Assembly (NCBI GenBank): GCA_030429705.1
Contig: JAUIES010000001.1
Location: 744,001 to 808,000 of the forward strand
DNA length: 64,000 nucleotides
Reading direction: 5' to 3'
Origin: Phycisphaerae bacterium
Lineage (GTDB): Bacteria > Planctomycetota > Phycisphaerae > Phycisphaerales > UBA1924
In this document: positions 1 to 64,000 of the stretch, piece by piece
Layout: each line of letters begins with the position of its first letter
How positions within the stretch are numbered: position 1 is the stretch's first letter
Notes under the pieces: generated by a model
Told to the model about the DNA's origin: nothing
Databases searched by the model: none
The model's input: only the letters and a program-made list of their open reading frames with translations
Made by a program: the position numbers and the translations under genes

Positions 1-897
1 CTGCTCGTGCCGGAAAGTGGACTCTCGCCGACTGCTCGGGAAGGGTGGTTCGCCAGCATTCAAATTCTCGGTGTCGCGGCGGTTTTTGCCCTGATCCCCC
101 CGCTGCTCGTACGCATCTGGGACACCGTGCCCCTTCCCCCTGGGCGCTTGCGTACTCGGCTTGACGACATGTGCACCACCCACCGCGTGCGCATCCGCAA
201 CTTCCTCGTCTGGCGCACGGGCGGGGTGATGCTCAACGGGGCAGCGATCGGGCTTGTCCACCCGCTGCGCTATGTCGTCCTTTCGGATGCCCTCCTGACA
301 AGCCTGACTGAACGCGAAGTCGAAGCGGTGGCTGCCCACGAGATCGGGCACATCCGCTGCAAGCACACGCTGTGGCTGGCGGTCTCGATCCTCGCTGCCA
401 TCATGATCCTCGGCACACTCGCAGGCGTGACCATCAACACCTATCAACTGCACGCAACTGTGCCGCTCACGCCGCCCGCCGAACAAATCGCAGTCGGCGT
501 TGCGCTCGCGTTCACACTGATCGGGACGCTGATGGTTCTCGGGATGGTCTCACGCCGTTTCGAGCGTCAGGCCGACGCGTTTGCACTGCGCCATCTCTCC
601 GGTGAACAGGACAAGGCGCACCCGGTTGAAACAACGGCTGAAGCCGCCCATGCGATGGCGGGCGCTCTGCAGCGCGTCGCCGATGCACACGCGATTGATG
701 TCCGCCGCAAGACCTTCCGGCACGGCTCGATCTATGGCCGACAACGAGCCCTGCTCACAGCAGTCGGTCAACAAACCGACACCCTCGTCGCTGATCGCGT
801 CGCAAAGCGAACGAGGTGGGTGACGATTGGCATGTTGGTAATCGGGGTCGGGCTTGCGGTCTTGGAAGTAATTCTGAATGGATCACTCACAGCCTAG
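1..897 (+). CDS. M48 family metalloprotease, 5' end cut by window edge
   Basis: This is a membrane zinc endopeptidase of the M48 (HtpX/Ste24-like) family, probably acting on membrane or misfolded proteins. The zinc motif HEIGH lies about 115 residues into the visible part, and a second conserved acidic motif, RRFERQADAFAL, supplies the likely third zinc ligand. Hydrophobic segments are visible near the start (GVAAVFALIPPLL), just after HEIGH, in the middle (VGVALAFTLIGTLMVLG) and at the C-terminus (IGMLVIGVGLAVLEVIL). The reading frame is open to base 1; a GTG at position 7 is an internal candidate start, but M48 proteins usually have more N-terminal membrane segments, so I infer the gene begins upstream of the window. 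No partner gene can be read from context. Confidence 0.8.
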   Translation: MLVPESGLSPTAREGWFASIQILGVAAVFALIPPLLVRIWDTVPLPPGRLRTRLDDMCTTHRVRIRNFLVWRTGGVMLNGAAIGLVHPLRYVVLSDALLTSLTEREVEAVAAHEIGHIRCKHTLWLAVSILAAIMILGTLAGVTINTYQLHATVPLTPPAEQIAVGVALAFTLIGTLMVLGMVSRRFERQADAFALRHLSGEQDKAHPVETTAEAAHAMAGALQRVADAHAIDVRRKTFRHGSIYGRQRALLTAVGQQTDTLVADRVAKRTRWVTIGMLVIGVGLAVLEVILNGSLTA

Positions 898-1013
898 ATC
901 GAATCGACTGCATGTCTCCACAGGATCTATGCCAGACATTCGGGCAACATCGGTATCCGTTCGCACAGAGCCCAAATCGCCGACAGGGATTCCGAGCGAG
1001 GCTCCAGACAAAA

Positions 1014-1042
1014 TGAAAAACCCCGGACTTGCGCCCAGGGTT
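1014..1042 (-). terminator. Rho-independent terminator for ndk
   Basis: Read on the minus strand, AACCCTGG pairs with CCGGGGTT (one T-G wobble) around an 8-base loop and is followed by TTTTTC. It begins about 35 bases beyond the ndk stop codon, which fits termination of that gene. Confidence 0.65.
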
Positions 1043-1077
1043 CAATGACTCCTAACTCAGTACAAGCGTTGCCGCCC

Positions 1078-1548
1078 TCATTCCGGCTCGCCGCCCGACC
1101 AGTCGTACACCCATGATCCGATCGCGCGCTCGTAGTCTTGCAGTTCGCCGTTGGCGAAGAACAGTTCGAGTTCGCGGGTGGCGGCTTCGGGTGAGTCTGA
1201 TCCGTGGATCAGGTTGAACGAGTTGGACACACCAAAGTCGCCACGGATGGTGCCAGGTTCGGCGTTACTGCCAAAAGTCGCGCCCATCATCTTGCGGCTG
1301 ATGGCGATCGCGTTGTTCCCTTTAAGCGCCATCACGACGACCGGGCTTGAGGTCATGAACCCAACGAGGCTGGCGTAAAACGGGCGCTCTTTGTGGGCTT
1401 CGTAGTGCTTGGCTGCGAGTTCCTGCGAGATGGTCATCAGTTTCATACCGACGACTTGCAGACCTTTGTCTTCAAATCGGCTGATGATTCGGCCACAGAA
1501 TCCGCGCTGGACTGCGTCGGGCTTGAGAATGATGAGTGTGGTTTCCAT
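1078..1548 (-). CDS. ndk: nucleoside diphosphate kinase
   Basis: Ndk transfers the gamma phosphate of ATP to nucleoside diphosphates through a phospho-histidine, balancing cytosolic NTP and dNTP pools. The 156-residue protein has the usual family length. It begins METTLIILKPDAV and carries the active-site signature NLIHGSDS with the catalytic His at about residue 115. The open frame runs 90 codons further upstream, but that part has no family similarity. The ATG at 1548 is preceded on its strand by a GGAGA Shine-Dalgarno sequence, so I use it as the start. The gene appears monocistronic, with a terminator just downstream. Confidence 0.96.
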   Translation of the reverse strand: METTLIILKPDAVQRGFCGRIISRFEDKGLQVVGMKLMTISQELAAKHYEAHKERPFYASLVGFMTSSPVVVMALKGNNAIAISRKMMGATFGSNAEPGTIRGDFGVSNSFNLIHGSDSPEAATRELELFFANGELQDYERAIGSWVYDWSGGEPE

Positions 1549-1819
1549 GTGCAGTCTCCGTGATGCAGTTTGAGGTGTTCGAAAATTGGTTGAAAGCATA
1601 GGAGGCGCGCGATCTCGCGTCTGACCAGCGGAACCAATTATCGGACGATTCACAATCAACTGTGCACACAGTGCATCCGAATAAGTCTCGGCTGCGGACA
1701 GAGTTGTGTCCAAAACCCCCTTCGACCCGGTATTCTCAACTCGGGTCTTGCCCGTTCGGGCGTATGGCGGTATGAGTAGAACCAACCGGGCGATACTGCC
1801 CTGATCTTGGAGAGTCAAT

Positions 1820-3091
1820 ATGCGACAGGTTTATGGATGTGCACTTGCAAGTCTTCTCGCGGCCTCAGCCTCGGCCCAGGTGGCGGCTCCGCAACCCACC
1901 GATAATCGGTCCAATCCGATCCCGGTCGAAATCGACTCGTTCGAAGTGCTCAGCGTCAGCACGCTCGGCCAGATCATTCATGAACCCGACTTCCGTGGCT
2001 TCGGCCAACGGGACTGCCTCAATGACTCATCCCACACCGACCCCGAGTTCAGTTCCAACCAGTGGACCGCTCAGGCGGGCTTTGCGCAGCACGAAACCAT
2101 GGCTGCAACCTACACACTCCCTGCCTCGGCGTTTCCGATCAAACTCGAAGTCATGAAGGGACTCTTCGTGACCGCCGGCACCATCGAACCCACGACCACA
2201 GAGTGGAGCATCCTCGTGTGGGAAGGCACACCCGAGACCGGGACACTCGTCGCCGAGTTTTCATCTGACGATGTTTTCCTCCCCCACCTTCAGATGCCGC
2301 CCGGCAACAACGCGACGCTCATCGAGGTCTCGGTCGACCCGGGCGACCCCGAGCAGATCTTCATCCTGAACACGGGCGGTTCCAATCAGTTCAGTATCGG
2401 GTTTCGGATCGATGAGCATCATTCGCAAACTTCCAACCCGTGTCTGGTCGCGCCGCCCTCAAATAGAAACGCGTTCCCCGCAACCGATGTTGATGGGTTG
2501 TTCTCACCTGCGGGAAACTGGCTCGATGCGGTGAACTGCGGACCGTTGGGATGCCCCGCCAACTGGAGTCGATTCAGCGAACTCGGGCTCTGTCAACCGA
2601 GCGGCGACTGGGCGATCGCTGCGGTGTGGTCCAGCACGGATTGCGTGCCCGGGTTTGGTGCATGTTGCAAACTGGACGGCACATGCGAAGAGATGTTCCA
2701 AAGTGACTGCGAAGCGGTCGGCGGAACCTACCAAGGTGACGGCACCGACTGCACCGATGTTGATTGCCCGATCCCGACCGGGGCCTGCTGCTTTGACACC
2801 GGATTCTGCCTTGAACTCAGTGAAAACGACTGCTCTTCGGCTGGCGGTACCTATCTCGGGCACGGCTCTGACTGCGCCGATGACAATGGCAACGGCGAAC
2901 CCGATGCTTGCGAACTCAGCGGCTGCGACGCTGACCGTAATCTCGATGGTGTCGTTGACTTCTTTGATGTGCAGGACTTCCTGACCGATTTCTCAGCACT
3001 GAACGCAAGTGCGGATATGAACATGGACGGGCTGTACAACTTCTTTGATGTGCAGATCTACCTGAACCTGTTCGCTGAGGGCTGCCCATAA
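1820..3091 (+). CDS. secreted cysteine-rich protein with dockerin-like C-terminus
   Basis: This 423-residue protein starts with a signal peptide (basic start, then ALASLLAASASAQ). Its main body, roughly residues 20-275, has no fold I recognise but contains paired cysteines. Two tandem cysteine repeats follow, each opening with GACC and containing GGTY plus DC, a pattern common in planctomycete secreted proteins. The C-terminal ~55 residues are a dockerin-like pair of calcium-type loops (DADRNLDG and DMNMDGL), each followed by FFDVQ, ending in EGCP at the stop codon. A GGAGAG ribosome binding site precedes the ATG. It probably acts outside the cytoplasm; substrate and role are unknown. The same ending is found on two proteins of the glucan locus in this window. 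Confidence 0.75.
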   Translation: MRQVYGCALASLLAASASAQVAAPQPTDNRSNPIPVEIDSFEVLSVSTLGQIIHEPDFRGFGQRDCLNDSSHTDPEFSSNQWTAQAGFAQHETMAATYTLPASAFPIKLEVMKGLFVTAGTIEPTTTEWSILVWEGTPETGTLVAEFSSDDVFLPHLQMPPGNNATLIEVSVDPGDPEQIFILNTGGSNQFSIGFRIDEHHSQTSNPCLVAPPSNRNAFPATDVDGLFSPAGNWLDAVNCGPLGCPANWSRFSELGLCQPSGDWAIAAVWSSTDCVPGFGACCKLDGTCEEMFQSDCEAVGGTYQGDGTDCTDVDCPIPTGACCFDTGFCLELSENDCSSAGGTYLGHGSDCADDNGNGEPDACELSGCDADRNLDGVVDFFDVQDFLTDFSALNASADMNMDGLYNFFDVQIYLNLFAEGCP

Positions 3092-3169
3092 TCAACGAGT
3101 CAGTTGTTCAGGCCTCAAGGCAGGGTCATCCGAACGACGGGTGCGTGACCGACTCGCTAGGCTATCGGT

Positions 3170-4210
3170 ATGAATCCGATAGACATGCGATCTGACACGG
3201 TGACCCGTCCGACCAAAGCCATGTTCGAGGCGATGTTCAGAGCCGAACTCGGCGACGACACGCTGGGCGATGAGCCAACCGTCCAACAACTCGAAGCACG
3301 CGTCGCTGAGATCACCGGCAAGGAGGCGGCCTTGTTTGTCCCGTCTGGGACAATGGCCAACCTCCTCGCGATGCGGTCCCAGACGCAACCTGGCGATGCG
3401 GTCATTGCGCACGAGGGCAGTCACTTTTATCACTATGAATCGGGTGGGTACGCAGCCATCGCCGGGTGCAACCCGCGATTCGTTTCGACCCCTCGCGGCA
3501 TTTTTTCACCAGACGATGCAGCCAGGCATATCCCCTGGGATGACCCCCACTTTTCGCAGCCAACACTCGTGTGGATTGAAAACACCATGAATCGCGGAGG
3601 CGGTGCGGTGTGGCCTCTCTACAAGATCGAGGCGCTGCGCGCGTTCACCCGCGAACGCGGGTATCGGCTGCATATGGATGGTGCTCGCATCTGGAACGCA
3701 GCGACAGCACTCGGCGTACCTGTCGCCAAGATCACTGAACAAGTTGATTCCGTCAGTTGTTGCTTCAGCAAGGGGCTGGGCTGCCCTGTCGGGAGCGCTC
3801 TGGCGAGCGATGCCGAGACAATCGCACGCGCTCGTCGACACCGCAAAATGTGTGGCGGGTCGATGAGACAGTCAGGGTTGCTCGCCGCGGCTGCGCTGCA
3901 CGCGCTCGATCATCATCGCGAGCGATTGGCAGACGACCATGCCAGTGCCAAGCGGCTCGCAGCACTCATCAACGAGGTGCCCGGCTTGTCATGTGACACA
4001 TCTACCATCGAGACCAATATGGCGTATTTCAGCATTGACCCAAAACTCGGATCGGCTTCTGAGTTTTGTAAAGCGCTCGACGCACAGGGCGTGCGTGTGC
4101 TCGATGAAAACCCGACACTGATTCGCGCGGTATGCCACCTGGATGTGTCCCGCGAGCAGGTCGAACGAGCTGGTACGATCATCAAATCAGTCGCGGGTTC
4201 GATGGCGTAA
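3170..4210 (+). CDS. ltaE: low-specificity L-threonine aldolase
   Basis: This cytosolic PLP enzyme cleaves L-threonine and L-allo-threonine to glycine and acetaldehyde. The 346-residue length is normal for the family. The N-terminal MRSDTVTRPT and the LGDDTLGDEPTV stretch are characteristic. HEGSH (about residues 81-85) carries the ring-stacking His. HMDGARIWNA (about 168-177) carries the Asp that contacts the PLP nitrogen, and CFSKGLGCPVGS carries the Schiff-base Lys at about residue 201. Start choice is modest: the ATG at 3170 lies a few codons before the conserved MRSDTV, where a second ATG could also serve. It stands alone between unrelated genes. Confidence 0.92.
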   Translation: MNPIDMRSDTVTRPTKAMFEAMFRAELGDDTLGDEPTVQQLEARVAEITGKEAALFVPSGTMANLLAMRSQTQPGDAVIAHEGSHFYHYESGGYAAIAGCNPRFVSTPRGIFSPDDAARHIPWDDPHFSQPTLVWIENTMNRGGGAVWPLYKIEALRAFTRERGYRLHMDGARIWNAATALGVPVAKITEQVDSVSCCFSKGLGCPVGSALASDAETIARARRHRKMCGGSMRQSGLLAAAALHALDHHRERLADDHASAKRLAALINEVPGLSCDTSTIETNMAYFSIDPKLGSASEFCKALDAQGVRVLDENPTLIRAVCHLDVSREQVERAGTIIKSVAGSMA

Positions 4211-4251
4211 CTGCCGCGCCAGAATTCAGAACCAGTGCCAACAACGCAACC

Positions 4252-4734
4252 CTACCACACAATCGGCGTGCGACCACACTCTGGACAAGGTGCGAGTGCT
4301 TCAAGGCTCTCCCGTGGGTAGCCGCACCCTTTGCAGTGGTTCGGCTTCAGCTTGTCGCGTTCGGTCATCGAAACACCCATCAACCCCACACGGGCGCCTG
4401 CGAGTTTGAGAATCGTGCTCGACTGACTCCCCGCGCCGATCAAGATCAGAAGACCGAGCACGGGTACGACCAGCAACACCCCAAGGACAACGGCGACCGC
4501 CGGGTTCTCGCCAAGTGCCATGTACAGACGCGTCAGAACGATCGCACCGGCAACAGCGAGCAGAACCTGGAAGCCCCAGAACAACCAGATGCCACCGGTA
4601 ATCGGGCTTCCCGTCCGAGCGAGTGTAAAACTGATCACCGAATTGAGGATCATCGCAAGCACGACGAACATCAGCATCCGCTGCCGTTCAGCGATGCGGA
4701 CCAGATCAAGTTCATCGATTCGTTTTCGCGCCAT
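4252..4734 (-). CDS. small membrane protein with C-terminal zinc ribbon
   Basis: This 160-residue protein has a short basic N-terminus (MARKRIDELDL), about three hydrophobic segments between residues 20 and 105, and a cytosolic-looking tail with a CKGCGYPRE...CPECGR zinc ribbon. I do not recognise a named family. Zinc-ribbon tails of this kind are common in planctomycete membrane proteins of unknown role. The open frame extends 38 codons upstream, but the ATG at 4734 is followed by a plausible start region and the extension overlaps the ppdK terminator, so I prefer the shorter form. Confidence 0.55.
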   Translation of the reverse strand: MARKRIDELDLVRIAERQRMLMFVVLAMILNSVISFTLARTGSPITGGIWLFWGFQVLLAVAGAIVLTRLYMALGENPAVAVVLGVLLVVPVLGLLILIGAGSQSSTILKLAGARVGLMGVSMTERDKLKPNHCKGCGYPRESLEALAPCPECGRTPIVW

Positions 4735-4786
4735 GGAGAAAGTGTACCTGACAGCCGTGCTCACGCGTACTTCGCACTGTTCAATT

Positions 4787-4819
4787 GAAAACCCGAGTCC
4801 GGAAGATCCGAACTCGGGT
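4787..4819 (-). terminator. Rho-independent terminator for ppdK
   Basis: On the minus strand ACCCGAGT pairs perfectly with ACTCGGGT across a 13-base loop and is followed by TTTTC. It lies about 50 bases after the ppdK stop codon. Confidence 0.7.
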
Positions 4820-4869
4820 GATTGATTCGTGTTGTGCCTTCGTGGCACGATCCGCTGATTGACGGTCGA

Positions 4870-7764
4870 TTACTTCTTCTTTTTGCCTGTTCCGTTCTTC
4901 AGTGCTGCCTGGGCTGCTGCAAGCCTGGCGATCGGCACGCGAAACGGCGAACAGCTGACATAATCGAGCCCGATGCGGTGACAGAAATCGACAGACTGTG
5001 GGTCGCCGCCGTGCTCGCCGCAGATACCGACTTTCAACTTCTCGTTGCCAGCGCGGCCACGCGTGAGTCCCATCTCGACCAACTGCCCCACGCCTTCCTG
5101 ATCGAGCGTCTGGAATGGATCCGACGGCAGAATCTCACGCGAGATATATTCAGGCAGGAATGTGTTTGCGTCGTCGCGCGAATACCCATAGGTCAACTGC
5201 GTCAAGTCGTTGGTGCCGAAACTGAAGAAGTCGGCAGACCCGGCGATATCCTGAGCGGTCAGGGCTGCACGCGGAATCTCGATCATCGTGCCAATCTTGA
5301 TATCGAGGCGACCGGAATACTCCATATCCGCCTTGGTGACCTTGATGACACGCTCGGCTTCTGCACGCAAAATATCGAGTTCTTTCCGGGTGCCGATAAG
5401 CGGCACCATGATCTCTGGCAACACCTTGATTTTGCGCGCCTGACAGTCGATGGTCGCTTCGACAATCGCCCGCACCTGCATCCGCAATATCTCGGGATAG
5501 GTCACCGACAGACGACACCCACGGTGTCCGAGCATCGGGTTGAGTTCGTGCAGCATCGCGACGCGCGACCTCACACGGTCAACCGGAACGCGCATGTGAT
5601 GCGCCAGTTCTTTCTGCGACTGCTCATCATGCGGGACGAACTCGTGCAACGGCGGATCGAGCAGGCGAATAGTGACGGGCTGACCCTTCATCGCTTCGAG
5701 AATGCCGATGAAATCGTCACGCTGGAACGGCAGCAGTTTTTCAAGTGCTGCCTCGCGCCCCTCGACGGTGTCCGCGAGGATCATCTCCCGCATCGACCGG
5801 ATGCGTTCGCCTTCGAAGAACATGTGTTCGGTTCGGCACAGCCCGATGCCTTCAGCACCGAACCCACGAGCGCGGGCTGCGTCGTGTGGCGTATCGGCAT
5901 TGGTCCGCACGCCGAGCACGCGGAACTTGTCCGCCCAGCGCATGATCTTGGCAAAGTCACCGGAGAGTTCGGGTTCGATCATGGCCATCTCGCCAAGAAT
6001 CACTTCGCCGGTCGTCCCGTCAAGCGAAATCAGGTCTTCGCGCCCGAAGGTGCGTCCATTGACAGAGAAGAACCCGGCATCCGGCGCGATCTCGATCGAT
6101 CCCGCGCCAGCCACGCAACACTTGCCCCATCCGCGTGCAACCACTGCCGCGTGGCTCGTCATGCCACCGGTACTCGTCAAAATGCCGCGAGCTGAGTGCA
6201 TGCCTTCGACATCTTCCGGGCTGGTTTCACGCCTGACCAGGATGACGGCTTCGCCCTTGAGCGCACGCTCGACGGCTTCGTCGGCCGAGAACGCGGGATA
6301 CCCGACAGAAGCGCCAGGTGACGCGGGTAAACCGACAGCCAGAATGTCGGCTTTCTCCTTGAGTTTCGGATCGAAGCTCGGCAATAGCAACTGCACAAGG
6401 TCGGCAGCGGGCACTCGCAGGAGTGCTTCACTCTCCGTAATGCGTCGTTCTTTGACCATATCACATGCGATTTTGACCGCAGCCATACCGGTCCGCTTTC
6501 CGGTGCGCGTCTGCAGCATGAACAACTTGCCGCGTTCAATCGTGAACTCGATGTCCTGCATGTTCAGGTAGTGATCTTCGAGTTTCTTCTTGATGTCGAG
6601 CAACTGCTTGTGGACCTTGGCATTCCAGGCCTTCATCTCGGAGAATGGCCGAGGCGTTCGAATGCCCGCAACAACATCTTCGCCCTGCGCATTGACCAGG
6701 AACTCGCCGTAGAAATCGTTGTCGCCCGTGCTCGGGTTCCGGGTAAATGCGACACCTGTGCCACAATCGTCGCCCATGTTGCCATAGACCATCGTCTGCA
6801 CATTGACTGCCGTTCCGCGCAATCCGGCGATGCCTTCAATACGGCGATAACTCAGTGCCTTGTCGGCGTTCCAACTCTTGAACACCGCTTCGATGGCGAG
6901 TTCGAGTTGCTTGAACGGATTCTGAGGGAACTCATCCCCGACATACGCCCGGTAGACATCCTTATACGCATCGCACAACTCGATGAGCCCTTCAGCGGGA
7001 ACATCGGTATCAAGCGCGGCACCATACTTGGTCTTGATCTTGTCAAACGCTTCTTCAAAGTGCTCGTGATCAACACCCATCACCACATTGGCGAACATGT
7101 TGATCAGTCGGCGATAGGCATCTGCAGCAAATCGCGGATTGCTGGTCGCGACAGACAACCCCTCAACCGAAGCATCGGTCAGCCCCAGATTGAGAATAGT
7201 GTCCATCATGCCAGGCATCGAGACCGCAGCACCCGATCGCACCGAAACAAGCAACGGGTTTTCGTCGTCACCAAATTTCTTACCGGTTTCTTTTTCAAGG
7301 AGCGCCATGTGCTGATGAACTTCGTTCATCAATCCGTGCGGCAACCGCTTGCCGCCGTCGTAGTACTTCGCGCAGGTCTCGGTGTTGATGGTAAACCCAG
7401 GAGGGACAGGCAACCCGATCGAAGTCATATCCGCGAGGTTGGCACCCTTGCCACCCAGCGTGTCCTTCATGTCGACAGTGCCTTCGGTGCGAATAGAACC
7501 GAAGTGATACACCATCTTGTCTTCGCGTGGCCGACGCTTGTTGGCAGCCCGAGCCGGTTTCTTCGAGACCTTCCGAGTTGTGCGAGATTTGGCGGCGTGC
7601 TTGGCAGCGGCGGGGCTGGAGCCCGATTTCTTCGCAGCACCTGATGCTGTCTTTGCAGAGACCTTTTTGGTCGTCTTTTTCTTCGATGCCGCCTTGGAAA
7701 CGGTCTTCTTGGTGACCTTTTTGCTCACTTTACGGCTTCCACTATGGGTCGTCTTCTTGGCCAT
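4870..7764 (-). CDS. ppdK: pyruvate, phosphate dikinase with histone H1-like N-terminal tail
   Basis: PPDK interconverts pyruvate, ATP and phosphate with PEP, AMP and pyrophosphate. From about residue 84 (MVYHFG) the protein is a full-length family member: ATP-grasp-like nucleotide domain, swivelling domain with the phospho-histidine motif GGMTSHAAVVARGWGK, and a PEP/pyruvate TIM barrel ending near CGEHGGDP. In front of this lies an 83-residue tail of low complexity, rich in K, R and A (23 Lys, 7 Arg, 15 Ala by my count, no aromatic residues), with repeats such as SKKVTKK and KKTTKKVSAK. The protein ends in GTGKKKK. I start at the ATG at 7764, which has AGGA ten bases upstream; an in-frame TTG lies 8 codons earlier. 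A start at Met84 would give an ordinary PPDK, but the upstream frame is clean coding sequence. Confidence 0.95.
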   Translation of the reverse strand: MAKKTTHSGSRKVSKKVTKKTVSKAASKKKTTKKVSAKTASGAAKKSGSSPAAAKHAAKSRTTRKVSKKPARAANKRRPREDKMVYHFGSIRTEGTVDMKDTLGGKGANLADMTSIGLPVPPGFTINTETCAKYYDGGKRLPHGLMNEVHQHMALLEKETGKKFGDDENPLLVSVRSGAAVSMPGMMDTILNLGLTDASVEGLSVATSNPRFAADAYRRLINMFANVVMGVDHEHFEEAFDKIKTKYGAALDTDVPAEGLIELCDAYKDVYRAYVGDEFPQNPFKQLELAIEAVFKSWNADKALSYRRIEGIAGLRGTAVNVQTMVYGNMGDDCGTGVAFTRNPSTGDNDFYGEFLVNAQGEDVVAGIRTPRPFSEMKAWNAKVHKQLLDIKKKLEDHYLNMQDIEFTIERGKLFMLQTRTGKRTGMAAVKIACDMVKERRITESEALLRVPAADLVQLLLPSFDPKLKEKADILAVGLPASPGASVGYPAFSADEAVERALKGEAVILVRRETSPEDVEGMHSARGILTSTGGMTSHAAVVARGWGKCCVAGAGSIEIAPDAGFFSVNGRTFGREDLISLDGTTGEVILGEMAMIEPELSGDFAKIMRWADKFRVLGVRTNADTPHDAARARGFGAEGIGLCRTEHMFFEGERIRSMREMILADTVEGREAALEKLLPFQRDDFIGILEAMKGQPVTIRLLDPPLHEFVPHDEQSQKELAHHMRVPVDRVRSRVAMLHELNPMLGHRGCRLSVTYPEILRMQVRAIVEATIDCQARKIKVLPEIMVPLIGTRKELDILRAEAERVIKVTKADMEYSGRLDIKIGTMIEIPRAALTAQDIAGSADFFSFGTNDLTQLTYGYSRDDANTFLPEYISREILPSDPFQTLDQEGVGQLVEMGLTRGRAGNEKLKVGICGEHGGDPQSVDFCHRIGLDYVSCSPFRVPIARLAAAQAALKNGTGKKKK

Positions 7765-7898
7765 TGTGCGTGTATCCTGCTGCTTCAATTGGTGCGGGAA
7801 TAAAAGGAATTCGTGTCCACTGGCCGGGGCACGAGGAAGAGAGTCTATGAACCAACCGGGTCACAATCGAGTACACCTAGCATGTGACAACACGCAAA

Positions 7899-9179
7899 AT
7901 GAATCATTCTGACAGCCAATCTCCATGGGACACCCTCCGGGCGTGGCCCGAGCATCGACCGATCGCAGCGTGTCTGGACCTCGCTCCAGACGCTCCAAAC
8001 CCGGGCGTGGTCGTTGGTCAACCGGTGTTAGATAAGGTCATCAACCGTCAACCAACAATTGAGGAGCTCTCGTCAGTTCTGGAGCCGAATCCAGCGAAAC
8101 ATCAATTGCTGTGGCTCGCCTATGACGCCGGGCTGGGGCTGGATCCCGGCATCGGTTCAACGCGCCACCAACTGCTGGGCTGGCGATATGGCGAGGTGAT
8201 CGGTCTGAGCAATGCAAGGTATTTCGACCTAGATTCGGCTGCTGGCACTGGCAGCCCTCACCGAACCGCACAATACCAATTGGCTTTCGATTCCGCCGCG
8301 ACTTCGGCTGCCAAGACCCGGTACATTCGGTCGGTTCGACGGGTTCTTGACTACATTCGAGCTGGCGATGTCTATCAGGTCAATCTCACCCACCGCCTTC
8401 GGTTCACACTTGTCGGCTCGCCACGAGCGCTCGCGGCAGACCTGTTTGAGTCTGCCCGACCCTGGCATGGTGCCTACATCGAAACCACTTCGTCAAGTGG
8501 ACAACGGCAGGTCATCGTGTCGGCGAGCCCGGAGTTGTTCCTCGACCACGACGACGAGACTCGTCGCGTGTGCACACGACCAATGAAAGGGACACGACCT
8601 GCGACCATCGATCACGATGAACTGTTCCACGCGGTAAAAGACCGCGCCGAACTCAACATGATCGTGGACCTCATGCGCAACGACTTGGGTCGCGTCTGTT
8701 CGTTCGGATCAATCGATGTGCTGCAGCCTCGAACGATCGAAAAGCATGGCGATAGCGTGCTTCAAGCGACAGCAACCGTCAGCGGCGAACTGCGCCCGCA
8801 TCATGGCCTCGCCGACCTCATCAAGGCGACCTTCCCCCCTGGTTCAGTCACCGGCACCCCGAAGATCCGAGCCATGCAGATCATCGATGAACTCGAGTCC
8901 GCGCCGCGAGGTCCATACTGTGGAACGATCGGTACCATTGACCACGGGCGAGCGAGGCTCAATGTTGCGATTCGAACTGTGCTGCTCACGGAAACCAACA
9001 CGCCGGGCGTTTGGGATGTGGACTACCCCGTTGGAGCAGGCATTGTCGCTGAGAGTGACCCCGAAGCAGAGTGGCAGGAAACGCTGGACAAAGCAGACAT
9101 TCTCTTGCGGCTTGTGAATCAGAGAGCCGCCGGATCATGTAATACTCCTGCGCGTTCACAGTCTGGATCGGTCGCCTAG
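7899..9179 (+). CDS. pabB: para-aminobenzoate (or anthranilate) synthase component I
   Basis: This chorismate-binding enzyme makes 4-amino-4-deoxychorismate from chorismate and ammonia for folate synthesis. The C-terminal chorismate domain is clear: RPMKGTRPAT, the DLMRNDLGRV stretch, PPGSVTGTPK, ELE...RGPYCGTIG and PVGAGIVAESDPEAEW. The lysine in RPMKGT resembles the PabB active-site PIKGT rather than the TrpE PIAGT, which favours PabB. No amidotransferase partner (PabA) is adjacent. An in-frame GTG at 7884 is an alternative start, and neither start has a clear Shine-Dalgarno. The gene diverges from ppdK, and its 3' end overlaps the converging glycosyltransferase gene by four bases. Confidence 0.87.
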   Translation: MNHSDSQSPWDTLRAWPEHRPIAACLDLAPDAPNPGVVVGQPVLDKVINRQPTIEELSSVLEPNPAKHQLLWLAYDAGLGLDPGIGSTRHQLLGWRYGEVIGLSNARYFDLDSAAGTGSPHRTAQYQLAFDSAATSAAKTRYIRSVRRVLDYIRAGDVYQVNLTHRLRFTLVGSPRALAADLFESARPWHGAYIETTSSSGQRQVIVSASPELFLDHDDETRRVCTRPMKGTRPATIDHDELFHAVKDRAELNMIVDLMRNDLGRVCSFGSIDVLQPRTIEKHGDSVLQATATVSGELRPHHGLADLIKATFPPGSVTGTPKIRAMQIIDELESAPRGPYCGTIGTIDHGRARLNVAIRTVLLTETNTPGVWDVDYPVGAGIVAESDPEAEWQETLDKADILLRLVNQRAAGSCNTPARSQSGSVA

Positions 9180-10270
9180 TCCTGCACCGCACGCTGTGCA
9201 CCGAGCCAAGGGACAATGACCCGGCCTTGACCGTCAAACTTTTTCGCAGCGTCAAGCATGGGCCCGGGACTCATCGTCCCGATGACGAGTGCATCTGCTT
9301 CGGCTGCGGATGTAACGCGCACGCCGATTTCCTCGAGTGCACGATCGACGACCCAAGCGTTCTTGCCTCGTGCAACCACACAGACGCTTTGCAACGGCTC
9401 TGCATCATGAGCACGCTGGATCGCGGCTCGCGCGTGCCACAAGCCTGTAAAACGATCAAAACTTACGCGATCGTGCGGCTTCCGGTGTTGTTTCAAGAGC
9501 GAATGGCGCAGTTCATCGAGCCCCGCGCGGTAGCCGTCCCGCGCCCCTTCGAGCTCTGAGATCAGGCGGCAGCGTTGGCGCACAAGCCGCAGCTGCGTGC
9601 GACGGTCTGCTTCCGGTGCGTATCGCTGCATGACCCAACATCCATTGCGTACAAGTCGGGCAACGATGCGGTTCATATTTCGCCCCCCCGCTGACTTGTA
9701 GTGATCAATGCGGAAGGTTGGTTCAAACTGAACGCGGTAGCCTGCTGCGATGATCCGAGCGCACAGGTCGTACTCTTCGACATAATACTCGAACGACCGG
9801 TCATACCCACCGAGCATGTCAAATACTTCGCGTCGGATGGCGCACCCGCATCCGATACAGACCTCGGGCAACCCGCCATCCTCCCGGCGATCCTGCATGG
9901 GCAGGTAGATATCAGCGGTCACCACACCAATATCATCCGCAGCGTTCGGAAGAGCATGCACGAACGCCCCATCTACAGGGTGCGAGTCATCATCGAGCAT
10001 CACGATCCATCGGCTTGATCGATCGGCATGTTGCACACCACGATTGCGTGATGCGGCACCAAGGTTGCGATCGAGCAAGACCAGACGAACGGGGACCCCG
10101 TTGTTCAGTCGGGCTGGCACGATCGGGATGTGTCTTGATGCATTGTCAACAACGACAACTTCAGCAGGCTGCACGCCGCCCGGTTCATGCTCTGGCAATG
10201 AACCGATGCGAGCAAGTGTCCGCTTGAGGTCCTCCGGTCGATCGCGCGTTGGGATGATGTAACTGATCAT
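9176..10270 (-). CDS. GT2 family glycosyltransferase with extra C-terminal domain
   Basis: This is an inverting GT-A sugar transferase, probably for a surface polysaccharide or glycolipid. The N-terminus, MISYIIPTRDRPEDL, opens the nucleotide-sugar fold; MLDDDSHP supplies the DXD-type metal site; GGYDRSFEYYVEEYDLC and the following RID-H region are typical of rhamnosyl-type GT2 enzymes. After about residue 280, some 80 residues form an additional alpha/beta segment (SVCVVARGKNAWVV, ADALVIGTMSPGP) that I cannot assign. The start at 10270 overlaps the stop of the upstream kinase/nucleotidyltransferase gene as ATGA, so the two are translationally coupled and probably work on the same glycan. Confidence 0.82.
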   Translation of the reverse strand: MISYIIPTRDRPEDLKRTLARIGSLPEHEPGGVQPAEVVVVDNASRHIPIVPARLNNGVPVRLVLLDRNLGAASRNRGVQHADRSSRWIVMLDDDSHPVDGAFVHALPNAADDIGVVTADIYLPMQDRREDGGLPEVCIGCGCAIRREVFDMLGGYDRSFEYYVEEYDLCARIIAAGYRVQFEPTFRIDHYKSAGGRNMNRIVARLVRNGCWVMQRYAPEADRRTQLRLVRQRCRLISELEGARDGYRAGLDELRHSLLKQHRKPHDRVSFDRFTGLWHARAAIQRAHDAEPLQSVCVVARGKNAWVVDRALEEIGVRVTSAAEADALVIGTMSPGPMLDAAKKFDGQGRVIVPWLGAQRAVQD

Positions 10271-11901
10271 GATGCCGAACGCAGTTGCGGCGTGGGCTGA
10301 AGACGAGCCGCGACGGCATGGTCGGGCGTGACATAAGTCATCCGTGCATTGAGCACGCGCAATATCTCTCGTCGCAGTTCGGCCCGTTCGATCGGCACAT
10401 TGCCAAGTCGTCGACCGTGAATGGCCGCAGCCGCGGAACCCACGAAGGTCGCAGCGGTGAGCGAACCCCCTGCCGCAAGCAAGAGAGTCGCAGAAGACAA
10501 CAGCGCATCGCCACAGCCCAGCGTATCGACCGGATTCGCCGAGAGTGCCGGAATGTGATCGCCATGCAATCGAGAATGCCACGATCGAGCATCCGTTTCG
10601 GGCAGTCGTCTGAAAGCGATCGCCCCCTCCGGACCCATGGTGACGATCGCAGCCTTTGTCTGGATTTCCTCGAGGAGTTCCCAGGTGACCGCGGGCAAGC
10701 CATCACCGAAGTTGCGATACGCTTCGCGCACTTGTGATTCTGTCGGGCAAATGATGTCGAGCCCGTGCATCGAACGCAGGTTTGACCGTCGGCCGCTGAC
10801 ATCCGCAGCCAGGACACCGACCTGAGGCCGAAGCACACGACACAACGATTGCGTCATCGCCGGTGTAAACAGCCCGATGCCGAAATCGCACAAGATGGCT
10901 GCATCGGTCTGCTGTTCACTTGCGGCGTCACCCGCCATCTGAACAATCGCCTCGCGTTCTCGCGCATCAAGCACGAGCGGCTCGACCATGTCAAGTTTCA
11001 TCATCTTCGTTGAACCAACGAGCAGCCTCTGCTTCTCCGCGAGTGTGCCAGTGGTGTGTACACAACGAACTTCGATACCCGCCCCCGCAAGCCGCTTTTG
11101 CACCAACTGACTCAGGTCACCATCGGGCATGGCGGTGATCAGAACAGGCTGAGCGCCAAGCGCCGCTAGGTGCTGGGCGATGATTGCTGCCCCCCCATCA
11201 AAGTACTGATGGCGTACCGGGCGCAGTGTCATCATCGGACTCTCATCTGCCAGTTCCGGCTTGTCACAGAACACATAAGTATCCTGCATCACCTCACCGA
11301 CGACGACAACGCGTCGACCCTGAAACTGATCCAACAGCGCACTGAGTTCTTCAGGTGCAAGATCCGGCTCGCGCGAAAGTTGGCTCAGCCGTCGTTGGAA
11401 CGGATCGGCCGAATCGTGTTCCATTGCCTCGATCAACGCTGTCGAACTGAACACAACATCGCCGCTGCTGAACACAACACGACCGCCGTGGCGCTCGACT
11501 GTTTCTCGCTCGGCTTGAAAACGCGGATCGCGGTTAAACTCGTACTCGCGCCCCTTGATATAGACATCAGGTCGAACTTCATCGAGCAACTCGGCTGCGG
11601 TTGGTCGCGCTTCAACATAGACCCAATCAACGCAATCGAGTTCGGCGAGGTTGTCCGCTCGCAACTCGTGCGGAATCAATGGCCGCCCGATACCCTTGTT
11701 GACCTCCTGATCGCCCGTAATGGAAACGAGCAAAATGTCCCCCTGAGCGCGCGCAAATCGCAAATGCCGCACATGCCCGGGATGCACAATGTCGAAACAG
11801 CCGTGGCACTGAACCACGCGCCGCCCGTCTGCTCTTGCTTGTTCGCGCAGTGCAACCAGTTGGTCATGCGACAATATTTTCGTCGGGGGTTTGGTGCCCA
11901 T
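10267..11901 (-). CDS. bifunctional sugar-phosphate nucleotidyltransferase / PfkB kinase (HldE-like, swapped domain order)
   Basis: Residues ~1-165 are a nucleotidyltransferase of the cytidylyltransferase-like fold with the signature HGCFDIVHPGHVRHL and a later YIKGREYE. Residues ~190-540 are a ribokinase/PfkB sugar kinase with the closing anion-hole motif DTLGCGDALLS. HldE, the heptose-7-phosphate kinase / heptose-1-phosphate adenylyltransferase of ADP-heptose synthesis, has the same two activities but normally with the kinase first. Here the order is reversed. I infer activation of a heptose or similar sugar for the coupled GT2 enzyme; the exact sugar is not shown. The ATG at 11901 precedes the conserved domain closely. 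The length of 544 residues fits both domains being complete. Confidence 0.82.
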   Translation of the reverse strand: MGTKPPTKILSHDQLVALREQARADGRRVVQCHGCFDIVHPGHVRHLRFARAQGDILLVSITGDQEVNKGIGRPLIPHELRADNLAELDCVDWVYVEARPTAAELLDEVRPDVYIKGREYEFNRDPRFQAERETVERHGGRVVFSSGDVVFSSTALIEAMEHDSADPFQRRLSQLSREPDLAPEELSALLDQFQGRRVVVVGEVMQDTYVFCDKPELADESPMMTLRPVRHQYFDGGAAIIAQHLAALGAQPVLITAMPDGDLSQLVQKRLAGAGIEVRCVHTTGTLAEKQRLLVGSTKMMKLDMVEPLVLDAREREAIVQMAGDAASEQQTDAAILCDFGIGLFTPAMTQSLCRVLRPQVGVLAADVSGRRSNLRSMHGLDIICPTESQVREAYRNFGDGLPAVTWELLEEIQTKAAIVTMGPEGAIAFRRLPETDARSWHSRLHGDHIPALSANPVDTLGCGDALLSSATLLLAAGGSLTAATFVGSAAAAIHGRRLGNVPIERAELRREILRVLNARMTYVTPDHAVAARLQPTPQLRSAS

Positions 11902-12037
11902 GAAAGGCAGTATCGTCGCGTCAATCCAAACGCCCGCAAGATCAAACGCTGCGCATCCAAACGCGCAGAAACTGCGCTCGACGCGCCGAGGTGAGTCGGA
12001 CTACACGGCCTTTTGCGACACGCCCGATGGTTCAACC

Positions 12038-14443
12038 ATGACGCGGGCACACCTCACCGAGACCGAAACATATGAGCATGCCCAAATTCGAGCACAGTTT
12101 CTGGCTCGATCAGCCCGCCGTCTCGATTGGGAAACGCTAACGACGGGGGCGCACTTGTTGCGATCTACCCCTGTGGATGATGAGGTCCGAGTCGTGTCCG
12201 CTCGAGCACTCACCACCCTCGGACTCGATGACCTTGCAAGAGCAGTTCTCGATCGTGTCCAGTCAACGAGCGCCTGTTCGACAGTTGAACTCGAAAAAAA
12301 CGCCGATTCTGTCGTACCGCTCGACGAAATGATCGCGCAAGTACGGCTCAATCTCGAACTTGCTGGTCTTGTTGGCGAGCAAGCGATTGAAGAATGGCAA
12401 TCCCGACAGCACATCTACCATCGCGCGAAACGTGGCAATGTCATTCGAACATCATGTTCCGACGCAGATCTCCCTGATTGGTCATGGGTTGCCGATCTGC
12501 GAGCAAGCGCCAAAGCGTTTTGCGACCAATACCTGTCCGACGGGCACAAGACAGCGTTCGGTCCGGTCGCCATCGAAGGCGTGAACCCGCCATGGCTTTT
12601 GCTCGCGCTTCATGCGGCGCTCCCTCCAATTGCAGATGGGTACCAGCCTCGGTTTCATCTGCTTCAGCGTGATGTCGCGGACCTCGCAGAGGGCTTCGCA
12701 CTCGCTGACCTCGCAGAATCGCTCGCTCGAACGCGTGTGTTTGCGGGTGTGTCTGCGGTCGATGCGTTTCGTTCATTCGCGCGGACCGGGTTTGATTACC
12801 CCATGACAGGACCTGTTGTGCCGCACCCAGGCTCTATCGCGAGCATCGAACCACCGATCACCGAACTCGTTCGATCAATCAGCACCGAGCAGAAAGCCGC
12901 TGCCGACCGATTGCATCAGCAACTTGTTCAGCGTGATAGCGACCGCAACCATGCCTTCTGGCAGGCGCGGTACCGCGAGAATCGACCGAAACGCGTGCTC
13001 ATCCCGACCTGCCGATATTCGACCTATATCCAACACGCCAGCCGCGATCTCGCAAAGGCATTTGAAGATCAGGGGTGGGAAGCACAACTGCTCATCGAAC
13101 CTGATAACCACAGCCGATTCTCGTCAATCGCGTATCACCGCTCGCAACTCGACTTTGACCCTGATCTGATTGTCCTGATCAACTATCCCAGAGTGTCGCG
13201 GCCTGATGCTTTCCCGACCGGGACACCGTTTGTCTGCTGGATCCAGGACGCGATGCCGCACCTGTTTGATGAGCAAATCGGACGGGCGCACAGTCAACGC
13301 GATTTTGTTTTCGGCCACATCTATCCGAAGTTGTTCCGCAGTTTCGGATATCCGGCGAACCAGGCGACCAGTTTCCCGGTTGTTGCGAGCAACCAGAAAT
13401 TTCACGCCGGCCCGGTCACGCAAGAGCAACGCGACCGCTTCACCTGCGAGATGGCGTATGTGAGCCACCATTCTGAGACACCCGAAGCCATGCACGCCCG
13501 CTTGTGTACCGAAGCGGGTGATCAACGGCTCGTTCGTGTGCTCCACGAAATGCGACGCGTGCTTGGCGAACGCTATGCTCAGATCACCGCACTACCCGAA
13601 CCCGGCATCGTCAAGTCCATCCCGAACGAAGCATGGGCTCGCGTGCATAGCGAAAAACCGAACGATCGTATATTGGGTCAACTTCGCGAACAATATCTCG
13701 TCCCCATTCTCGAACGCGTGTTGAGACACGAGATGCTCGCGTGGGCAGCCGACATCGCCGATCGGCGAGGGTGGTCATTCAAACTGTTTGGTCGAGGCTG
13801 GGAAGACCATCCGACCCTAGCCCGGTTCGCTGCCGGCGAGTTGCCGCATGGCGATGATCTGCGAGCCGCGTACCAGACGGCGACCATCCACCTGCACGCA
13901 TCGATGAGCACGCTTGTCCATCAGCGGGTCATGGAGTGCGCGCTGTCGGGGGGGCTGCCGGTATGCCGAATCATTGAACCGAATCTCGGTGCGAGTCGCC
14001 AGGCGGCGCTGTTCGAACTTGTCCGCACCGGCGTGGCAGCCGACACCGTTGACAAGCAGGGTATGTTGGGCTTTCACGCTGACCACCATGAGCCGCTCCG
14101 CGCGTATGCCACACGATGCAAGCAGGTTGGATTCCAAACGCCCGAAATAGTCTGGTTGCACCCGCGCGTCGCAAAGAACATGCAACTATTCCCGTGCGCT
14201 TTTCAGGCGTCAACCGCAGAGCAACTGCTTGGCGAACTTGCCGACGGCACCATTCGTTCAGCGGACCAACTGGAAACAATCGTCGAGCGCGCCATCAAAC
14301 AACCGGCCCGGCGAGCGGCTCGCTCCGACTCCATCGCGAGCCGCGTTCGCGAACGATTCACCTACCAGGTGGCGGCCGCACAGATGATCCAACTCGTGAC
14401 CAACGGATTGCACCAGACCGAAACAACATGCACCGCGGCTTGA
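12038..14443 (+). CDS. large GT-B-like glycosyltransferase
   Basis: This is a protein of about 801 residues. The N-terminal ~280 residues are helical and unrecognised. From about residue 300 a GT-B-like half begins (KRVLIPTCRYSTYIQHASRDL), followed by DPDLIVLINYPRVSR and FVCWIQDAMPHL. A C-terminal half contains FKLFGRGWEDHP, HLHASMSTLVHQRVMECALSGGLPV and a final ERFTYQ region, the layout of nucleotide-sugar transferases with a glycosyl-transferase group 1-like end. It diverges from the HldE-like gene and probably belongs to the same surface-glycan set. The frame is open from an ATG at 11900 that overlaps the divergent ATG; I prefer 12038 because the intervening sequence does not look coding. 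Neither has a good Shine-Dalgarno. Confidence 0.65.
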   Translation: MTRAHLTETETYEHAQIRAQFLARSARRLDWETLTTGAHLLRSTPVDDEVRVVSARALTTLGLDDLARAVLDRVQSTSACSTVELEKNADSVVPLDEMIAQVRLNLELAGLVGEQAIEEWQSRQHIYHRAKRGNVIRTSCSDADLPDWSWVADLRASAKAFCDQYLSDGHKTAFGPVAIEGVNPPWLLLALHAALPPIADGYQPRFHLLQRDVADLAEGFALADLAESLARTRVFAGVSAVDAFRSFARTGFDYPMTGPVVPHPGSIASIEPPITELVRSISTEQKAAADRLHQQLVQRDSDRNHAFWQARYRENRPKRVLIPTCRYSTYIQHASRDLAKAFEDQGWEAQLLIEPDNHSRFSSIAYHRSQLDFDPDLIVLINYPRVSRPDAFPTGTPFVCWIQDAMPHLFDEQIGRAHSQRDFVFGHIYPKLFRSFGYPANQATSFPVVASNQKFHAGPVTQEQRDRFTCEMAYVSHHSETPEAMHARLCTEAGDQRLVRVLHEMRRVLGERYAQITALPEPGIVKSIPNEAWARVHSEKPNDRILGQLREQYLVPILERVLRHEMLAWAADIADRRGWSFKLFGRGWEDHPTLARFAAGELPHGDDLRAAYQTATIHLHASMSTLVHQRVMECALSGGLPVCRIIEPNLGASRQAALFELVRTGVAADTVDKQGMLGFHADHHEPLRAYATRCKQVGFQTPEIVWLHPRVAKNMQLFPCAFQASTAEQLLGELADGTIRSADQLETIVERAIKQPARRAARSDSIASRVRERFTYQVAAAQMIQLVTNGLHQTETTCTAA

Positions 14444-14455
14444 TCGCAATAGCAG

Positions 14456-15547
14456 TTACGCTGTAAACACATGCATGTCAGCAGGGAGCACCTTCAGGTG
14501 TGCTGTTTCGTTGAGTCGCACACGGCTCTCGCCATCGGTTCGCACACTCAGTTCAAAGCCTCCGACATCAACGATGAGATCAGACGCAAATCCCAGGTGT
14601 TCGACATCAATGACCTTGCCGCTGAACTGGGCCTGCGATGTTGATTCACCTGACCCATCAATCAGATGCACACAATGAGGGCGGATACCCAAAGTCACCG
14701 CGCTCCCGTCTTTCGCGTCTCCCACGACGCGATCACGATCAACCGGCACGCGAACCGTGCGCTCACCAAACCGCACAACGGCGTGAGGTGAGCCATCATC
14801 GAGCGACAGTGTCGCTGGAATGGCGTTCATCCGAGGTGAGCCGAGAAATGTTCCGACAAAGAGATTCGCCGGATTGTCGTACACTTCTTCGGGCGTGCCC
14901 ACCTGCTGCAGCACACCGTCCTTGAGGATGACGATTTTGTCGCCCAACGCCATCGCTTCTTCGTGATCGTGCGTGACATAGACGGTGGTCGTCCCAAGGT
15001 CGCGCTGAATACGACGGATCTCAGCCCGCGTCGCAACGCGGCGATCGGGATCGAGATTCGACAGAGGCTCATCGAAAAGGAACGCCGCGGGTTTACGGAC
15101 GATCGCTCGACCGAGTGCCACACGCTGCCTTTGTCCACCGGAAAGTTGTCCAGGTTTTTTGTCGAGGATCGATTCGAGCCCCAAAAGCGCAGCCGCCTTG
15201 TTGACTCGCTCGTTGCGTTCTTGCTTGGGCGTTCGACTCATGCGAAGCGCAAAACCCATGTTTTCTGCAACGGTCAGGTGGGGATAGAGTGCGTAGTTCT
15301 GAAAGACCATCGCAATATCTCGGTCCTTCGGATGAACCCGATTGACTTCGCGTTCACCAATGCACAACGAACCAGCATTGATCGACTCAAGACCCGCGAT
15401 CATGCGAAGGGTGGTCGATTTCCCGCATCCCGATGGCCCGACCAATACGACGAACTCGCCATCTTTGATATCAAGGCTGAGTGCATCGACAGCGGTGAAC
15501 CCATCGTCGTAGGTTTTGGTCAGTTTATCGAGCGTCATCGTGGCCAT
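14456..15547 (-). CDS. ugpC: MalK/UgpC-type sugar ABC transporter ATPase
   Basis: This cytoplasmic ATPase energises carbohydrate import. Visible motifs are Walker A GPSGCGKST (about residue 36), the Q-loop in MVFQNYALYPHL, the signature LSGGQRQRVALGRAIVRKP, Walker B AFLFDEPLSNLD and the H-loop YVTHDHEEA. A C-terminal ~130-residue TOBE/regulatory domain (GIRPHCVHLIDG) places it in the CUT1 MalK/UgpC/MsmK group. The 363-residue length is typical. The transporter operon 5 kb away at 20887-24050 encodes a binding protein and two permeases but no ATPase, so this gene is its obvious candidate partner, possibly shared with other transporters. Confidence 0.93.
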   Translation of the reverse strand: MATMTLDKLTKTYDDGFTAVDALSLDIKDGEFVVLVGPSGCGKSTTLRMIAGLESINAGSLCIGEREVNRVHPKDRDIAMVFQNYALYPHLTVAENMGFALRMSRTPKQERNERVNKAAALLGLESILDKKPGQLSGGQRQRVALGRAIVRKPAAFLFDEPLSNLDPDRRVATRAEIRRIQRDLGTTTVYVTHDHEEAMALGDKIVILKDGVLQQVGTPEEVYDNPANLFVGTFLGSPRMNAIPATLSLDDGSPHAVVRFGERTVRVPVDRDRVVGDAKDGSAVTLGIRPHCVHLIDGSGESTSQAQFSGKVIDVEHLGFASDLIVDVGGFELSVRTDGESRVRLNETAHLKVLPADMHVFTA

Positions 15548-15735
15548 GGCAACCTCTGTTCTTGAGCAGCGAACTGCAAATCGGACGCATCAGTCTACCG
15601 TACACAGCCGAATAAGAACTCAAGTCACCACATTTGTTGTCGTCGTTCCGACGAGAGGGTTGGGTGACGAACCAAAAACGCGTAGGCTAAGTACAATACC
15701 AGCACCTCGAAACCGCAGCACAGAGAACGCACACC

Positions 15736-17205
15736 ATGCCGAGAAACCGGATACCAACCACCGCCGCACTCATCGCTCTTGCGATCGCTTGCAGATATAC
15801 GCAGGCCCAAAGTTGGAGCCTCGTGTGGTCTGATGAGTTCGATGGCACCGAACTCGACACCAACTCGTGGAGTTATCAGACCGGGACTGGAACAGCATAT
15901 GGTTTGCCCGCAGGCTGGGGGAACAATGAACTCCAGTACTACACCAATCGAACCAGCAATGTCTCAGTCAGTGGCGGCACGCTCAAAATAACCGCAATCG
16001 AGCAGAACTTTGGAGGCGAGGCCTACACCTCGGGGCGTATTCGGACACTCGGTCTGCGCGACTTCCTCTATGGGCGTATTGAAGCAAGCATCAAATTGCC
16101 ATCGACATCAGGCGTTTGGCCAGCATTCTGGATGCTGCCGACCGATTCGCCGTATGGCGGCTGGGCGTCGTCCGGAGAGATCGACATTGTCGAATCAGTC
16201 AACACGGCAACCACGATCTATGGCACCATCCACCACGGTGCGCCATGGCCGAACAATCAGTCCAACGGTAACGCGGTCACCACCGGTATTGACTACGCGC
16301 TCGGGTTCCACGAATACGCCATCGAATGGGAACCGGACGAGATTCGTTGGTACCTCGACGGTGCACTCTTTCACACCGTGACGAGCAACCAGTGGTTTTC
16401 ATCCGTTGCAACGGGCAACCCGCGAGCGCCGTTCGATGTGCCGTTTCACCTGCTTCTCAATGTGGCTGTCGGTGGAAACTTCCCGGGCGACCCAAACGGC
16501 TCGGCATCATACCCGCAAACACTCGAAGTGGACTATGTCCGCGTCTTTGAGCAACAACAAGCACCTTTTGGTGGCACGCCACACGCTGTCCCCGGTGTGA
16601 TCGAAGCAGAAGACTTCGACACTGGATTCAACGGTCAGAGTTACTTTGATTGTGACCCCGGCAACAACGGGGGGGCGTATCGCGATACTGGTGTCGATCT
16701 ACAGACATCGTCTGAATCTGGGTACAACATCGGATGGATGTGTCAGGGCGAGTGGCTCGAGTACACCGTTGATGTGGCAAACGCAGGGATGTATCAAATC
16801 GAGACGCGCGTCGCGTCACCGTCCACCGGCGGCTCGTTTCGGCTGGAAGTCGACGGACAGGACCTCACCGGACCAATTCAAGTACCCGTTTCCGGCGGCT
16901 GGCAGAACTGGGTGACCGTGACGGGAACACTCGAACTCGAAGCCGGCGAACAAGTCATTCGCTTTGCCAACCTGGGTGGGGCGCTTGATGCGTACAACTT
17001 GAATGTGTTCACCTTTTCAGCGATCGGCGGATGCTCCGATGCCGACATCGTTGAACCGCTCGGCGTGCTCGATTTCTTTGATATCGCAGCGTTTCTTTCG
17101 CTGTTCTCAGCATCGGATCCGTCCGCAGACTATGTTGACGACGGCGTCTTCGATTTCTTCGATGTCGCGGCATACCTGTCGTTGTTTGCAGACGGCTGCC
17201 CGTAG
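15736..17205 (+). CDS. secreted GH16 beta-glucanase (laminarinase type) with CBM6 and dockerin-like end
   Basis: This is an exported endo-glucanase of glycoside hydrolase family 16, probably acting on beta-1,3-glucans. A signal peptide (ALIALAIACRYTQAQ) is followed by the GH16 domain, roughly residues 26-265, starting LVWSDEFDG and carrying the catalytic motif GEIDIVES with Glu148, Asp150 and Glu153. Residues ~280-425 form a CBM6-like carbohydrate-binding domain (VIEAEDFDTG, GWMCQGEWLEYTVDV). The last ~55 residues are a dockerin-like module (VLDFFDIAAFLSLF, FDFFDVAAYLSLF) ending DGCP. It diverges from the sugar ATPase gene and opens the glucan locus. No copy of the GTAACTGTTAC operator was seen in its upstream region. 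Confidence 0.92.
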   Translation: MPRNRIPTTAALIALAIACRYTQAQSWSLVWSDEFDGTELDTNSWSYQTGTGTAYGLPAGWGNNELQYYTNRTSNVSVSGGTLKITAIEQNFGGEAYTSGRIRTLGLRDFLYGRIEASIKLPSTSGVWPAFWMLPTDSPYGGWASSGEIDIVESVNTATTIYGTIHHGAPWPNNQSNGNAVTTGIDYALGFHEYAIEWEPDEIRWYLDGALFHTVTSNQWFSSVATGNPRAPFDVPFHLLLNVAVGGNFPGDPNGSASYPQTLEVDYVRVFEQQQAPFGGTPHAVPGVIEAEDFDTGFNGQSYFDCDPGNNGGAYRDTGVDLQTSSESGYNIGWMCQGEWLEYTVDVANAGMYQIETRVASPSTGGSFRLEVDGQDLTGPIQVPVSGGWQNWVTVTGTLELEAGEQVIRFANLGGALDAYNLNVFTFSAIGGCSDADIVEPLGVLDFFDIAAFLSLFSASDPSADYVDDGVFDFFDVAAYLSLFADGCP

Positions 17206-17209
17206 TCAA

Positions 17210-18517
17210 TCACGGCTCGACGACGAGGATCGGCAGGTTGGCTGTTCCGGCATGCCCTTGACCATCTCGGACTACCGCAAAAACCCGGTAAGCACCAGCT
17301 TGAGCAGGGAGCGTGATTGACGCTGAGGTTGGTGAGAGGACCACAATCTCAGCCTGCACCGCGTCAATCTGTTCTTCAAAGTCGCCGCCTTCACTCTGAA
17401 CCGTTGACTCGGGGACCACACGCCATTCCGTATGCAGCGTATCGCCGTCCGGATCGGATGCCACGACGAAGACACTCAAGGTTGACGCAGGCGAGAGCGT
17501 GCCGGCATCACGATCGATCTCGAGAGCGGTAACGCTCGGCGCACGATTGGCTGGCTGTTTGCCAGACCAGAACTCGGTCAGCACATCGACTGATTCTGTC
17601 GATTCGCCGCTCTCCAGAAAGAGCCCAAACCAGGTCGCTGTGGTCTCCTGTTTTGCTCCCCACAGAAACGCAAATGAACCCAAGCATTGTTTGCCGAGAT
17701 TGTTGACGACGGTCTTCTGGTAGTTGTCCGCCATGAACGCGGCTTTACCGCTACTGGTTTGTTCATATGGAGCGCCCCAAGGTGATCGGCCGGTTTCCCA
17801 GAACCCAACCGGCCCAAACTCGGTGATGACGAACGGGCCGGTGTAACCCTGGTGAGCGAGTCGCGCGGCAACGGACCCCATGCCGCCGTAGGCGTTAACT
17901 CCAACGATGTCGATATCCGGACACTCATCCTGAATGCGTTTCGCTTTGTCTTTACCGATCTCTGCGATCACAGCCATCGTCGGGTGATTGGGGTCGAGTG
18001 ACTTGATAACTTCGGACGCTTCTCTGATCTGACCGAGTGCGACATCAAGATCGCCACCGAGTTCGACTTCATTGCCCACCCCCCACGCCAGCAGAGCCGG
18101 ATGATCTCGAAACTGAAGGACGAATCGTTCGACGCGTTCAAGTTGCTGTGTGCGGACTACGGGGTCGGTCGGGTCGTGGCCGTGCCGCTGATGTTCGAGC
18201 CAGATGCCGACGACGACCGCAAGGCCGAGTTCGTGCGCTTCGTCGAGAAGTGGCTCGATACCCTCGGCATCCCATGTTCGAATTGTGTTGCCGCCTGCTT
18301 GTGCGAGTTCGGGAAGATGCTCGGTGCCACCCACACCCAGAATGGTGTACGGCTTACCATGACGCAATAGTTGATAGCCGGTCTCTGTCGAAATGACAAC
18401 GACACTGGACGGCCGGTCCTGCACCGATTGACATCCGACCAGCCCTGACAGCACGATCACAAGGAGAATCGAGACGAGCATTGACGAGATCATGGATAGG
18501 TGCACTGACTGGTTCAT
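17210..18517 (-). CDS. lipoprotein glycoside hydrolase, TIM-barrel clan GH-A type
   Basis: An N-terminal hydrophobic stretch ends in the lipobox LVGC (Cys29), so the enzyme is probably lipid-anchored. Residues ~50-320 resemble the (beta/alpha)8 domain of GH2/GH72-like enzymes: ILGVGGTEHLPELAQAGGN, the acid/base region AWGVGNEVE (Glu150) and the nucleophile region FVITEFGPVG (Glu233). A C-terminal ~100-residue beta domain contains VASDPDGDTLHTEWRV, an Ig-like repeat. The family suggests hydrolysis or transfer on beta-glucans, which would match the adjacent GH16; the exact specificity is inference. It ends four bases from the convergent GH16 gene. Eleven bases before its start codon lies a near-perfect copy of the locus operator. 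Confidence 0.75.
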   Translation of the reverse strand: MNQSVHLSMISSMLVSILLVIVLSGLVGCQSVQDRPSSVVVISTETGYQLLRHGKPYTILGVGGTEHLPELAQAGGNTIRTWDAEGIEPLLDEAHELGLAVVVGIWLEHQRHGHDPTDPVVRTQQLERVERFVLQFRDHPALLAWGVGNEVELGGDLDVALGQIREASEVIKSLDPNHPTMAVIAEIGKDKAKRIQDECPDIDIVGVNAYGGMGSVAARLAHQGYTGPFVITEFGPVGFWETGRSPWGAPYEQTSSGKAAFMADNYQKTVVNNLGKQCLGSFAFLWGAKQETTATWFGLFLESGESTESVDVLTEFWSGKQPANRAPSVTALEIDRDAGTLSPASTLSVFVVASDPDGDTLHTEWRVVPESTVQSEGGDFEEQIDAVQAEIVVLSPTSASITLPAQAGAYRVFAVVRDGQGHAGTANLPILVVEP

Positions 18518-18527
18518 GATTCAAAGC

Positions 18528-18538
18528 GTAACAGTTTC
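18528..18538. promoter_or_regulatory. putative LacI-family operator, one mismatch
   Basis: GTAACAGTTTC on the plus strand (GAAACTGTTAC on the minus strand) matches the GTAACTGTTAC palindrome at 18696 and 24873 in 10 of 11 positions. It lies just before the start codon of the glycoside hydrolase gene ending at 17210. Confidence 0.55.
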
Positions 18539-18573
18539 ATTTTGAAGTATCTCAAATCGGCACTGAGAATCTG

Positions 18574-18602
18574 ACAATCAGATATTGACGCTATTTGATT
18601 GT
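18574..18602. repeat. 7-bp inverted repeat in AT-rich intergenic DNA
   Basis: ACAATCA and TGATTGT are perfect inverted arms separated by 15 bases. They sit in a strikingly AT-rich stretch between two divergent promoters of the glucan locus, so they may bind a second dimeric regulator. No function can be assigned. Confidence 0.3.
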
Positions 18603-18663
18603 ATTATGATTGATGTTTACTATTAATCTGTTCGGTATTTTTGGAAATTGTTGCATGTGATTG

Positions 18664-18692
18664 TTGACAAGACAGACCCTTTGTGCGATATT
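18664..18692 (+). promoter_or_regulatory. sigma70-like promoter of the pseudopilin-lacI operon
   Basis: TTGACA at 18664-18669 is followed after exactly 17 bases by GATATT at 18687-18692. Transcription would start near 18699, inside the palindromic operator at 18696-18706 and about 35 bases before the first start codon. Confidence 0.6.
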
Positions 18693-18695
18693 AGC

Positions 18696-18706
18696 GTAAC
18701 TGTTAC
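18696..18706. promoter_or_regulatory. putative LacI-family operator GTAACTGTTAC
   Basis: This is a perfect 11-base palindrome around a central T, extended to 13 bases by flanking C and G. It starts three bases after the -10 hexamer and covers the expected transcription start. The LacI-family gene is second in the operon it would control, implying autoregulation. Confidence 0.65.
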
Positions 18707-18733
18707 GGTCGCCACACACCAACCAAAGCGAGC

Positions 18734-19750
18734 ATGAACATGAACACCAGCATCAGATTCAAAGTCTCAGCACGCACACGGGTCGGATTTACACTGATCG
18801 AGTTATTGGTCGTGATCGCGATCATCGCCCTGCTGATTGGGATTCTGCTTCCGGCGCTCGGCTCGGCTCGAGACACGGCCAAAGCGTTGCTCTGTAAAGC
18901 CAACATGCGATCAGTCGGTCAAGCAACGGGTGTCTATGCACTCGACTTTCGCGGCAAGTTCCCGCCGGTCCTCGCCGGTCAGTTCGTGATCGACCCCGAG
19001 AATGGCAAGCGCAACATGATCTGGTACGATGTCAATCGCATCGGCCGATATCTGCCCCAAGAAGATTTTCGCAATCTCAATGCCAACCACGCTGAAAACC
19101 AGACGATGGGCGGGTCTGTGCTTGCATGCCCCAACCACCCGTCGGGTGCCCGGTCCTACACACTGAACTACTGGGCAGCGTCTGCCGCAGAACTTGGCGC
19201 ACCGAATTTCCAGACCGGCACCATTCCGTATCTCAAACCCGGCACCAACCCAAACAATGCCGCGACCTACAACAAGGGTCAGGCTTTTGACGACACCGCG
19301 TTCAACTCAAGCGAGACCATCCTCTACACGGAAGCGTGGGGGCTTTGGACATCTGAACTCGAAGATTCGTATGGCGATCGCTCCTGGTTCTCGAACGGCA
19401 GTGCCGGTTCTGAGCAACTGCCAGGCGAGCGCTTCGGTGGTGGCGACGGCATCGCGAACTGGAACATCGGCAACTGGCGAGGCGGGGGCAACTTCCCCGA
19501 AGCACCTGAAATGTCAGAAGGCGATGGTGCTCAGCCAAAGAGTTATGTACCCTACTACCGTCATCCGAATCGCAAGAGTAATGTCTTCGGTCTCAAAGGC
19601 GGCGCCAACTTCGCATTCGTGGATGGACATGTCGATAGTCATACCGCATCAGAGTTGTTTGATGCCGATACAGGCCGTAGTTCATACGAGATCTACTGGT
19701 CACCATCAGATCAGAAGGTCGAAGACCTCGTATATGGGAATGATCCGTGA
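18734..19750 (+). CDS. type II secretion/type IV pseudopilin-like protein, DUF1559 type
   Basis: The protein has a short basic leader, then the prepilin cleavage/methylation motif GFTLIELLVVIAIIALLIG, so it should be processed by a prepilin peptidase and retain an N-terminal membrane helix. The exported part (about 300 residues) ends with GGANFAFVDGHVDSH, the H-X9-DG-type motif found in the large DUF1559 family of planctomycetes. Function of this family is not established. It is the first gene after the operator-bearing promoter, and its TGA overlaps the GTG of the LacI-family gene, so its expression is probably tied to glucan sensing. A second in-frame ATG lies two codons downstream of the chosen start. 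Confidence 0.88.
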   Translation: MNMNTSIRFKVSARTRVGFTLIELLVVIAIIALLIGILLPALGSARDTAKALLCKANMRSVGQATGVYALDFRGKFPPVLAGQFVIDPENGKRNMIWYDVNRIGRYLPQEDFRNLNANHAENQTMGGSVLACPNHPSGARSYTLNYWAASAAELGAPNFQTGTIPYLKPGTNPNNAATYNKGQAFDDTAFNSSETILYTEAWGLWTSELEDSYGDRSWFSNGSAGSEQLPGERFGGGDGIANWNIGNWRGGGNFPEAPEMSEGDGAQPKSYVPYYRHPNRKSNVFGLKGGANFAFVDGHVDSHTASELFDADTGRSSYEIYWSPSDQKVEDLVYGNDP

Positions 19751-20793
19751 GTTCAGTTCGTCAAATCGCCGGTGAATTAGGGATCTCGGTCGCCACGGTT
19801 TCACGCGCCATGAATCAACATGCGGGCGTGAGTGAAGAAACGCGTAAGCGTGTGCTGATGGCTGCTGACAAATACCAGTATCGCCCATCCATGGGTCGTA
19901 AACCGACCAATGTGATCGGTCTTGTGTATCCGGAAGAGCCGGTGCACTCGGACATCGGCGATTTTGAAGCAGCTCTGCTTTCAGGGATTCTACGAGGCGT
20001 GTACGAAAAGAATCATGACCTGACATTCATCAGCGCAGCCCGCGATAAGCATGTTGATGAAACCTACACGCAGTTTTTCCATCGGAAAGGCGTGCGGGCA
20101 ATCATCATGCGTTCGCTTGGGGACACAAGCCTTGTCGAGCAGATTGCTGCTGAAGAGTTTCCGATCTTGCTGGTTGCCGATCGGTCCGACGATCCGCGGG
20201 TCAACTTCATCCATTCGACTTCGGGCGATACTTCCCGAAAGGCAGTGCAGCACCTCGTCGAACTCGGACACAAACGAATCGGCCTGGCGATGCACAATGT
20301 GGTCGATACTGATCACGAGGATCGCAAGGCAGGATACATGAACGCGCTGACCGAAGCCGGGATCGCTGTCGATGCTGACCTCATTGTCGAGGCGGAAGCG
20401 AATACCAGCGGCGGCGAATCAATGCTCACCAGTCTTCTCCAGTTGGACAACCCCCCCACCGCGGTGTACTTCACCAATCCGATGTCAACGATTGGCGCGC
20501 TTCACAAATGCCTCAAACTCGGACTCAATGTGCCCCGTGATCTGTCCATTGTCGGATTTGACGACTCGGTGACGCGATTGCAGAGTTTCCCGCGATACAC
20601 AGCCGTCTGCCAGGATGCCGTCTCACTCGGCGAAGAAGCGGCAAGATGGATCACGACAGCGGCGCAAAACGAGTCACAAAGCGTGTTCCGTGAAGTTCGA
20701 CCTACAACTTTTGAGATTCAAGAATCGACCGCGTATCCGAGCATGACTCCTGCACGCATTGATGCTGACGGAAATCTCGTTCACACGGTGTGA
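19747..20793 (+). CDS. LacI-family transcriptional regulator
   Basis: The N-terminal helix-turn-helix is typical (VRQIAGELGISVATVSRAMN, about residues 4-23) with the hinge-region helix near residues 45-60. The rest is a periplasmic-binding-protein-like effector domain (NVIGLVYPEE to SIVGFDDS) expected to sense a sugar. At 348 residues it is full length. The GTG start overlaps the stop of the pseudopilin gene, so it is co-transcribed from the promoter at 18664. Three copies of the GTAACTGTTAC-type palindrome surround the gene and are the natural candidates for its binding sites. Whether it represses or activates cannot be read from sequence, though operator overlap with the start site suggests repression. 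Confidence 0.94.
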   Translation: MSSVRQIAGELGISVATVSRAMNQHAGVSEETRKRVLMAADKYQYRPSMGRKPTNVIGLVYPEEPVHSDIGDFEAALLSGILRGVYEKNHDLTFISAARDKHVDETYTQFFHRKGVRAIIMRSLGDTSLVEQIAAEEFPILLVADRSDDPRVNFIHSTSGDTSRKAVQHLVELGHKRIGLAMHNVVDTDHEDRKAGYMNALTEAGIAVDADLIVEAEANTSGGESMLTSLLQLDNPPTAVYFTNPMSTIGALHKCLKLGLNVPRDLSIVGFDDSVTRLQSFPRYTAVCQDAVSLGEEAARWITTAAQNESQSVFREVRPTTFEIQESTAYPSMTPARIDADGNLVHTV

Positions 20794-20886
20794 CGCTGCG
20801 CGTCTCGGGCGTAACTCGTTCTTGCTTTTTCTTCTGCACGCATCATCACGACGCTGTACGATTCGTCTTCGATCGAGACGACCACC

Positions 20887-22275
20887 ATGCACATGCTCTC
20901 CACTGCACTGCTCGCACTTCGAAGCCTTTCCGCTGGAATCTGGGTGATCGTTGCGTTGGTTGTGGTTAGTTTTGTTGCATTATCTTTCTCCAGCCGCGAA
21001 CGCACGGCCTCTCTTGAAATGTGGATGTTCTCGCCCGAGCACCTCGCCATGTATGATCCGGTGCTCGAGGACCGCGAAGCCGCGGACGAGCTGGACCTGC
21101 ATGTCTCACTGATGAGTATCGCGGCGCTCAAGAGCCGCATGATGAGCGGGTTCTTTGGAGGCCTCGACACAGCAGATCTCATCGAAGTCGAAAGGGCGAC
21201 GGTTGGTCAGGCATTCATGGGTCCAGTCGACGCCATCGGCTTTCGCGATCTGACGAGCCGACTCCGCGATGAAGGGCTTCTGGACACTTTCAATCCGCCA
21301 TCGCTCAGTCCTTGGAGTGTCGATGGCCGGGTGTTCGGCCTGCCGCACGATGTCCATCCTGTCATGCTCGCGTACAGAGCGGACCTCGTCGAAGCGGCGG
21401 GGATTGATCTGCAACAAGCAACCACCTGGCAAGAGTTCTTTGCGCTATTGCAGCCGGTGATGACCGATGCCGATGGAGACGGAAAGCCCGACCGTTACGC
21501 CTTGTCGATGTGGGTGACGCAGCAGGACAACATCGAGTTGTTACTCATGCAAGGTGGGGGTGCGTTGTTTGCGGCTGACGGGTCGCCCACGGTTGATTCT
21601 GCACGCAACGCAGCTTTGCTCGCCGAGATTGTGTCATGGTGTGCCGGGCCGAATCGCGTCGTCACTGATGTTGATGAGTTCAGCGCGGCCGGGCACCAAG
21701 ACCGCATCAACGGTGTCGCGATCGCCTATCTATGCCCCGATTGGATGTGCTCCGTTTGGCGCATGCATGTGCCACAAATCGGCGGCAAAATGAAGTTGAT
21801 GCCCCTGCCAGCATTTGAACCAGGTGGGCGTCGAACCAGCGTCCGCGGCGGCACCATGCTCGGATTTCCTCGAACCTCCAAAAACTTTGACCGCGCATGG
21901 GAAATCGCCATGCTGCTGTACAACTCGCCTGAGATCGCACGAACACTTTACAAGGAAGTCGACATCATCACGCCGGTCCAGTCGTTGTGGAGTGACCCGG
22001 TCTATGACGAACCGGATCCATTCTTCATGGGTCAAGCCAAGGGGCGAATGTTCATCGAACTCGCGCCCGATGTCCCGGTACGAACATCATCGCCCTACAA
22101 CCAGAACGCTGTGCTGGAGTTCAGAGATGCAGCCGTCAATCTGCTCAACTGGGCGAATACGAACGGCGTTGATGAGCCCGATGCGCTTCGTGAGCAGGCG
22201 CAGCAACTCCTTCATATCGCTCAGAAAAATGTCGCGCGGCAAATGGCACGCAATGTGTTTACGGGAGTCGAGTAA
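20887..22275 (+). CDS. membrane-anchored extracellular sugar-binding protein
   Basis: This is a family 1 solute-binding protein of a CUT1 carbohydrate ABC importer. The N-terminus has a ~25-residue hydrophobic segment (IWVIVALVVVSFVALSF) with neither a clear signal-peptidase site nor a lipobox, so it may stay as a membrane anchor. The mature domain shows WMFSPEHLAMY near the start, the YRADLVEAAGIDL region and a C-terminal helical part. It lies 94 bases after the LacI-family gene and three bases before the first permease gene, so it heads the transporter genes. The upstream gap contains GTAACTCGTT at 20811, only a half match to the operator. Substrate is inferred to be a glucan oligosaccharide from the neighbouring hydrolases. 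Confidence 0.85.
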   Translation: MHMLSTALLALRSLSAGIWVIVALVVVSFVALSFSSRERTASLEMWMFSPEHLAMYDPVLEDREAADELDLHVSLMSIAALKSRMMSGFFGGLDTADLIEVERATVGQAFMGPVDAIGFRDLTSRLRDEGLLDTFNPPSLSPWSVDGRVFGLPHDVHPVMLAYRADLVEAAGIDLQQATTWQEFFALLQPVMTDADGDGKPDRYALSMWVTQQDNIELLLMQGGGALFAADGSPTVDSARNAALLAEIVSWCAGPNRVVTDVDEFSAAGHQDRINGVAIAYLCPDWMCSVWRMHVPQIGGKMKLMPLPAFEPGGRRTSVRGGTMLGFPRTSKNFDRAWEIAMLLYNSPEIARTLYKEVDIITPVQSLWSDPVYDEPDPFFMGQAKGRMFIELAPDVPVRTSSPYNQNAVLEFRDAAVNLLNWANTNGVDEPDALREQAQQLLHIAQKNVARQMARNVFTGVE

Positions 22276-22278
22276 CCG

Positions 22279-23199
22279 ATGACTTCGAACAACGCAAAGC
22301 GGACACGAGTCGCGTGGGTTCTACTCACACCTTTTCTTGCACTTTTCGTTGTGTTCATGGTCTACCCGCTTGTGCAGTCGGCCTTCCTGGCAGCCAACCA
22401 GACTTTTGGTCCTGGCACGCGCACCTTTGTCGGCGAGCGAAACTTCGCGCTGCTGATCGAGGACCCACTTTTCTGGAAATCGATACGCAACACGATCGTC
22501 TATGCGCTCGGGTCTCTCCTGATTCAATTGCCCATGGCTTTTGGTCTCGCGCTGGCGCTCAACTCCCGCCATCTGCGCGGTCGAGCGTTGTATCGCTTGC
22601 TCTTTTTTAGCCCGCAGTTGATGGGGCTTGTATTTGTCTCGATCCTCGGAGCGCTTGCGTTTGAAAAGCGAGCCGGGCTCATCAATCAAGCCTTGCACTG
22701 GGCATCGTCATATTCATTGCTGTCGTGGACGACGCCGAGCGGCGGTTGGCTCGAGTATGCGTGGCTCCAAGAGCATGTCATGGCGACACTCATCCTGATT
22801 TCGCTTTGGCTTTATGTTGGGTTCAACATGATCTACTTTCTGGCTGCGCTGCAGAATGTCGATCAGTCGCTGATCGAAGCCGCCGAGATAGACGGAGCGA
22901 ATGCGCGGGCCAAGTTGTTCCATGTTGTGCTGCCGTCGATCCGCCCGGTCGCCACATTCGTTGTGTTACTCTCGATGATTGGTTCGTTGCAACTCTTCGA
23001 GTTGCCCTATGTCTTGCTCGATGGCAACGGAGGCCCAAACAACCAGGGTCTCACAATCGTCATGTACCTGTACCAGAGCGGCTTTGAACTGGGCGACCTT
23101 GGATACGCAAGCGCGATTGGGTGGGCGCTGGCGATCATGCTCATTGGGCTCGCATTCATACAGATTCGCATGATGCGGCGTGAGGAGGCATCTTCATGA
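22279..23199 (+). CDS. sugar ABC transporter permease, MalF type
   Basis: This inner-membrane permease of 306 residues has about six hydrophobic segments (for example WVLLTPFLALFVVFMVYPL at the start). The EAA loop that docks the ATPase is visible as EAAEIDGANARAKLFHVVLPSIRP. Such CUT1 permeases pair with a MalG-type partner, here the next gene, whose ATG overlaps this gene's TGA. No ATPase gene is in the operon; the MalK/UgpC-type gene at 14456 is the likely energiser. Confidence 0.92.
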   Translation: MTSNNAKRTRVAWVLLTPFLALFVVFMVYPLVQSAFLAANQTFGPGTRTFVGERNFALLIEDPLFWKSIRNTIVYALGSLLIQLPMAFGLALALNSRHLRGRALYRLLFFSPQLMGLVFVSILGALAFEKRAGLINQALHWASSYSLLSWTTPSGGWLEYAWLQEHVMATLILISLWLYVGFNMIYFLAALQNVDQSLIEAAEIDGANARAKLFHVVLPSIRPVATFVVLLSMIGSLQLFELPYVLLDGNGGPNNQGLTIVMYLYQSGFELGDLGYASAIGWALAIMLIGLAFIQIRMMRREEASS

Positions 23200-24050
23200 G
23201 CCAACCTCGTTTTCGCATTCGTATACTCGCGCTCCATGCCTTCTTACTCGGGCTTGCACTGTTGGTCCTCGTGCCATTCACCTGGATGTTCATCGCGTCG
23301 CTCAAGTCGCAGGAAGATTTTTTCAGCGGCATGTTTTTCCCGCCAGGCGACGGCGCGTTCGGCATCGCGTGGGACAAACTCACATGGGGCAACTACAAAG
23401 AACTGTTCAATCTCGGGTTCGAGCGGGCGTTTCTAAACTCGGTCTTTTATTCATCAACCAGCGCGGTTTTCGCCACTCTCTTCGCAGCCGCGACGGGCTA
23501 TGTGCTTGCGAAGATCGATTTCCGAGGCCGCAAGTTTCTGACAGTGCTCGTACTCAGTGCGCTTGTCATCCCCCCGACGCTCCTGATCGCGCCGAGTTAC
23601 GAGTTGCTCTATCGACTCGGGATGTTGGATACCGCGTGGGGCTTGTTGCTTCCGACGCTCTCGCCCACATTTGGCGCGTTTCTGTTCCGTCAGGCGGTCA
23701 AGCAATCGGTGCCAGATGAACTGCTCGAAGCCGCTCGAATCGACGGCTGCTCAGAACTCTCGATCTTTTTCGTGGTTGTGCTGCCACTGGTGCGACCCAT
23801 GATTGGTGCGTTCATGCTGATCACCTTCCTGGGGATGTGGAACAACTTCATCTCGCCCCAGATTGTGCTCCAGTCAGAAGCCAAGCAGCCGCTGTCAGTC
23901 GCCATCGCGCAGTTGCGCGGCGTGTACCGGACCGACTACGGCCTGCTCATGGCGGCGACGGTCGTATCGGTCGCCCCTGTCGCGCTGCTGTTTCTGATGT
24001 TGCAGAAGCAGTTCATCTCAGGGCTGACGAGCGGTGCTGTCAAGGGCTGA
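23196..24050 (+). CDS. sugar ABC transporter permease, MalG type
   Basis: This second inner-membrane permease of the importer has 284 residues and about six membrane spans. The EAA motif reads EAARIDGCSELSIFFVVVLPLVRP, matching the MalG group. The ATGA overlap with the upstream permease gene shows tight coupling. It is the last gene of the operon and faces a converging dockerin-type gene. Confidence 0.92.
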   Translation: MSQPRFRIRILALHAFLLGLALLVLVPFTWMFIASLKSQEDFFSGMFFPPGDGAFGIAWDKLTWGNYKELFNLGFERAFLNSVFYSSTSAVFATLFAAATGYVLAKIDFRGRKFLTVLVLSALVIPPTLLIAPSYELLYRLGMLDTAWGLLLPTLSPTFGAFLFRQAVKQSVPDELLEAARIDGCSELSIFFVVVLPLVRPMIGAFMLITFLGMWNNFISPQIVLQSEAKQPLSVAIAQLRGVYRTDYGLLMAATVVSVAPVALLFLMLQKQFISGLTSGAVKG

Positions 24051-24099
24051 TTGCAACGAACCGAAGAATGCAGGTGTCCGCTCGACTTTATTACAAATG

Positions 24100-24124
24100 A
24101 AAAAGCAGGCCCGAATGGACCCGC
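24100..24124 (-). terminator. Rho-independent terminator for the dockerin-type gene
   Basis: On the minus strand GCGGGTCC pairs with GGGCCTGC (two wobble pairs) around the loop ATTC and is followed by TTTTTCATTTG. It lies about 30 bases beyond the stop of the gene at 24153. Confidence 0.6.
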
Positions 24125-24152
24125 TCATGCAATCAGTTCATTTCTTCAGTTT

Positions 24153-24824
24153 TTACGGGCATCCCTCTGAGAACGCACCGAGGAAGAACAACACATCGGC
24201 AAAGTCGAGCATGCCATCGCCGTTCATGTCGGCGGGGTTGTCGCAGATGGGGGGGCCGTCGCCTTCAACCAACTCGACATTGTCCCAGAATGAAGCACCG
24301 CCGGCCACGCCGTCGATTTGCAGGTGAAGCAATGCAACGAGGATCTGTGAGGTTCCTGCCGGTGCGATACCCTGGACCTGAACCTGATGCCACTGATCAG
24401 GTGCGGTCACGCCGGGAACGATCGCTTCGACCTGAACGGTTTCGAGTCCGTCGCCGTTCGAGTTCTGGAAGTTCAACTGAAGAAGCACGAGGTTGCCAGC
24501 TGCGACTTCGTCACCCGTATTGTGCAGCACATAGGTGCTCAGCGTGTATTGGTCGCCCGCATTGATATTGGGGACGGTTTGCAGGAGAACCTGATCGTTC
24601 TGGCTCCCACTGAACTGTCCGAACATCTTCGCTGAAGTGGTGCCCTCTTGAGCGACGACTTCGACCGAGACATCATCAAAGACATTGCCGTAGTTTTCCC
24701 AGTTTTCGAACAGAACGAAGCCGGGACCGGGGTTCTCGAAACTGCCATTGGTCATCAGGTTCTGGGCACTGGCAGCCGTGGCTGCACAGCCGAGGACGAC
24801 GGGAATCGCGATGCGGAAATCCAT
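24153..24824 (-). CDS. secreted protein with carbohydrate-binding-like domain and dockerin-like end
   Basis: A signal peptide (RIAIPVVLGCAATAASAQ) precedes a ~150-residue beta-rich domain that starts NLMTNGSFENPGPGF, the usual opening of carbohydrate-binding modules of the CBM4/CBM22 kind. The last ~30 residues hold one calcium-loop motif, DMNGDGMLDFADV, and end SEGCP. The ATG at 24824 follows GAAGGAGAG, a strong ribosome binding site. The perfect GTAACTGTTAC palindrome lies about 50 bases upstream, so I infer the gene belongs to the LacI-controlled glucan regulon and helps bind substrate outside the cell. No catalytic domain is visible. Confidence 0.75.
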   Translation of the reverse strand: MDFRIAIPVVLGCAATAASAQNLMTNGSFENPGPGFVLFENWENYGNVFDDVSVEVVAQEGTTSAKMFGQFSGSQNDQVLLQTVPNINAGDQYTLSTYVLHNTGDEVAAGNLVLLQLNFQNSNGDGLETVQVEAIVPGVTAPDQWHQVQVQGIAPAGTSQILVALLHLQIDGVAGGASFWDNVELVEGDGPPICDNPADMNGDGMLDFADVLFFLGAFSEGCP

Positions 24825-24872
24825 GCTTACTCTCCTTCTCAGTGAGGTTTAGGGCGTTCAATTCTGACTTTC

Positions 24873-24883
24873 GTAACAGTTAC
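24873..24883. promoter_or_regulatory. putative LacI-family operator GTAACTGTTAC (minus-strand reading)
   Basis: This is a perfect copy of the palindrome at 18696. On the minus strand a -10-like TACGAT (24892-24887) lies three bases before it, the same spacing as at the pseudopilin promoter. The -35 region is weak. Confidence 0.62.
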
Positions 24884-25144
24884 ATCATCGTACAATGGAT
24901 TGCCCGCTGAGGAAATAGCCAAGCGCTCAATTTCGCAAAGAATTTGCACTTGTCATGCCCGATCGAGGGTCCACTCGAACGACGAAGGACACGCGTCAAC
25001 GGCATACCAGACAATTACCCGAACTTTTACCTATCTATCAAACCTCAGGCATCCCGAGAGACCGAAAAAGTATGGTCACCGGGCTCGCTAGAATCATGGG
25101 CGCATTTGCCAGATTCGGACCAAGTCAAGAGAGGTAAGACCCTG
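24884..25144. other. intergenic region before the DUF4011 helicase gene
   Basis: These ~260 bases hold the upstream part of the minus-strand promoter for the dockerin-type gene and the leader of the helicase gene. The helicase frame is open back to a TTG at 24944, but that stretch does not look coding. GAGAGG at 25129-25134 is a Shine-Dalgarno for the GTG at 25145. No RNA gene or repeat was seen. Confidence 0.5.
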
Positions 25145-28100
25145 GTGACTGTCGAGCAATCAACACCCCAATCGCCGTTCACGATCCACGCGGAATATGC
25201 CGACCGGGTGAACTTCGCCATGCAGCAAAATGGCGTGCCTTTGATCGATGCCATCGTCCTCGGAAACCAAACCAAATCACCCATCGAAGATATCGAACTG
25301 CATATTTCACTTGAGAATGGCGATTGCGAAGCGTCAACGCGCCACATTGCACGGGTGGATGCTGGGTCGACGATTCGGATCACACCTGACGATTTTACGC
25401 TGAATGCTGCACGACTTCGGACGCGAACCGAAGCAGAGCGCACTGAACTGGTGGCGATCGCCAATACTGCCGACTTATCGGCGCGGGTTTCGTTCCCGGT
25501 CGATCTGCTCGCGTTCGACCAATGGCCCGGCATCGGACACATGCCTGAACTGACGGCCGCGTTCGTGACCCCGAACCATCCGCATGTCGCTGCCCTGCTT
25601 GCCGGTGCTCGAGCAATACTCTCCATGGCTGGAGAACCCGACGCGCTTGATGGATACCAGTCTGGCAGCCGCACCCGCGTTGCACGCATTGCCCAAGCGT
25701 GCTTTCTCGCAGCCAGAGATCAGGGTATTGGTTACATCGACCCCCCCGCTAGTTTTGAAACAACCGGGCAGCGCGTGCGAATGGTTGATCGCATCGCGCG
25801 TGAGAACTTTGGTACCTGTCTCGATCTGTCGTTGCTTTTGGCGAGTCTGTGGGAGCAATGTGGGATCCACCCTGTGTTGCTGTTCCCAGAAAGCCACGCA
25901 ATGATTGCGTTCTGGGCGCACGACGCGTACCTCGCTGAGGCGGCCATTGACGAACCATCGCGTATCCGAAACTTGATTGAGTTGGGTGAACTCGTTGCAG
26001 TCGAAGCCACACTTTTGACGAAACCTGATGCTTCGTTCGATGATGCCGTTCGTTTGGCGACAGAACGAATGCACGAAGTCGCAGGCGGTTTTTGTGCTGT
26101 TGATATCCAGGCCGGTCGCAAGCGAGGCGTTCGGCCGTTGCCATTGCGCGACGGGTCAATTGCTGAACCAAGCGACAGCACAATATCGATCAATGCACAG
26201 TCGAAACCAAGTGGAACGGACCTTGATCGGCTGACGCTCGCCGAGCGGGCGGAGCAGGTCACGGCCACACAACTGCATGATGAGTCAAACGAACCCGACG
26301 ACCGAATCAAACGGTGGCAGACACGGCTTCTTGATCTTTCACTGCGCAATCGGCTGATCAACTTTCGGGAAACCGGACGCACGCTTCCACTCTGTGTACC
26401 AGAACTTGCTCGTTTTGAAGATGCGCTCGCGCAGGAGAATCGTTTCTCGATTCACAGCCAACCCGCGATCGACGATTCGTTCGCTGCAGAAGAACTTGCA
26501 GCCAACCGCGTGTACACCGCCGTCGCAGAGACTGAAGCACACAAGCGATTACTCACGCTTTATCGAACCGCGAAATCGAGCATCGAAGAAACCGGGGCCA
26601 ATCTCCTGCACCTCTCACTGGGCATGTTGAAGTGGTATGAGACCGGATCAGCCGACCGCCCTCGCACGGCGCCGCTCATCTTGCTTCCACTCCAACTTCA
26701 TCGTTCAGCGACCGGTTCGGGCTATCGATTCAGCCTGTCGTTGAGTGATGAACCGATGAGGCCGAACATCACGCTGCTCGAAAAACTGCAAACAGAATTT
26801 GGCATCGACACAGCCAGACTCGAAGACCTGCCCGAAGATGGAGCGGGCTTGGATGTGCCGCTGATATTGCGGAACTTCCGTTCGGCGATTCGAGATACCA
26901 AGAGATGGGAAGTCATCGAATCTGCACATATCGGCTTGTTCTCATTCAACAAGTTCCTGATGTGGCGTGACCTCCGCGAGAATCTCGATGGACTGAAGCG
27001 CAATCGTCTCGTTCGTCATCTCGTCGAATCACCCGAAATTGCGTTTGATACCGATCCATTTCCTGATGCCGATCAACTTGATGACACTTCGCCGCCCGAT
27101 TCTTTACTGTGTACGCGAGATGCCGATTCATCCCAACTTGCAGCCGTGCGGGCAGCTGCAGATGGCAAGACATTCGTTCTCGAAGGCCCCCCCGGCACAG
27201 GTAAGAGTCAGACCATCGCCAATATCGTGGCCGATTCGCTCGCCCGCGGCAAACGCGTGCTCTTCGTCGCCGAGAAAATGGCAGCGCTGTCTGTCGTTCG
27301 TCGGCGACTTGATCGTGACGGGCTCGGACCGTTCTGCCTCGAGTTGCACTCCGCCAAAGCGCGTAAAAAAGAGGTCCTTGCTCAACTTGATGAGGCGCTC
27401 AGTGTCACGCCCGTGTTCGAACCACTCGAATGGCCCGCGCTGTGCGACAATCTCACACAAACTCGACATCGTCTGAATGCGTATGTTCGCGCGATGCACG
27501 AACCCCGCGCGACCGGCGAATCGCTGTATCAAATGCTGGGCCGATTGAGCACGCTCGGTGATGGACCGACTGTGGCGAATCCGACCCAAGATACTTCATC
27601 AGTTCATGCACAAGAACTCGACGATTGGCGACGCAAAATTGGTGCCTTGATCGATGCCGCCCAGCCGATCGACCCGCCACACGAGCATCCACTTCGTGAG
27701 ATTGGACGGTCCACCTGGGACTTCAGCCTTCCGGCGGAAGCGGAGCGAGCAATCAAAATCGGCCAGACTGCTTGTGAAGAACTCGGTGCAGCTATATGTA
27801 AATTCGTCGGCCTCTTCGATGGCGAACTCGAATCCCACTTGTTGTCTCGATCAGGCGTTGAGTCATTTTCAAGACTTGCCGGGCTGTTACAGGATTCGCC
27901 TGCGCCACCCCGCCGATTGTTTGACGATCCGGTTGCCGGTTCATGGCGAGCACGAGCTCGAGAAGCCTTGCAGATCGCACAACGCTGCGATGCCCAGAAA
28001 GACGCGTTGCAAGCCCGGTATCGAGTTGAATTCCTTGCGATTGAGCCGTTGCCTCATCTTGATGCGTTGCAGCGATCGCGCCAACAGTTTTGGCCTCTGA

Positions 28101-31060
28101 GATCTATCACCGGGTTTCTTGCTCGACGCAAACTTCGCATGTACGCTCGCGCTCAGTTACCCACAACTGAGTCACTCGTGACCGATCTGGAGTTGGTTCG
28201 CTCCATCCGACAAGCGCAGGCTGAATTGAATCAATATCATGATGTGATTGCGACGATTGGAGCAGACTGGGTTTCGAGAGATTGGGACAAAGTCGCGTCC
28301 ATGCTCGACTGGTGTGAAGCGTTTGCAAATGAAGTTGGTTCGCTCGAACGAGATTCTCCTGGCTCGACGCTGTTCACCAATTTATACGACACGGTGTGCT
28401 CCGCACATCTGTCAACCGACATCGGCAAGGCTGCCAAATCGCTGGAGACCTGTTGGGCATCATGGACTGACTCATGGGCACACATTGAAGACTGCCTTTC
28501 GATTGACAGACTTGTCGACGCTCAGACACAACATTGGATCGAGTACACAGCCGACCTCCTCTCTCGGTGGGCCATCAATCTTGGTGAACTGAACAACTGG
28601 TGTGTGTGGCGAGCAAGCCGAGAAGAAGCAGTTCGAGCAGGCTTGACCGATCTTGTCGCAACCTATGAAGACGGCTCAATCGCTCGCGACGACCTTCGCC
28701 CGGTTTTTGAACGCAGTTTTGGGCAGGCCTGGTTCACAACCACCGCCAATCAGACCGAAGAAGTTCGATCATTCAATGCAGAGTCTCACCATCACGCCAT
28801 CGAGCGATTCCGCTCGCTCGACAAGTCGATGCTGCAGATGGCAAGACTGGTGGTCACTTCCAAACTGCATGAGGCAGTCCCCGCAATACCAGAATCTGCA
28901 TCACGGCAATCAGAGGTCGGCATCCTTCGGCGAGAACTCGAAAAGAAACGCCGCCATTTGCCGACGCGTCGACTCATCGAATCGATTCCCAATCTGTTGC
29001 CGCGTTTGAAACCATGCTTTCTGATGAGTCCGCTGTCTGTGGCACAGTTTCTAGATACTGAACTACCCCCCTTCGACCTTGTTATTTTTGACGAGGCTTC
29101 GCAGATCCCTGTGTGGGATGCGATCGGCGCAATCGCTCGCGGCAAAGAGGTCCTCGTTGTCGGCGACTCGAAGCAACTGCCGCCGACGACCTTCTTTAGC
29201 ACAATCGACGATGATGACGAGATCGGTTCAAGTGATGTCTATGTCGAGGATATGGAGTCGATTCTCAAGGAATGCAATGCATCAGGCATACCCGCCATGC
29301 GGCTGCGGTGGCACTACCGAAGCCGACACGAGAGTCTCATCGCATTTTCCAATCACCATTACTATCAGAATGAACTGCACACATTCCCCTCCCCCGCTGA
29401 ACGGTCTGAAGCATTAGGCGTGACCTTTCGGCATATAGCGGAAGGTGTCTATGACCGAGGAGGGTCACGAACAAACACGATCGAAGCAGAGGCAGTGGTC
29501 GATCATGTCGTGGGCCTGTTGCTGGATCCATCGACAACAGATTCGATTGGCGTGGTGACCTTTAGCCAGGCCCAACAGGGGCTCGTCGAAGATTTGTTCG
29601 ACGACCGCAGGCGCCAACAACCCGAGATCGAACGGTTTTTTACTGATGAAACCGAAGAACCCGTTTTCGTGAAAAACCTCGAGAATGTGCAGGGTGATGA
29701 ACGCGACACAATCATCTTCTCGGTTGGGTACGGCCCTGACGCCAACGGCAAGCAGACCATGAACTTTGGACCCCTCAATCAAGAGGGCGGTGAGCGGCGT
29801 TTGAATGTGGCTGTCACCCGGGCTCGCCGACGACTCATGGTGTTTTCATCGATGAAGGCCGATCAGATCGACCTCCGCCGAACGCGGGCAGTCGGCGTTC
29901 GCCACTTCAAGACATTCCTCGACTACGCCGATCGTGGGCCTGAGGCATTGGTAGATGCTGTCGAAGCAGGCACGAAGCGATTTGAAGCCGGGTTTGAGCA
30001 CGCCGTGTGGAGTGCGCTGACTGAGCGGGGATGGACAGTGGACATGCGCGTCGGTTACGCCGGCTATCGCATTGATCTCGCTGTCCGCGACCCGAACAAC
30101 CCCGACCGGTATGTGCTGGGTATTGAGTGCGATGGAGCCGCCTATCACAGTGCCAAGGTTGCGCGCGACCGCGACCGCACACGCCATGCGGTGCTCAAAG
30201 GGCTGGGATGGAGAATCTCGCGTGTTTGGTCGACCCAATGGCACATCAACCGCGACGGGTGCCTTGCGAAACTCATCGCCGATATTGAACTGGCCACACA
30301 AGGCACCATCACCGACGCGCCGTCGGTCAGTCAAGAACCAGTTGCAGAATCGAATCCCCCACCCATCCTGACTGATCCTGTTCATTCATCAGCCGCGCCC
30401 TGCGACCCCACTCATGTCCCGCCACCCCTACCTGGTGTCCCGGCCTCATCGCATATGCATCCGCTCGAACCGTCCGATCACCCGACACACACTGGCGGCC
30501 GTACCGCGTACCGCGTGGCACAACCGACAAGTCGTCGACTCAGCAGCATGGACATCTATGAACAGCGAACGATGCGCCCGGCGACCGAGGCACTAACCGA
30601 GATCGTCTCGGTTGAAGGACCGATCGTCAAGGATCTTGCCCTGCGCCGAATGGCAACCTGGTTTGGGGTCCAACGCCTCACGGGTCGCTATCGGCAACGG
30701 TTCGATGAGATCGAACAGGCGTGGCTGAAATCAGACCAGGGTTCGTTGATCGGCGGCATCTACTGGGGCTCGGACTCTTCGCCCGCGTTCTATCAAAGTG
30801 TCCGCACACCTCACGATGAAGCGAGCCAACGGGATATCGATGAGATCCCGCAACTCGAGATCATCAATGGCGTTGCGTATGTGCTCGAACAACAGTTCGG
30901 CATGCCCCGCGATGAACTCGTTCGCCAAACCGCGTCACTTTTTGGGTTCAGTCGGGTCACGACACGGGTCGGCGAGGCGATCCACGAAGCGATTGATCAA
31001 GCGATCGCGACCGGGCGTGCGGTCGACGCGGGCGACCGGATAACCGTGACGGACCGTTGA
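25145..31060 (+). CDS. DUF4011-helicase-Vsr-like nuclease-DUF3320 protein (Hhe-type defence candidate)
   Basis: This single protein has about 1,971 residues. An N-terminal beta-rich region is followed by a transglutaminase-like stretch near RENFGTCLDLSLLLAS, then DUF4011 at about residues 385-520 (RWQTRLLDLSLRNRLINF). A superfamily 1 helicase core follows: Walker A LEGPPGTGKSQTIANI near 680, Walker B LVIFDEASQIPVWDA near 1310 with GDSKQLPPTTFF, and the distal NVAVTRARRRLMVFSS. A Vsr/endonuclease-like domain at about 1615-1720 contains GYRIDLAV and GIECDGAAYH. A DUF3320 region closes the protein. DUF4011-helicase-Vsr is the architecture reported as the Hhe anti-phage system. I start at GTG 25145 because GAGAGG lies ten bases upstream. 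No methylase or other partner gene is adjacent. Confidence 0.88.
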   Translation: MTVEQSTPQSPFTIHAEYADRVNFAMQQNGVPLIDAIVLGNQTKSPIEDIELHISLENGDCEASTRHIARVDAGSTIRITPDDFTLNAARLRTRTEAERTELVAIANTADLSARVSFPVDLLAFDQWPGIGHMPELTAAFVTPNHPHVAALLAGARAILSMAGEPDALDGYQSGSRTRVARIAQACFLAARDQGIGYIDPPASFETTGQRVRMVDRIARENFGTCLDLSLLLASLWEQCGIHPVLLFPESHAMIAFWAHDAYLAEAAIDEPSRIRNLIELGELVAVEATLLTKPDASFDDAVRLATERMHEVAGGFCAVDIQAGRKRGVRPLPLRDGSIAEPSDSTISINAQSKPSGTDLDRLTLAERAEQVTATQLHDESNEPDDRIKRWQTRLLDLSLRNRLINFRETGRTLPLCVPELARFEDALAQENRFSIHSQPAIDDSFAAEELAANRVYTAVAETEAHKRLLTLYRTAKSSIEETGANLLHLSLGMLKWYETGSADRPRTAPLILLPLQLHRSATGSGYRFSLSLSDEPMRPNITLLEKLQTEFGIDTARLEDLPEDGAGLDVPLILRNFRSAIRDTKRWEVIESAHIGLFSFNKFLMWRDLRENLDGLKRNRLVRHLVESPEIAFDTDPFPDADQLDDTSPPDSLLCTRDADSSQLAAVRAAADGKTFVLEGPPGTGKSQTIANIVADSLARGKRVLFVAEKMAALSVVRRRLDRDGLGPFCLELHSAKARKKEVLAQLDEALSVTPVFEPLEWPALCDNLTQTRHRLNAYVRAMHEPRATGESLYQMLGRLSTLGDGPTVANPTQDTSSVHAQELDDWRRKIGALIDAAQPIDPPHEHPLREIGRSTWDFSLPAEAERAIKIGQTACEELGAAICKFVGLFDGELESHLLSRSGVESFSRLAGLLQDSPAPPRRLFDDPVAGSWRARAREALQIAQRCDAQKDALQARYRVEFLAIEPLPHLDALQRSRQQFWPLRSITGFLARRKLRMYARAQLPTTESLVTDLELVRSIRQAQAELNQYHDVIATIGADWVSRDWDKVASMLDWCEAFANEVGSLERDSPGSTLFTNLYDTVCSAHLSTDIGKAAKSLETCWASWTDSWAHIEDCLSIDRLVDAQTQHWIEYTADLLSRWAINLGELNNWCVWRASREEAVRAGLTDLVATYEDGSIARDDLRPVFERSFGQAWFTTTANQTEEVRSFNAESHHHAIERFRSLDKSMLQMARLVVTSKLHEAVPAIPESASRQSEVGILRRELEKKRRHLPTRRLIESIPNLLPRLKPCFLMSPLSVAQFLDTELPPFDLVIFDEASQIPVWDAIGAIARGKEVLVVGDSKQLPPTTFFSTIDDDDEIGSSDVYVEDMESILKECNASGIPAMRLRWHYRSRHESLIAFSNHHYYQNELHTFPSPAERSEALGVTFRHIAEGVYDRGGSRTNTIEAEAVVDHVVGLLLDPSTTDSIGVVTFSQAQQGLVEDLFDDRRRQQPEIERFFTDETEEPVFVKNLENVQGDERDTIIFSVGYGPDANGKQTMNFGPLNQEGGERRLNVAVTRARRRLMVFSSMKADQIDLRRTRAVGVRHFKTFLDYADRGPEALVDAVEAGTKRFEAGFEHAVWSALTERGWTVDMRVGYAGYRIDLAVRDPNNPDRYVLGIECDGAAYHSAKVARDRDRTRHAVLKGLGWRISRVWSTQWHINRDGCLAKLIADIELATQGTITDAPSVSQEPVAESNPPPILTDPVHSSAAPCDPTHVPPPLPGVPASSHMHPLEPSDHPTHTGGRTAYRVAQPTSRRLSSMDIYEQRTMRPATEALTEIVSVEGPIVKDLALRRMATWFGVQRLTGRYRQRFDEIEQAWLKSDQGSLIGGIYWGSDSSPAFYQSVRTPHDEASQRDIDEIPQLEIINGVAYVLEQQFGMPRDELVRQTASLFGFSRVTTRVGEAIHEAIDQAIATGRAVDAGDRITVTDR

Positions 31061-31136
31061 CCCCCCATTCTGATGGGTTTACAGAATGTGTCAGAATTTG
31101 CAATTGCGGGCGATTGACTTGCCTACACTGCGGGCG

Positions 31137-31220
31137 ATGAATTTTGCTCAGTCCAAAAAATCGATGAAAGCCAAAGACGCAAAGGCGTCCGGGCTGCCGT
31201 CGTGGCTGAGTTCTTGGTGA
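31137..31220 (+). CDS. lysine-rich leader peptide of the lysW operon
   Basis: This 27-codon ORF begins ATG and contains SKKSMKAKDAK, five lysine codons within eleven residues, no arginine codon, and ends SSW before TGA. It is followed by RNA pairings and a terminator in front of lysW, so I read it as an attenuator leader whose translation reports charged tRNA-Lys. A TACACT hexamer at 31124-31129 could be a -10 box, placing the transcript start at or next to the ATG; the -35 is weak. There is no convincing Shine-Dalgarno, so translation might be leaderless. Expression is inferred only from position, codon content and the RNA folding. Confidence 0.6.
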   Translation: MNFAQSKKSMKAKDAKASGLPSWLSSW

Positions 31221-31274
31221 GACCACCTCCCAAAGATCACACAGTTGCAACCAACCCCGGACGCGTGTCCGGGG
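31176..31274 (+). promoter_or_regulatory. candidate lysine attenuator (three competing RNA pairings)
   Basis: Segment 1, GACGC (31176-31180), pairs with the first half of segment 2, GCGTCCGGG (31185-31193). All nine bases of segment 2 pair perfectly with CCCGGACGC (31256-31264). Most of that same segment pairs with GTCCGGGG (31267-31274) to form the terminator. The pairings are mutually exclusive. Segments 1 and 2 lie within and just after the lysine codons of the leader ORF, so a ribosome waiting for lysyl-tRNA would favour the antiterminator. Confidence 0.65.
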
Positions 31275-31290
31275 TTTTTCGTTTTGTTCT
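31253..31290 (+). terminator. intrinsic terminator in the lysW leader
   Basis: AACCCCGGAC (31253-31262) pairs with GTCCGGGGTT (31267-31276) around the loop GCGT, a ten-pair stem followed by TTTTTCGTTTTGTTCTT. It lies between the leader ORF and lysW, so by position it must act before the operon. Confidence 0.85.
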
Positions 31291-31325
31291 TACTGCGTAT
31301 TCGATTCACAAACAAGGAGCCTCCA

Positions 31326-31505
31326 ATGTCAATCACGATTGAAGCAAACTGCCCCGAATGCGATGCCCCCGTCCAGCCCGCCCGCCGACCGCTCGCGGGT
31401 GAAATCCTGCGCTGTACCCAATGCAGCGTCGAACTGGAGGTGACCTCGACCGAGCCGTTCAGACTCGAACTCGCGCCCGAGGTCGAAGAGGATTGGGGCG
31501 AGTAA
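31326..31505 (+). CDS. lysW: LysW amino-group carrier protein
   Basis: LysW is a 59-residue zinc-ribbon protein whose C-terminal glutamate carries the substrate through lysine (or ornithine) synthesis as an isopeptide. Zinc ligands Cys9, Cys12, Cys30 and Cys33 are present (CPEC and CTQC), the body is acidic, and the protein ends in the required EDWGE. AAGGAG lies eight bases before the ATG; the frame is open further upstream but overlaps the terminator. It is the first structural gene of the operon and precedes lysX by 34 bases. Confidence 0.95.
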   Translation: MSITIEANCPECDAPVQPARRPLAGEILRCTQCSVELEVTSTEPFRLELAPEVEEDWGE

Positions 31506-31539
31506 CGCGAGCTGGTCCACGAGAAAAGGAACTGAACCC

Positions 31540-32409
31540 ATGCAAATCGCCATGCTCCACACGCGCCTGCGGACTGAAGAGCGCTTACTTCTTGATGCAT
31601 TTGAATCGCTCGGCGTCAACGTCAAACTCGTCGACCTGCGCACGGTCGTGTTCGACCCGAGTGACCCCGGCGCGTGGGCAAGAGTTGACCTTGCACTCGA
31701 CCGTTGTGTCAGCCTGACAGCATCCACGACTGCTGTGCAAGTTCTCGAACACTTCGGCGTGCGATGTGTCAACTCGTCGCGCACGATCGAAGTATGCTCA
31801 GATAAACTGTCGACGACCCTGGCACTTGCGCGGGCTCAGTTGCCGATGCCTGCTGTCCGTGTTGCGACAGGTCGTGAAGCCGGACTTGAAGCGATCGAAT
31901 CGATTGGATATCCCGTTGTCCTCAAGCCAACCGTTGGTTCCTGGGGTCGACTGGTCGCTCGTGTGAATGATCGCGATGCTGCAGAAGCCATCCTCGAACA
32001 CCGTGACACACTGGGTTCGGTGCGTCAGAAGATCATCTACGCCCAGGAGCATGTGGACAAGCCCGGCCGTGACTTACGGGTTTTCGTGGTCGGGGGTATC
32101 GCAGTCGCCGCGATCGGACGCCGAAGCGAGCACTGGGTCACCAATACGGCGCGCGGTGCCACGGCAGAATCTGTCGATCTTACCAGTGACCTGCGTGCGT
32201 TATCGCAGCAAGCAGCACAGTCGGTCGGTGCTGATCTGTGCGCGGTTGATCTGCTTGAGTGTCCACGCCGCGGACTCTTGATCAACGAGCTGAATCACTC
32301 GATGGAATTCCGAAACAGCATCGACACCACCGGCATCGATATCCCCAGACTTGTCGCAGAGCATGTCGTCAGCCTTGCAGGTGCGACCCATCAAGGCGTT
32401 TCAGCATGA
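31540..32409 (+). CDS. lysX: LysW-dependent alpha-aminoadipate ligase
   Basis: LysX is an ATP-grasp (RimK-like) enzyme that joins the alpha-amino group of 2-aminoadipate (or glutamate in ArgX enzymes) to the C-terminal Glu of LysW. The 289-residue length is usual. Motifs include CSDKLSTTLALARAQLPMP, the ATP-binding VVLKPTVGSWGRLV, RDLRVFVVGG, HWVTNTARGA and the metal-binding end LLINELNHSMEFRN. Substrate choice between aminoadipate and glutamate cannot be fixed from sequence alone, but the lysine codons of the operon leader favour lysine. Its TGA overlaps the ATG of lysY. Confidence 0.9.
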   Translation: MQIAMLHTRLRTEERLLLDAFESLGVNVKLVDLRTVVFDPSDPGAWARVDLALDRCVSLTASTTAVQVLEHFGVRCVNSSRTIEVCSDKLSTTLALARAQLPMPAVRVATGREAGLEAIESIGYPVVLKPTVGSWGRLVARVNDRDAAEAILEHRDTLGSVRQKIIYAQEHVDKPGRDLRVFVVGGIAVAAIGRRSEHWVTNTARGATAESVDLTSDLRALSQQAAQSVGADLCAVDLLECPRRGLLINELNHSMEFRNSIDTTGIDIPRLVAEHVVSLAGATHQGVSA

Positions 32410-33434
32410 CCCGGCGCGCATCGATCATCGGGGGCAACGGCTACACCGGCGGCGAACTACTTCGCCTGTTACTCAACCATCCAGATATCGAAGTGGGCGA
32501 GGTCACATCGCGTTCGTTGGCCGACCGGCCGATCCATCATGCCCATCCAAACCTCCGCGGATGCCTCAACCAGTCATTCATGTCACCCGATGAGGTGACC
32601 CCGTGCGATGTGCTCTTCCTTTGCATGCCCCACGGCGAGGCAAGCACCACGATCGACCGATGGCAATCCATAGCCCCGCTTGTCGTGGATCTGTCTGCAG
32701 ACTTTCGCCTGCGCTCGGCAGATGACTACCAATCGTGGTATGGCGTCCCCCACCCGTCACCAGATCGCCTCGGGACTGCTGTCTACGGACTTCCTGAAGT
32801 CACGCGCCCTCAACTGGCTCAAGCCAGGTTGATCTCGGGTGTCGGGTGCAACGCAACCGCGATGACACTGGCACTGCTACCACTTGCCCGGGCGGGGCTC
32901 ATCGAACGGGTGATCGCGGATATCAAGGTCGGGTCGTCTGAGGGAGGTGCCGCAGTAAACGCCGGTTCGCACCACCCCGTGCGAAGTCGAGCCGTGCGCA
33001 CCTACAGCCCGTCCGGCCATCGGCACTGCGCCGAGGTTCTCCAATCGTTGGGCGAAATGGACCTCGACTGCACGGTGTCAGCGATTGAAATGGTTCGAGG
33101 TGTGTTGTGCACCGCCCATGTGCAACCCAAAGAACGCGTTGATCACAAAACGCTTTGGCGGCTCTATCGCGAAGCGTACCACAATGAGCCATTTGTACGC
33201 ATCGTCGCCGATCGAGCAGGACCAAATCGCCTTCCAGATCCGCGTGTTGTTGTCGGATCGAACTTTGCCGATGTCGGGTTCACGATCGATGAGCGTTCCG
33301 GACGCATCATCGCGCTGGCTGCGATCGACAACCTGGTCAAGGGTGCAGCCGGAACTGCAATTCAGGCGATGAATATCGCACTCGGACTCGACGAAACCGC
33401 CGGATTGACCAGTCCGGGTTTGCACCCGGCCTGA
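32406..33434 (+). CDS. lysY: [LysW]-aminoadipate 6-phosphate reductase (ArgC family)
   Basis: This NADPH-dependent reductase converts the LysW-bound gamma/delta-acyl phosphate to the semialdehyde. The N-terminal Rossmann motif is IIGGNGYTGGELLRLL, the catalytic cysteine is in SGVGCNATAM (about residue 145), and KVGSSEGGAAVNAGSHHPVRS is a conserved substrate-site region. The ATG at 32406 overlaps the lysX stop codon as ATGA; the longer open frame upstream lies inside lysX. At 342 residues it is full length. Position between lysX and lysZ supports LysY rather than a free-standing ArgC. Confidence 0.92.
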   Translation: MTRRASIIGGNGYTGGELLRLLLNHPDIEVGEVTSRSLADRPIHHAHPNLRGCLNQSFMSPDEVTPCDVLFLCMPHGEASTTIDRWQSIAPLVVDLSADFRLRSADDYQSWYGVPHPSPDRLGTAVYGLPEVTRPQLAQARLISGVGCNATAMTLALLPLARAGLIERVIADIKVGSSEGGAAVNAGSHHPVRSRAVRTYSPSGHRHCAEVLQSLGEMDLDCTVSAIEMVRGVLCTAHVQPKERVDHKTLWRLYREAYHNEPFVRIVADRAGPNRLPDPRVVVGSNFADVGFTIDERSGRIIALAAIDNLVKGAAGTAIQAMNIALGLDETAGLTSPGLHPA

Positions 33435-33453
33435 TTCTCGGAGATTGAACACC

Positions 33454-34278
33454 ATGAGCACAATCGTCATCAAGATCGGAGGCGGCCGAGGCATCGACCC
33501 GTGCGCCAACATGGATGAAGTCGCCGGACTCGTCGAAGACGGCCATCGCGTGATCGTCGTCCATGGCGGGTCACATGAAACCAATGTGCTCGCAGAAGCG
33601 CTTGGGCATCCGCCAAAGACAATCACCAGCGCCAGTGGCCGGCAGTCACGCAGAACCGATCGCCAAACGCTGGAGATATTCACCATGGCATACTGCGGCA
33701 AAGTAAACAAGGCCGTCGTCGAACGCTTGCGCACCGCTGGCGTTGATGCGGTTGGCTTGAGCGGACTGGATGCCGGCATTTGGATCGGTTCGCGCAAGAA
33801 CGCCATCCGAGCCGTTGAAGATGGACGAACCGTTATCATCCGCGACGATCTGTCGGGGCGCGTCGAATCGGTCGATGCAGACTTCCTGAATCTCTTGCTC
33901 GATGCCGGGCGCGTGCCCGTGCTGACCCCCCCAGCCGGTACGCCAGATGGGATTGCGATCAATGTTGATGCCGATCGGGCCGCAGCAGCAACCGCCGCAT
34001 CGATTGGGGCAGATGAACTGCTGCTCCTATCCAATGTTGTGGGAGTGCTGCGCGATACTGAAGACGAAAACTCATGTATCCCGCAGGTCTGCAGCGAATC
34101 ATTTGGTGAAGCCGAACACGCTGCACAAGGTCGCATGAAGAACAAAGTGCAAGCCGCACGCGAAGCGATTGAGCGCGGCGTGTCGAGAGTCGTCATCGGA
34201 TCGGCGCAAGGGCCGAGCGCAATCCAACGCGCTCGAGAAGGAGCGGGCACCGTATTCGCACAGGGAGCCCTCACATGA
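33454..34278 (+). CDS. lysZ: [LysW]-aminoadipate kinase (ArgB family)
   Basis: LysZ is an amino-acid-kinase-fold enzyme that phosphorylates the side-chain carboxylate of LysW-linked aminoadipate. It starts TIVIKIGGGRGIDP, has VIVVHGGSHETN near residue 35 and VPVLTPPAG with NVDADRAAAATAASIGADELLLLSN (nucleotide site, quoted here in parts of one region) around residues 155-195. The 274-residue length fits. GGAG lies upstream of the ATG at 33454; a TTG three codons earlier is a less likely start. Its stop overlaps the start of lysK as ATGA. Confidence 0.92.
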   Translation: MSTIVIKIGGGRGIDPCANMDEVAGLVEDGHRVIVVHGGSHETNVLAEALGHPPKTITSASGRQSRRTDRQTLEIFTMAYCGKVNKAVVERLRTAGVDAVGLSGLDAGIWIGSRKNAIRAVEDGRTVIIRDDLSGRVESVDADFLNLLLDAGRVPVLTPPAGTPDGIAINVDADRAAAATAASIGADELLLLSNVVGVLRDTEDENSCIPQVCSESFGEAEHAAQGRMKNKVQAAREAIERGVSRVVIGSAQGPSAIQRAREGAGTVFAQGALT

Positions 34279-35402
34279 CCAACCGAGCGATTGATCTCGA
34301 AACCGATGTCCGGGTCCTCGTTGATCTCGTTTCCACGCGGAGTGAGTCGGGCAATGAGGCAAAGGCTGCCCATGTTTTCGCGCACCACGCATCACAACTG
34401 GGCTTGCAGACTGAAGTCGATGTGATGAACAATGCGATCGCCCATCGCGGGCCGCCTGCGCACGAGGTTCATACTCACATTTTTTTGCTCGGCCATATCG
34501 ACACGGTGCCGGGAGACATTCCTGTGCGAATCGAAGACGGTATGCTCTTTGGTCGAGGCAGCGTGGATGCCAAAGGCCCTCTCGCCGCGATGCTCATCGC
34601 CGCAAGTCGAGCCGATCTCCCCGAATCAGTTCGTGTGACCGTTGCCGGAGCCGCTGGTGAAGAAACCGCTGGTTCTGCGGGCGCCCGGTTTCTCGCCCAG
34701 CACCATCGGCCGGATGCCTGCATCATCGGCGAGCCAAGTGGTTGGGATGGGGTCACACTCGGGTACAAAGGCCGACTCCTCGTCACAGCGTCTGCCACAC
34801 GCGACCTGTCTCACACCGCCGGACCCGACGACTCTGCAGCCGATATGGTCGCCCAGTGGTGGCGAGCGGTCACCGACGAAGTCGCAGCGAGTAACCAGGA
34901 TCACACGCGTGTCTTTGACGCGCTGCAATCGACCATTCGCCACATGTCGACCGAATCGGACGGACTGACAGAAACAGCGACGATTGAAGTCGGGTTTCGA
35001 CTACCACGCTGGATCTCACCCGATCAGTTGATAGAACAACTCACCGCTCGTACGCCGGTCGGCGTGGCCCTTTCGTTCAATGGCGCAGAAACCGCACACG
35101 CCACAAGCAGGAACGACCCCGTCGTGCGTCACTTGTCAGGAGCGATTCGGGCAGCCGGTGCAACACCGCGACCAAAACTCAAGACCGGCACCGCCGATCT
35201 CAATGTTGTCGCACCAATCTGGCGGTGCCCGATCGCTGCCTATGGCCCTGGTGATTCAGCGCTCGACCACACGCCCAACGAGCATCTCTCGATCGATGAA
35301 TATCGGCACTCCATCAGCGTACTCACCGCCGCGATAGAGTCACTCGCACGCGAACTCGTTGCAAAGTCACCGTGCGCCACAGCCTCAGCCATCGCCATTT
35401 GA
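34275..35402 (+). CDS. lysK: [LysW]-lysine/ornithine hydrolase (M20 family)
   Basis: LysK releases the finished amino acid from LysW. It is an M20 metallopeptidase-like protein: [11 protein letters not shown] (zinc-ligand His and catalytic Asp), [15 protein letters not shown] (bridging Asp), [14 protein letters not shown] (catalytic and zinc Glu residues) and a C-terminal EHLSIDEY containing the final His. It lacks a secretion signal, as expected for a cytosolic enzyme. The operon does not contain the aminotransferase LysJ, which must be elsewhere. The last 18 bases overlap the end of the converging formylglycine-generating enzyme gene. Confidence 0.9.
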
Positions 35403-36578
35403 GGGCGGAGGTGCAGTCACGACACACCGAAAGCCGACATGCGACAGACCGGTATCAGGTGGACAACCCATCCGCGCACTCGGACGGTAGCTCGCACAAT
35501 ACGAGTCATTGCACAGAAATGAACCCCCCCGCTGCACATAACTCGTGGGCGCGTCAGGATTGCGAGGATCAAAACTCCGCGACGGCCCGCTCGGATTCCA
35601 GCAAGCCGCCCCAGGTGTCAGGTCTCGCGTCCTCACGCCATACGCATCTGCACGGTACAGATCGGAACACCACTCCCACACATTGCCAGCCATGTCGTAG
35701 AGCCTGTAGCCATTCGGCGCAAAAGACCTCACCGGCGCCGCACCGACGAACCCGTCCTCCGCGGTGTTTTCATTCGGAAAGTGCCCTTGCCAGGTATTGC
35801 ACCGCTTGGCATTCACCGGTGCGTCACCCCACACATTGACTTTACCATCGAGACCCCCTCGGGCTGCGTACTCCCACTCAGCCTCGGTCGGCAAACGCTT
35901 GTTCGCCCACTTGGCATAGGCAGTCGCGTCTTCATGTGCAATATGAACAACCGGGTGACTCGCTCGGCCTTCGATCGATGAGTTCGGTCCTTCTGGATGC
36001 CGCCAGTCTGCACCGAGTGTCCATTGCCACCACAAATCAAACCGATGTAAATCGACGGGATGATCTGGAGGAGTAAACACCAACGAACCTGGCTTGAGCA
36101 CTTCATCGGGTGGTTTGGGTGTGCCAGGGGGCACCTGCTTCTTGAGTTCTTCCCATTCGATCGGTCGCTCGGCCACAGTGATATATCCGGTCGCCTCGAC
36201 AAAAGCACTGAACTGTGCGTTGGTGACTTCTGTCGCATCCATCCAGAAACCGTCAAGTTTGACCGGGTGCATGGGCTGCTCGTCAGGACGGGCGAGAGGA
36301 TCGTCGCTACCCATGGTGAATGAACCGCCTGGCACCCAGACCATCCCTTTCAACGAGGCTTTCATTGCATCCGCTTTGTCATCCGGCAGAGGCGGCGTTT
36401 CGTCCTGCACTGTTTGCAATCGAACAGCAGGCGCAACAACTCGTGTGCAACACGCATCATCGGTCTCAAAATGAACGGCGTGCACCGGCCTGTGCATCGC
36501 AAGACCTGAAAGCGGCAAGGTCACACCAACAACCGCGCAACCGATGCCAAATCTGCGTACTACAAGCCAACCACTCAT
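35385..36578 (-). CDS. exported formylglycine-generating enzyme (sulfatase maturase)
   Basis: This is an SUMF1/FGE-family enzyme, which oxidises a sulfatase active-site cysteine to formylglycine using copper and oxygen. An N-terminal signal sequence or anchor (GIGCAVVGVTLPLSG) suggests export. The fold begins GMVWVPGGSFTMGS near residue 75 and runs through DATEVTNAQF, RLPTEAEWEYAARGG and DMAGNVWEW. The key stretch GGSFLCNDSYCASYRPSAR has the two catalytic cysteines spaced as in aerobic FGE, and it continues to HVGFRC. Many family members lack this Cys pair, so this one is likely a true maturase. No sulfatase gene is present in the window. Its 3' end overlaps lysK. Confidence 0.9.
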   Translation of the reverse strand: MSGWLVVRRFGIGCAVVGVTLPLSGLAMHRPVHAVHFETDDACCTRVVAPAVRLQTVQDETPPLPDDKADAMKASLKGMVWVPGGSFTMGSDDPLARPDEQPMHPVKLDGFWMDATEVTNAQFSAFVEATGYITVAERPIEWEELKKQVPPGTPKPPDEVLKPGSLVFTPPDHPVDLHRFDLWWQWTLGADWRHPEGPNSSIEGRASHPVVHIAHEDATAYAKWANKRLPTEAEWEYAARGGLDGKVNVWGDAPVNAKRCNTWQGHFPNENTAEDGFVGAAPVRSFAPNGYRLYDMAGNVWEWCSDLYRADAYGVRTRDLTPGAACWNPSGPSRSFDPRNPDAPTSYVQRGGSFLCNDSYCASYRPSARMGCPPDTGLSHVGFRCVVTAPPPSNGDG

Positions 36579-36611
36579 GTGCAGAGTGTACCAACGCTGG
36601 GATTGACAAAC

Positions 36612-37103
36612 TCAATCTGTCGGTGGGCGCTCGGATTGATCGACGGAGAGCGGCACGCCATTGGCCTGACATCCTGGCACGACATCGCACATGGATCGAA
36701 TATCGCCGAACTGTTTGTCGAGATCGCTGATGGAGATCGTTGCAAAGGTGCGTTCAAACTGAGCAACCTGTTCGTCGAGCAGTTTGTGGAGCGAACACAG
36801 TTCTGTGTGCCCGGTGATGCCCAGAGGACACCGCTCTATTCGCTCTGGTTGTGAATTGCACGCTTTGAGCACATCCAACATGCTGATCGCTGAAGGCAAC
36901 TTCGCCAGCATGAAGCCGCCGCCCACACCTCGCTGGGCGACCAAGAGATCCGCTCGGGTCAGCAGCCGAAGGATCTTCTGCAGATACGCCTGTGGAACCC
37001 TGGTCGCAGCGGCGATCTCACTCGCCGATGCAGGAACATCGGGCGCGCACCGACTCAGATGAACGATGGCTCGAAGTGCGTATTCGCCGGCTTGAGAAAT
37101 CAT
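36612..37103 (-). CDS. Rrf2-family transcriptional regulator
   Basis: The N-terminal winged helix is clear (GEYALRAIVHLS, then ASEIAAATRVPQAYLQKILRLL), and GVGGGFMLAK marks the wing. Three cysteines follow (KACNSQ, RCPLG, ELCSLH), which in Rrf2 proteins such as NsrR and IscR hold an iron-sulfur cluster. Here they are spaced more widely than in either, with 9 and 10 intervening residues. The gene diverges from the nitrous oxide reductase operon across a 328-base region, so I infer it controls that operon in response to NO, nitrite or redox state. The ATG at 37103 has AGG seven bases upstream; a GTG two codons earlier is an alternative. Confidence 0.87.
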   Translation of the reverse strand: MISQAGEYALRAIVHLSRCAPDVPASASEIAAATRVPQAYLQKILRLLTRADLLVAQRGVGGGFMLAKLPSAISMLDVLKACNSQPERIERCPLGITGHTELCSLHKLLDEQVAQFERTFATISISDLDKQFGDIRSMCDVVPGCQANGVPLSVDQSERPPTD

Positions 37104-37431
37104 GAGCACACCTTTTGGTGGATTATAGGATACACAACTCTAGTATACCTCTCTAAATTCAACTGTCAAACGCGCTGCCTCCCAACTCATCGGCTTCATC
37201 AAGCAAGCAGTCGGGTTTCTTCGTACTGCACACAACCGCAGCGATAATCATCATGACAATGACCAAAACATGCACTCCTCGGTGACGATCACTCGATTTG
37301 GCACAAGATTCTTTGCGGACAAGAATGACTTTAATAACCGTGGCTCCTATTGTGGGACAAGAAGATCCATTTATCTATTGAATGATTCGAACACAGGGCC
37401 TCAATCGCAAAACTACGACAAGGAAAAACGC
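37104..37431. promoter_or_regulatory. divergent regulatory region between Rrf2 gene and nos operon
   Basis: This is AT-rich for this genome. On the minus strand a perfect TATAAT lies at 37127-37122, suitable for the Rrf2 gene, but with no good -35. Nearby, ATAC (37130s) and GTAT form a short inverted repeat with nine bases between, a weak operator candidate. On the plus strand no clear FNR-type TTGAT...ATCAA site was found. AAGGAAA at 37420 is the Shine-Dalgarno of the cytochrome gene. Confidence 0.45.
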
Positions 37432-38229
37432 ATGCAACGCAACCCAGATCCATACAAAGGCATGTCGATCGGCGCGGGCATCCTGTTCATCGCCACGCTC
37501 CCAGCACTCCTGGCCGTGGTCCTCGCCAACATGGATGCCCAGCCGCGGCAACAGACCAACCTCATGCCAATCGGTGCGTTTGCACAACTGCCGATTGTCC
37601 CTGGCGATGAGATTTTTGCCAACACCTGCGCGGTCTGTCACGGGCCACAGGGCGACGGCGTGCCGAAGCTCGGCAAACCCGTTCGCAACAGTGCGTTCGT
37701 TCAAGCGAGTACCGATCAGGAACTGTTCAACCTGATCGCCAATGGCCGAGAAGCAACGGACCCGCTCAACACCAGTCGCATGCCCATGCCTGCTCGCGGC
37801 GCCAAGAGCTTGTCAGATGACGATATCACTCGCGTTATTGCCCATGTGCGTGATTTGCAGGATCTTTCGCAGCCGCACGCCTCGGTCGAAGCGTGGATCG
37901 CCCCGCCACCGACAGAAGATGAACTCGCGTTGGCCGATCTGCCGGGTCACGACCTGTTCGTGTCCGCCTGCTCATCGTGCCACGGTCCGAACGGCGAAGG
38001 GATGGAAGGCCTCGGCAAACCATTCACCACCAGCGCATTCGTTCAGAACAGCACTGACAAGGAACTCGCAACCATGATCAAGATGGGCCGCCCAATCTGG
38101 GATGCCGCCAACACGACTGGCATCGATATGCCGCCGAAGGGGGGAAACCCGGCCTTGAGCGACGACGAACTGGCCGAGATCATTCAGTTTATTCGTTCTG
38201 TAGGCGAGATGTCACCAACGCAACCTTGA
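37432..38229 (+). CDS. membrane-anchored diheme cytochrome c of the nos operon
   Basis: The 265-residue protein has an N-terminal membrane anchor (about residues 12-33) and two class I cytochrome c domains in the periplasm. Heme sites are CAVCH (residues 66-70) and CSSCH (180-184), with candidate axial methionines in SRMPMPARG and TGIDMPPKG. As the first gene of the nitrous oxide reductase operon it most likely delivers electrons to NosZ, the role proposed for such cytochromes in clade II nos clusters. I use the ATG at 37432 because AAGGAAA precedes it; the open frame extends 54 codons upstream into AT-rich non-coding-looking DNA. Confidence 0.87.
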   Translation: MQRNPDPYKGMSIGAGILFIATLPALLAVVLANMDAQPRQQTNLMPIGAFAQLPIVPGDEIFANTCAVCHGPQGDGVPKLGKPVRNSAFVQASTDQELFNLIANGREATDPLNTSRMPMPARGAKSLSDDDITRVIAHVRDLQDLSQPHASVEAWIAPPPTEDELALADLPGHDLFVSACSSCHGPNGEGMEGLGKPFTTSAFVQNSTDKELATMIKMGRPIWDAANTTGIDMPPKGGNPALSDDELAEIIQFIRSVGEMSPTQP

Positions 38230-38295
38230 CCGTGCGTGCACGGCCCGTACCAAAGTTTTCTCACTGTTCACCATTCACTTTCGAAAGGGAAGAAA

Positions 38296-40278
38296 ATGAC
38301 ACGCAAGACACTTCGAAATCGCACCCTTTGTGCTGCAAGCCTGATGGCGCTTGTCTCTGGCTCCACCGCGTGGGCACAGTCAATGACTGATGTCCAGAGT
38401 GTGGCCAAGGAACGAGGCCTGTCGACCGCCGAGCTCTTGGCTGCTGCCAAGACCTTCACCCCTACGGGCATGAAAGATGAATATGTCATCTTCTCGTCCG
38501 GCGGGCACAGTGGGCAAGTCTTCGTCATCGGCGTGCCATCAATGCGACTGCTCAGAACCATCGCCGTGTTCACACCTGAGTCATGGCAGGGCTGGGGGTT
38601 CGGTGTTGGCAACGAAATCCTTGATGAAGGCAATGTCAGTGGCAAAGAAAACCGCTGGGGCGATACGCACCACCCCGCACTCTCAGAAACCAATGGCGAC
38701 TATGACGGCGAATGGCTGTTCATCAACGACAAGTCGAATGCTCGAATCGCCGTCATCGACCTGCGCGACTTTGAGACCAAGCAGATCGTAAAGAACCCTC
38801 TCTTCATCAATGATCACGGCGGCGCATTCGTGCCACCGAATACCGAGTACATCTTCCAGACTGCACAATACAATGTCCCCTGGGGTGCCGACTACGCACC
38901 AATGTCAGAGTACAAGGACAACTTCCGTGGTGCAGTCACAATGTGGAAGTTCGACCGCAAGAAGGGTCGCATCGATAAGGAAAAATCGTTCGCGATTGAA
39001 CTCCCCCCCTACTGGCAGGACATTGCTGACTGCGGCAAACTTGTCAGCGACGGCTACTTCTTCCTCAACTCGATCAACACAGAACTTGCCACCGGCGGCA
39101 TTGAACAGAAGAAGCCCCCCTTCGAAGCCGGCGTCAGTATGAATGCGACCGACTATCTGCACATCATTGACTGGAAGAAGGCTGAGAAGGTCTACCAGGC
39201 CGGCCGCACAACCGAGATCAAGGGTTTCCCGGTCATTCCGCTTGATGTCGCGATTGAAGAAGGACTGCTCCACCTCACGCCCGAACCGCGCAGCCCGCAC
39301 GGTGTCGATGTCGCGCCTAAGGGTGACTTTATCGTAGTCTCCGGGAAACTTGATCCGCATACGACGATCTACTCTTTCGACAAGATTAATAAGGCCATCG
39401 CAAGCAAGAACTTCTCGGGCGAAGACGAATTCGGCGTGCCGGTTCTCGACTTCGATAGCGTCGTCGAAGCACAGGTCGAAGTCGGCCTCGGTCCACTACA
39501 CACACAATTCGGGCCGGACGGGTACGCGTACACCTCCCTTTTCCTCGATTCGGCGGTTGCACGCTGGACCCTCGGCGGGCAGTACGGCAGCATGAACCCC
39601 GAGCCGGATTGGACCCTCGTTCAGAAGACACCCGTCCATTACAACATCGGTCACCTTGGTGCAGCAGAAGGCGACACCGTCAGCCCTGACGGCAAGTACC
39701 TCGTCGCATACAACAAGTGGTCAGTCGATCGTTTCGTTTCGACCGGACCGCTGCTGCCGCAGAATTTCCAGCTCCTCGACATTTCTCAGCAAGGCACAGA
39801 AATGCCTGTCATCTATGACATGCCGATGGGTATCGGTGAACCTCACTACGCACAGATCATCAAGGCCGACAAACTCAAGCCATGGGCTGTCTACCCGGAA
39901 ATCGGTTGGGACCCGATGACCCAGTCGGTCGATCCGTATGCTCCGCGTCCCAAGATGGAACGCGTCGAACGCAAGGGGGAACACGAGGTCGAAGTCTACA
40001 TGACCTCGGTGCGAAGCCACTTCACCCCCGAGCATGTGACTGTCAAACAAGGCGACAAAGTCACCTGGCGCATCACCAACACCGAACGCGCCATCGATGC
40101 GACCCACGGCTTCTCGATCCCGGTCTACAACATCACGCTCAGCCTCGAGGCGGGTGAAACCGCCAAGATCGAGTTCATCGCCGACACCGCGGGCACTTTC
40201 CCGTTCTATTGCACCGAGTTCTGCTCGGCGCTTCACCTCGAAATGATGGGCTATCTGATGGTTGAGCCCAACGAATAA
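38296..40278 (+). CDS. nosZ: nitrous-oxide reductase, Sec-exported clade II type
   Basis: NosZ reduces N2O to N2 in the periplasm using a CuZ cluster and a CuA electron-entry site. The N-terminal signal (RTLCAASLMALVSGSTAWAQ) is Sec-like without a twin-arginine motif, the hallmark of clade II enzymes. The beta-propeller has DTHHPALSE and other CuZ histidine regions, such as SPHGVDV and NIGHLGAAEGD. The C-terminal cupredoxin domain has the CuA ligands: His in ATHGFSIP, then Cys639, Cys643, His647 and Met650 in YCTEFCSALHLEMMG. The 660-residue protein is complete. GGGAAG precedes the ATG at 38296. Confidence 0.96.
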   Translation: MTRKTLRNRTLCAASLMALVSGSTAWAQSMTDVQSVAKERGLSTAELLAAAKTFTPTGMKDEYVIFSSGGHSGQVFVIGVPSMRLLRTIAVFTPESWQGWGFGVGNEILDEGNVSGKENRWGDTHHPALSETNGDYDGEWLFINDKSNARIAVIDLRDFETKQIVKNPLFINDHGGAFVPPNTEYIFQTAQYNVPWGADYAPMSEYKDNFRGAVTMWKFDRKKGRIDKEKSFAIELPPYWQDIADCGKLVSDGYFFLNSINTELATGGIEQKKPPFEAGVSMNATDYLHIIDWKKAEKVYQAGRTTEIKGFPVIPLDVAIEEGLLHLTPEPRSPHGVDVAPKGDFIVVSGKLDPHTTIYSFDKINKAIASKNFSGEDEFGVPVLDFDSVVEAQVEVGLGPLHTQFGPDGYAYTSLFLDSAVARWTLGGQYGSMNPEPDWTLVQKTPVHYNIGHLGAAEGDTVSPDGKYLVAYNKWSVDRFVSTGPLLPQNFQLLDISQQGTEMPVIYDMPMGIGEPHYAQIIKADKLKPWAVYPEIGWDPMTQSVDPYAPRPKMERVERKGEHEVEVYMTSVRSHFTPEHVTVKQGDKVTWRITNTERAIDATHGFSIPVYNITLSLEAGETAKIEFIADTAGTFPFYCTEFCSALHLEMMGYLMVEPNE

Positions 40279-40295
40279 GCCTTTCTATCTCTCTC

Positions 40296-40321
40296 GTCGC
40301 ACGGGTGAAAGCCCGTGCGAC
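40296..40321 (+). other. strong hairpin between nosZ and nosB
   Basis: GTCGCACGGG pairs perfectly with CCCGTGCGAC around TGAAAG, or with one more U-G pair a GAAA tetraloop. It lacks a U-tract, so it is unlikely to be a simple terminator. It may stabilise nosZ mRNA, attenuate read-through, or be a dispersed palindromic repeat. Confidence 0.6.
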
Positions 40322-40368
40322 GCTTTGACGCACTCACCATCTCCCATCACCAAACACAGGAGCATCGG

Positions 40369-41031
40369 ATGCCCTCGTTTATCGATCACATCATCGGGCC
40401 TCGCGTCGAGCAGAGCGAACTCGAGAAGCACAGCATCAGGTATGGCACGCCAGGGTTTCTGCTGCTGATCGCACGCGTCATGCTGCTCGTCTCACTCTTC
40501 GTTCCGTTCTGGCATATGGAACTCATCGCACCGCAGTATCCAGAAAACCTTGAACTCACCGCTTACATCAACCACCTTGCGGGTGATGTTGCCGAGATCG
40601 ACAGTCTCAACCACTACATCGGCATGCGGCCGCTCAACGAAGCCGCAACACTCGAGCGAACGCTGGGTGTCTACATCATGATCGTATTCGTGTTGTTTTT
40701 GGAACTCGCCAGTTGGATCCACAGCCGATGGGCGGTGCTGCTGATCTTGCCGGTGCTGCTCTTTCCAGCAGTCTTTTTGATCGACCTCCATCTCTGGATG
40801 AGCCACTTCGGTCAAAACCTCGATCCTGATGCCCCCCTCTCAAACTCCATCGAACCATTTGTGCCGCCCATCCTCGGAACGGGCATGGTCGGACAGTTCA
40901 AGACGATCGCTCGCCCTGGCACGGGTCTCATGCTCTCGGCTGGCGCATCGGTCATCTTGCTCCTCTCGTTGTTCTTTCATCGCCGTGCCTACAAGCCACT
41001 CATGAAAGCAAGAAAGGCCTCGGCTTCGTGA
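40369..41031 (+). CDS. nosB: NosB-like integral membrane protein
   Basis: This 220-residue protein has about four hydrophobic segments (near residues 30-50, 105-125, 130-150 and 190-210) and no soluble domain. A membrane protein of this size between nosZ and nosD is characteristic of clade II nos operons and has been called NosB; its biochemical role is not firmly established. I rely on position and topology more than on a motif. AGGAG lies ahead of the ATG at 40369. Its stop codon overlaps the GTG start of nosD. Confidence 0.75.
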   Translation: MPSFIDHIIGPRVEQSELEKHSIRYGTPGFLLLIARVMLLVSLFVPFWHMELIAPQYPENLELTAYINHLAGDVAEIDSLNHYIGMRPLNEAATLERTLGVYIMIVFVLFLELASWIHSRWAVLLILPVLLFPAVFLIDLHLWMSHFGQNLDPDAPLSNSIEPFVPPILGTGMVGQFKTIARPGTGLMLSAGASVILLLSLFFHRRAYKPLMKARKASAS

Positions 41032-42437
41032 ACACCAACCACGCCATCTTGGTCGCCCTGATCGCAACGCTCGCGTTGACTCGGTTTGCACATGCTCAAA
41101 CTGATGCAGCCCGATCTGTTGACGAGATTGCCAGACTTATCGAGGCTGCCTCGGAGGGCGAAACCGTCACCATCCCGGCAGGGCGCTACGAAGGCAACCT
41201 GCGCGTCAGCAAGCCAATCGTTCTTGACGGACATGACGCGGTCATCATTGATGGCCTCAACAACGGCACCGTGGTCGAACTGACCGTGCCCGGCATCACG
41301 ATTCGCAACCTCACCATTCGAGGCAGCGGATCGACCGTTGATCAGGAGCCCGCAGGTATTCGCGCTTACGACGGGCCGATCATCATCGAGCACAATCGCT
41401 TCGAAGAGGTATATTTCGGTATCGACCTGCGTCAATCGCCTGACTCAATCATCCGCCACAATGTGGTGCATGGCAAAGACCTGGAACTCGGACGCCGCGG
41501 CGATGGCATTCGGCTCTGGTGGAGTCACGGGTGTCAGATTCACGACAACTTTGTCGATGGCTTGCGCGACATGGTCTTCTGGTACTCCGAAGACCTCCGC
41601 ATCGATCGCAACCGTGTCGTCAACAGTCGATATGGACTGCACTTCATGTACAGCCACAACACCGTGCTCAGCGAAAACGACCTCACCGAAAACTCAGTCG
41701 GCATCTATCTGATGTACTCGAACAGCATCACGCTGCGCCGCAACCGAATCATCAATAACCGGGGTTCAAGCGGGTACGGCATCGGGCTGAAAGACTGCGA
41801 TGACATCACCGTCGAACACAACGCGATCCTCGCAAACCGTGTTGGAGTCTATGTCGACAACAGCCCCTCTTCGTTCGACTCGGTTGGACTCATCGCCCAC
41901 AACAGTCTCTCATTCAACGAGATCGGTCTGCTCGCAACACCCATCACACACAACAATGTCATCACCGCCAACGCGTTCGTAGAGAACGAAGAACAGGTCG
42001 CTGTCCACGGCGGTGGACAACTCAACAACAATGTCTTCGCCAAAGACGGCTTCGGTAACTTCTGGTCCAGTTACGCAGGCTTTGACCTCGCAGGTGATGG
42101 TATTGGCGATTCGCCTTACGCGCCGCGCAATGTGTTTCGCGACCTGCTCTCACGCGAGCCAAACCTGCGCATCTTCGTGCACAGCCCGGCACAACAAGCC
42201 ATCGAACTCACGGCACGGGCATTCCCCGATCTCAACCCAGAGCCGATGTTCGAAGATCCATCACCATTAACACGCCCACCGACGCTCGACCTGTTCGAGC
42301 CTGCAACAACGCCGTCGCGTGCACCAATGTTGGCAGTCGCGTGCGTTCTACTACTGGCCTCCGGCATGGGTATCTGGATAGCCGCTCGTCAGAATTCAAT
42401 CAGCGTCGATATTGTTCAACGGAGCGCACAAACATGA
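41028..42437 (+). CDS. nosD: NosD periplasmic copper-site maturation protein
   Basis: NosD works with the NosFY ABC transporter to mature the CuZ cluster of NosZ. A signal peptide (ILVALIATLALTRFAHAQ) is followed by a right-handed parallel beta-helix built of repeats such as HNVVHGKDLELGRRGDG, IYLMYSNSITLRRN and VEHNAILANRVGVYVDN. A single hydrophobic segment near the C-terminus (MLAVACVLLLASGMGIW) could anchor it in the membrane. The GTG start overlaps the nosB stop, and the nosD stop overlaps nosF, so the whole group is one transcription unit. Confidence 0.92.
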   Translation: MNTNHAILVALIATLALTRFAHAQTDAARSVDEIARLIEAASEGETVTIPAGRYEGNLRVSKPIVLDGHDAVIIDGLNNGTVVELTVPGITIRNLTIRGSGSTVDQEPAGIRAYDGPIIIEHNRFEEVYFGIDLRQSPDSIIRHNVVHGKDLELGRRGDGIRLWWSHGCQIHDNFVDGLRDMVFWYSEDLRIDRNRVVNSRYGLHFMYSHNTVLSENDLTENSVGIYLMYSNSITLRRNRIINNRGSSGYGIGLKDCDDITVEHNAILANRVGVYVDNSPSSFDSVGLIAHNSLSFNEIGLLATPITHNNVITANAFVENEEQVAVHGGGQLNNNVFAKDGFGNFWSSYAGFDLAGDGIGDSPYAPRNVFRDLLSREPNLRIFVHSPAQQAIELTARAFPDLNPEPMFEDPSPLTRPPTLDLFEPATTPSRAPMLAVACVLLLASGMGIWIAARQNSISVDIVQRSAQT

Positions 42438-43333
42438 TCAAGGCTCACCATGTCACCAAGCGTTTCGGCAAAGTTGCTGCCGTCAACGACCTCTCATTTG
42501 AACTCGGAGAATCCGAATCAATCGCACTGTGGGGCAGCAACGGGGCTGGCAAGACAACACTCATCCGCTGCGTACTCGGCATGTTCCCTTTCAAAGGCAA
42601 CATCACAATCGGTGGCCATGATGTCCGAAAACGAGGCAAGATCGCCCGTTCGTTCGTGGGCTATGTCCCCCAAGAACTCGCATTCCACGATGATGCGCGA
42701 CTGGGTTCATCGATTCTGTTCTTCGCCGGCCTCAAACGAGTCGACGCGACAGCGGCAGCCAATGCCCTTCACATGGTCGGGCTCGCAGGACATGAAAACA
42801 AACGCCTGCGCGATCTTTCTGGCGGCATGAAGCAACGACTGGCACTGGCGATCGCACTCATCGCTGACCCCCCCATCATCGTGCTCGACGAACCAACTTC
42901 AAATCTCGACGCATCAGGACGAGAAGAAGTCGTTGACACGCTGATTCAACTTCGGGACAAAGGCAAAACGCTGGTCTTTGCATCACATCGGCCCGATGAA
43001 GTTGTATCACTGGCAAACCGTGTCCTCGTCATGGAAAAAGGCCAATTGGTTCGCAGCGTCACACCCACAGAACTCTGGCCCACACACGCACCAGTCCAAA
43101 CCATGCGCCTTCACATCAGTATGGGTTCAGACGAGCTTGCAGCAGAAGTTCTGCGGCAGGCCGGGCACGCTGTTCATCTCAACGGCCAGGGTCTCTGCGT
43201 TTCCGTTCCGCGCAACCGCAAGGCGCAACCGCTCGCAGCCCTTGCTCAGGCTTCCATTGAAATTCGCGATTTTGAAATCCTCGACGAGGTTCTCGCTCAA
43301 CCCGCCTCATCGACAGAGGAGTCAAAAGCATGA
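42434..43333 (+). CDS. nosF: NosF ABC transporter ATPase
   Basis: This cytoplasmic ATPase belongs to the NosDFY maturation complex. Walker A is WGSNGAGKTTLIRC, the signature is LSGGMKQRLALAIAL and Walker B is IIVLDEPTSNLD, followed by the H-loop VFASHRPDE. At 299 residues it is typical of this ABC-2-type class. The ATG at 42434 overlaps the nosD stop; a longer open frame lies inside nosD. Its TGA overlaps nosY. Confidence 0.93.
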   Translation: MIKAHHVTKRFGKVAAVNDLSFELGESESIALWGSNGAGKTTLIRCVLGMFPFKGNITIGGHDVRKRGKIARSFVGYVPQELAFHDDARLGSSILFFAGLKRVDATAAANALHMVGLAGHENKRLRDLSGGMKQRLALAIALIADPPIIVLDEPTSNLDASGREEVVDTLIQLRDKGKTLVFASHRPDEVVSLANRVLVMEKGQLVRSVTPTELWPTHAPVQTMRLHISMGSDELAAEVLRQAGHAVHLNGQGLCVSVPRNRKAQPLAALAQASIEIRDFEILDEVLAQPASSTEESKA

Positions 43334-44220
43334 CCACACTCACCACGCCGAAACCCACCAGCGCCTGCGCGACTCGGCACGCGTATCGCTCCTTCGCCGG
43401 GAGCACACTGGCATTGGCGAGACGCGAATTTCGTGACGCGCTCGCCAGCAGATGGTTCCTGCTCTACACCATTGCTTTTTCTGTGCTCGCCATCGCCGTG
43501 TCGTTCATGTCACTCGCCGGGTCAGGGTCGCAGGGTTTTGCGGGGTTCGGGCGGACCACCGCCGGGCTTCTCAACCTCATCATGCTCGTTGTGCCACTCA
43601 TGGCCATCATCGCAGGTTCGGGCACCATCGCCGGCGAACGCGAACGCGGGACACTCCTGTACCTTCTCGCCCAACCCATTTCTCGAGCCGAACTCTTGCT
43701 CGGCAAGTACATCGGGCTCGCCGTCGCACTGTGTTGCTCCATGTTCGTCGGCTTCGGGCTCAGTGCCGCAGTGCTCGCTTGGCGAGCTGGGGGGGCCGGT
43801 CTGAGTTCATTCTTCATGCTCATCGTGTTCACCTGCGGCCTGTCGCTCTCCATGCTCTCGATTGGTGTCCTGCTCTCCGTTCTGTCACGCCGAAGCGGGG
43901 TCGCGAATGGACTCGGACTGTTCGCCTGGCTTCTGCTCGTGTTCGTCAGCGACCTCGGTCTCATGGCCGGCACAGTGCTGTTCAAACTGCGCGTTCAAGA
44001 AGTCTTCGCAATCGCCATCATCAATCCGCTGCAAGCGTTTAAAATGGGTGTTATCGTCAACATGAACGCATCGCTCGATGTGCTCGGGCCCGTTGGCATG
44101 TACGCGTCGCTCACTTATGGAAACGCCTTGCCCTGGCTGCTCGCAGCCGTCATCATCGGATGGATATTCATGCCTCTCGCCCTCGCACTCGTCATGTTTA
44201 CCAAAAGAGGTGGCGTATGA
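43330..44220 (+). CDS. nosY: NosY ABC transporter permease
   Basis: This is an inner-membrane permease of the ABC-2 type with about six membrane spans, partner of NosF. The early ALARREFRDALASRWF stretch is the usual interfacial helix, followed by GSGTIAGERERGTLLYLLAQPISRAE (in parts), the region that contacts the ATPase in NosY-type permeases. The start overlaps the nosF stop, and the stop overlaps the start of nosL, all as ATGA. Confidence 0.92.
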   Translation: MTTLTTPKPTSACATRHAYRSFAGSTLALARREFRDALASRWFLLYTIAFSVLAIAVSFMSLAGSGSQGFAGFGRTTAGLLNLIMLVVPLMAIIAGSGTIAGERERGTLLYLLAQPISRAELLLGKYIGLAVALCCSMFVGFGLSAAVLAWRAGGAGLSSFFMLIVFTCGLSLSMLSIGVLLSVLSRRSGVANGLGLFAWLLLVFVSDLGLMAGTVLFKLRVQEVFAIAIINPLQAFKMGVIVNMNASLDVLGPVGMYASLTYGNALPWLLAAVIIGWIFMPLALALVMFTKRGGV

Positions 44221-44678
44221 GCGCACGCACCATCCTGACAGCAACGAGTCTGGCGATCATCTCAATCGGCGGCTGCGGTGCTGATGACCCGAATGCGCCC
44301 CCCACCATTCGCCTCGGCGACTCGGTGTGCGATCAATGCGGCATGATTATCAGCGACGCTCGATTCGCCACCGCAACAATCGTCGAAGGTGATCGCGGAC
44401 CAGAGGCTGCCCTCTTTGATGACTTCAACTGCCAAATCGGCTACGAAACACGCTTCCTGGACAACACCATCCACGCGCGTTGGTCTCGTGACCATGGCAC
44501 CGAGGCGTGGCTCGACACCACACAAGCATGGTTTATCCGTTCACCTGCATTACGCACACCAATGGCTTCAAACATGGCAGCCTTTGCGAACAAAGCAGAC
44601 GCAGCAAAAGCGGCAGAAGAGTTCGATGGCGTTGTGATCGATTTCAAAAACGCGTGGAAACCAGCGACTGAGCCTTGA
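44217..44678 (+). CDS. nosL: NosL copper-chaperone lipoprotein
   Basis: NosL delivers Cu(I) to apo-NosZ maturation. The N-terminus ends with the lipobox ISIGGC (Cys near residue 20), so the protein is lipid-anchored in the periplasm. The copper-binding motif CDQCGM follows at about residue 38, and the short alpha/beta domain ends at residue 153. The ATG at 44217 overlaps the nosY stop. It is the last gene of the nos operon; no nosR or nosX-like gene was found. Confidence 0.93.
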   Translation: MSARTILTATSLAIISIGGCGADDPNAPPTIRLGDSVCDQCGMIISDARFATATIVEGDRGPEAALFDDFNCQIGYETRFLDNTIHARWSRDHGTEAWLDTTQAWFIRSPALRTPMASNMAAFANKADAAKAAEEFDGVVIDFKNAWKPATEP

Positions 44679-44707
44679 TCCTCAACCTGGCCGTACAATC
44701 CAACGCT

Positions 44708-45244
44708 ATGCAACCCCACCTTGTCGGCCCTTCAACGACTAGACTCGACCATCGCGCCTTGACCGCTGATGATGCGGAGTCGTTCTACGCGCTCAACAGT
44801 CACCCCGATGTCATGCGCTACACCGGCGAGCCGCCGATCCAATCACTCGAACAGGCCCAACAGGCGATTGCCGACTATCCCGATTTCAAAACGATCGGCT
44901 ACGGGCGTTGGGGTTGCTTCTACAAGCCCACCGGCGAACTCATCGGGTTCTGCGGCTTGAAATACCTGCCCGAACTTGATGAAGTCGATATCGGTTTCCG
45001 ATACCTGCCAGCGTACTGGGGCCGGGGTCTTGCAACTGAAGCAGCATTGGCATGTATTGACTTCGGCTTTGACACACTTCGACTCGAACGCATCATCGGC
45101 CTCGTGCTCGAACAAAATGTTGCTTCCATCCGAGTCCTCGAAAAAATCGGCATGCAGCAGAACGGACGAACGCTGTGCGAAGTGCTTGATGCTCTGCGAT
45201 TCGAGATCTCACGAACGGATCGAACCGCCCAGACAACCGCGTAA
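44708..45244 (+). CDS. GNAT-family N-acetyltransferase (RimJ/RimL-like)
   Basis: This cytosolic acetyl-CoA-dependent transferase has 178 residues. The beginning TTRLDHRALTADDAESFYAL and the acetyl-CoA-binding part YWGRGLATEAALACIDFGFD match the RimJ/RimL group of GNAT proteins, as does the ending NVASIRVLEKIGMQQNGR. The acceptor (ribosomal protein, amino acid or other) is unknown. The ATG at 44708 is preferred; a TTG at 44675 overlaps the nosL stop and would also be in frame. A link to the nos operon is positional only. Confidence 0.85.
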   Translation: MQPHLVGPSTTRLDHRALTADDAESFYALNSHPDVMRYTGEPPIQSLEQAQQAIADYPDFKTIGYGRWGCFYKPTGELIGFCGLKYLPELDEVDIGFRYLPAYWGRGLATEAALACIDFGFDTLRLERIIGLVLEQNVASIRVLEKIGMQQNGRTLCEVLDALRFEISRTDRTAQTTA

Positions 45245-45419
45245 GCGGGAATATTTTGTCATTGGTCCGTCTTGCGACACGCTCTGGGATCATCAATCGT
45301 CCTCCGCTCCCACCATCGCGGCTGTAGCGCCAGGCTTGCACTTCACGCGAGAACGAACACCGGACCGATGTCGGATCTCTCGGGTCGATCGTCAATGTCG
45401 GCCTCTCGTGAGGGATACC

Positions 45420-45851
45420 ATGCTTACTATGCGTCGCACGCTCGCTATTGTGCTCTCTGTCTTCGTCGCACTCCATGCCATTGCTGGCGGTGCGGGTGGC
45501 ATGGCTATCTTCTGCCTCGGCGGCGGGCACGAACACAGTGCGGCAGAAGTCGATCATTGTCAATCGACATGTGGTCACGATGCTGCTTGGCCGCTGCCCG
45601 TACCGGAATCCGATCAAGACCACGATTGCGGGTGTACCGATGTCACCCTCCTCGCACACGAACTACTGGCGTTGCCCTGGAGCCAGAGCGTTCTCGTCCC
45701 TGCACCTGAACACTTCACGACCTTTGATGGCAACAGCGCTGTTCGTCAATCAATGTTGGGGTATCCAGGGCAGCCAACACCTCCACCAGAGCTGTGTCCC
45801 GGCATCGAGCAACGGCTCGCGATCATCGCGAGCACACGCCTGACAATCTAA
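45420..45851 (+). CDS. small exported His/Cys-rich protein upstream of metal efflux genes
   Basis: This 143-residue protein has a hydrophobic N-terminus (TLAIVLSVFVALHAIAGG) and then a short stretch crowded with metal-binding residues (GGGHEHSAAEVDHCQSTCGHD, quoted in part, then DQDHDCGC). The C-terminal half is plain. I recognise no family. It stands 85 bases before the efflux operon, facing the same way, so a role in sensing, buffering or presenting metal is plausible. GGGAT precedes the ATG; a second ATG three codons on is possible. Confidence 0.6.
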   Translation: MLTMRRTLAIVLSVFVALHAIAGGAGGMAIFCLGGGHEHSAAEVDHCQSTCGHDAAWPLPVPESDQDHDCGCTDVTLLAHELLALPWSQSVLVPAPEHFTTFDGNSAVRQSMLGYPGQPTPPPELCPGIEQRLAIIASTRLTI

Positions 45852-45936
45852 CTCCTGTCTGTTCTCCTGCTCGTGCTGCGCCGATCGTGGTCATCGCAGC
45901 GTGTGTCGCCGTGAACTCCGACAGGAACTTTGACCC

Positions 45937-47418
45937 ATGCAGATTCCAACCCCCCCGCGCCGATGGCGGGCATGGCTTCCCAAAACTGGTGCCATCGCGG
46001 CGACTTGCGCCTTGACAGCCTGCCAGTCCTATCAACCAGCCCCGCTCGACATCGCCGAACATCGCGCCACCCTGGATACGCGTGTTGTAAACACTGAGCC
46101 AATCACGCGGTTCATTGAACGCCTCGCTGGCCACGGCTCGGTGGTGCCTGATCATTTCGACCCAGCCGATGGGCTTTCGCTCGCTGAAGGCGAAGTGCTG
46201 GCCCTGTTTTACAATGCCGAACTCCGCCTCGCCCGGCTCGATGCGGGCGTTGCTCGTGCAACCTTCGAGACTGCTGGCTTGTGGGAAGATCCTGTCTTTG
46301 GCTTCGACGGAGCCGAAATACTCTCGCCCGCCAGACCATTCGAAGCAGCATTCATGGTCAACCTCACGATCCCCATATCCGGACGACTCGGCATCGAAAA
46401 GGAACAAGCAGGAGCAGCGTACGATACACACCTTCGGCAAATCGTCGATGCAGAATGGAACACGCGATCTCGCGTGCGCGAAGCCTGGGCGACCTGGACC
46501 GTCGCAACTGAGCGACTTCGGCTCTTACAAGAGGTGATCGGCGGGATCGAGCGCATTGCCCGTATTACAGATCAACTCGAAGCCGCCGGCGAACTGACCC
46601 GCGTTGAAGCGCGGCTTGTGCGTGCAGAACTCGTCAAAACACGGTCAAACATGCGGCAGGCTGAACTCGCAGAAGCGATGTACCGCCAAGTACTGGTTGG
46701 TTTGGTGGGGCTCCCCCCGGACACCAGTCTCGATCTGCTTCTCGGCATGCCCCAGATCTCCGATGCGGATATGCAAGGTTCATCTGAACGACTCATCCGC
46801 ACGAACACAGTGCTGGCTGTACGACGCGCCGAGTATCAGGTCGCTGAAGAATCGCTCAGACTCGAAATCCGCAAGCAGTATCCCGACATGACGGTGGGTG
46901 GCGGGTTTGGCAGTGAAGACAAAGACGAACGGCTGTTGCTGGGCGTGTCAATCCCCATCCCAATCCTCAACGCCAACCGCGCCGCGATCGCCGATGCAAC
47001 CGCTCGACGAGCGTTGGCTCGCGCCTCAGCTGAAGTAACGCTCGAGCACCTGGAACAGCAACTGGCAATGAGTCACCTCACCTATACCGCCGCTCGTGAA
47101 CAACGACTGTCGTTCGAGCGGGATCTTGTGCCGATGCTCGACGAACAAACGGCTGAGGTCGAGAGCCTTGCCGACCTCGGCGAGGTGGACACACTCATTC
47201 TGCTCGAAACCGTCACTCGACGATATGAAGCGAAGAGCAGAATTCTCGATCTCACTCTCGCAGAGTGCGCCGCAGCCATCGAGATCAACCGCTTGCTCGG
47301 CCCAGACAAACCCATGGTACCGGCTCCCATTTCGCCAAACCAGAACAGTGATCGACGGCACCATTCCTCCGTCTCCCCCCTCTCCAGTGACACAAACATC
47401 GAGGAGGATCCAAGATGA
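45937..47418 (+). CDS. outer-membrane efflux lipoprotein, TolC/CusC-like
   Basis: This is the outer-membrane channel of a tripartite heavy-metal efflux pump. The N-terminus carries a lipobox (CALTACQSY). Two long alpha-helical repeats follow, typical of the OEP family: LFYNAELRLARLDAGVARA near residues 85-105 and RAEYQVAEESLRLEIRKQYPDM near 290-310. AGGAA lies ahead of the ATG. Its TGA overlaps the start of the adaptor gene, and the RND pump gene follows, giving the classic C-B-A order. Confidence 0.87.
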   Translation: MQIPTPPRRWRAWLPKTGAIAATCALTACQSYQPAPLDIAEHRATLDTRVVNTEPITRFIERLAGHGSVVPDHFDPADGLSLAEGEVLALFYNAELRLARLDAGVARATFETAGLWEDPVFGFDGAEILSPARPFEAAFMVNLTIPISGRLGIEKEQAGAAYDTHLRQIVDAEWNTRSRVREAWATWTVATERLRLLQEVIGGIERIARITDQLEAAGELTRVEARLVRAELVKTRSNMRQAELAEAMYRQVLVGLVGLPPDTSLDLLLGMPQISDADMQGSSERLIRTNTVLAVRRAEYQVAEESLRLEIRKQYPDMTVGGGFGSEDKDERLLLGVSIPIPILNANRAAIADATARRALARASAEVTLEHLEQQLAMSHLTYTAAREQRLSFERDLVPMLDEQTAEVESLADLGEVDTLILLETVTRRYEAKSRILDLTLAECAAAIEINRLLGPDKPMVPAPISPNQNSDRRHHSSVSPLSSDTNIEEDPR

Positions 47419-48890
47419 TCAGCACACTTCGGTCATGGTCTCTGACCATCCTCATTGTCATGTCCGTCTCGTTGTCTGCGTGCGAACGGATAGCGTCGCC
47501 ACAAACACCCACCGATCAGCATGCCCAGGACGACGGGCACGATGGCGAAAGTGCGACCGGTACGGCGGGCAACCCGTCCGATCGCATCGCCATACCCGCA
47601 ACAGTCCGCTCGAACCTTGGCATTTCTTTTGTCCAGGTCGAGCGACGGCGTGTTGAACAAACGCTCCGCGTGCCTGGGCGGTTTGAGTACCTGCCTACAG
47701 CCCGTCGCGAATATCGCACGCCCGTCTCAGGTCGCGTCGAGTTGCTCGTTGAACAATTCGATCGCGTCAAAGCTGGTCAGCCGCTCTACCGAATCGACTC
47801 TCCTGATTGGCGGGAGATGCAGCAACTGCTCGCCGACGCAACTTCGCAAATCGAACGATTCGTATCAAGACGCGATACCTTCGAGCCGCTCCTCGCCGCA
47901 CATCATCAGCACGAGGAGAGCCTCCAAGAAAGCGTTCAAGTTTGGAACGAAAGGCTCGAGCAACTACAACTCGTCCGTGAGACCGGTGGCGGACGGATTG
48001 ATGATCTCGCTCAGGCCCGAGCTTCGCTGGCGCTCACGCGAGCCGATCTCGCCAATGTGCTCGAAAAGAAGGCAGAGTTAACCGCCAATCATCAACAGAC
48101 CATTGCCGATCTCAGTGCAGCACGCGATCGACTCGAGTATCTCCTCGATGCCGCAGTCGCTGTTGTCTTGCGGCCCAGAGGTGAACTCACGAAACTAATC
48201 GAGACCGATCAAACCACCCGACCGGGGTGGGCCATGTTGACGACCATCGAGGTGCGTGCAACCGAAGCCGGTGCCGTCGAACTTCTCGGTCTCACCAATG
48301 GCTCGTGGGCTGACGAGAGTGCGCTTGTGCTTTCCGTCGTCCAGCCGGAGCGCCTTCGATTTCGGGCGTCAGGCTTGCAAAGTGACCTCGGCGTACTGCG
48401 CGATGGACTCCCAGCACGCATCGTGCCGCCTACCCCCACCGCAGCCGGCCGCGCTATACACCTGACTGAAACCATGACTGGCACACTTGCCCTCGGGCTT
48501 GCCGGCGACCCAAATGCTCGAACCTTGGATCTCTTCGTCGTACCTGACAACCTCAAACCATGGGCACGCCCGGGCATCTCAGCCCAACTTGAGATCGTCA
48601 CCGATTCGACGGATTCGCCTGAACTCGCCATCCCGCTCGCCGCAGTTCAACGGGACGGGCTGACGCCAATCATCTTCCGTCGAGATCCGGCGAACCCAGA
48701 TGAAGCGATCCGAATCGAAGCAGACCTCGGCAAGGATGATGGCCGATGGGTTGCTCTGCTCAGTGGCGTACGAGACGGAGACGAAATCGTCCTCGACGGC
48801 GCCTTTCAACTCATGCTCGCGACAACGGGATCGATACAAAAAGGCGGGCATTTTCACTCCGACGGCACATTCCACGAAGGGGAGGACTAG
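47415..48890 (+). CDS. RND efflux periplasmic adaptor, CusB/CzcB-like lipoprotein
   Basis: This membrane-fusion protein of 491 residues links the pump to the outer-membrane channel. A lipobox (SLSACERI) is followed by a His/Asp-rich linker (DQHAQDDGHDGES), a barrel-sandwich region (REYRTPVSGRVELL, RVKAGQPLYRI), a long helical hairpin around residues 140-250, and beta domains ending near GVRDGDEIVLDGAF. The final HFHSDGTFHEGED is His-rich, as in metal adaptors. ATGA overlap with the channel gene; the pump gene starts three bases after its stop. Confidence 0.88.
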   Translation: MISTLRSWSLTILIVMSVSLSACERIASPQTPTDQHAQDDGHDGESATGTAGNPSDRIAIPATVRSNLGISFVQVERRRVEQTLRVPGRFEYLPTARREYRTPVSGRVELLVEQFDRVKAGQPLYRIDSPDWREMQQLLADATSQIERFVSRRDTFEPLLAAHHQHEESLQESVQVWNERLEQLQLVRETGGGRIDDLAQARASLALTRADLANVLEKKAELTANHQQTIADLSAARDRLEYLLDAAVAVVLRPRGELTKLIETDQTTRPGWAMLTTIEVRATEAGAVELLGLTNGSWADESALVLSVVQPERLRFRASGLQSDLGVLRDGLPARIVPPTPTAAGRAIHLTETMTGTLALGLAGDPNARTLDLFVVPDNLKPWARPGISAQLEIVTDSTDSPELAIPLAAVQRDGLTPIIFRRDPANPDEAIRIEADLGKDDGRWVALLSGVRDGDEIVLDGAFQLMLATTGSIQKGGHFHSDGTFHEGED

Positions 48891-48893
48891 GCG

Positions 48894-51800
48894 ATGCTCA
48901 AAGCCGTCATCCGGTTCTCACTTCAATACGCCACGCTGGTTATCATCGCCGCGGTGATGATCGTCGGCTACGCTGCTTACCGCTTGCCGCGGATGAGTGT
49001 CGATGTCTTTCCCGAACTCAACGCCCCAACCGTCACCATCATGGCAGAATCGGGGGGGCTCGCTGCCGACGAAGTCGAGCAGTATGTCACCTTCCCCATC
49101 GAATCCGCTGTCAACGGCATGACCGGGGTACGCCGTGTTCGGAGCGCCAGCGCCATCGGGCTTGGCATCGTCTGGGTTGACCTCGAATGGGGGTCCGATC
49201 TCTACGACGCTCGTCAGCTCGTCGCAGAGCGTCTCGTCACCGCGCGACAGAACTTACCCGAAGATGTCGAGCCCTTCATCACGCCGATCACTTCCATCGC
49301 GGGCGAGATCATGCTCATCTCGCTCTCGTCACCTGACAACTCGGTCAGCCCGCTCGAACTTCGCTCCTTCGGCGAGTTTGAATTGCGCAACAAGATCCTC
49401 GCCATCCCCGGCGTCGCTCAGGTCGTTGCAATCGGTGGTGAACTGCCCGAGTATCAGGTCAATGTCGACCAGGATCGACTCCGCCTCTACGGCCTCACCA
49501 TCACCGATGTCGTCAAAGCAGCAGACGGTGCGCACAGTACCGCGAGCGGCGGCTATCTCGTCGATGTTGACAGCTTTGAGATTCCGATTCGCCAGCAAAG
49601 CCGCGTCACACGACCAGAAGACATCGCAAACACGATTATCCGCTTCCACGAGGGTGTGCCCGTGACCATCGGCCAGGTTGCTGATGTCCGCCTCGGTCCC
49701 GCACTCAAACGCGGCACGGCGGCCGAAGGGGGCAAGCCAGCTGTCGTCCTTTCAGTCCAGAAATCGCCCGGCACAAACACGCTCGCGCTCACAGATCATC
49801 TCGATGCCCTGTTTGATCAGGTCGAGCCAACGCTGCCAAAAGGGGTCGTGCTCAACCGCGATGTCGTGCGCCAGTCACACTTTATTGACCGAGCGGTCAG
49901 CAATGTGACCAGCGTACTCGTCGAAGCGGTCATTATCGTGCTCGTCGTGCTCGTTCTGTTCCTGATGGATCTGCGCACAACGCTCATCACGCTCACAGCC
50001 ATACCAATATCGCTCGCTGTGGGTTCGCTCATGATGGATGCGCTCAGCCTCGGCCTCAATGTCATGACCCTTGGCGGCCTGACCGTGGCGATCGGTGTGC
50101 TCGTCGATGATGCCATCATTGATGTCGAAAATGTCTATCGCCGCCTCAGACAGAACCGCGTTCGTCCAGACTCAGAGCGACGACCCACCACCGAAGTCAT
50201 CTTCGACGCGAGTAACGAGATTCGCCCTGCGATGGTTTTTGCAACCGTCATCATCGTCATGGTGTTCGTGCCGCTGTTGTTTCTACAAGGGCTTGAAGGC
50301 CGATTCTTTCAGCCGCTTGCACTGACCTACATGATCTCGATTCTCGCGTCACTCGTTGTCGCACTCACCGTCGTCCCCGCAATGTGCAAGTTCCTGCTCA
50401 AAGGGCGAATCGGCGGGAAACACGAAGACCGAGATGGCTTCCTCGTCCGCATGCTCAAACGCGTCTATGGGCCAGCTCTCCGAGCAGCGATCCGTCTGCG
50501 TCTCTGGGTGCTCGGCATCGCCGGTCTGGCAACTGCTGCGTCGCTCCTTCTCGCGAGCACATTCGGTAGTTCGTTCTTACCCACCTTCAATGAAGGCACT
50601 TTTACCGTCTTTTTGCTCGCGCCCCCCGGCACCTCCATTGTCGAAAGCGACCGACTTGCAACTGAAGTTGAAAAGCAACTCATCGCGATCGAAGGTGTCC
50701 GATCTGTATCCCGTCGAACAGGCCGCGCCGAACGAGACGAGCACGCCGAGCCAGTCAGCAACTCAGAGATCGAGATCACCGTTGAGTCGGGTGCCGATCG
50801 ATTCAAAGTGCGCGACGAACTCGATCGAATTCTCGGCTCGATCCCCGGCATCACAACGATGATCGGCCAACCGATTGAACACCGCCTGAGCCATGTGCTC
50901 TCAGGCACACCAGCCGCGATCGCGATCAATGTCTTCGGCGAAGACCTCGCCGAATTGCGCCGCGTCGCAAAGGCGATCGAGCGAGAACTCCAAAACCTGC
51001 CCGGGGCGCGCGATGTCAACGCCAACCGCGAAGTCTTGATCACCTCACTCCCAATCCGATATCGTCACGCCGAACTTGCAGCAGTTGGTCTCAGCCCGGC
51101 GGATGCCGCTGAACAGGTCCGCGAAGCGATCTATGGCGAAGTCGTCGACACTGTCAATCAAGGCGTTCGGCAATACGAACTCGTCGTCCGACTCGCGGCC
51201 GACGAACGAGCATCAATCCAGCAAGTTCGTGACTTGCTACTCAGGGGCCGAGACGGCGCGACCGTCCGACTCAGCGATGTTGCTGATATCGGTCCCGAAC
51301 GATCGAGCAACCTCATCACCCGTGAAAATGCACAACGCAAAGCCGTGATCTCGCTCAATGTCGACGAAGGATCCAACCTCGGCGACCTTGTCGCTCGCGC
51401 CCAGGAACGCGTCGATCCAATCGTCCGCAATGCCGGTATGACGGTCACCTATGGAGGTCAGTTCGAAGCGCAACAAGCCGCTTCACGCACAATCCTCATC
51501 GCGGGCATCGCCGTCGCTGTAGTCATGCTCATGCTCTTACAGATCTCAACCGGGTCACTGCGAGCAGCGGTTCTTGTCATGCTCAACATGCCACTGGCGC
51601 TCATCGGTGGCATCGCCGCAATCTACATCACCGAGGGGGGTGGCCCGATCCAAAACACGCTCGGGCTCATTGGCTTCGGACGCGGCTACATCCCGCCCAT
51701 CATTTCCATCGCGAGCCTCGTCGGGTTCATCACGCTCTTTGGGATCGCTGTTCGCAATGGCATTCTCCTCATCAACCACTACAACCACCTCATTCAAGAG

Positions 51801-52073
51801 GAGCATGTACCGCTCGGAGATGCCATCGTGCAAGGATCGATGGAACGACTGATTCCAATCTTGATGACCGCTATCTCCGCTGCACTCGGCCTGTTACCCC
51901 TCGCACTCGCTGCAGGACGACCCGGAAGTGAACTGCTCGCACCGCTTGCAATCGTCACGCTCGGCGGCCTGCTCACTTCGACCTTTCTAAACTTGATCGT
52001 CGTCCCCGCAGGCTATGCGCTCGTTTTCGGATATCGGCCCGACCGCCCCACCAAAGCACCCAAACTTAACTGA
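48894..52073 (+). CDS. RND heavy-metal efflux pump, CusA/CzcA family
   Basis: This inner-membrane proton antiporter of 1,059 residues shows two repeats of a first helix, a large periplasmic loop and five further helices. RLPRMSVDVFPELNAPTV and GGLAADEVEQYVTFPIE are typical of the heavy-metal group (HME). In the fourth helix the proton-relay motif reads AIGVLVDDAIIDVENVYRRL, closer to the AIG...VD.A...EN form of CusA-like pumps than to the DFG...DGA form of CzcA, so I do not name the ion. Late helices show GFITLFGIAVRNGILLINHY. The gap to the adaptor gene is three bases. Neighbouring copper enzyme genes make Cu a reasonable guess only. Confidence 0.93.
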   Translation: MLKAVIRFSLQYATLVIIAAVMIVGYAAYRLPRMSVDVFPELNAPTVTIMAESGGLAADEVEQYVTFPIESAVNGMTGVRRVRSASAIGLGIVWVDLEWGSDLYDARQLVAERLVTARQNLPEDVEPFITPITSIAGEIMLISLSSPDNSVSPLELRSFGEFELRNKILAIPGVAQVVAIGGELPEYQVNVDQDRLRLYGLTITDVVKAADGAHSTASGGYLVDVDSFEIPIRQQSRVTRPEDIANTIIRFHEGVPVTIGQVADVRLGPALKRGTAAEGGKPAVVLSVQKSPGTNTLALTDHLDALFDQVEPTLPKGVVLNRDVVRQSHFIDRAVSNVTSVLVEAVIIVLVVLVLFLMDLRTTLITLTAIPISLAVGSLMMDALSLGLNVMTLGGLTVAIGVLVDDAIIDVENVYRRLRQNRVRPDSERRPTTEVIFDASNEIRPAMVFATVIIVMVFVPLLFLQGLEGRFFQPLALTYMISILASLVVALTVVPAMCKFLLKGRIGGKHEDRDGFLVRMLKRVYGPALRAAIRLRLWVLGIAGLATAASLLLASTFGSSFLPTFNEGTFTVFLLAPPGTSIVESDRLATEVEKQLIAIEGVRSVSRRTGRAERDEHAEPVSNSEIEITVESGADRFKVRDELDRILGSIPGITTMIGQPIEHRLSHVLSGTPAAIAINVFGEDLAELRRVAKAIERELQNLPGARDVNANREVLITSLPIRYRHAELAAVGLSPADAAEQVREAIYGEVVDTVNQGVRQYELVVRLAADERASIQQVRDLLLRGRDGATVRLSDVADIGPERSSNLITRENAQRKAVISLNVDEGSNLGDLVARAQERVDPIVRNAGMTVTYGGQFEAQQAASRTILIAGIAVAVVMLMLLQISTGSLRAAVLVMLNMPLALIGGIAAIYITEGGGPIQNTLGLIGFGRGYIPPIISIASLVGFITLFGIAVRNGILLINHYNHLIQEEHVPLGDAIVQGSMERLIPILMTAISAALGLLPLALAAGRPGSELLAPLAIVTLGGLLTSTFLNLIVVPAGYALVFGYRPDRPTKAPKLN

Positions 52074-52120
52074 CCATTCTTAATCGAGACATCGTGTCGC
52101 AACCCAAAGGACTCAACACC

Positions 52121-52627
52121 ATGAAAACGCTCATCAACATCATCATCGCAGCCGCATTGGTCGGTTCGGTATCCATCGCAGGATGTAGCCGCCAGTCCTC
52201 TCACGACCACACCGAGGAACACTCTGATCACGGCCATACCCATGGCGAACAGGATCAAGATCGCACGACCCACGACAACGAGCAAAACGAAGATGATAAA
52301 AAGGACAACGACCACGAGACCCTTGAGTCAAACAAGACCGTCGTCATTGCAGGGACAACACTTGAGCTTTCGATCGGCGGTGATTTCACCCCCGGTAAGA
52401 TGCTGCACCTCCACATCCACCAATCCGCAGGCCCCACCCCTGCTGCGATCAGACTCTGGTGCGGCACTGAATCCGGCGAGGGATCGCTCAAGTCCAAAGC
52501 AACCGGAACCGGAGGCAGTTACCATGCCGAAGCCGAAGTGCCAGCGATCGTTTCTCCCGCTACCGCACTTTGGATCGAAGTCGAATCCGCGGAAGGCGTA
52601 CGCGAAGCAAAATCGGTCAAGCCGTAG
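52121..52627 (+). CDS. His-rich lipoprotein closing the efflux operon
   Basis: The protein has 168 residues. A signal with lipobox (SVSIAGCSR) is followed by a ~50-residue disordered segment dense in His, Asp and Glu (SHDHTEEHSDHGHTHGEQDQD), which should bind divalent or monovalent metal. A C-terminal beta domain of ~95 residues follows (GKMLHLHIHQSAGPTPAAIR). No family recognised. AAAGGA lies nine bases before the ATG at 52121; a GTG nine codons upstream is in frame. It follows the pump gene by under 50 bases and is probably co-transcribed with it. Confidence 0.7.
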   Translation: MKTLINIIIAAALVGSVSIAGCSRQSSHDHTEEHSDHGHTHGEQDQDRTTHDNEQNEDDKKDNDHETLESNKTVVIAGTTLELSIGGDFTPGKMLHLHIHQSAGPTPAAIRLWCGTESGEGSLKSKATGTGGSYHAEAEVPAIVSPATALWIEVESAEGVREAKSVKP

Positions 52628-52692
52628 TCAGTCCTACGGATGGCTTCCAATCCGATTCAGCCAAGCACGCCGGCCTGATTGATAACGCAAAA

Positions 52693-52747
52693 ACCGCATC
52701 GCCCGTAAGCCTCCCGAAACAAAAGGCTTCAAGCAACGCGGTCTTTT
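52693..52747 (+). terminator. possible terminator of the efflux operon
   Basis: Nested arms ACCGC/GCGGT (52693-52697 with 52738-52742) and AAGCCT/AGGCTT (52707-52712 with 52724-52729) are followed by CTTTTTC. The structure is loose, so this is tentative. Confidence 0.35.
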
Positions 52748-52752
52748 TCAAA

Positions 52753-52840
52753 CGGAGAGGGGGGGATTCGAACCCCCGATGAAGAAAAACTCCATACTGG
52801 ATTTCGAATCCAGCGCATTCAACCGCTCTGCCACCTCTCC
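52753..52840 (-). tRNA. tRNA-Ser (anticodon CGA)
   Basis: Minus-strand acceptor arms GGAGAGG and CCTCTCC pair fully, and the discriminator base is G as in serine tRNAs. The anticodon stem CTGGA/TCCAG holds the loop TTCGAAA with anticodon CGA. The T arm reads GGGGGTTCGAATCCCCC, and the long variable arm is typical of class II tRNAs. CCA is not encoded. Confidence 0.95.
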
Positions 52841-52918
52841 AGATGGAGCGCCATCGCCCGTTCGGCAATGCCGCTTCGCGAGTTCACTTTAGGCTCTGCG
52901 TCAGCCTGAATCTGCCAT

Positions 52919-53560
52919 TCAATCACGCTCGCGTAGAGCCGACGCAAGCGCCGCCACAATCACTTCGGGCTCGGCCATGCGTCCTGACCCAACATGGCGG
53001 CACGCCTGCCAACCCTCCCCCGGACCGACGAGCCGATATCCATCCTCACTCAGTTGGGTCGCATTGCGCTGCGTCGCTGGCTGTGCCCACATGCCCGTGT
53101 TCATCGCAGGTGCCAGCAGTACCGGTGTCTTCGATCGATCGACAACCGAAAGAATAAGCGTCACCACATCATTCGTCATGCCAGCATTTAGCCGCGCCAT
53201 GCAATCCATCGTGCACGGAGCCACCAAACACGCATCGGCGTCCGCGCCGAGTGACACATGCTGCGGGTCTTGGCTTTCGACATGTTCCCACGCGCTCGTG
53301 TACACATGATTCGCCGAAAGCGCTTGAAAGGTGATTGGGCCTACGAACTTCGTCGCAGCCTCGGTCATCGCCACGGTCACACGGCACCCGGCTTGCGCCA
53401 ATCGACTCACGATCGTGCAGGTCTTGTACGCTGCTATCCCGCCTGTAACACCAATGAACACAGAACGACCTTCGAAGGTCTCGCGCAAGCACGCCGGATC
53501 CAACGGACCAGATCCACCGCTCGCACTCGAATCATCAGATGTTGTCTTGGAACTGGTCAC
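52919..53560 (-). CDS. coaC: phosphopantothenoylcysteine decarboxylase (stand-alone CoaC)
   Basis: This flavoprotein decarboxylates 4'-phosphopantothenoylcysteine in coenzyme A synthesis. The FMN-binding start is IGVTGGIAAYKT; HVSLGADADACLVAPCTMD carries the active-site His, and the hallmark is LLAPAMNTGMW. In many bacteria CoaC is fused to the synthetase CoaB; here the 213-residue protein ends after the flavin domain, so CoaB must be a separate gene. The GTG start lies three bases after the rpoZ stop, so the two are co-transcribed. Confidence 0.9.
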   Translation of the reverse strand: MTSSKTTSDDSSASGGSGPLDPACLRETFEGRSVFIGVTGGIAAYKTCTIVSRLAQAGCRVTVAMTEAATKFVGPITFQALSANHVYTSAWEHVESQDPQHVSLGADADACLVAPCTMDCMARLNAGMTNDVVTLILSVVDRSKTPVLLAPAMNTGMWAQPATQRNATQLSEDGYRLVGPGEGWQACRHVGSGRMAEPEVIVAALASALRERD

Positions 53561-53563
53561 CCG

Positions 53564-53800
53564 TTAAAGCAGCAAGTCGCCGCCATCGCCGAGTTGGTGG
53601 GCATCGTCAACAAACTGCAGCGTGATCTTGTCCTGCAGGATCTCTTCCATCACCAACTCAAGATCGGATCGCCCCTCTCGTTCGATCAGGGGGCGCTCGC
53701 CGTCGAGCAACTGGTGCAGCCTCTGCTGGATCAGAGCACACAACTTAAAACGCCCGCCAACCTTGTTCACCAACTCGTCACTTTTCAGGGCTTCGATCAT
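53564..53800 (-). CDS. rpoZ: RNA polymerase omega subunit
   Basis: The 78-residue protein has the RpoZ pattern: KVGGRFKLCALIQQRLHQLL near residues 13-32, then GERPLIE and ELVMEEIL. Omega supports assembly of the beta' subunit. The rpoZ-coaC order is a common bacterial arrangement and adds support. The ATG at 53800 is the only good start. Divergence from the family consensus is moderate, so I leave some doubt. Confidence 0.8.
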   Translation of the reverse strand: MIEALKSDELVNKVGGRFKLCALIQQRLHQLLDGERPLIEREGRSDLELVMEEILQDKITLQFVDDAHQLGDGGDLLL

Positions 53801-53977
53801 GTGCTATTGTCTCCGCATCGTTCGGTTCGATTGATCGTTCAGCTGCGCGTGCTGGCTGGGGGTTCCGGTATCGACCGAGCGCGAACACGATTCTATACAC
53901 GCGGTCCCCGATCGGCCAATTGCCGACCGGAAATGCCGTTGACATCGTTCTCGCCACGAATCCGCATAGCCGAAGGG

Positions 53978-54577
53978 ATGCCGTTGACTGAAATCGAATG
54001 GAAAGCCGGAGACCGCGTCATTCACCCCCAAAAACCAGAGTGGGGTGTCGGATCCATCACCGCCGCCCAAGGAGCGGTTCAGGACGGCAGGCGCTGCCAG
54101 AGACTCACCGTTCGATTCGAAAATGGCGGGCTCAAGACCGTTTCCACGGCGTTTGCCAAACTGTCCACAGCCGCAGCAGGAGCCAAAGCCGCCGAATCAA
54201 GCACCGGCACATGGCTCGACGAGATGGAAAACAACGATCCCCGCGAAACGCTCATCACCTTACCCGAATCGGCCACCGATCCGTTCTCCTCAAACAACGC
54301 CCGTCTCGCAGCCACCCTCGACCTGTATCGGTTTTCGGACGATGGAGCCTCGTTGCTCACATGGGCATCCGCCCAGACCGGACTCACCGACCCACTCTCA
54401 CGCCTCAATCGGCACGAACTCGAAGCCGCATTCCAGCGATTCCGCATGGTGCTCGATCGTCACCTCGGCCAACTCGTCAACCAATGTCGCCGAGAAGGCA
54501 TCAATATAGATGACGCCGCCCAACGGGCTACACCCGACGCGCGACGCGCGTTGCAGCGAATCAACCGGCCACGGTGA
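53978..54577 (+). CDS. hypothetical protein with DUF3553/CarD-like N-terminus
   Basis: This protein of about 199 residues begins with a small beta domain (WKAGDRVIHPQKPEWGVGSI), resembling the Tudor-like fold of DUF3553 and CarD-type domains. It is followed by a flexible linker and a helical C-terminal half (HELEAAFQRFRMVLDRHL). No enzymatic motif is visible. The start could be ATG 53978 or TTG 53984; AAGGG at 53973 is well spaced for the TTG. The frame is open much further upstream, but that part runs antisense through rpoZ and coaC and is not credible. Function unknown. Confidence 0.6.
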   Translation: MPLTEIEWKAGDRVIHPQKPEWGVGSITAAQGAVQDGRRCQRLTVRFENGGLKTVSTAFAKLSTAAAGAKAAESSTGTWLDEMENNDPRETLITLPESATDPFSSNNARLAATLDLYRFSDDGASLLTWASAQTGLTDPLSRLNRHELEAAFQRFRMVLDRHLGQLVNQCRREGINIDDAAQRATPDARRALQRINRPR

Positions 54578-54803
54578 CCGCACACCACATCCCGCGCAAC
54601 CCCAACCCCCGTTTGGCAAAGCCAATGAGCCATAGGTGCGATTGATCGTTCTCAAGTCTTTTATTATAGGACTCTAATGCAGCTGCACCGCGCTCTGCTT
54701 TCCGGCACGCCAGTTGAATACTCGTTTTCTGAACACTTCGTGGCTGCGGATGAGGAACACCACCCCATTTCGTCGCTTCAATAGACAGGACAGGAGATGA
54801 GTT

Positions 54804-55073
54804 ATGAATGACCAGGATTTTCAGGACAAGCTCGGCGAACTGCTCGACCAGATCGAACAACTCCCCGAGGACCAACGCCCAAAACTCGAAGCACTCGCTG
54901 AAGAAACCCGCACCAGGCACGAACGCATGCGGAAGACCCTCGGCGAACTTCAGGAAAGCCTCGATTACCTTCGCCTGAGCGTCAAGTACCTCGTCTTCGA
55001 TCTCGAAGCCACACGCCGCGAAAACAAATACCTCCGCACCCTCATCAACGAAGATGGGGCCGACAGCGAGTGA
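54804..55073 (+). CDS. small coiled-coil protein, hypothetical
   Basis: This 89-residue acidic, almost wholly helical protein shows heptad-like leucines (KLGELLDQIEQL, TLGELQESLDYLRLSVKYL). CAGGAG precedes the ATG, a strong ribosome binding site, which together with codon use makes it a convincing gene. I do not recognise a family. It lies upstream of a tRNA-Ser gene on the same strand. An AT-rich patch around 54650-54675 (TTTATTATAGG) may be its promoter. Confidence 0.65.
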   Translation: MNDQDFQDKLGELLDQIEQLPEDQRPKLEALAEETRTRHERMRKTLGELQESLDYLRLSVKYLVFDLEATRRENKYLRTLINEDGADSE

Positions 55074-55248
55074 GAGACACTCCTTCCTGATTGGTGCCTC
55101 GGCGGCACTGGAAGTGGACTCGCTCTCGCAGGGGGGCGGGTCCACTGGTTTTTTGTGCCCCGTTCGCCGCGTTTCACCCCAAACCAATACAGACAGCCTT
55201 CATTGTCCATTGTTTGCCGGGCTCGATCGACCTATCGTTCTAGCCACT

Positions 55249-55337
55249 GGAACTGTGCCCGAGAGGCTGAAGGGGCCGGATTGCTAATCCGGTGTACGGG
55301 GCAACCCGTACCGAGGGTTCGAATCCCTCCGGTTCCG
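55249..55337 (+). tRNA. tRNA-Ser (anticodon GCT)
   Basis: Acceptor arms GGAACTG and CGGTTCC pair with one G-T wobble, and the discriminator is G. CCGGA/TCCGG closes the loop TTGCTAA with anticodon GCT (55283-55285). A long variable arm (GTACGGGGCAACCCGTAC) and the T arm GAGGGTTCGAATCCCTC complete a class II tRNA. Confidence 0.95.
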
Positions 55338-55534
55338 TTTCTGCACGCCGAGCCCTGTCGCCGCGACGACAGTCCTCGGCGTGTCTCCGTTTGTGCCACA
55401 ACCACTCGGCGTGTGCGCTTACCCGCATTCAACCTGATTGCACCGATACGCGAGATCGGCCCTGCTTTCTGGGGCGAGTCCGGGATCGACCCGTGGCGAG
55501 CACGATCACAAGCCCTTGTACCACAACTCGTCCG

Positions 55535-55566
55535 CCAAAAAAAGCACCACCGCGTGAACGGTGGTA
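55535..55566 (-). terminator. terminator of the first PEP-CTERM-like gene
   Basis: On the minus strand ACCACCG pairs with CGGTGGT around TTCACG and is followed by a run of T residues. It lies about 50 bases past the stop at 55617. The loop is identical to that of the terminator at 56601. Confidence 0.72.
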
Positions 55567-55616
55567 CTTCGAGATTAGAAGAAGAACCGGGCTGTGCGCC
55601 CGTGTGTCATCATCGA

Positions 55617-56267
55617 TTAGCGACGACGACGGGTGGCGACCAGGCCGCCAAGACCGAGTAGTGCCATCGCGCCGGGTGCAGGAATGGTCATGGCATAATT
55701 GTGGTTGAGAGCTGTGCCTGCATTGTCGAAGTCTGCAGTCCCATTTGAGCCGACGGCGGCTGGGCCAGCGGCCAAGAACCACTGCCCGTTTGCTCCGGTA
55801 TCGGCTGTCATTTGCACAAATCCAGCATCTGCCGCTGAGAATGCACCACCCAGAGTGATTGTCCAAATGAAGTTACCAGTTTGCGGCAAAGTAACAGAGA
55901 AACCGCTGACATGGTTGGCTCCGGCATCAAAGAAATCGACGAACACAGTGGTGCTCGTGCTGAGATCATCGACTCCGCCCACGAAAATGTATTCCTGCAG
56001 CGCCTGATTGCCTGAAGCGGTCGACACATAGTCCGAAACACCCATGACACCGGTTGCAGGAGCAAACGCCAAGTAGCCGTTGCCATCATTACTGACATCG
56101 TCATACATTGCAGGATTGCCGCGGTTGCCGAAATTTGAACCGATGTCCATAGCAGTTGCGCTGAAATTCTGGTAGCCGCTGCGATCGATATCGCCAAAAT
56201 CAAAGTCAGCCATACCAGCGCTGGCGATGAGTGCGACGGCCAAAGTACCTGTTGCGATGCGTGTCAT
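55617..56267 (-). CDS. exported PEP-CTERM-like protein, paralogue 1
   Basis: This 216-residue protein has a signal peptide (GTLAVALIASAGMAD), a beta-rich body (FVDFFDAGANHVSGF, GNFIWTITLGGAFSAAD) and a C-terminal sorting tail of the PEP-CTERM kind: PAPGAMALLGLGG, a hydrophobic helix, then RRRR at the very end. Such tails direct processing by an exosortase and surface attachment or release. GGAGAG precedes the ATG at 56267. It is a clear paralogue of the gene at 56681, with long identical stretches in the body. The function of the body is unknown. Confidence 0.82.
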   Translation of the reverse strand: MTRIATGTLAVALIASAGMADFDFGDIDRSGYQNFSATAMDIGSNFGNRGNPAMYDDVSNDGNGYLAFAPATGVMGVSDYVSTASGNQALQEYIFVGGVDDLSTSTTVFVDFFDAGANHVSGFSVTLPQTGNFIWTITLGGAFSAADAGFVQMTADTGANGQWFLAAGPAAVGSNGTADFDNAGTALNHNYAMTIPAPGAMALLGLGGLVATRRRR

Positions 56268-56596
56268 GTTGTCTCTCCTATTGAGGTCTTGACGCGAAGT
56301 GCGTCGTGCGGAAACTGTCTCATTCTCTTTCAGCCTTCTGGACCACCCACGAAGACTCGTGTCTTGTCTCATCAATGCGATGAGCGTGTAGTAAAGCAGA
56401 CTCTGCTTCAAAGCACAAGAGGTATTTGTTGAATTTCGAGAACAAATGTGATTTTTTGCTGGTAATTCCCAAAACAGCGTTCTGAGAATGGCTCTCTATC
56501 GGACGCTTGGCATCGTCGTTGTCTGTATTGTTGTTTTTTGTTATGGTCAATAGACCTGCCAAACGCTCTTGACGCAGTCATTTCTGTTGCAATCAC
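56268..56596. other. intergenic region between the two PEP-CTERM-like genes
   Basis: About 330 bases with no credible gene. It must contain the minus-strand promoter of the gene ending at 55617. It is AT-rich around 56400-56560; I could not fix a promoter or operator. It ends at the terminator of the upstream paralogue. Confidence 0.5.
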
Positions 56597-56630
56597 GAAA
56601 AAGGCACCATCGCGTGAACGATGGTGCCTT
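56597..56630 (-). terminator. terminator of the second PEP-CTERM-like gene
   Basis: AAGGCACCATCG (56601-56612) and CGATGGTGCCTT (56619-56630) form a perfect 12-base-pair stem. On the minus strand it is followed by TTTCGTG after TT in the stem. The loop CGTGAA (TTCACG on the minus strand) matches the terminator at 55545. Confidence 0.8.
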
Positions 56631-56680
56631 GAGATGTGCGAGGTCATTCCGTAGCACGGAATGAGGAGCATTGCAGACTT

Positions 56681-57325
56681 TTACCGACGACGACGGCCGG
56701 CGACCAGGCCGCCGAGACCCAACAGTGCCATCGCGCCAGGTGCCGGCACGGTCATCGCGTAGTTGTGGTCGAGTGCTTGGCCGTTGTTATCAACATCGGC
56801 AGCGCCGGTCGAACCGACCGCAGCAGCACCGTCACTGAGGAACCACTGCCCGGCTGTTCCGGCATCAGTCACGATCTGGACCAGACCCGTATCGGCAGCC
56901 GTGAAAGCACCGCCGAGGGTGATCGTCCAGATGAAGTTACCCGCTGACGGCAGCGTCACGCCAAACCCGCTGACATGGTTCGCACCAGCGTCAAAGAAGT
57001 CGACGAAGATCACCGTGCTGGCGGTCGTCACGCCACCGACGAACCTGAACTGCTCGAGCGCCTGGTTGCCGGTTGCAGCCGAGACATAGTCGGACACACC
57101 GAGCACGCCTTCAGCAGCCGGGAACGCGAGGTAGCCGCCAGGACCGGCTGCGATGTTGTCATACATTGCGGGGAACCCGCGGGCAGCAACAGCATCGCCG
57201 ATCTCTTGCGCGGTCGCGGTGTACATCTGATAGCCGGTGCGGTCGACATCGCTCGGAACGATATCAGCCATGCCAGCGCTGGCGACGAGTGCGACAGCCA
57301 ATGAACCAAGTGCGATCGTTTTCAT
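56681..57325 (-). CDS. exported PEP-CTERM-like protein, paralogue 2
   Basis: The 214 residues have the same layout as the neighbour at 55617: signal peptide (GSLAVALVASAGMAD), DVDRTGYQMYTATAQEIGD near the mature N-terminus, the shared NHVSGFGVTLPSAGNFIWTI core (quoted as one short part), and the tail PAPGAMALLGLGGLVAGRRRR in the same position. GGAGAG lies upstream of the ATG. Both genes point the same way, each with its own terminator, so they look like a tandem duplication of a complete transcription unit. No exosortase gene is in the window. Confidence 0.82.
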   Translation of the reverse strand: MKTIALGSLAVALVASAGMADIVPSDVDRTGYQMYTATAQEIGDAVAARGFPAMYDNIAAGPGGYLAFPAAEGVLGVSDYVSAATGNQALEQFRFVGGVTTASTVIFVDFFDAGANHVSGFGVTLPSAGNFIWTITLGGAFTAADTGLVQIVTDAGTAGQWFLSDGAAAVGSTGAADVDNNGQALDHNYAMTVPAPGAMALLGLGGLVAGRRRR

Positions 57326-57590
57326 ATCTTCTCTCCTGTGTCAATCTGGTGCGTGCTTGTGCAGCGCAATCCGTTCGTGTGCTCGACCACCGATAAACAA
57401 CTCACCGGAAGGTCCTGTTGGCTTCGAGAGCCTTCAACTCGCAATAGACACGCAGACCCGCCCACTCGCCACCCAACGAACGAAGCCACCCACGCAACAC
57501 ATGCTCGCAGGCAGCACCAGCCGCGCAGGCATCACCACCCGCATCAGTTCAGTCTGATAACAGCACAGCATCAGATTGATCGATTCGGTA

Positions 57591-58445
57591 TCAGTCGCCC
57601 GGCAGCACTTGCCTCAGCATGTAGTCAAACAGCCGCTGCTGCCGCTCCGGATCGAGACCTCGGTACATCTCGTGATAGACCGCTCGGCGCTGGGCCTGCG
57701 TTGCTTCGAGTCGTGTCGATTTGATATGTGTCAACACGATCGAACGGATCACTTCGCGTTGTTCTTCAGTCGGTTCGATCGCCGCATAAATGGCATCCAA
57801 GGCATCACGATACCGACGCAGCGTCAACTCATATCCCTGTTGAACCTCTTCCTGAAACAACTGAAACGCCAAGCGGCGTTCGACGCGCTCCCAACGCTCC
57901 GCCCGCTGCCCGTCGTTCATTTGCGGGTTCATATCAACAGCCTGCGAATCGATCCAGGCATCCCAGTATTCATCAACCAAACGAGTGACCTCAGCCCGCT
58001 CTTCAGGCATGAGATGGGGTTCGAGCTTTTTGAGGAGTGGCGAACGCTCCTGCTTCGGGTCGTGCACCTTCCATAACGATGCCAACAGCTCCCGAGCCCG
58101 TTCGCGATCGCCCGCGATCGTCGCATCGGAAATCACACGCACATCATCGATCCGATCGACCAGCATCAACGCGACACTCCAGTCATGCTCGCGGAACACC
58201 TCGTCAATCGCGGCCATGCGTTCCGGCGCAAGGCTCAGAAGCCGCACTGCTGCAACTTCGGGTCGTCCTTGCACACGCTGAAACCCGCTCCGCATGCCTT
58301 CATGGACAAGCGTGCGCTGCTCATGCTCAGGAACCGCTGGCCCGCGCAGGAGTGATTGATCCTGCTCATCTTGACCAGGCGTGAAAGCAGCCATCAATCC
58401 AATCAGGCCGATGCACAATGCAAGTCGAGTCTGGGTGTGTGCCAT
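57591..58445 (-). CDS. secreted helical protein of unknown function
   Basis: This 284-residue protein starts with a signal peptide (LALCIGLIGLMAAFTPGQ). The mature part is almost entirely helical and rich in charged residues, with repeated E/R-rich amphipathic stretches (ERVERRLAFQLFQEEVQ, EPTEEQREVIRSIVL). I recognise no family, although such proteins resemble periplasmic heat- and metal-stress helical proteins in general character. The ATG at 58445 is chosen because the upstream 19 codons lack coding character. It lies downstream of gcvP in opposite sense to nothing obvious; no operon partner. Confidence 0.6.
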   Translation of the reverse strand: MAHTQTRLALCIGLIGLMAAFTPGQDEQDQSLLRGPAVPEHEQRTLVHEGMRSGFQRVQGRPEVAAVRLLSLAPERMAAIDEVFREHDWSVALMLVDRIDDVRVISDATIAGDRERARELLASLWKVHDPKQERSPLLKKLEPHLMPEERAEVTRLVDEYWDAWIDSQAVDMNPQMNDGQRAERWERVERRLAFQLFQEEVQQGYELTLRRYRDALDAIYAAIEPTEEQREVIRSIVLTHIKSTRLEATQAQRRAVYHEMYRGLDPERQQRLFDYMLRQVLPGD

Positions 58446-58529
58446 GACACCAGCATACCACAAGCGACGCAGATTCCGTGCGTTAATCTCGCTCTGGAAC
58501 ATATGCGCGATCCACTTTGAATGCAGCGA

Positions 58530-61424
58530 TTAATCCAGATCAGTCATCACCGGGCAACTGCACACGAGATTGCGATCGCCAAACGGATTGTCAACCCGTC
58601 CGACCGAACTCCAGAACTTGGCATCACGCAAGTAGGCTGCCGGGTAGGCGGCCGCGGTTCGTGAATATGAATGGCTCCAGTCATCAGCCGAAACCGCAGC
58701 CACCGTGTGCGGCGCATTCTTGAGCGGGTTGTCCTCACGATCAGATACGCCGTCCGCGATTGCAGCTATCTCCTGACGAATGGCAATCAGCGCATCACAG
58801 AATCGATCAAGTTCCCCCTTCGATTCTGACTCGGTCGGCTCGATCATCAGCGTGCCTGGGACCGGCCAGGCCATGGTCGGCGCATGGAACCCGAAGTCGA
58901 TCAATCGTTTGGCAATGTCATCAATCCGAATACCGGCGTTCTTTTCAAACGCCCGACAATCGAGAATGAACTCATGAGCAACGCGCCCGCGTGAACCACG
59001 GAACAGAATTGAATAGTGATCTTTCAATCGATCGGCCATGTAGTTGGCATTCAAAATCGCAACCTCGCTGGCGCGACGCAATCCGTCCGGGCCCATCATC
59101 GCGATGTAAGCCCAGGAGATCGGCAGGATCGCCGCACTCCCATACGGTGCCGCCGAAATCGCACTGATGCTCTGCTCAGTCGCGTTGCTCGGCGCGAGGA
59201 CCGAGTGCCCGGGCAAGAATGGCGTCAGGTGAGCCTTGACGCCGATCGGTCCCATACCAGGCCCGCCCCCCCCATGCGGAATACAGAAAGTTTTATGCAA
59301 ATTCAGATGACTGACATCGGCCCCATAGTCACCCGGACGGCACAACCCGACCTGGGCATTCATATTGGCGCCATCGAGATACACCTGCCCGCCAAACTCG
59401 TGCACAATGTCGCACATCTCGCGGATGGTCTCGTCGAACACCCCCGTCGTCGACGGATAGGTCACCATCACCGCAGCAAGGTCCGCCGCGTGTTTCGATG
59501 CTTTTTCTCGCAGATCGTCCAGGTCGATCAGCCCGTCAACACACCGCACCGAAACCACCGTCATCCCTGCGGTGATCGCGGACGCCGGGTTGGTCCCGTG
59601 CGCCGACTCGGGGATGATGCAAACCACGCGTTGATCGTCGCCGCGCGACTGGTGATATGCCCGAATCGCAAGGAGCCCCGCGAACTCGCCCTGGCTGCCC
59701 GCATTCGGCTGCAAACTGACCGCGTCATAGCCGGTGATCTCAGCAAGCCACCGTTCGAGGTCGGCAAACAACTCGTCGTACCCGCCCCATTGCTCGCGAG
59801 GCGCAAAGGGGTGCAACTTCGCAAACGCCGGCCAGGTCACCGGAATCATCTCGCTCGTCGCATTCAACTTCATCGTGCAGGATCCGAGCGGGATCATGGA
59901 GTTCGCAAGGCTGAGATCGCGACTCTGCAGTTTGGTCATGTACCGCAGCATCTCCGTTTCAGAATGATGCTGATTGAACACCGGATGTGTGAGATACGCA
60001 CTCGACCTCGCAATATCGGAAGGTACTTCCAGGTCTGCCCGAGCAGCAAGTTCGTCGAGATCTTCATCGCCCCCGCCAAATGCCTCGAGCAGATCGCACA
60101 CGAGTTGTCCATCCGCTGTCTCGCCGAGACTCACGCCGAGCGTCCCGTCACCAAAGTCCCGCAGGTTGATCTCGCGTTCGCATGCTGCTGCCAGAACTGC
60201 CGACGCATCCGTCGCAACCTGCACACGAATGGTGTCAAACGAAGCACCGGTCACGACGGTGTGACCAAGATCAGTGAGCCCGACGCGAAGTGTCTGTGTC
60301 AGCGCATGAATCCGACCTGCGATACGACGCAATCCACCGGGCCCGTGATAGACCGCGTACATGCTCGCCATGATCGCAAGCAGGACCTGTGCGGTACAGA
60401 TGTTGCTGGTCGCCCGATCGCGTTTGATGTGCTGCTCGCGCGTCTGGATCGCCAGGCGAAGTGCCGGATTGCCCGCGCTGTCGCGTGAAAGCCCGACCAG
60501 CCGCCCCGGCATCTTGCGCACAAACGCCGACTTCGTCGCCATGAACGCTGCGTGCGGGCCGCCCATGCCCATCGGCACGCCAAACCGCTGTGCAGAACCA
60601 ACGCAGATATCCGCGCCCCACTCGCCCGGTGGCACAAGCATCGTCAAAGCGAGCAGATCGGTCACAACAACAGCCAACGCTCCGGCATCATGGGTCTTGG
60701 CGACCACATCTGCGTAAGGCTCGACCGCTCCATCGGTTGATGGATACGACAAAAGCACGCCTGCTGTGTCTGCGTCAGGAGCCATGTCGTGGGGGTCAAC
60801 AACCACGACCTCGACATCGATCGGTGCAGCCCGTGTGCGCACAACCTCGATCGTCTGCGGATGGCAATTGTCAGCAACCAGGAATCGTCGGCGTTTGCCA
60901 CGACCCGCCTGCACGCACATGCCCATCGCCTCGCCAGCGGCTGTCCCTTCGTCGAGCAGACTTGCGTTGGCAACATCCAAACCGGTCAGGTCGCTGACCA
61001 TCGTCTGAAAGTTCAGCAGTGCTTCGAGGCGGCCCTGAGCGATCTCCGGTTGATAGGGTGTGTACTGCGTGTACCAGCCAGGGTTCTCGAGCACATTCCG
61101 GAGGATGACCGCGGGCGTGATCGTCCCGTTGTAGCCCATGCCGATGCAAGACCGGAACACCTTGTTCTGTTCGGCTTTGCGCCCGAGGCTGGCGAGCATC
61201 GCATGTTCGCCGAGGGCCTTTGGGAGCATCAAATCTCGATCAAGTCGTATAGACGCCGGCACCACATCGGCGATGAATGACTCCATGTCGCTATAGCCGA
61301 GCGTGGCGAGCATCTGCTGCACTTCTGCATCGTCCGGTCCGATGTGTCGCGGTGCAAACTGATCGACCGGCTCGAGTATCTCAGATGGACGCACAGGTTC
61401 AACGGTCACATTGGCGTTAGACAT
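58530..61424 (-). CDS. gcvP: glycine dehydrogenase (decarboxylating), glycine cleavage P protein
   Basis: GcvP is the PLP-dependent decarboxylase of the glycine cleavage system, passing the aminomethyl group to the lipoyl H protein. At 964 residues it is the single-chain form containing both halves. The start [17 protein letters not shown], the [20 protein letters not shown] region and, in the C-terminal half, [19 protein letters not shown] (PLP lysine in NLHKTF) are diagnostic. The ATG at 61424 is chosen because the conserved PRHIG follows soon after. No gcvT or gcvH gene is adjacent, so the other subunits lie elsewhere. Confidence 0.96.
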
Positions 61425-61542
61425 GGCTTGGACGCTCGCAAAAAGAACACTTCTCGCCCTCACCACGACCTCGCGGTGCCGGGTCTCAAGTGTAGGTACG
61501 AACCAGCCCATTGCTCATCGGACTTTGCGATACACTCTGGGT

Positions 61543-63555
61543 ATGACCGTGTATCGTCCGCTCTTGCTCTCTCTGCTGCTCGCAGCGTGCCAAGTGCCAG
61601 TTGCCACATCGGCACAGGCCCAAAACACAACCGAAGAATCTGCGTCGCAGCCGACCATTGATCCTCGTCGATCGCGTGCTGTCCGCCGCATCGTCGAACG
61701 GGCAGCCGCAGCCCTCGAAGAACAGGACCGGGACGATCGCATCGAGCAGATCCGCCAACTCGTCGCCTGGCTCGCGCACCCCGATCGCGAGGGTCGAGCG
61801 CCCGGGTCAGACGGAATTCGACAGGCCGCCGATCGCATCGAGGATGCATTCCTGGGCATCGGGCTCGATCCACCCTTTGCAACCGAGGTCGCAACACCGG
61901 ATGGATCGATCGTCGTCACACCTCGTTCGTCCTATCGCCAGCCGTTCACTTTTGGTGAGCAGGTCGAAGCCCTCCAATCGCGATTGTCTGTTGCCTATCC
62001 GGATGGTTCAATCCACACCGCTGCAGACGACCTCGAGGTTTCTGTCTATAGCAGCACCGGCAACTTTGCCGGCCCGCTCGTTTTCACTGGCTACTCGATC
62101 GTCACCGGCGGGGGGGACTATCTCGGCTTTACCGGGCTCGAAGACTTCCGAGGAAAAGCGGTCATCATGTTCAGCCACGAGCCCATGGACGAACTCGGGC
62201 GCAGCCTGTGGTCAGACAATGGCTGGAGTTTCGCCGCTCCCCTGCACAGAAAAATCAATGCCGTTGTGCGGCGCGGGGCTGCAGCGGTTCTCATCGTCGA
62301 GCCGCCGGACCTTGACGAAACGCTCACCGGTTCGCCCGATCCACAAGGACTCACGCGTGCAGAGATGCCGCAGTTTGAGGTGCCGATTGTTCATGTGTCT
62401 GATGCACTCGCTGCATCGATCCTCAAAGCCGGCGATCCTGAACACCGTTCACTCTACACGCTCTTCAAGAAATCAAACAAGGAAGGAACGGTCATCGATC
62501 TCGAAGGTGTCACGATTGCCCTTCAATCCGCAGTTCACATTCGCCCCGCGATGACCGACAATGTCGGAGGCCTGCTCCCCGGACGCGGCCAACTCGCCGA
62601 TGAGTACATCGTGATCGGCGCACACTATGACCACCTGGGTGAGATCAACCCTGACGCGACAAACACCGTCGAGCCGGAGATCTATCCTGGTGCAGATGAC
62701 AACGCATCTGGAACAGCGGCCATGCTCACCATGGCATCTGACCTCGCCGAGCATTACAACCAAATGCCCGCCAATCAGGACGCACGATCGATCCTGTTTC
62801 TTGCATTCAGTGCTGAAGAACTCGGACTCGTCGGAGCCCGTCACTATGTCGAGCATCCGATTATCCCGATCGATGACCATGTGTTCATGGCCAACTTCGA
62901 CATGGTCGGACGGTACAGCACCGACGGACTCCAAATCGGAGGATTGCGTTCGTCAGTCGATTTGCCAACGATTGTCGAACCGCAGCTGCTCACTTCGGGT
63001 GTCCGGACTGCACCCTTCGACCCATCGGCTGCGGATCGATCAGACCATGCAGTCTTCGCCGACAAGGGCGTGCCTTTTCTCGTGTTTTTTACCGGGTTTC
63101 ATCCCGAATACCACTCGCCGTACGACACACCTGACCTCGTGGATGCCGCAGGCATCGAGCGAATCGCTGCCTTTGGCACTGAACTGGTCATCGATCTGGC
63201 AACGCGCCCGCAGCGTCTGGCGTTTGATCGAGCCGCGGTGGGCGGCAACCCGACCGACACGCCCGAAGAGAACGAGGCCGATCAACGGGTGCGCGTTGGG
63301 CTCATTCCGGCTGCCCGTTCATCCGGGCAAGGCATGCTGATTGCCCGCGTCAGTGAGGGCTCTTCCGCTGCACTCGGCGGGCTTCGAAAAGGCGATCGAA
63401 TTACAGCCTGGAATGGCACACCTATTTCGGAGGTCGCAGACTGGACTGCCCTGCTCGATGCGCACAAACCCGGCGACAAAGTCACAGTCGAGTACACACG
63501 AGCCGGTGAAACACAAACGACTGAACTCATCCTTCAATCGCAAGGCGACGAGTGA
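61543..63555 (+). CDS. exported M28 aminopeptidase with PA and PDZ domains
   Basis: The 670-residue protein has an N-terminal signal (LLLSLLLAACQVP, with a possible lipobox LAAC). A PA-type insert spans about residues 130-300 (VFTGYSIVTGGGDY, GKAVIMFSH). The M28 zinc peptidase core has VIGAHYDHLGE, PGADDNASGTAAML, AFSAEELGLVGARHY and FDMVGR; the last ligand is in HSPYDTPD. A C-terminal PDZ domain (AARSSGQGMLIARVSEGS, LGGLRKGDRITAWNG) closes it. It probably degrades peptides outside the cytoplasm. Its TGA overlaps a GTG that starts the next gene. Confidence 0.92.
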   Translation: MTVYRPLLLSLLLAACQVPVATSAQAQNTTEESASQPTIDPRRSRAVRRIVERAAAALEEQDRDDRIEQIRQLVAWLAHPDREGRAPGSDGIRQAADRIEDAFLGIGLDPPFATEVATPDGSIVVTPRSSYRQPFTFGEQVEALQSRLSVAYPDGSIHTAADDLEVSVYSSTGNFAGPLVFTGYSIVTGGGDYLGFTGLEDFRGKAVIMFSHEPMDELGRSLWSDNGWSFAAPLHRKINAVVRRGAAAVLIVEPPDLDETLTGSPDPQGLTRAEMPQFEVPIVHVSDALAASILKAGDPEHRSLYTLFKKSNKEGTVIDLEGVTIALQSAVHIRPAMTDNVGGLLPGRGQLADEYIVIGAHYDHLGEINPDATNTVEPEIYPGADDNASGTAAMLTMASDLAEHYNQMPANQDARSILFLAFSAEELGLVGARHYVEHPIIPIDDHVFMANFDMVGRYSTDGLQIGGLRSSVDLPTIVEPQLLTSGVRTAPFDPSAADRSDHAVFADKGVPFLVFFTGFHPEYHSPYDTPDLVDAAGIERIAAFGTELVIDLATRPQRLAFDRAAVGGNPTDTPEENEADQRVRVGLIPAARSSGQGMLIARVSEGSSAALGGLRKGDRITAWNGTPISEVADWTALLDAHKPGDKVTVEYTRAGETQTTELILQSQGDE

Positions 63556-64000
63556 ACGAAGCAACCGTGATCGAACTCGGCGCAGACGCATCGTCGCTCA
63601 TCGTGCACATTGATGCGAGTACACCACGCGCGATCAGCCCGGCAATTGAGACACGATGGCTGTCGCTGTGCACAGACAACCCCCGCCTATTTAATGGTCG
63701 AATCCTCGCATTCCTTGATGCTGATCTCGCAGCACCAAGTGTGCGCGTCTGCATTGATCAATACAAACGCATGGCTGCCCAGACCGCGCAGGCCCCGGAG
63801 GTGATTCAATTTGGCGTGACCGGCATTCTGACGGCCCCCCTCGCGGCCGGTGACCCTGAGTCAGAACATGCGGTACTCATTGGTCAACGATCGAACCAGA
63901 CCCATGTGTATCCCAGTCAATGGGAACTCGCTCCTTCCGGCGGTGTCGATGCCCCGCCGGAAGGCACATCCTCGCTCACAGTGCGTGACATCGCTAAACA
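63552..64000 (+). CDS. possible Nudix hydrolase, 3' end cut by window edge
   Basis: An open frame of 149 codons starts at a GTG overlapping the stop of the M28 peptidase gene and runs off the window. The first ~95 residues are unassigned. Then HAVLIGQRSNQTHVYPSQWELAPSGGV (in parts) resembles the strand-loop that leads into a Nudix box, where a side chain-poor GG precedes the catalytic helix; the Nudix box itself would lie beyond base 64000 or in its last bases. The family call is therefore tentative. Coupled translation suggests expression with the peptidase. Confidence 0.5.
   Translation, partial: MNEATVIELGADASSLIVHIDASTPRAISPAIETRWLSLCTDNPRLFNGRILAFLDADLAAPSVRVCIDQYKRMAAQTAQAPEVIQFGVTGILTAPLAAGDPESEHAVLIGQRSNQTHVYPSQWELAPSGGVDAPPEGTSSLTVRDIAK

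Follow-up and report, generated by a model that had tools for sequence, protein, structure and literature searches.

In the 64 kb stretch of planctomycetal DNA analysed here (the window), a lysWXYZK operon is preceded by a short open reading frame (ORF) rich in Lys codons and by RNA segments that can pair in alternative ways, and the question arises whether these elements form a switch that couples transcription of the operon to the supply of lysine. An initial annotation of the locus had read them as an attenuator. From our point of view, the comparative evidence, namely the ORF itself, its Lys codons and the conserved pairings, strongly supports this reading, and it is highly probable that the leader upstream of lysWXYZK attenuates transcription by a ribosome-mediated mechanism in which charged lysyl-tRNA is sensed.

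The lysW operon and its leader

Table 1. Features of the leader and of the lysWXYZK operon, with positions counted from the first nucleotide of the window.
Feature	Position	Strand	Details and basis
Candidate -10 hexamer TACACT	31124-31129	+	7 nt spacing to ATG; read from sequence
Leader ORF, 27 codons	31137-31220	+	MNFAQSKKSMKAKDAKASGLPSWLSSW followed by stop; ATG 31137, TGA 31218-31220, without Shine-Dalgarno
Lys codon array (sensor codons)	31155-31184	+	AAA 31155, AAA 31158, AAA 31167, AAA 31173, AAG 31182
Segment 1, protector hairpin 5' strand	31163-31180	+	core GACGC 31176-31180, interleaved with Lys codons; folding
Segment 2, protector 3' strand and antiterminator 5' strand	31185-31201	+	core GCGTCCGGG 31185-31193
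Segment 3, antiterminator 3' strand and part of terminator 5' arm/loop	31256-31264	+	CCCGGACGC
Intrinsic terminator hairpin (3:4)	31253-31276	+	10 pairs, loop 4, -18.7 kcal/mol
Terminator U-rich tail	31275-31286	+	TTTTTCGTTTTG; read from sequence
Shine-Dalgarno AAGGAG of lysW	31314-31319	+	read from sequence
lysW, 59 aa carrier, EDWGE end	31326-31505	+	TIGR01206, above cut-off
lysX	31540-32409	+	TIGR02144, above cut-off; Asn-Thr in ..WVTNTARG..
lysY/argC-like reductase	32403-33434	+	TIGR01850, above curated cut-off
lysZ, [LysW]-aminoadipate kinase	33445-34278	+	NF010659, above cut-off
lysK, [LysW]-lysine hydrolase	34275-35402	+	NF003367, above cut-off

The Asn-Thr pair present in the window's LysX is the signature of the LysX type (PMC10433800). 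Among the genomes compared, lysA is present in only 4 of the 21 that carry lysW versus 39 of the 60 that do not (p 3e-4). Neither a homocitrate synthase nor LeuA could be recognised in the genome of the window and in several relatives, and a search for ArgJ in the same genomes likewise gave no recognisable candidate, despite the complete lysWXYZK operon. Because homocitrate synthase was not recognised, the assignment of lysine as the product of the operon rests on the NCBIfam calls of LysX, LysZ and LysK, the Asn-Thr signature of LysX, the rarity of lysA and the codons of the leader. Ornithine carbamoyltransferase is present in the genome of the window and in several relatives, and the operon may have a second role in ornithine synthesis. 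The gene directly upstream of the leader (24944-31060, plus strand) encodes a 2038-aa protein that matches the ProA family of anti-phage proteins above cut-off (NF058533, 1999 bits).

The Lys-rich ORF described in the initial annotation is present, with five Lys codons within ten residues and, as claimed, no Arg codon (Table 1). It is the sole short ORF of this kind (at least four Lys in 12 residues) on the plus strand of the 64 kb, and a terminator lies behind it. On the minus strand, a second Lys-rich short ORF (4870-4938, ending ..NGTGKKKK before its stop) is followed by a terminator-like hairpin; it starts with GTG and may be the end of a larger frame. Arg codons were considered as an alternative sensor, since they are common in the leaders of relatives, and were rejected, as they lie inside the GCGTCCGGG helix and are missing from the ORF of the window.

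Three alternative pairings overlap one another downstream of the Lys codons. The GACGC/GCGTC hairpin noted earlier was recovered at 31176-31180/31185-31189, and this core pairing stands; the size given to the hairpin does not, because folding extends the protector to 31163-31201 (-17.3 kcal/mol). It is a composite hairpin in which the Lys-codon array itself forms the 5' strand and the AAA codons sit in interior loops. Segment 2 is complementary to segment 3 as had been proposed, and the nine pairs originally counted hold for the antiterminator, which in relatives is often about 10 bp longer than that. Equally, the ten-pair stem with a U-tract was found where it had been placed, overlapping segment 3 upstream of lysW. 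For the 154-nt leader as a whole, the folding energy is -58.8 kcal/mol, which is 4.7 sd lower than in shuffled sequences.

Conservation of the Lys codons and of the alternative pairings

Among 81 genomes, 21 encode LysW, namely the window's own, 19 of its family and one of another family, and 66 LysX loci were gathered from named records. Removal of duplicates resulted in a non-redundant set of 40 lysW loci, 39 from Phycisphaerales and L075. A leader ORF containing Lys codons lies upstream of lysW in all 39 Phycisphaerales loci, usually with four to six Lys codons; three leaders (L004, L005, L009) have three each, and in L019 they are scattered. A terminator scan of the 40 loci detected a hairpin followed by a U-run in 37 of them, missed a comparable one in L004, the loop of which is longer, and gave no clear hairpin-plus-U-run for L013 and L075. 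In 24 of the 40 loci, the best promoter resembling TTGACn-N16-TAnnnT has its 3' end 7-12 nt upstream of the in-frame ATG, and with such a spacing the transcript would begin on the ATG or no more than a few nucleotides from it. Based on this spacing, the leader transcript is probably leaderless. In the window the -35 element is weak, and an automatic promoter scan chose another site.

Many leader peptides have a core resembling KAAKAKDAxSVRAV in common, while others, such as SKQSKAKSKGPPTR, SLKAKAKGNKPSGDG and ALKKLNGKEKTGF, share just their richness in Lys. Since each leader ORF was picked as the most Lys-rich short ORF of its upstream region, the Lys share of the leaders, 14.2% of residues versus 1.8% in downstream ORFs of the same loci, is somewhat inflated. 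The choice between the two Lys codons differs as well, with 161 AAA versus 10 AAG in the leaders and 115 versus 484 in the downstream ORFs; for both figures the comparison set consists of all plus-strand ORFs of >150 codons and is hence approximate. A locus-wide scan for Lys-rich ORFs combined with a terminator is free of the picking bias; applied to 326 kb of strand from 25 Phycisphaerales loci, it returned 21 combinations, each of them a lysW leader, and none elsewhere. The frame of the peptide tail is altered by a one-base gap behind the Lys run in three loci, among them the window (L003, L032, L024), so that conservation extends there to the Lys codons and the RNA and not to the tail.

The pairing of segments 2 and 3 is better than in dinucleotide shuffles in 30 of 37 loci (p<0.05; because the loci are related, this and the following p-values describe the set and not independent events). 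When each antiterminator strand was combined either with its own terminator or with those of other loci, the mean pairing energy was -25.5 vs -20.9 kcal/mol (sd 0.5, p<5e-5), and the preference for the own terminator also holds among nine divergent loci without the common core. In an alignment of 28 sequences, paired positions make up 89.6% of the 2:3 helix, compared with 23-56% for slid versions of it, and double changes occur at five of its nine pairs. The 1:2 helix is 88.7% paired in the 28 sequences versus 18-40% in slid controls; its covariation is weak by itself, with double changes at two pairs and values as high in 75 of 500 shuffles. Folding of the leader region is better than that of shuffled sequences across the 37 loci (Wilcoxon 1.3e-6). 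Segments 1, 2 and 3 have changed jointly in L006 (GACACC / GGTGTC / GACACC), and in L005, L006 and L087 the antiterminator reaches up to about 20 pairs. Comparison with relatives had been suggested as the check on the attenuator reading, and both the Lys codons and the alternative pairings were found to be conserved there, with compensatory changes.

A covariance model of the protector core (R1, built from 24 sequences) returned one strong match in each genome that had any, which was always the lysW leader. Seven further matches (L187-L193) have E <0.01 and lysW directly downstream. Four of these (L187-L190) appear to be the same as, or near-identical to, named training loci, and the other three (L191-L193), which lie outside the training set, combine a Lys-rich leader, a terminator and lysW. 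The model gave no indication of a lysine regulon beyond lysW, as no other strong match turned up among the 81 relatives or among 397 genomes of the class; L134, L194 and L195, which matched weakly, are not leaders. No Lys leader was found upstream of the homocitrate synthase/LeuA-like genes of relatives (L090-L092, L103). Upstream of its LeuA/CimA-like gene, L103 carries a near-leaderless short ORF (MLQANAQIAAILAMTPPR, then stop) and a terminator-like hairpin with a T-run, and it is possible that this leader is a branched-chain attenuator of the same design.

Proposed mechanism and alternative explanations

From these elements we infer translation of the leader, stalling, termination and a response to lysine in the following order. 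The transcript would begin at the ATG or a few bases away from it, and ribosomes would load on the leaderless or near-leaderless 5' end. With lysine in plentiful supply, the ribosome would pass the AAA array and proceed to the stop codon, the protector (1:2) would re-form behind it and leave segment 3 free, and the 3:4 terminator formed by the free segment would halt transcription before lysW. If lysine is short, the ribosome would stall on an AAA codon and cover segment 1, and segment 2 could then capture segment 3 ahead of the synthesis of segment 4, which would allow read-through into lysWXYZK.

Folding with a ribosome placed on the leader, with an assumed footprint that blocks all RNA as far as 12 nt beyond the beginning of each Lys codon, is consistent with this sequence of events in part of the loci. 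On the incomplete transcript, segment 3 is captured with a mean of 0.81 at the best Lys codon versus 0.62 at the stop codon (37 loci, Wilcoxon 1e-8). The initial annotation had cautioned that a ribosome at the stop codon leaves segment 2 uncovered and had supposed that the off state would then rely on the 1:2 hairpin. The caveat is correct and is resolved in the way supposed: the 1:2 pairing is exposed behind a ribosome in that position, and the predicted probability of the terminator exceeds 0.8 in 32 of the 37 loci (equilibrium folding, full terminator). Under the same equilibrium treatment, a stall at Lys lowers this probability to <0.2 in 16 of the 37 loci, to which the window does not belong; its leader retains about 0.93-0.97 with a stall at every Lys codon. 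As the antiterminated and terminated states of the window differ by about 3 kcal/mol (-34.4 vs -37.5 kcal/mol) and equilibrium favours the terminator, the switch would need the 2:3 pairing to form before segment 4 is transcribed, and it is this kinetic route that we infer for the window.

Two other modes of control have to be weighed against ribosome-mediated attenuation. It can be imagined that the RNA works without translation, as a metabolite- or tRNA-binding leader of the riboswitch or T-box type, and that the ORF is incidental. The strong conservation of the core nucleotide sequence (A1 and A2) would fit this idea, as would the T-box-like leader that precedes lysW in L051, a relative outside the order. 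However, no Rfam family matches the leader of the window above chance, and the candidate identity as a riboswitch or T-box was rejected on these grounds; the divergent leaders L015-L021 and L023 have kept the Lys codons and not the RNA sequence; the frame stays open between an ATG close to the predicted 5' end of the transcript and a stop codon that precedes the terminator; and Lys makes up 14% of the residues in frame, with AAA chosen where the genomes prefer AAG. We hence regard control by a non-translated RNA as very unlikely. Marginally less likely still is that the leader is translated and acts on the translation of lysW, by masking of the ribosome site, or via Rho, instead of through intrinsic termination. 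The distance of about 50 nt between the terminator and lysW leaves room for such control, and L013 and L075, as the loci without a clear hairpin and U-run, could be cited in its favour, whereas the strong GC hairpin with its U-run in 37 of 40 loci, the pairing of its 5' arm with segment 2, and the position of the lysW Shine-Dalgarno sequence outside the conserved pairings all argue against it. That a Lys-rich ORF merely happens to lie beside a constitutive terminator of the upstream anti-phage gene, which ends at 31060 on the same strand, is practically negligible as an explanation, given that the leader is conserved in 39 lysW loci, that own pairings are preferred over swapped ones and that no such ORF-terminator pair lies elsewhere in the 326 kb of strand.

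In addition to attenuation at this locus, one could speculate that the lysW-bearing Phycisphaerales as a whole employ an independently evolved class of leaderless lysine attenuators, which would respond specifically to the charging of the tRNA reading AAA, would use the codon array as the 5' strand of the protector and would share their design with other amino-acid operons of the phylum, the candidate before the LeuA/CimA-like gene of L103 being one. We put this broader proposal forward tentatively, as conceivable rather than probable.

Relation to known attenuators and other lysine leaders

A limited full-text search of the literature found no described example of leader-peptide attenuation in Planctomycetota, and the lysW leader provides a case in this phylum that is supported by sequence. 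The element is short, directly testable and not contained in Rfam.

The lysine gene cluster of Thermus thermophilus is reportedly controlled by leader-peptide attenuation. In line with this, Thermus-like genomes (L149-L158) have a leader reading MLARxKKLGRRGVG and a terminator before homocitrate synthase, and the remark in the initial annotation that no described lysine leader-peptide attenuator was known for lysW operons should therefore be withdrawn. Both systems follow the logic of ribosome-mediated attenuation, and in both the LysW-pathway lysine genes are preceded by Lys codons, adjacent ones in Thermus, and by a terminator. They differ in phylum and in the gene that follows, as the Thermus leader lies before hcs whereas that of the Phycisphaerales precedes lysW, and the former carries KK (with RR) whereas the latter has a spaced AAA array. 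Compared by eye, their sequences show no obvious similarity, and the two leaders are probably of independent origin. As judged from sequence, the Phycisphaerales lysW leader is best seen as a new, lineage-specific ribosome-mediated attenuator and not as the first one for lysine.

Like the trp, his, thr and leu attenuators of Proteobacteria, the Phycisphaerales leader combines an intrinsic terminator with an ORF in which codons for the regulated amino acid are frequent and with 1:2, 2:3 and 3:4 pairings that exclude one another. It differs in its predicted response to lysine and in lacking a Shine-Dalgarno sequence. The off state would differ as well, since in the classical systems the ribosome at the stop codon covers segment 2, whereas in Phycisphaerales the protector would re-form. 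A leaderless attenuator has been demonstrated experimentally for trpL of Sinorhizobium meliloti, where the transcript begins with the ATG of the leader ORF (PMC7298713); that system responds to tryptophan, and for the corresponding start in Phycisphaerales the prediction comes from the spacing of the promoter.

Lysine genes are also known to be controlled in cis by RNAs of the L-box (RF00168) and T-box (RF00230) types, the covariance models of which gave no match in the leader of the window. Outside the order, a T-box-like leader precedes lysW in L051 (Ktedonobacterales, 2470-2731; RF00230, 69.8 bits, E 3.7e-15, below the gathering threshold). Short ORFs with Lys codons that are followed by terminator-like hairpins were seen in L049, L056, L047 and L075 as candidate leaders. 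Two of these loci belong to Anaerolineae, where the gene that follows is lysX, and one to a Blastocatellia metagenome-assembled genome, in which, as in L075, it is lysW. The occurrence of Lys-codon leaders in at least two distant phyla, together with a T-box-like leader in a third, suggests that RNA control of the LysW pathway has been invented repeatedly.
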